DNA of 16,862 bases from Thermococcus sp. Its GTDB lineage: Archaea > Methanobacteriota_B > Thermococci > Thermococcales > Thermococcaceae. Position 1 is the stretch's first letter. Every line of letters begins with the position of its first letter. The translations under genes were made by a program, and so were the position numbers. The notes under the pieces were generated by a model that worked only from the letters and a program-made list of their open reading frames with translations, was not told where the DNA came from and did no database searches. This document shows positions 1-16,862 of the stretch, piece after piece. The DNA lies in assembly GCA_027023165.1 (NCBI GenBank), contig JALVWX010000032.1, forward strand, positions 1-16,862, given 5' to 3'.

Positions 1-171
1 TACAACAACTTTCTTCTGTCCCTCGTTGAACCAGGCCTTGAACCACTCCGGCTTCTCCTTCTGGGCCTTGAGAGTTGCCGTGACAGCCCCATGGGCCACC
101 TGAACCGCGAACTTCCCCTTGCTGAGCTTTAAATCCTTCCGCGAGACTATGATCTGCTTGTACTTGAACAT
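1..171 (-). CDS. pth2: Peptidyl-tRNA hydrolase Pth2, N-terminal 57 residues (cut by window edge)
   Basis: The reverse strand from 171 reads MFKYKQIIVSRKDLKLSKGK and continues in frame to base 1. The segment SKGKFAVQVAHGAV (residues 17-30) is the hallmark N-terminal motif of archaeal/eukaryotic Pth2, with the conserved Lys and the His at residue 27. Pth2 releases tRNA from prematurely dropped peptidyl-tRNA in the cytoplasm. The family is normally about 115-120 aa, so roughly half the gene lies outside the window. The ATG at 171-169 is chosen because the protein begins exactly where Pth2 proteins begin, and a TATA-like box (203-210) sits about 35 bases upstream. The ribosome site is weak (GGGATGGA). 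The upstream gene (235-2391) runs in the same direction but is separated by a promoter, so pth2 is probably transcribed on its own. Confidence 0.93.
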   Translation of the reverse strand, partial: MFKYKQIIVSRKDLKLSKGKFAVQVAHGAVTATLKAQKEKPEWFKAWFNEGQKKVVV

Positions 172-202
172 GATCCATCCCGGGGGCTTTAAGTGCGGTC
201 GC

Positions 203-210
203 TTTATAAA
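203..210 (-). promoter_or_regulatory. TATA box for pth2
   Basis: TTTATAAA on either strand, about 32-39 bases before the pth2 ATG. Transcription would start near 180 and give a leader of about 10 bases, as is common in Thermococcales. Confidence 0.6.
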
Positions 211-234
211 CTTAGAGGGAGAAAAGGAGAAGGT

Positions 235-2391
235 TCAGAGGTTCTGACCCTTCTCTTCCGAGGACTCTTTGGTCTCCTCCTGCTTTTTAGGGAGTCCGCC
301 GGGTCTGCGCTGCTTCTTCCGCTCGAGCTTTTCCCTGAGGATTTCCGCGTCGCTCCAGTACTTGTAGGCAACTCCGGCCAAGACAACCGTCAGCAGGAGC
401 AGAATGATGGCCAGGGGCTTCCACCCGTTGGAGGGCTGGTAGTACTCCGTCGCAAGCTCGTACAGTTCCTTGGCGTTCTCGGTAGAGTTGCCCTTGGAGA
501 GTGTCTGATTTGCGAGCTTGAGAACGTCGTTAAAGGTCACGTAGGGTGCGATGACACCGAGGACGTCTCTGCTGAACCCCTCGGGATCGCTCGAGTTGCT
601 GAGAAGCTCCTTGAGGTAGGCGGGTATCTCATCCTCCGACGGCCAGACCTTGACGGTTTTAACAACAACCCGCGGCGGTATGCTGTCCACGGTCACGACG
701 TTTCCAAGATCCATCACGTGCTTGCTACCGAGCGGGTCGAAGTAGACGAGGCTCGCCCTAATGTTGGAGAGTGCCTCCTTTGTAACTTTAAGGTCGAGCT
801 GGACGGATTTGCTCTCGCCGGCTTTTATTGTACCCACCTTAACCGCTGACTCTCCGCTCAGACCCTCCGGAAGGTCGAGGTAGAGGGTGGCGTTCTTCAC
901 GAACTCGAAGTTCGGGTTGCCCTTGGCCGCGCTCACGGTGAACTTGACCTTAACGGCCTTGTTGACCCCGGCCGTTACGTAGTTGCTCCAAGTGCCGTTG
1001 TAAGCGAGGGCAGTGGCGTGCAGCTCGGGGAGACCGTAGACCTTTATACCGCTCAGCGTGCCTGAGTATATCGTCTTCTTCTTTCCGGTTTCGAGGCTCT
1101 GGTCGTCGTAGAAGGTTACAACCGCACGCCCGATGGTGAACTGCCCGACCTTCGTCGGCCTGAGCACGTAGATGAGGGCGGGCATGCTGGAGAAAGCCGG
1201 GAGGTTCTGGAGGTTCCAGGTCTTGGTCATGCTGACGAGTTCAAACCCGTCCGGTATCGGGGCGGCAACGTTGACGTCGTAGGCGTCTCCCCTGCCGAGG
1301 TTCTTCACATTTATCGTGACCACTATGTTGTCTCCAAGCATCACGGACTTCGGGAGGGCGTCTATCGTGGCCACAAGGTTCGCCGGCCTGAGTATCGGCA
1401 CGACGGTGGCGTTTTCCGGGGCATAGACCCGTATTGTGGCCCTGTCGTAGTCAGGCTCGACCTTCTGCACCGAGAGCTTCAGCGGGGCGTTGGGGACTGG
1501 CTTGGGAACATCGCCAACGGTTAGGAGGAGGTTCCCGAGGTCGTGGTTTTCTTCGAGCACGTCAACCCTCGCGACGTCCGGTATGGCGGAGACCAGTTTG
1601 ACGTAGTAGGTGGTGTTGCCGACTTTGACGGGCAGCTTTTCGCCCTCGTAGAGCAGTCCCGTGTATATCAGGACGGTCTGCTCCGGTTTGGACGGGTTCG
1701 TTCCGCCACCGTTTTTCCTTATTATCTTGAAGTTGGTCGAGGCGACCTTCGGAAGATATACCTCGAAGTCTGCGCTCTTATCTGTGGACTCCTTGACCTT
1801 TAAGTACATGTAGTAATTGTAGGTATAGCCATCTCCGAGCTTGTAGCCGACGCCCTTTCCGCTTCCCTCGTCGATGGTGATGGTCAGCGGGGTGGTCTGG
1901 TATGGGAGGTAAACCCTGAACTCTGCAGTCGTGTCAGTGGATTTGTAGAGCTGTATCCTGATCTTCGGGAATATTGGCGGTAGGGAGTAGTACTGCCCCT
2001 CGGTGAGGTTTACCTCTTTGATGAGCTTGTGGGGGGATTTGATGTCGAGGTAGAGGGTCGGTTTTTTGTTCGTTGACCAAACGCTGGCGCTCAGGACCAG
2101 GGTGGGGTTATCCTTGTTGGGGTAGTATAGGGTCTCGCCATCGTTGAGTATGTACTCGCTGCTCTTTGCCCCGTCAAACAGGGTTATCTTGGCCTTGGTG
2201 AAATCGGGATTCGTGTCAACGAAGGTTATTGTGTACGGACCAAGGGTCACCTTATCCCCCAGGCCGAGTTCAACGGAGTCTATCTCTGCGTAGGGGATAT
2301 CCGGGGACGGTGTCGCCGCCATCACCTGGCTTACGGCGGCGGTTGACAGCAAGAACATTCCCAGCAGGATTAAAGCAATGGCCTTTTTCAT
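235..2391 (-). CDS. Secreted, membrane-anchored surface protein with repeated beta motifs and a DUF11/CARDB-like domain (718 aa)
   Basis: Residues 1-25 form a clear signal peptide ending SQVMA before ATPS. Residues 657-679 are a single transmembrane helix beginning WKPLAIILLLL, and 680-718 are a charged cytoplasmic tail (KKQRRPGG, then Lys/Glu-rich). The bulk of the protein is therefore outside the cell. Residues about 338-450 resemble the DUF11/CARDB/COG1361 type of Ig-like fold (VTINVKNLGRGDAYDVNV). The N-terminal half contains a recurring beta motif of the form STDxxAxFxVYLP near residues 150, 201 and 312, with weaker copies near 57 and 268. Potential N-glycosylation sites include NLT, NTT, NGT and NQT. 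The ATG at 2391 has GGAGG 8 bases upstream (2400-2404). I do not recognise a specific function; a cell-envelope or S-layer-associated protein is the best guess. A membrane receptor or adhesin is possible. Confidence 0.85.
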   Translation of the reverse strand: MKKAIALILLGMFLLSTAAVSQVMAATPSPDIPYAEIDSVELGLGDKVTLGPYTITFVDTNPDFTKAKITLFDGAKSSEYILNDGETLYYPNKDNPTLVLSASVWSTNKKPTLYLDIKSPHKLIKEVNLTEGQYYSLPPIFPKIRIQLYKSTDTTAEFRVYLPYQTTPLTITIDEGSGKGVGYKLGDGYTYNYYMYLKVKESTDKSADFEVYLPKVASTNFKIIRKNGGGTNPSKPEQTVLIYTGLLYEGEKLPVKVGNTTYYVKLVSAIPDVARVDVLEENHDLGNLLLTVGDVPKPVPNAPLKLSVQKVEPDYDRATIRVYAPENATVVPILRPANLVATIDALPKSVMLGDNIVVTINVKNLGRGDAYDVNVAAPIPDGFELVSMTKTWNLQNLPAFSSMPALIYVLRPTKVGQFTIGRAVVTFYDDQSLETGKKKTIYSGTLSGIKVYGLPELHATALAYNGTWSNYVTAGVNKAVKVKFTVSAAKGNPNFEFVKNATLYLDLPEGLSGESAVKVGTIKAGESKSVQLDLKVTKEALSNIRASLVYFDPLGSKHVMDLGNVVTVDSIPPRVVVKTVKVWPSEDEIPAYLKELLSNSSDPEGFSRDVLGVIAPYVTFNDVLKLANQTLSKGNSTENAKELYELATEYYQPSNGWKPLAIILLLLTVVLAGVAYKYWSDAEILREKLERKKQRRPGGLPKKQEETKESSEEKGQNL

Positions 2392-2447
2392 ACCTTCAGC
2401 CTCCAGCTGTGGTTAGGAAGTTACCTGATGAGGAAATGTGAGGGACA

Positions 2448-2455
2448 GTATAAAG
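2448..2455 (-). promoter_or_regulatory. TATA-like box for the 718-aa surface protein
   Basis: The reverse strand reads CTTTATAC, just past the aspS stop codon and about 60 bases before the ATG. This suggests the surface protein has its own promoter and is not simply read through from aspS. Confidence 0.45.
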
Positions 2456-2458
2456 ACC

Positions 2459-3775
2459 TTATGGTGTGAGCCTCCTCCTGTCCCTCGGGAAAAGTATGAC
2501 CTCGCGGATGTTGCTGAGGTCGAGCATCTGCTTTATGAGCCTCTCTGCTCCGAGGCCGAAGCCGCCGTGCGGCGGCATGCCGTAGCGGAAGGTCCTGAGG
2601 TAGAACTCGAAGTTAGCTGGATTGAGTCCCTTCTCCCTTATCTGCTCGACGAGAACATCAACGCGGTGCTCCCTCTGGCCGCCGGAGGTTATCTCCACAC
2701 CGCGGTACTCGAGGTCGAAAGCACGACAGATTTCAGGCCTGTCGTCGTACTTCATTATGTAGAACGGCTTCGCCTCGCTCGGGTACTGGTGGAGGAAGTA
2801 GAGCGGAGCGTTCTCGTTCTCAACCATGTACTTTCCAAGGAGCTTTTCTCCCTCGGTGTCTATGTCCTCTCCCCACTCTACCTTTTTGCCGAGGTCAGAC
2901 AGGATTTCAAGCGCTTTGTCATAGCTCAGCCTCGGGAAGGGCAGTTTCGGTTCTTCAAGCTCGAAGTTGAGGGTTTCAAGCTCTCTGGCGTTGTGCTCGC
3001 GGACGTAGTTGATGGTGTGAGCCACGAGCCTCTCGAGGAGGTTCATTACCTCTTCCTCGTTCTCGATGAAGGCCATCTCCGCGTCGATGCTCCAGGCCTC
3101 GTTTAGATGTCTGGTTGTGTTGTGCTCTTCAGCCCTGAAAATCGGCGCTATCTCGTAGACCCTGTCCAGACCGCTCGCCATCATTATTTGCTTGTAGAGC
3201 TGCGGACTTTGGGCCAGAAAAGCGTCCCTCTCGAAGTACTTCATCGGGAAGAGTTCGGTTCCGCCCTCCGTCGCGGTAGCGATTATCTTCGGTGTGTGTA
3301 TCTCTATGAAGCCCTCGTTGTGGAAGAAGTCCCTAACGGCTTTGAAAACGCTCGAGCGTATCTTGAATATTGCCATTACCTCAGGCCTTCTTACGTCCAT
3401 GAAGCGGTTGTCCAGGCGGGTGTCGAGTTCCGCCTTGACCTTTCCAGTGGGGTCGAGCGGGAGCGGGCTTTCCGCCCTGCTGAGTATTTCGAGCTTCTCC
3501 GGGAGAATCTCAAAGCCGAGCTTCGCCTTGGGCGTGAAGTTAACGATGCCTTCAACCGCAACAACGTCCTCGCTGTTGAGCTTCGGGATGAGCTTGAACA
3601 GCTCGGGGTCAACCTTCTTCTTTGGCGCCGTTACCTGGACTATTCCCTCCCTGTCCCTTATCCAGAGGAACTTTATTCCGCCGAGGTCCTTGACCTCCCA
3701 GACCCAGCCGGCAACTCTAACGTGCTGGCCGTTGAGTTCCTCCGTAATCTGGCTTGAGTAGTGTGTCCTGTACAT
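2459..3775 (-). CDS. aspS: Aspartyl-tRNA synthetase, archaeal type (438 aa)
   Basis: Class IIb AspRS; charges tRNA-Asp with aspartate in the cytoplasm. It has an N-terminal OB-fold anticodon-binding domain (about 1-100, starting MYRTHYSSQITEELNGQ). The catalytic domain carries motif 2 FRAEEHNTTRH (about 213-223) and motif 3 GLGAERLIKQML (about 407-418), with the family ending FPRDRRRLTP. It closely resembles the T. kodakarensis enzyme, also 438 aa as I recall. Residues W26 and K85 are present; these were reported to make that enzyme discriminating for tRNA-Asp (recalled, not checked). The longer reading to 3796 is rejected because GGAGGT (3783-3788) lies 7 bases before the ATG at 3775, inside that extension. 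A TATA-like stretch overlaps the stop of the upstream KH gene. Confidence 0.97.
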   Translation of the reverse strand: MYRTHYSSQITEELNGQHVRVAGWVWEVKDLGGIKFLWIRDREGIVQVTAPKKKVDPELFKLIPKLNSEDVVAVEGIVNFTPKAKLGFEILPEKLEILSRAESPLPLDPTGKVKAELDTRLDNRFMDVRRPEVMAIFKIRSSVFKAVRDFFHNEGFIEIHTPKIIATATEGGTELFPMKYFERDAFLAQSPQLYKQIMMASGLDRVYEIAPIFRAEEHNTTRHLNEAWSIDAEMAFIENEEEVMNLLERLVAHTINYVREHNARELETLNFELEEPKLPFPRLSYDKALEILSDLGKKVEWGEDIDTEGEKLLGKYMVENENAPLYFLHQYPSEAKPFYIMKYDDRPEICRAFDLEYRGVEITSGGQREHRVDVLVEQIREKGLNPANFEFYLRTFRYGMPPHGGFGLGAERLIKQMLDLSNIREVILFPRDRRRLTP

Positions 3776-3819
3776 CCCATCTACCTCCGTTGGCAAACCT
3801 GTAAAGGGAGAAAAGGAAG

Positions 3820-3830
3820 CTTAAATAAAG
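3820..3830 (-). promoter_or_regulatory. Candidate TATA box for aspS, overlapping the KH-gene stop codon
   Basis: The reverse strand reads CTTTATTTAAG, about 50 bases before the aspS ATG, giving a predicted leader of about 24 bases. It overlaps the last codons and the TAA of the upstream gene. The assignment rests only on composition and spacing. Confidence 0.4.
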
Positions 3831-4333
3831 TTTATCTTCACATCCGTCCCTGCCATCTGGGACATTATGCTCTCCAGCACGTCCGGCTGTGCCGGGAGCT
3901 TCTTTCTGTCCCTGCTCAGGACGAGAACCTTGTAGTAGTTCCCGCCGCCGGGCTTGTAGACGACGTTGACGCCAAAGACGCCCGCGGGGTAGAGGAGGTC
4001 TGTGGCGAGCTTCTTGAGGTCCTCGGTGTCCTCAACCTCAACGGCCTCGATTACCCTTATGCGCTTCCCAAGCTCCCTCATCAGGGCCTTGATGTTCTTT
4101 CCACCCTTCCCAATGGTTATCGGGACGTCTCCCTCGCCGACCATTATGACTATCAGGTCGCCGGCCTCAACGGCCTTTTTGAACTCCATATCAACATCGC
4201 CAAGGAGCTTGTAGAGTAAGCGTGCCACCTTCACGTCAAGCTCGGAGATTAGACCCTCCTGAAGCTTTTTCTCATCAGCGGGGCACAGAATGTCGTCGGT
4301 CTTCAAACACACCTCACAGATTGGCGCCTTCAT
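3821..4333 (-). CDS. NusA-like KH-domain protein with an N-terminal Cys motif (170 aa)
   Basis: The protein opens MKAPICEVCLKTDDILCPAD, a small zinc-binding-like motif with Cys 6, 9 and 17. A KH RNA-binding fold follows, with the GKGG loop at residues 75-78 (TIGKGGKNIKAL). A second KH-like half (about 95-170) follows, without a clear GxxG. This matches the archaeal single-gene NusA-like KH proteins, which are proposed to act in transcription elongation or termination, or in RNA binding. In the archaeal relatives I remember, the second Cys pair is CPxC. Here it is CPAD, so the fourth ligand is missing or is the Asp. GGAGGTGAGCGG stands directly before the ATG, and a TATA-like box lies at 4393-4402. 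It sits 45 bases upstream of aspS on the same strand. The exact biological role is unproven. Confidence 0.82.
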   Translation of the reverse strand: MKAPICEVCLKTDDILCPADEKKLQEGLISELDVKVARLLYKLLGDVDMEFKKAVEAGDLIVIMVGEGDVPITIGKGGKNIKALMRELGKRIRVIEAVEVEDTEDLKKLATDLLYPAGVFGVNVVYKPGGGNYYKVLVLSRDRKKLPAQPDVLESIMSQMAGTDVKINFI

Positions 4334-4392
4334 CCGCTCACCTCCCTCGCTTGAAGAATGACATTAAAGGGCCAACCCTTAATTCTGGGAGA

Positions 4393-4402
4393 CATTTAAA
4401 AA
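4393..4402 (-). promoter_or_regulatory. TATA-like box for the KH-domain gene
   Basis: The reverse strand reads TTTTTAAATG, 60-70 bases before the ATG at 4333. It lies in the gap after the HD-domain gene. A leader of about 40 bases with a strong GGAGGTG site would result. Confidence 0.4.
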
Positions 4403-4432
4403 CCTTATTATGGGGGAAAATCGACGAAAAGT

Positions 4433-5053
4433 TCAGATTTCGCCCTCTATTTCTCGTCTTATGCGCTCGATGAACTCAACGGTGAAGCGGTGCCTCTCCT
4501 CGGCGAGCCTCTTGGCGGTTTTGGTGTACATCAAATCCTTCAGCTTCAGTATCTTCTCTTCGAAGTGGGCCAGTGAGTCCTCGATGCTTCTCCCGTGCTC
4601 TCCGGAGTACATGAAGACCCTCGCGACGCCTATGGCGCCTATTGCGTCCAGTTTGTCGGCATCGCTCAGGATTTTTGCCTCCAGGGTTTCAGGCTCCGGG
4701 CCGCGGGAGAAGCGGTGGGCCTCTATGGCGTGTGCAACCTCTTTGACCTTCTCCTCCGGGTAGCCGATGCTCCTCAGGAAGTGTCTCGCTATCCTCGCTC
4801 CCTCAACTGCGTGGTCTTCAACCCTGCCGGCGCTCTCGAGAGGCCTAGCGACGTCGTGGAGGAGCGAAGCAAGGGCTAGGACTTCGAGATCGGCCTCTTC
4901 CTCCTTACCTATGTGGAGGCAGAGGTTGAAGACGCGCTCGACGTGGGAAAATCCATGAGTCCCCTCCCTCTCGAAGAAGTGTCTCGCGTATTCCTTAGTG
5001 CGCTCTATCAGCTCGATGCTCTCGGGGTCACTTATGAAGTCCTCAAGGTCCAC
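4433..5053 (-). CDS. HD-domain metal-dependent phosphohydrolase (206 aa)
   Basis: The HD-superfamily metal ligands are all visible: H37 (GFSHVERV), the H66-D67 pair (SLLHDVARP), H113 (IEAHRFSR) and the Asp cluster SDADKLDAIG (131-138). The family hydrolyses phosphoester bonds, often of nucleotides; the substrate here cannot be told from sequence. The spacing resembles the small YedJ-like stand-alone HD proteins. The C-terminal 50 residues are helical and charged (LMYTKTAKRLAEERHRF). The start codon is GTG (5053-5051), with GGTGAGAGC immediately before it; no ATG lies in frame near it. The gene lies 33 bases after the DUF2226-like gene on the same strand, across a perfect hairpin (5078-5099), so read-through from that operon is possible. 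Confidence 0.88.
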   Translation of the reverse strand: MDLEDFISDPESIELIERTKEYARHFFEREGTHGFSHVERVFNLCLHIGKEEEADLEVLALASLLHDVARPLESAGRVEDHAVEGARIARHFLRSIGYPEEKVKEVAHAIEAHRFSRGPEPETLEAKILSDADKLDAIGAIGVARVFMYSGEHGRSIEDSLAHFEEKILKLKDLMYTKTAKRLAEERHRFTVEFIERIRREIEGEI

Positions 5054-5077
5054 GCTCTCACCTGCGGGTAGAAGGGT

Positions 5078-5099
5078 GAAAGGCTGTTAAAAGCCTTTC
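5078..5099. other. Perfect 8-bp inverted repeat with 6-base loop at a gene junction
   Basis: GAAAGGCT and AGCCTTTC flank a GTTAAA loop. The structure contains the stop codon of the upstream minus-strand gene and lies 25 bases before the GTG of the HD gene. No T-run follows on the minus strand, so it is not a typical terminator. The loop gives a TATA-like TTTTAAC on the minus strand. It may be an mRNA processing, attenuation or promoter element. Confidence 0.5.
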
Positions 5100-5746
5100 T
5101 CAACCTTCTTCTTTTCCCTCACAAGCTCAAGACCTTCGCGGAGGAGATCTGCTCTATGAACGGTGTCCTCAGGGGAGAACTCAGGGGGATTCCCCACGGT
5201 GTACTTACCGTCCTTTAATAGATGACCAGTCTCATGTAGGATCTCTCTGATGGCGTCGTCTCCATGATAATCCGAGCCTTTAATAGCCCTCGCAGCCTTC
5301 ACAAGCCCGTTTTCCACGTATATTCTCCAAGCTTTCGAACCATTCTGTATCTCTACTCCTCCATTGTGAACTCCAAGAAGAGCCAGGAAGGACTCGAGAT
5401 CGCGCCCTGATTTGGAAGGAACCCCAACGAACGTCACTTGCATCTTCGGATGGGTCATAAGAATATCCTCAACATCCGCCTCGTAAATCTCGACTGCCCT
5501 GATCAGAGTGCGCTTCACCGCGTTGAATATCTCAAGAAAGGCCTCGTCCCCGCTGATCGAAGAATTTCCTGGTATCTCCTCCACCAGAGACCCAACAATC
5601 TTTCCTCTTTTAACCAGAACATACCCGATTTTCAGTCCGGATTCATTCTTCCACGCCAGTTTGAGATAGCCTTCACGTACCTTCCCAGTGAGCTCCAGCG
5701 GATCGCTGAAATCCGTCATGACGTCGATGTATTTTCCCGGAAGCAT
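5087..5746 (-). CDS. DUF2226-like protein, PATAN/DUF4388-related N-terminus (219 aa)
   Basis: No signal peptide or membrane segment is seen, so it is a cytoplasmic protein. The N-terminal part (about 17-97) contains LTGKVREGYLKLAW, then GYVLVKRGKIVGSLVEE and an acidic SGDEAFLEIF. This pattern is typical of DUF2226 in archaea and resembles the PATAN/DUF4388 domains that accompany small-GTPase and Roadblock systems. The C-terminal part (about 158-219) is different: DDAIREILHETGHLL, then NPPEFSPEDTVHRADLL and a basic helix ending KKKVEKGF. The ATG is preceded by GGAGGTG (5753-5759). It is the third gene of the V4R-like/Roadblock unit, 37 bases after the Roadblock gene. The family name is recalled by pattern, not searched. 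The role is unknown; a scaffold or sensor within a Roadblock-based switch is an inference from context. Confidence 0.7.
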   Translation of the reverse strand: MLPGKYIDVMTDFSDPLELTGKVREGYLKLAWKNESGLKIGYVLVKRGKIVGSLVEEIPGNSSISGDEAFLEIFNAVKRTLIRAVEIYEADVEDILMTHPKMQVTFVGVPSKSGRDLESFLALLGVHNGGVEIQNGSKAWRIYVENGLVKAARAIKGSDYHGDDAIREILHETGHLLKDGKYTVGNPPEFSPEDTVHRADLLREGLELVREKKKVEKGF

Positions 5747-5783
5747 TTAACCCACCTCCAAAACTTAAAATCTAAAAGGAAGC
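5747..5783 (-). promoter_or_regulatory. T-rich spacer with strong ribosome site before the DUF2226-like gene
   Basis: The reverse strand reads TTTTAGATTTTAAGTTTT (5760-5777), then GGAGGTG. It could contain an internal TATA-like element or weak termination signal within the operon. The strong ribosome site suggests independent translation of the DUF2226-like protein. Confidence 0.35.
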
Positions 5784-6137
5784 TCAGAGCATTGAAGCAA
5801 CCTTCTGAGCGTTTCTCTTTAGGTAGATCCTTACAAGGCCGAGGTTGACCCTTGGATCCGTAAGGACCGTAAGAACGGCGTTTTCACCGGCCTCGACGGT
5901 TATGATTTTTCCCTTTGGCGACTCTAGCGTCACCATGTCAACTGCCTCTTCGTGGAACACTTCCTTGGATACGTTGAGTGAGGTACCGTAGATGGTGGCT
6001 ACCATCGCCGCCACGTTCTCAACGTCAATAGTTCTGTCGCTGGCCTGTCCCTCAATTAGAAGTCCGTCTTTGCTAACAACGGCGACTCCCTTAACCCCAT
6101 CAACCCTAAAAAGGTCAGCTATAACGTTCTCAAACAT
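5784..6137 (-). CDS. Roadblock/LC7-domain protein (117 aa)
   Basis: This is a complete single-domain Roadblock/LC7 protein. It shows the initial helix MFENVIADLFRVDGVKG, the strand pair VAVVSKDGLLIEGQ, the Asp/Glu-Asn-Val-Ala-Ala helix (VENVAAMVATIYGTS), and the strands MVTLESPKGKIITVEAG and AVLTVLTDPRVNLGLVRIYL. The family (MglB, archaeal Roadblock proteins, dynein light chain 7) forms dimers that bind or activate small Ras-like GTPases. No GTPase gene lies in this window. The gene begins 6 bases after the upstream 159-aa gene, with a GGGGTGATGG site that overlaps that gene's stop, so the two are translationally linked. A T-rich stretch (5760-5777, reverse strand) follows before the next gene. 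Confidence 0.9.
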   Translation of the reverse strand: MFENVIADLFRVDGVKGVAVVSKDGLLIEGQASDRTIDVENVAAMVATIYGTSLNVSKEVFHEEAVDMVTLESPKGKIITVEAGENAVLTVLTDPRVNLGLVRIYLKRNAQKVASML

Positions 6138-6143
6138 TTTCCA

Positions 6144-6623
6144 TCACCCCAGTATTAACATGTCAACCTCAACGTGCTTCTCATTAACCCGTATCTCCTT
6201 TATAAGGACGTTCTTTCCGGAGAACTTCTTAATGGCAACTGCGATTGCATTCGCCATTGGATAAAGGATGGGTTTCATCCCCTTCTTTTCAAGCAGCTGG
6301 AGGGCGTAGAGATCCATAGGATTCTCGAGCTTCAGCGTAACCTTGTTTCCGTCCACGTCTATCTCGCCCTTCTCCGCAAAGCCGAAGGTGTTTATCATGA
6401 CCTCCGTGAAGCGGTTGAGCAGTTCCTGGGGGTCGCTGCTGCCCTCAAAGTTAAGTCCGTACTCCTCAATCATTGTGTTGAGAAGTTCCTCTCCTATGGA
6501 ATTCCCAAGCCCTTTGGCTCCAGCTCCAAGAACCTTGTAGATCCCGTACAGTATCAAATTGTTCACTTTAGTTGCCATTTCTTCCGACCTCTCATTCATT
6601 CTCTCCACGACCTTCGCCTCCAT
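6144..6623 (-). CDS. V4R/TRAPP-like small protein, first gene of the Roadblock operon (159 aa)
   Basis: The protein starts MEAKVVERMNERSEEMATKV, then has a helical part with a Gly-rich segment (VLGAGAKGLGNSIGEELL). A second helix follows (ELLNRFTEVMINTFGF), then a beta-rich end with GEIDVDGNKVTLKLENP and VLIKEIRVNEKHVEVDMLIL. The order helix, GFxE, strand, helix, strand is reminiscent of V4R/TRAPP (Bet3-like) domains, but the Cys residues common in V4R are absent, so the assignment is weak. The ATG at 6623 is preferred over the TTG at 6629: the GGGTGATT site stands 6 bases before the ATG but only 1-2 bases before the TTG. It is followed after 6 bases by the Roadblock gene. A strong TATA box lies at 6671-6680. 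The function is not recognised. Confidence 0.7.
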   Translation of the reverse strand: MEAKVVERMNERSEEMATKVNNLILYGIYKVLGAGAKGLGNSIGEELLNTMIEEYGLNFEGSSDPQELLNRFTEVMINTFGFAEKGEIDVDGNKVTLKLENPMDLYALQLLEKKGMKPILYPMANAIAVAIKKFSGKNVLIKEIRVNEKHVEVDMLILG

Positions 6624-6670
6624 CTTCAATCACCCGAAGGATCATCCACGAGCAGATAGGTTCATTTGGT

Positions 6671-6680
6671 CTTTTATAAT
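6671..6680 (-). promoter_or_regulatory. TATA box of the V4R-like/Roadblock/DUF2226 operon
   Basis: The reverse strand reads ATTATAAAAG, about 50 bases before the ATG at 6623, predicting a leader of about 27 bases. One copy of a 15-bp direct repeat (6681-6695) lies directly upstream, where the B-recognition element would be. Confidence 0.65.
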
Positions 6681-6725
6681 ATTTACGTTTGGATATTCGA
6701 TTATTATTTCATTTACGTTAAGATA
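6681..6725. repeat. Two-copy direct repeat with a 30-bp period in the divergent promoter (candidate operator)
   Basis: Copy 1 (6681-6695) and copy 2 (6711-6725) share ATTTACGTT, two variable bases, then GATA; 13 of 15 positions are identical. The 30-bp period equals about three helical turns, putting both copies on one DNA face. Copy 1 abuts the TATA box of the minus-strand operon and copy 2 lies just upstream of the plus-strand regulator gene. One protein could therefore control both directions. Confidence 0.6.
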
Positions 6726-6752
6726 AATAGAGTGGAAAACCTTTAATCTTTC

Positions 6753-7997
6753 TTGTACTTAGAATTATGCTTGGGAGATACGAATGGTAATTACAAACTC
6801 AGATATCAAAAAATTCGAGAACTTAAAAAACAGGGCCTCACAGTGGAGGAGATAGCGGCTATGTACTCCGTAACACCCCGGAGGATTTACCAGATACTGA
6901 AAGCACAGAAAGCCAAAAAAAGAGGCAGGCCCCCAAAGGAAGTGGACCCACAAGTGATATCAAAGATTATAATTCTTAGAAAAGAGGGGTTCAGCGTCTC
7001 TAAAATTCAAAAGATCCTCAACGAGGATGGCAATCATATATCACAGTACCTTGTGTGGAAGATCATCAAAAAGCATTTGAACTGTAAGAGCAGGGAGGAG
7101 TGCAGAATCAAATACGAAATGAAACAGCGAATCAACTACATAATCAGGGGGTTTCACATAGTTTATCTGGACATACTGAAGGCCAAGATCAACGACGAGA
7201 GACTAACCCTGTTTTTAGTAGTGGATGTGAACAACTGCAGGGTCCTTGAACTCACGCAAGTTCCCGCGATAACACTTGATTGGGTTATTTCAAAGCTGGA
7301 GAGCGAGTACTTTAAAACGCTCGACCCCCAGAACCTCTTCATTGTCATTTACCCCGTTCCCCCTATGTCCCCCACCAGAACTGACGAAAACAAACTTGTG
7401 AGGTTCCTCAAAAGAAAAGGCATCAGGCATATATGGGCAGAGGGAATGATCGGCAAGGATGTAAGCGAGTGCAGGAGCAGGCTATCTAGAAAGGTTTTTA
7501 AGCATTTGAATGAAGAGGCCGGACACAAAACACTTGGAGAGCTACTGGAGATCGGAAAGGAGATAATAGAAAATGAATGCAAGGAACTGCTATCCGGGGA
7601 TGCTAGTGGTGAGAGTATGAGACTACAAGTATTCGATAAACTCAAGATGTTGTTGAATGGGAAGAGAGGCTCCGAGGATATACAGAACGACATCGAGGGG
7701 CTGATGAAAAAATACAGGTTTGAGAAGGTGCTGTACACGACCTCGGAAGGACTACCCATACTGGGAACTTTCGAGGACAACGACATGCTGGCAGCCAGGG
7801 TTCCGGAGCTGTTAAAGGTGTTAAACCAGCTGGAACCTTCCCCAATTTACACCATCAAAACGGCGGATGGATCCGATGTGTATTCCATCGTTGAGATCAC
7901 GCCAGAGGTGTTCCTGTTTGCCAAGGGGACGCGAGAATTGTCCCCCAGTGAGGTACAGCAGCTGATTAAAGATGTAAGGTCCCAGCTGGGGCTTTAA
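6753..7997 (+). CDS. HTH protein with a decayed integrase core and C-terminal Roadblock-like domain (414 aa)
   Basis: Residues 17-50 form a transposase/resolvase-type helix-turn-helix (KKQGLTVEEIAAMYSVTPRR). An AT-hook-like KKRGRPPK follows (55-62), then a second HTH (63-110). Residues about 130-250 look like a retroviral-type integrase (rve) core: HIVYLDIL with D140, LVVDVNNCRVLE with D158, and VSECRSRLSRKVF with E239. The position expected to hold the second catalytic Asp reads FIVIYPVP, so it is probably inactive as a recombinase. Residues 311-414 have a Roadblock/LC7-like pattern (KVLYTTSEGLPILG, DMLAARVPELLKVL, VYSIVEITPEVFLFA). It is divergent from a Roadblock operon and probably regulates it (inference). 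The start is uncertain: no ATG is in frame, TTG at 6753 is used here, TTG at 6771 is possible, and neither has a ribosome site. The base composition is more AT-rich than its neighbours. Confidence 0.75.
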   Translation: MYLELCLGDTNGNYKLRYQKIRELKKQGLTVEEIAAMYSVTPRRIYQILKAQKAKKRGRPPKEVDPQVISKIIILRKEGFSVSKIQKILNEDGNHISQYLVWKIIKKHLNCKSREECRIKYEMKQRINYIIRGFHIVYLDILKAKINDERLTLFLVVDVNNCRVLELTQVPAITLDWVISKLESEYFKTLDPQNLFIVIYPVPPMSPTRTDENKLVRFLKRKGIRHIWAEGMIGKDVSECRSRLSRKVFKHLNEEAGHKTLGELLEIGKEIIENECKELLSGDASGESMRLQVFDKLKMLLNGKRGSEDIQNDIEGLMKKYRFEKVLYTTSEGLPILGTFEDNDMLAARVPELLKVLNQLEPSPIYTIKTADGSDVYSIVEITPEVFLFAKGTRELSPSEVQQLIKDVRSQLGL

Positions 7998-8022
7998 AAT
8001 CTTTTTAGCTTTTTAGATTGTA
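7998..8022. terminator. Shared T-rich/A-rich terminator between convergent genes
   Basis: After the TAA at 7997 the plus strand carries two T5 runs (8002-8006 and 8011-8015) flanked by AATCT/AGATT. It overlaps the last codons of the convergent DUF4392 gene, whose stop is at 8005-8007. T-runs are the usual archaeal termination signal. It should act mainly on the plus strand. Confidence 0.5.
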
Positions 8023-8829
8023 TCCAATAATCCCTCTTAACAGTTCAACCATCGCCACGTGAACATTGAGGGATACGCCATCCACGCTCGGCTCTCTTCT
8101 TTTGCTGACTCCGTCGATGAGGCCCTTCTCCACGAGGAGCCTGACGACGAACGCCTCCTCCCAGTCTTCAAGAAGGTTCCTCCCGACCTCGGTCGATACC
8201 TCCGCGATCAGACCGTACGCCCCCCAGTTAGAGACCGCCGAAAGAATCAGCTCATCGGTCTCAACGACGCTCGCTATCTTCTCACCATAGGGGACGTGCT
8301 TAACTACCAGGTCCCGGATCTTGCCCATGCCAATCTCGTTGCCTCCGTCGCCGATTCCTATCGTGGGAATACCGAGAGCCTGTGCCTCCTCTGCAATGCG
8401 GTCAAAGGTCTCGCCCACAATCGGGAGGCCCGACATTGAATAATGGTTGCCATCTTTTGCCCTACCCGGGGTCTCGATGAAGATGACCAAATCGTAGGAA
8501 GAGACATCAGGCTCTCGGGCAAACTTCAGTGAGAGGGCCTTTTGAAAGGGTTTCATTGCATTGATGACTTCCTTCTGCGCCAGTATCTCAGCCTCCCCGC
8601 CGAGAAGGGTTACGGTCCTGTATAGGGCCAGCGCCCCAGGTGGTCCGTCAGTCTCCGGAATCATGTCTGGAGGTATTGGAAAACCCGTGACGATGAGAAC
8701 GCGCCCAAAGTTATCTAAAAACAGCCTTGCAGAATTATGTAAAAAATTGGGGTTTTGCCCCCTGTAGTCAAGATAAACTCTGAGGACACCACGGTTCCCC
8801 ACGTCGGTGTTTATCAGGTGGGCTATCAT
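8005..8829 (-). CDS. D-glutamate cyclase-like protein, DUF4392 family (274 aa)
   Basis: Typical signatures of the DUF4392/D-glutamate cyclase C-terminal-like family are present. These include VTGFPIPP with ETDGPPGALAL (about 47-69), VIFIETPGRAKDGNHYSMSG (about 114-133), GIPTIGIGDGGNEIGMG (about 152-168) and VSNWGAYGL (about 198-206). In vertebrates and bacteria the related enzyme converts D-glutamate to 5-oxo-D-proline. The archaeal proteins consist of this domain alone and their substrate is not established. The ATG at 8829 follows the stop of the 58-aa gene by 3 bases, with GAGGAATGAGCG before it. It is the last gene of the operon that begins with the FtsZ-like gene. Length is normal and no signal peptide is seen, so it acts in the cytoplasm. 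A D-amino-acid role is plausible but unusual in an archaeon without peptidoglycan. Confidence 0.85.
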   Translation of the reverse strand: MIAHLINTDVGNRGVLRVYLDYRGQNPNFLHNSARLFLDNFGRVLIVTGFPIPPDMIPETDGPPGALALYRTVTLLGGEAEILAQKEVINAMKPFQKALSLKFAREPDVSSYDLVIFIETPGRAKDGNHYSMSGLPIVGETFDRIAEEAQALGIPTIGIGDGGNEIGMGKIRDLVVKHVPYGEKIASVVETDELILSAVSNWGAYGLIAEVSTEVGRNLLEDWEEAFVVRLLVEKGLIDGVSKRREPSVDGVSLNVHVAMVELLRGIIGYNLKS

Positions 8830-8832
8830 CGC

Positions 8833-9009
8833 TCATTCCTCTTCGTAGACGACGATCCTCACTTTCCTGCCCTTCACCGCCTCCTTAAGCTTCCACCACA
8901 GCTCTGTCGGCTCCTCACTCCTGTGGATCAGCTCGTGGCCGTTTTCCATCTTAACTTTTTTCTCCTCGTACTTCACAAAAACACCGCTTTCATTGAATAT
9001 CTCCTTCAT
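8833..9009 (-). CDS. Small conserved-looking protein of unknown function (58 aa)
   Basis: The reading frame encodes a charged 58-aa protein starting MKEIFNESGVFVKYEEKKVK and ending RKVRIVVYEEE, with a central Trp pair (TELWWKLKEAVKG). It has no Cys, signal or membrane segment. The predicted layout is two short strands, a helix and a strand. It is judged real because it fits exactly between two genes: its ATG follows the HAD stop by 5 bases with GGTGAGTGGG before it, and its TGA precedes the DUF4392 start by 3 bases. The ATG at 9009 is preferred to the GTG at 9018, which would overlap the HAD gene and has no ribosome site. I do not recognise the family. Confidence 0.7.
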   Translation of the reverse strand: MKEIFNESGVFVKYEEKKVKMENGHELIHRSEEPTELWWKLKEAVKGRKVRIVVYEEE

Positions 9010-9014
9010 CCCAC

Positions 9015-9650
9015 TCACCCCAGTATTTTTCTAAGCTCGTGAAGGGTCCTTATTTCATAGTCTGCCATATGGTAGCCTGGTTCTCCATCACGGTTTATCC
9101 AGACCGCTGTCATTCCAACATTCTTCGCTCCGTAGACGTCCTGGCTGAGGGAATCTCCCACCATTAAAGCCTCCCCCGGCCTAACGTTGAGGGCTTCGAG
9201 GGCGTGGAGGAAGATTTTTGGTTCCGGTTTTATGGCCTTAACGTCCTCTCTCGTGACGATTACGTCAAAGTAGCCGCTCAAACCTGCAAGCTCGAGTTTG
9301 AGCCTCTGGTATTCCGGCCCGCTGGTGATAACGCCGAGTTTGTAGCCCTCATCCTTGAGCCACTCGAGGGTTGGAACCGTGTCGGGGTAAACGCGGAGCT
9401 TGTAGGGGTAGCGCTTCATCAGCTCAGCGTAGTCCATGCCGAGGCCGAAGAGTCTGAAGAAGAAGTTCCAGTCGTGCCAGTCGTAGGTGTCCCTCCTGCT
9501 GAATATCTCCCTTAGAAAGCGCTCCCTGGCACTCTCCCTGTCTATTCCAAGCTTCTTTGAGAGCATCTCGTAGACCTGCGGCAGGAACAGCTCTATTAGT
9601 GGCATCTCCGTTAGTAGGGTCCCGTCTATGTCGAAGAACACCGCCTCCAT
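9015..9650 (-). CDS. HAD-superfamily subfamily IA phosphatase (211 aa)
   Basis: All four HAD motifs are visible. Motif I is DIDGT (nucleophile D7, acid/base D9), motif II is ITSG (T109/S110), motif III is the Lys of KPEP (K141) and motif IV is GDSLSQD (D166, D171). A helical cap fills residues about 15-88, as in subfamily IA. These enzymes remove phosphate from small metabolites in the cytoplasm; the substrate cannot be inferred. The layout resembles the archaeal TIGR02253-type phosphatases. The start is placed at the ATG at 9650, where the protein begins MEAVFFDIDGTLL; the 13-residue extension to 9689 would overlap the upstream gene and has no homologous look. The upstream stop is only 4 bases away, with a GTGGTGAT site spanning it. 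It is the second gene of the FtsZ-like operon. Confidence 0.92.
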   Translation of the reverse strand: MEAVFFDIDGTLLTEMPLIELFLPQVYEMLSKKLGIDRESARERFLREIFSRRDTYDWHDWNFFFRLFGLGMDYAELMKRYPYKLRVYPDTVPTLEWLKDEGYKLGVITSGPEYQRLKLELAGLSGYFDVIVTREDVKAIKPEPKIFLHALEALNVRPGEALMVGDSLSQDVYGAKNVGMTAVWINRDGEPGYHMADYEIRTLHELRKILG

Positions 9651-9654
9651 GCTA

Positions 9655-10410
9655 TCACCACTTCCGAACCAGTAGCGCGAGTATCTCAACCTCCCTGTCG
9701 AGGTTCTCGTCGATTATGACGCCCCAGATTATGTCCTTTTCGGAGAGTATCTCCTGGAAGTTCTTAAGGATTCTGTGGGCGTTCATGAGGGGGAACTCCT
9801 TTCCGACGAGGATGCCGATAAGTCCGCGTTCCCAGATCCCCCAGTGCCAGTTGAAGTCCACCCTGCGGAGGAGGCGGAGGATGCCGACGTTTCCTCCTTT
9901 TATCATGTTGAACAGGTCGGCATAGTCTATGTTCACGAGCATCTGACTCTCCAGGTAATAGTGCAGGCGGGAGAACATCTCCGCTATGTGCCGCGAGGCG
10001 GCGTGAAAGGCCGTTGCGACGGGTTCGTCAGGCCCGGTGAAGAAGTCCCAGAGGGAATCGTAGAAAACCGTCTCAAAATCGTCCGCCCAGGGGGGCTTTT
10101 CTTCGTGGATGAGTTCCCTCCGGGGGGTGAGGACGTAGGCAAGCTTTATGGTATCGGAGGGAACACTTTCGGTTATTATCTGGCGGACGAGGTGGTTTGC
10201 CTCTTTGTCCTCAAAGATGAGCCAGAGAAAGGTATTCCTGGGGAGGCGGGAAAAGAAGTCGCGGAGCTTCTTCTCATAGGTCTCGGCGCGGGGCATGAGA
10301 AGGTAGGCCGGATTAACGGTAACCCTAACCGTGCCGTCCGCGCTTATGCTGTTGACGATTCGAGCACCTGCATTCCCGATTCCAACGAACAGGTGGGTAA
10401 ATGATTCCAT
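9655..10410 (-). CDS. Divergent FtsZ/tubulin-superfamily protein without a T4 signature loop (251 aa)
   Basis: The N-terminus reads HLFVGIGNAGARIVNSIS, matching the first FtsZ nucleotide loop (GxGxxGxxxV). Residues 158-171 (MLVNIDYADLFNMI) align with the FtsZ T7 loop LMNVDFADVRTVM and keep Asn160, Asp162 and Asp165, the NxDxxD that activates GTP hydrolysis. The following segment mirrors the FtsZ C-terminal domain: GLIGILVGKEFPLMNAHRIL, then IIWGVIIDENLDREVEILAL. No GGGTGTG signature (T4) is present, and the protein is about 100 aa shorter than FtsZ. It is probably a cytoplasmic protein that binds nucleotide or partners with FtsZ; this is inference. The ATG at 10410 (GGGGTGGCG before it) is preferred over the GTG at 10416. 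It leads an operon with the HAD, 58-aa and DUF4392 genes. An alternative reading is a Rossmann-like protein of unrelated origin. Confidence 0.65.
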   Translation of the reverse strand: MESFTHLFVGIGNAGARIVNSISADGTVRVTVNPAYLLMPRAETYEKKLRDFFSRLPRNTFLWLIFEDKEANHLVRQIITESVPSDTIKLAYVLTPRRELIHEEKPPWADDFETVFYDSLWDFFTGPDEPVATAFHAASRHIAEMFSRLHYYLESQMLVNIDYADLFNMIKGGNVGILRLLRRVDFNWHWGIWERGLIGILVGKEFPLMNAHRILKNFQEILSEKDIIWGVIIDENLDREVEILALLVRKW

Positions 10411-10463
10411 CGCCACCCCTAAAAGGAAAATAAGGGGGGACGTTCATATCCTTTTCGGTTCGC

Positions 10464-11684
10464 TCACTCCAGCGTTGCGTGCTTCTTGCGCATGTCCTTC
10501 TCCGTCTTCTGGAACGTGGCCATGAGAAGGGCTATAACACCGTCGAGGAACACCATGGTAGAATCCTCGAAGAGGGTCCCCATTGGGGCAATCCACTTGT
10601 ACTTGGTGAGCATCTGTCTCGCTATGTAGTCAGTCGGGACGTCTGCCTTGGTCCTCCCAGGGATCTCAAGGACGACGTCGGCAAGCTTTCCGAGCGTGGA
10701 GTTGGCATAGGAGGTTATCGCGACGACTTTTCCTCCCTCGGCCCTTGCTATCTGCGCCGCGTCGACGATGCTCTTGGTTTCCCCGGAGCCGCTGATGGCG
10801 ATGAGCAGGTCCCCAGGCTCGAAGGCCGGCGTTATCGTCTCGCCGACGACGTAGACGTTGAAGTCGAGGTGCATGAGTCTCATCGCGAATGCCTTGCCGA
10901 CGAGGCCGCTCCTTCCGGCGCCGTAGATGAATATCTTGTTTGCCCCGATCATGGCGTCAACGAAGCCCCTGACCTGTCCGAGTTTGAGGCTCTCGGCAAC
11001 GTTCTCGATGTGCTCGGTTATGTCCTTCATGGCCTTCCTTATCGTCATCATGTACTCGCCCCAGAAGAGGTCGATTATCTTCCTCGTGACGTCTTCGGGA
11101 TCCTTCGCCTTTGTAATGGCACCGCCAACGATTATTATCGTCGCACCGAGTTCAACGACCTTAGGGATGGTCTGGAGGTTTAGACCGCCTGCCACTGCCA
11201 CGGGAACGTTCACGGCCTTAACGACCTTCTCAAGGTCCTCCAGGGGAGTTTTTCCCTGAACCTGCTCGTCTATGCCCGTGTGGACGAGTATGTAGTGAAC
11301 GCCCATCTTCTCGAGTTCCTTGGCGCGCTTCACCTTGTCCTTGACGCCGATTAGATCCACCATAACCCTGATTCCATACCTTCTGGCAACTTCAACGGCG
11401 TCCATAATCGTCTTGTCGTCGGCGACGCCCAGGATGGAAACCACATCCGCACCGTGCCTGGCCGCCATCTCGACCTCCAGGGCGCCGGTGTCCATGGTCT
11501 TTAGGTCAGCGACGATCTTCCTGTCAGGGAAGCGCCTCTTGAGAAGCTCGACCGCGCGCATTCCCTCCTTCTTTATCAGCGGCGTTCCGACCTCGAGCCA
11601 GTGAGCACCGCCCCGGGCCGCTTTTTCGGCGATAGAAATAGCCTGTTCAATGTCAGTAAGGTCAAGGGCAACCTGGAGTATCAT
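10464..11684 (-). CDS. hps-phi: Bifunctional 3-hexulose-6-phosphate synthase / 6-phospho-3-hexuloisomerase (406 aa)
   Basis: Residues 1-210 form an HPS TIM barrel of the orotidine-decarboxylase superfamily (ILQVALDLTD; catalytic DLKTMD with D60, K62 and D65; VAVAGGLNL). Residues about 215-406 form the PHI sugar-isomerase (SIS) domain with YGAGRSGLVGKAF and ISGSGETKS. Fusion of the two is known from Thermococcales. Run in reverse, the enzyme turns fructose 6-phosphate into ribulose 5-phosphate and formaldehyde. That supplies pentoses for nucleotides, because these archaea lack the oxidative pentose-phosphate route. The start at 11684 has GGAGGCGAGGAG before the ATG; the open frame to 11996 is an artefact running into the divergent gene. 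A TATA box lies at 11728-11736. As I recall, the T. kodakarensis orthologue is TK0475. Confidence 0.97.
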   Translation of the reverse strand: MILQVALDLTDIEQAISIAEKAARGGAHWLEVGTPLIKKEGMRAVELLKRRFPDRKIVADLKTMDTGALEVEMAARHGADVVSILGVADDKTIMDAVEVARRYGIRVMVDLIGVKDKVKRAKELEKMGVHYILVHTGIDEQVQGKTPLEDLEKVVKAVNVPVAVAGGLNLQTIPKVVELGATIIIVGGAITKAKDPEDVTRKIIDLFWGEYMMTIRKAMKDITEHIENVAESLKLGQVRGFVDAMIGANKIFIYGAGRSGLVGKAFAMRLMHLDFNVYVVGETITPAFEPGDLLIAISGSGETKSIVDAAQIARAEGGKVVAITSYANSTLGKLADVVLEIPGRTKADVPTDYIARQMLTKYKWIAPMGTLFEDSTMVFLDGVIALLMATFQKTEKDMRKKHATLE

Positions 11685-11727
11685 CTCCTCGCCTCCGAAG
11701 GGTTTTCGGTTTAACCTAGCGTTGCTA

Positions 11728-11736
11728 CTTTTTAAA
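11728..11736 (-). promoter_or_regulatory. TATA box for hps-phi
   Basis: The reverse strand reads TTTAAAAAG, about 48 bases before the ATG at 11684. It lies in the 138-base divergent spacer shared with the arginase-fold gene. Confidence 0.6.
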
Positions 11737-11783
11737 CTTTGGCTTCTCAGATTAACATAGAAATGTCTAAGGAATTCGCCAAG

Positions 11784-11792
11784 GTTTAAAAG
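11784..11792 (+). promoter_or_regulatory. TATA box for the arginase-fold/UPF0148/HTH operon
   Basis: GTTTAAAAG lies about 35 bases before the ATG at 11823, which predicts a short leader containing the GGTGGAGTGA ribosome site. Confidence 0.6.
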
Positions 11793-11822
11793 GCTGGAGG
11801 GCAAACCGGAGCGGTGGAGTGA

Positions 11823-12548
11823 ATGGTAACGTTCGTCCCATTCGGTGAGAAGCCAAACAGGGACGGTGTTGTCTACGTCCTCAACTTCCTCAAGAGGAAC
11901 AAGCTCATAGACGACTACGTTATAGTCGAATCCAGCAGGGTTGAACTGCTTCCCGAGAGAATACCACGGGACAGGGCATACATCATTGGGGAGCATCTCG
12001 CAACCTACGGAATCGTCCAGAAGCTCAAACCCCCCTCTCTAATCAGCGTTGATGCACACACTGATTTAATGCACGACTACCTGGACCACGGCTCTTGGCT
12101 GGCCTACGCCCTTGAGGAGCGCTTTGTAAACCGGGCGGTTGTCATGGCTCCCGTCCTCATGATACCCACCACGGAGAGAACCCAGCTCTGGACGAGGCGC
12201 GTTAAGGTTTTCCCCGCTCTGCTGAGGAGTAGGAAGGTGCGCGGGAGATGGAGGGCCTACAAGAACCTCCAGACGAACGATCTGCTCGAGATACTCGATG
12301 AGGGTAAGAAGTACCTCGGGGAGGAGATATACCTCACCGTTGATCTCGACGTTTTGCGGCCTGAATACAAGATCGCCCGCTTCCAGCACGGGGAGCTTAC
12401 CCTCGAAGAGCTGCTTGAACTCTTGGAGGGAATAAAGGAGAACTTTAAGATAACCGCCTTTGACATCGCGGAGATTTCTGACAGGATAAGGCGCTCCCGC
12501 CTCGGGAAGAAGGCCTTCGTCGAGGTCTTCCAGTTGCTGATGGGGTGA
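11823..12548 (+). CDS. Arginase/ureohydrolase-fold metal-binding protein (241 aa)
   Basis: The metal-ligand skeleton of the arginase/agmatinase/deacetylase fold is present. It consists of H58 in GEHLATYG, D77-H79-D81 in SVDAHTDL, D174 and D176 in TVDLDVLRPE, and E217 in FDIAEISD. Family members hydrolyse C-N bonds of guanidino or amide compounds with two Mn ions. The usual GGDHS box is replaced by GEH and the usual DxDxxDP by DLDVLRPE, so it is not a standard agmatinase; the substrate is unknown. It is shorter (241 aa) than agmatinase (about 290-300 aa). The ATG at 11823 follows GGTGGAGTGA directly. It leads a three-gene operon with the UPF0148 and winged-HTH genes, with gaps of +4 and -4 bases. 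It is divergent from hps-phi. Confidence 0.82.
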   Translation: MVTFVPFGEKPNRDGVVYVLNFLKRNKLIDDYVIVESSRVELLPERIPRDRAYIIGEHLATYGIVQKLKPPSLISVDAHTDLMHDYLDHGSWLAYALEERFVNRAVVMAPVLMIPTTERTQLWTRRVKVFPALLRSRKVRGRWRAYKNLQTNDLLEILDEGKKYLGEEIYLTVDLDVLRPEYKIARFQHGELTLEELLELLEGIKENFKITAFDIAEISDRIRRSRLGKKAFVEVFQLLMG

Positions 12549-12552
12549 TTCC

Positions 12553-12879
12553 ATGGGGAAAGGCCCTACGGAGTGGGAGATGCGGAACATCATAATGCCC
12601 CTCATGCTCTCCGGCGCGAAGATGCTCGACCGGCACTGCCCAAAGTGCGGCTCACCGCTCTTCGAAAAGGACGGAAGGGTCTTCTGCCCGGTCTGCGAGC
12701 ACAGGGCGAAGCAGAGGAAGGCAGAGATGAAGGGCGTTGCGGAGAAGTTGAGGGAGAAGCTCTCCGAACTGGCCAACTCCCTGCCGGATGACATTGACGA
12801 ACTGGAGAAACACTTAAGGGCAATGGAGAAGATAATAGAACTGTTGGAGCGCTACAGAAAACTGGAGGGAGGAGAATGA
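12553..12879 (+). CDS. UPF0148 / SSSCA1 (autoantigen p27)-like zinc protein (108 aa)
   Basis: The protein begins with a short helical segment (WEMRNIIMPLMLSGAKML). A zinc ribbon with CPKC (29-32) and CPVC (45-48) around SPLFEKDGRVF follows, then a long charged coiled-coil region to the end (KGVAEKLREKLSELANSL). This order and length fit the archaeal UPF0148 family, related to the human Sjogren syndrome/scleroderma autoantigen 1. No biochemical role is firmly established. It starts 4 bases after the arginase-fold gene, with GGGTGATTCC before the ATG. Its stop overlaps the start of the next gene (ATGA), indicating translational coupling. Confidence 0.88.
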   Translation: MGKGPTEWEMRNIIMPLMLSGAKMLDRHCPKCGSPLFEKDGRVFCPVCEHRAKQRKAEMKGVAEKLREKLSELANSLPDDIDELEKHLRAMEKIIELLERYRKLEGGE

Positions 12880-13088
12880 AGAACGTGAGGGTGCTGGAAG
12901 CTCTTAAAGACGGCCCGAAGACCATCGAGGAGATAGCCGAGAAAACGGGCATAAAGCCGATGGAGGTAAGGCGCTACCTGCTCCGCTTTGTCGAGCAGGG
13001 GAAGGTTGAGAGCTATCAGAAGGAAGGGAAGCTCTTCTGGAAGATCAAGGAGAAGAGCGAGGAGGAAGAGGAGTTCAAGTACGTCTGA
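12876..13088 (+). CDS. Small winged-helix-turn-helix DNA-binding protein (70 aa)
   Basis: The whole protein is a single winged HTH: helix 1 MKNVRVLEALKDGP, helix 2 KTIEEIAEKTGI, recognition helix KPMEVRRYLLRFVEQG, then the wing KVESYQKEGKLFWKIK. An acidic tail (SEEEEEF) follows. It resembles minimal MarR/ArsR/TFE-type winged helices that act as transcription regulators or as a protein-interaction module. Its ATG overlaps the UPF0148 stop, and GGAGGGAGGAGA provides a very strong ribosome site. It is the last gene of the operon and is followed by T-runs at 13109 and 13122. Confidence 0.87.
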   Translation: MKNVRVLEALKDGPKTIEEIAEKTGIKPMEVRRYLLRFVEQGKVESYQKEGKLFWKIKEKSEEEEEFKYV

Positions 13089-13108
13089 ATTAAAGACTGC
13101 GTAACCGG

Positions 13109-13126
13109 TTTTTACCCCTAATTTTT
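13109..13126 (+). terminator. T-run terminator after the arginase-fold operon
   Basis: Two T5 runs (13109-13113 and 13122-13126) follow the TGA of the HTH gene within 40 bases. They separate this operon from the next promoter. No strong hairpin is seen, as is normal for archaea. Confidence 0.5.
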
Positions 13127-13169
13127 GGTTCGTGTTGTTGCGATTTTGACGGGTAGGATGTCAAATAGT

Positions 13170-13178
13170 TTTTTATAC
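13170..13178 (+). promoter_or_regulatory. TATA box for the DUF4855/CGP-CTERM operon
   Basis: TTTTTATAC lies about 32-40 bases before the GTG at 13210. Transcription should start near 13199, just at the GGTGATG ribosome site (13199-13205), giving a very short leader. Confidence 0.6.
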
Positions 13179-13209
13179 GTTCAGTAAGTACCCATGATGG
13201 TGATGTCTT

Positions 13210-14181
13210 GTGGCAAAGTTCGCCCTGTGGTGGGTTCGGTGGAATGGTTCTGACTACGAGTCAAGGATGACTGTGGGGAGTAGAAAAGCCACCGTTGAAG
13301 ACTTTAAGGAGAGGGGCTTTGATAGGGTTGTCGTTCTCAGCGGAGAAGGGAGGGGGATTAAGTACAGCGGACCATTCTATAATTCGGGATACAACGACGG
13401 AAGGGAATTTGCAAGATGGGTATCCAACCACATATACGGGACGCCATTGTATATAACAATACCCTTTAGCCGCCCCGAGGGATTTCCACGGGATCAAGTG
13501 CAGATACCGTTTGAGTACTCTGGCGTGAACTCATATTACAAGGGCTGGATTGACGGTGTTCTAAGCGTTGACAACAGTGACCTCACTGGATTTTACTGGA
13601 GTTACGAGAGTTGCCTTCAGACTACCTCTTACGATGAAGCCCACGTTACGAAGGAGTTCATCCAGTACATGAGCAACTACATTCCTAATCATGACCAAGA
13701 ATCAATTTGGATTCCCACCATTGGAGACAGGACTATGGATCAGGTAAAGACTTTTTGTGCTATCCCCACTCTTGCGGGGTATTTTAATCACGTGTTTGTT
13801 CAGCCCCATTATTACCAGACTACCAAACTGAGTGATGGGAGTGATTACACGTTCCAAGAACTTGCGCGTCGTGTGGAATGGATGGCCAGCAAAGGCCTTT
13901 CCATCGAAATGGAGGCTGACAACAGTATAATTGGTGAAAAAAGCAACTGCGCATACTGCAAAAGTACTCAAGGGACCTGGGAAGACGATCATTTCAAAGA
14001 AAAAGTTGGATGCGATGAGGACCCGACCCCAGAAACAGAAGAAGAGTGCATTAACCGCGCATGCGATTATTACAGAGCAATTACAGAAGTAAACCCGAGT
14101 GCATTCTCAACGAAAGCCTACTACTTCGATACAGACCTAAGAGTCATTGATAGGGTGAGATCAAAATGTCCAGACTGGTAA
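13210..14181 (+). CDS. DUF4855-family glycosidase-like TIM-barrel protein, no signal peptide (323 aa)
   Basis: The DUF4855 pattern is clear: LTGFYWSYES (125-134), IWIPTIGDR (166-174), FNHVFVQPHYYQ (192-203) and ELARRVEWMASKGLSIEMEAD (217-237). These motifs lie at strand ends of a TIM barrel, and E133 plus E233/E235 are candidate catalytic acids. The family is thought to be glycoside-hydrolase-like but has no established substrate to my knowledge. The N-terminus (MAKFALWWVRW) is not a signal peptide. An in-frame TGA at 13201-13203 excludes an extension, so the protein is cytoplasmic or exported otherwise. It has eight Cys, several in a C-terminal cluster (CAYC, then GCDED and ECINRACDY). The start is GTG with GGTGATG upstream. 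It overlaps the next gene by 16 bases, so it is co-transcribed with two secreted proteins. Composition is more AT-rich than the flanking operons. Confidence 0.8.
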   Translation: MAKFALWWVRWNGSDYESRMTVGSRKATVEDFKERGFDRVVVLSGEGRGIKYSGPFYNSGYNDGREFARWVSNHIYGTPLYITIPFSRPEGFPRDQVQIPFEYSGVNSYYKGWIDGVLSVDNSDLTGFYWSYESCLQTTSYDEAHVTKEFIQYMSNYIPNHDQESIWIPTIGDRTMDQVKTFCAIPTLAGYFNHVFVQPHYYQTTKLSDGSDYTFQELARRVEWMASKGLSIEMEADNSIIGEKSNCAYCKSTQGTWEDDHFKEKVGCDEDPTPETEEECINRACDYYRAITEVNPSAFSTKAYYFDTDLRVIDRVRSKCPDW

Positions 14182-15116
14182 TTCCCCTCTTCCTCCTTCT
14201 TTTTCTTTCCGCTTCAGTCTCTGCGTATCCTTATGTTAAAGCGCCCGGTGGCCTTTATGAAGTTCAGTACTCCGTTCTCTCAAACGGAACCGGGGCATTG
14301 ATCCACCTCTCGATCCTCCAGTGGGGAATTGACTGTGGAATGACCGACTGCTGGCCGGCCGTCTTTTACGGTCATGAATACCTCCTTTACTTCAACGGCT
14401 CCCACCTCTACCTCCTGAATTTCACGCCCGTGCTGGGAACACCCTACGTGGAATATAAAGGGGCGAGCTTTCTAAATGGGAGCTGGTACATTGAGGTTAA
14501 GTATTCCAGTGATGAAATTGATAGGTTTTACCGGCTTGACACCGGACATTTCTGTATTGAGCCTGCTAACGTTAGTTGGCTCTGGCTTCCAAAGGGGAAC
14601 GTCAGCGACTCCATATACGGCTGGAAGATTGAGTTGCAGTCGCTGGGTCCCGGTGAGTGGGGCCCCGCGAACATTAGCGACATCTGGATTGCTCTGAATA
14701 GAAATGTGAGCAGTTGGTCCCCTGGTCCGGTAACACTGGTGAACTCGAGCGTTTTCCCTGTCTACTTCACTCTTAAAAAAGACAATAACACGAGGAAGGT
14801 TACCACAATCTACGTCAATACGACCAACAACTCCAAAGGATTGATAGAAGGCTTCTGGTTTCCTAAGAGTGTTAAAATCGTAAATGTAACGACCTGCAAG
14901 TCAACTGCCCCTCAGGAGAATACCACTTTTAATGAAACCAAGACTCAAACGTCTACCCAGAGAAACATCACATGTTCTCATGTGAACACCGTTGAAAGAA
15001 TGAACAAAACATCACCCTCACCTCAAACTTCCAGCAAAAAGAGCATCTGCGGACATGGGTTTATACTCCTCAGTATTCTGGTTTTAGCCATTGCAATGGT
15101 AAGAAGGGGGGAGTAA
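14166..15116 (+). CDS. Secreted, Asn-glycosylation-rich surface protein with a CGH-type variant of the CGP-CTERM anchor (316 aa)
   Basis: Residues 1-20 are a signal peptide (MSRLVIPLFLLLFLSASVSA). The C-terminus ends ICGHGFILLSILV, a hydrophobic run and MVRRGE. This is the CGP-CTERM layout (Cys-Gly, helix, Arg-Arg), but with His297 in place of Pro. It is preceded by a Ser/Thr/Asn-rich linker (about 250-293). I count 17 N-x-S/T sites, so it is probably heavily glycosylated outside the cell and attached through the tail. Six Cys are outside the tail (for example C57, C62, C130). The middle is beta-rich with no recognised domain. The ATG uses a GGTGA site inside the preceding gene. It appears related to the next gene (see findings). 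The function is unknown; action with the DUF4855 protein is inferred from the operon only. Confidence 0.82.
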   Translation: MSRLVIPLFLLLFLSASVSAYPYVKAPGGLYEVQYSVLSNGTGALIHLSILQWGIDCGMTDCWPAVFYGHEYLLYFNGSHLYLLNFTPVLGTPYVEYKGASFLNGSWYIEVKYSSDEIDRFYRLDTGHFCIEPANVSWLWLPKGNVSDSIYGWKIELQSLGPGEWGPANISDIWIALNRNVSSWSPGPVTLVNSSVFPVYFTLKKDNNTRKVTTIYVNTTNNSKGLIEGFWFPKSVKIVNVTTCKSTAPQENTTFNETKTQTSTQRNITCSHVNTVERMNKTSPSPQTSSKKSICGHGFILLSILVLAIAMVRRGE

Positions 15117-15118
15117 TC

Positions 15119-16066
15119 ATGAGGAAGATAGTGGCATTCTTAGCGTTGATGCTCTTAGTCTCTCTCCCAAAACACGTGGTATCTGCTGATTGTTCCCCAT
15201 ATGAATTGTATTCCGTTGACTCAGTTTTCAAGCTAGATGGCTGGCTTTTGATAAGGGTTTCTCACTGGAGTTATACATGTGAGATGATAGCCGGGGAATG
15301 GGAGAACAGGGTTGCTGATTTTGATTCCTACTTAACCCTGACCGATGGGAGAGAGGCGTTTTTAATAGGCGGTTCCGGTTCTCTCCCTGACTGGACAACG
15401 TCGGCGGGTTTTCTAAACGGAACCCTCTACGCTATCAGGATTTCCAGATCCAGAGAATCCTACAAAAACGTCACATTAACCATTAATAACAAACCCAAGA
15501 ACTTTACGCTAACACGAAACGTCAAGGTGAAGGAGGTCTACCGCTTCACTGGTGACTGCTTTGAACCTGTCTTAAGGTGTGTGTTAATCCAGTATCCAAA
15601 CGGGACGACAACTAAGACCTGCAACGGAATCCCTATCAACGTCTCGCTTTTCAAACCGCCGGTTGGGAGCATCCCCGGAAGTCCAGCAACGCTTAACGGG
15701 AGGAACCTCATCTTCTCGTTTAATGGGCAGAAGTACACCTTCCGGTTGCCTATGAACATGAACGCTTCTCAGCTTTCTCTCACCGTTCTGGAGGCAAGAA
15801 ACGGGATAGTTCTCGTCAACAACCACGTGGTGAGACTGCCTGCCGGAGTCACAATCGAAAACGTCCCGGTACTCTTTAAGATTGAAAACAGGACGATTGT
15901 ACCAATCAGGATCCAGACAGATTTCAGAGGGGTGGTATGCAACAACAGCGGGTCGGAATCAGGGGGTAGCAACACACAATCCAAAGCCAGTCCCAGAATA
16001 TGTGGACCGGGAATCTTCCTCATGGCTGCCGGGATACCCTCCCTGCTGAGAAGAGCAAAGCAGTGA
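15119..16066 (+). CDS. Secreted surface protein with a canonical CGP-CTERM anchor (315 aa)
   Basis: Residues 1-23 are a signal peptide (MRKIVAFLALMLLVSLPKHV, then VSA before DCSP). The last 22 residues, ICGPGIFLMAAG followed by IPSLLRRAKQ, match the Thermococcales CGP-CTERM sorting tail. It is preceded by a flexible SGSESGGSNTQSKAS linker. The exported middle is beta-rich with several N-x-S/T sites and Cys residues, and has no recognised catalytic domain. The ATG follows the previous stop by 2 bases with GGGGGGAG as ribosome site. It shares local patterns with the preceding protein (W..YTCEM, FLNGTLY) at matching positions, suggesting an old tandem duplication. Its stop lies 16 bases from the stop of the convergent trmBL2-like gene. 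A substrate-binding or cell-surface scaffold role is a guess. Confidence 0.84.
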   Translation: MRKIVAFLALMLLVSLPKHVVSADCSPYELYSVDSVFKLDGWLLIRVSHWSYTCEMIAGEWENRVADFDSYLTLTDGREAFLIGGSGSLPDWTTSAGFLNGTLYAIRISRSRESYKNVTLTINNKPKNFTLTRNVKVKEVYRFTGDCFEPVLRCVLIQYPNGTTTKTCNGIPINVSLFKPPVGSIPGSPATLNGRNLIFSFNGQKYTFRLPMNMNASQLSLTVLEARNGIVLVNNHVVRLPAGVTIENVPVLFKIENRTIVPIRIQTDFRGVVCNNSGSESGGSNTQSKASPRICGPGIFLMAAGIPSLLRRAKQ

Positions 16067-16082
16067 AAATAGTGGGAGAAAA

Positions 16083-16862
16083 TCAGGCCTTCTTGGCCTT
16101 CTCCCAGTACTCGTTGAACTTGCCCTCGAAGAGGGCCTTGACGCGGAAGTCCTTGATCCATATCTGGGTCTCGTAGTTGAAGTAGCGAGCAGCCATGTCC
16201 TCGAGGGCGAAGAAGACCTCGTCGTCGCAGATGAGCATCGGAAGCTCGAACTTGTCGAGAACCTTAAGCTCGAGCTTGCCCTTCTTGTAGTAGTCCATTA
16301 TCTTGGACGTGCCGAGCCTCTGGAGAACGTTTGGGGCGACGATGATCTTGGCCTTGGCACCGTTGTCTATCGCCTTGATGATGTCGCTCTCGAGGTTTAT
16401 GGCGATGTAGCCGTCGTCGGCGAGGAGTATCTGCTCCTTGACGTCCTCGAACATCTCCTTGGTTTTGAGGGTGGCGTTCCTGATTCCGCGGACGACCCAG
16501 ACCTTCTCGACGCCGTACTTGGGAATCTCTGTCTCTATGAGAGGCTTCATAAGCTGGAGGAGCTCCTCCTTGGCCTGCTTCTTGGCCTCAAGCTCTTCCT
16601 TAACGCGCTCCTGCCACTCCTCGATGAACTTCTCGAGGATGTTCTCCGGGTGAACGGGCCTGTACTTGTTGACCTTACCCGGCTGGCTTATGGCAAAGCC
16701 CTTCTTTTCGAGGCTCCTGAGGACGTCGTAGGTCCTCGGTGCAGGAACTTCGGAGACGCTGGCAAGCTCGGCTGGAGTAAGAACGCCGAAGCCGACGAGA
16801 GCCACATACGCCCTAGCTTCGTAGAGGTTCAACTCAAAGTGTTCTTGAAGGAGTTCCACCAT
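16083..16862 (-). CDS. trmBL2: TrmBL2-type DNA-binding protein, TrmB family (259 aa as seen, start at window edge)
   Basis: Residues 1-75 form the TrmB winged HTH (LNLYEARAYVALVGFGVLTP and EVPAPRTYDVLRSLEKKGF). A coiled-coil dimer helix follows (about 80-115), then the TrmB C-terminal domain with ILLADDGYIAINLE and FALEDMAARYFNYETQIW. Length and sequence match TrmBL2 of Thermococcus/Pyrococcus, an abundant chromatin protein that coats DNA in thick filaments and represses many genes, in contrast to the sugar-sensing TrmB. As I recall, T. kodakarensis TrmBL2 (TK0471) is about 264 aa. The ATG here is the last codon of the window, so a start a few codons upstream, outside the window, cannot be excluded. 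It converges on the CGP-CTERM operon with a 16-base gap. Confidence 0.88.
   Translation of the reverse strand: MVELLQEHFELNLYEARAYVALVGFGVLTPAELASVSEVPAPRTYDVLRSLEKKGFAISQPGKVNKYRPVHPENILEKFIEEWQERVKEELEAKKQAKEELLQLMKPLIETEIPKYGVEKVWVVRGIRNATLKTKEMFEDVKEQILLADDGYIAINLESDIIKAIDNGAKAKIIVAPNVLQRLGTSKIMDYYKKGKLELKVLDKFELPMLICDDEVFFALEDMAARYFNYETQIWIKDFRVKALFEGKFNEYWEKAKKA

Follow-up and report, generated by a model that had tools for sequence, protein, structure and literature searches.

A transposase-derived protein joined to a Roadblock-fold domain, a candidate regulator of its own divergent operon in Thermococcus

The window (the whole 16,862-nucleotide stretch of Thermococcus DNA analysed here) includes a gene in which a domesticated DDE transposase is joined to a predicted Roadblock domain, and which on balance probably encodes a regulator, more likely an activator, of the divergent promoter of the u6144, Roadblock protein and DUF2226 genes, acting via a 17-bp candidate site (Table 1). 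The two helix-turn-helix (HTH) units of the transposase would have been retained for DNA binding, and its integrase-fold core, with catalysis gone, as a scaffold, probably for dimerisation; the Roadblock domain, elsewhere the product of a separate overlapping gene, would have become joined to the end of the transposase-derived protein. We infer that the 17-bp site next to the BRE/TATA elements of the divergent operon is where this protein binds and sets the activity of that promoter, activation being likelier than repression, and that its Roadblock part couples regulation to the products of the cassette itself, for which pairing with the MglB-like Roadblock protein would be the simplest way.

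Domesticated transposases that serve as promoter-specific regulators are best known from eukaryotes. Transposase domestication and Roadblock domains are each familiar, and it is their combination, the cassette and the split-to-fused history that appear to be new: neither architecture nor cassette is described in the titles and opening lines of abstracts of the open-licence literature searched. In archaea such a case can be traced through relatives that keep the triad, through split and fused versions of the gene, through a candidate site and through natural instances in which regulator and site were lost together, and the proposed switch is small enough for tests with purified parts.

Table 1. 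Features of the cassette and of its flanks in the window
Feature	Coordinates	Strand	Basis or remark
Fused N-C gene	6753..7997	+	frame of the sequence-only reading; 414 aa from a TTG start
Two HTH units with GRPPK linker between	6810..7079	+	extent is the region homologous to relatives
Integrase-type RNase H-like core without second catalytic Asp	7155..7526	+	alignment, structure model, profile comparison
Internal Met where the separate C gene starts in other genomes	7617..7619	+	alignment
Roadblock-fold domain (predicted)	7671..7994	+	structure model, distant profile link
17-bp candidate regulator site TGAAATAATAATCGAAT	6695..6711	-	motif discovery and matrix scoring
BRE/TATA-like promoter of divergent operon	6671..6685	-	9 nt past candidate site; by eye
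u6144, 161 aa, first gene of divergent operon	6144..6629	-	86-98% identity to window's
MglB-like Roadblock protein, 117 aa	5784..6137	-	Robl_LC7 62.5 bits, cut-off 23
DUF2226 protein, 219 aa, fast-changing cassette member	5087..5746	-	DUF2226 36.2 bits, cut-off 22
Flank: D-glutamate-cyclase-like gene (GLUCM-like_C)	8005..8829	-	domain match and comparison of loci
Flank: HD-domain gene	4433..5053	-	domain match and comparison of loci

The open frame was confirmed in the window, along with the two HTH units, rve-type core and C-terminal Roadblock-like region that the sequence-only reading had seen in it. The HTH region matches HTH_23 (28.0 bits, cut-off 24.6) and has helices at 5-41 and 56-99 of the structure model, giving the N-terminal HTH pair of rve/IS481-like transposases. 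As that reading had expected of a structure prediction, an RNase H-like integrase fold is predicted for the core and a Roadblock fold for the C region; the input of the model was alignment A7 (22 of 45 sequences from the mixed alignment A5, itself set aside because its N rows had been set against C rows). Compared with solved structures by sequence, the profile of the transposase-derived part (N) is matched in its HTH stretches and nowhere else, and that of the Roadblock part (C) reaches a best E of 0.021, to a Robl_LC7 chain. By sequence, the C domain can also be linked distantly to a Roadblock protein from Archaeoglobus (E 8.9e-11). Pfam Robl_LC7 matches neither P0001 nor any of 14 C-domain rows, and this failure of Pfam to recognise C as Roadblock weakens the favoured explanation. 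The KRGRPPK stretch, once taken as AT-hook-like, scores 12.9 bits with AT_hook, below the Pfam cut-off of 17.4; the linker of the transposase accounts for this sequence, and the AT-hook was dropped.

The 5' end of the window copy is irregular. Relatives start at an ATG corresponding to position 6785, the frame of which breaks within about 12 codons in the window copy, and the residues that come with the listed TTG start have no match; thus this copy is evidently either interrupted at its 5' end or affected by a sequencing error, intact copies existing elsewhere. A gene out of frame at its start also counts against the favoured explanation.

The HTH pair and core have a transposase ancestry that is supported by profile comparison. 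Run against 94 Thermococcaceae genomes, the N profile, built from 11 split genes together with part of P0002, also picked up transposase-like frames in G090, G013 and G086, one of them truncated by a contig end, that have D, D and E where the features of the family would place the triad. These three triad-bearing IS481-like transposases (L057 1159-2049 (-), L058 1159-2049 (-) and L071 2702-3556 (+)) have an HTH part resembling that of the domesticated family. The N profile matches the three triad-bearing transposases over 206 columns (hhalign probability 98.8%, E 6.6e-17), the HTH part by itself with an E of 8.6e-14, and the core by itself with a probability of 61% and a score of 34.0; the highest score in 30 column shuffles was 15.5, the reversed core scored 9.6, and two unrelated profiles scored 10.0-10.1. 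Like IS481/IS3-type rve transposases (NF033577, NF033516) and the copies in L057, L058 and L071, the Thermococcus proteins have two HTHs, a GR-containing linker and then an integrase-type core, but the family differs from them in a lost triad, a single fixed locus, absence of terminal repeats and a Roadblock domain fused or adjacent. The two NCBIfam transposase models fall far below their cut-offs on the Thermococcus protein (27.1 of 224 and 25.7 of 160 bits, respectively).

The loss of catalysis that the sequence-only reading had proposed extends to the whole alignment: the second catalytic Asp is absent from 15 of 15 aligned rows, leaving no D-D-E triad in any, and the first Asp is present in all three fused rows and in none of the 12 split rows. 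The TDNG of triad-bearing enzymes has become PxPP or similar in the N family, which conserves instead PPxxPT(R/K), a following N, and a W past the next strand. With dN/dS ratios of 0.25 (window versus L043) and 0.15 (L034 versus L032), the core is evidently kept under purifying selection. An active or recently active insertion sequence would share this ancestry with DDE transposases, but the missing Asp, the single common site (one place per genome, with the same neighbours where the contig shows them) and the presence of at most one full-length N copy in each of the 13 N-bearing genomes led to rejection of that explanation, which has a vanishingly small chance of being right. Nor were terminal inverted repeats found at the cassette ends in a repeat search over 4950-8150 of the window, where the ends leave spacers of 33 bp and 7 bp, and the aligned members include no homologue with a full triad flanked by terminal repeats, of the kind that the earlier reading had named as contrary evidence.

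That reading had also asked whether homologues always sit beside Roadblock genes, and a regular link emerged: the divergent u6144, MglB-like Roadblock and DUF2226 genes adjoin N and C in 13 of the 13 fetched loci that have sequence on that side, and the cyclase-like gene is the other neighbour wherever the contig reaches it. Fourteen of 94 family genomes possess u6144 (one at a contig edge), the same 14 being the only ones among 115 genomes of the phylum; C is present in all 14 and N in 13. Close homologues of the MglB-like protein (at least 88% identity) likewise occur in 14 of the 94, one of them (G065) at a contig edge. Among the 79 genomes without C, 73 carry the HD and cyclase-like genes together on a single contig, separated by 4-102 bp; both genes are on one strand in 64 of these and on opposite strands in the other 9. 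In the remaining six genomes, including G065, the two genes do not share a contig. The same genes are 2405-3017 bp apart in 12 cassette-bearing genomes (G055 was left out of this measurement). G001, a metagenome assembly, shows both states, with 2958 bp on one contig and 52 bp on another, and in G089 another contig shows a gap of 23 bp next to a broken HD frame. From these flank distances, the five-gene cassette is evidently a distinct unit that has come or gone at a single place.

Fusion of N and C is the rarer state of a two-gene pair. From a set of 5.8 billion proteins, six align over 84-98% of the length of the window frame, with identities of 63-98%. Each has both halves, with the first HTH missing from P0006 as listed, and the others begin MVITNSD or similar. 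Among the 94 surveyed genomes, which do not include that of the window, P0002 was matched in 15: G001 is the sole one with a fused gene, 12 have N followed by a separate C (G026, G038, G045, G051, G055, G056, G057, G059, G060, G062, G064 and G067), G020 has C without N, and G089 has a fragment of C at the edge of a contig. The earlier interpretation of a captured transposase turned regulator is upheld as to ancestry, lost catalysis, Roadblock fold and the link to the operon, and revised as to the fusion, now seen as the less common state of a gene pair within a five-gene cassette at one site.

In split pairs the start of C overlaps the end of N by 14-68 bp, and 11 of the 12 pairs share one relative frame; the exception is L037 (G045), whose N gene lacks the first HTH. 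The fused form retains a Met at the position of the C start. Given the overlap and the largely constant relative frame, a single insertion or deletion could fuse N and C, and the fused protein, found in only one of 94 genomes, might be an accident without joint function. That is very improbable, for the junction is kept in six fused proteins down to 63% identity and dN/dS is 0.11 in the HTH part, 0.25 in the core and 0.14 in the Roadblock part. The presence of C without N in G020 weakens the favoured explanation and suggests that C is able to work alone, perhaps in a separate job. In that genome the Roadblock C gene (L041 9167-9630) is intact and the N gene is gone without a clear remnant.

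A conserved motif lies between the divergent genes. Motif discovery over 13 divergent intergenic regions gave an information content of 17.3 at width 16, compared with a mean of 13.4 (sd 0.35) and a top value of 14.2 among 100 dinucleotide-shuffled sets. A 17-bp matrix was built from 12 regions, which by construction score 16.0-24.3 on it; L038, held out and a close kin of L039, scores 20.0. L037, left out, where N lacks HTH1, scores 1.7 and has a decayed-looking stretch (by eye) at the expected place, and L041 of G020, with no N gene, scores 4.0; the 99th percentile of shuffled regions is 12.0, and outside the site no score in ten loci exceeds 14.4. A 13-to-2 split of this kind would arise once in 105 if the 15 loci were independent, and they are related and few; that the motif-negative cassettes number only two, from related genomes, weakens the case for the favoured explanation. 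By eye, the site is followed in 13 of 13 by 9 nt, a BRE-like A run (longer in L036 and L038-L040) and a TATA-like stretch of the u6144 operon, and its distance to the start of N varies from 42 to 148 nt.

Constant spacing of the site from the BRE favours activation. Were the same protein to repress the divergent operon from the same site, for example by keeping TFB off the BRE until released via the Roadblock part, the 9-nt distance to the BRE-like run would be close enough to interfere; however, site and TATA-like stretch do not overlap, and a fixed distance upstream of BRE/TATA is more typical of activator sites. Repression keeps an appreciable chance of being correct.

The site might instead belong to another regulator, the transposase-derived protein acting elsewhere, for example as a Cbp1-like architectural DNA binder. 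The NCBIfam Cbp1 model (NF040595) does match the HTH part weakly, at 30.7 bits, far from its cut-off of 140, and the Thermococcus protein, unlike Cbp1, continues into the core and Roadblock domain. Both cassettes that lost HTH1 or N are also without the motif, and a scan of 94 genomes for the exact pattern found it once in each of seven cassette genomes, always within the cassette and nowhere else in those genomes, which makes another regulator unlikely. Single matches also turned up in four cassette-free genomes, a number that the reversed control pattern equalled, and this counts against the favoured explanation. The exact pattern fits 7 of 13 known sites, so that weaker sites elsewhere would escape, and it speaks against a wide regulon at this stringency only.

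A small GTPase is the usual partner of Roadblock domains. Searched with PF00025, the cassette genomes (several of them incomplete assemblies) yielded no Arf/MglA-sized frame, the matches being frames of at least 303 aa, or none, and hence no candidate for such a partner. The Thermococcus Roadblock domain differs from MglB and Asgard Roadblock proteins (PDB 6h5b, 9jue, 7f8m) in being tied to a DNA-binding protein and in that no MglA-like GTPase was found beside it or, by PF00025, in cassette genomes. Such a tie to DNA binding with no evident small GTPase bears on Roadblock roles outside GTPase control. Conservons of Streptomyces (PMC4316618) resemble the cassette in being small conserved loci with a Roadblock protein and signalling partners, including a small GTPase and a histidine kinase, neither of which is recognised in the Thermococcus cassette.

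The u6144 product, among the most conserved cassette proteins, matches no recognised family. Sequence kinship with V4R was rejected: Pfam V4R has no match at its place up to E 10, and its hhalign score against V4R proteins (13.1) lies inside the shuffles (top 19.2). A weak model from an alignment of two sequences returns many TRAPP/H-NOX/V4R-type chains, and a TRAPP/V4R-like fold is at most a lead. Conceivably, the cassette is a self-contained archaeal signalling switch, in which a complex of u6144, as a TRAPPC3/V4R-like sensor, and the MglB-like protein is read by the Roadblock domain of the transposase-derived regulator, which would activate the complex's own promoter; we consider this quite unlikely. 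If true, a domesticated transposase would here underlie a Roadblock circuit that has no small GTPase.

Cassette members change at different paces. Identity to the window's is 86-98% for u6144 and 90-97% for the Roadblock protein, and in split relatives 28-33% for N, 35-46% for C and 30-62% for DUF2226. The DUF2226 proteins of L034 (11634-12311) and L032 (11810-12475) are 35% identical, as if one allele had been swapped, and N, C, Roadblock and u6144 of these loci are 84-99% identical. Between L038 and L039, dS is 0.17 and 0.16 for N and C and 2.27 for the cyclase-like neighbour. These two contrasts suggest that exchange by recombination is likely at the cassette site. They would also suit a conflict or defence module, present or absent at one site, with DUF2226, N and C as its fast-changing parts, but PADLOC models matched none of the six proteins scanned, on which ground a known anti-phage system was rejected, and no nuclease, toxin or protease domain was recognised in the cassette by domain search; a defence role is highly doubtful.

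Elsewhere in the window, 13193-15101, a stretch with frames of 323 and 316 aa, is missing from the DNA of L001: the alignment stops at 13192 and resumes at 15102. Inside the cyclase-like flank gene, 8371-8623 is unaligned to L001 at the DNA level and both sides align, as if this segment had been recombined.
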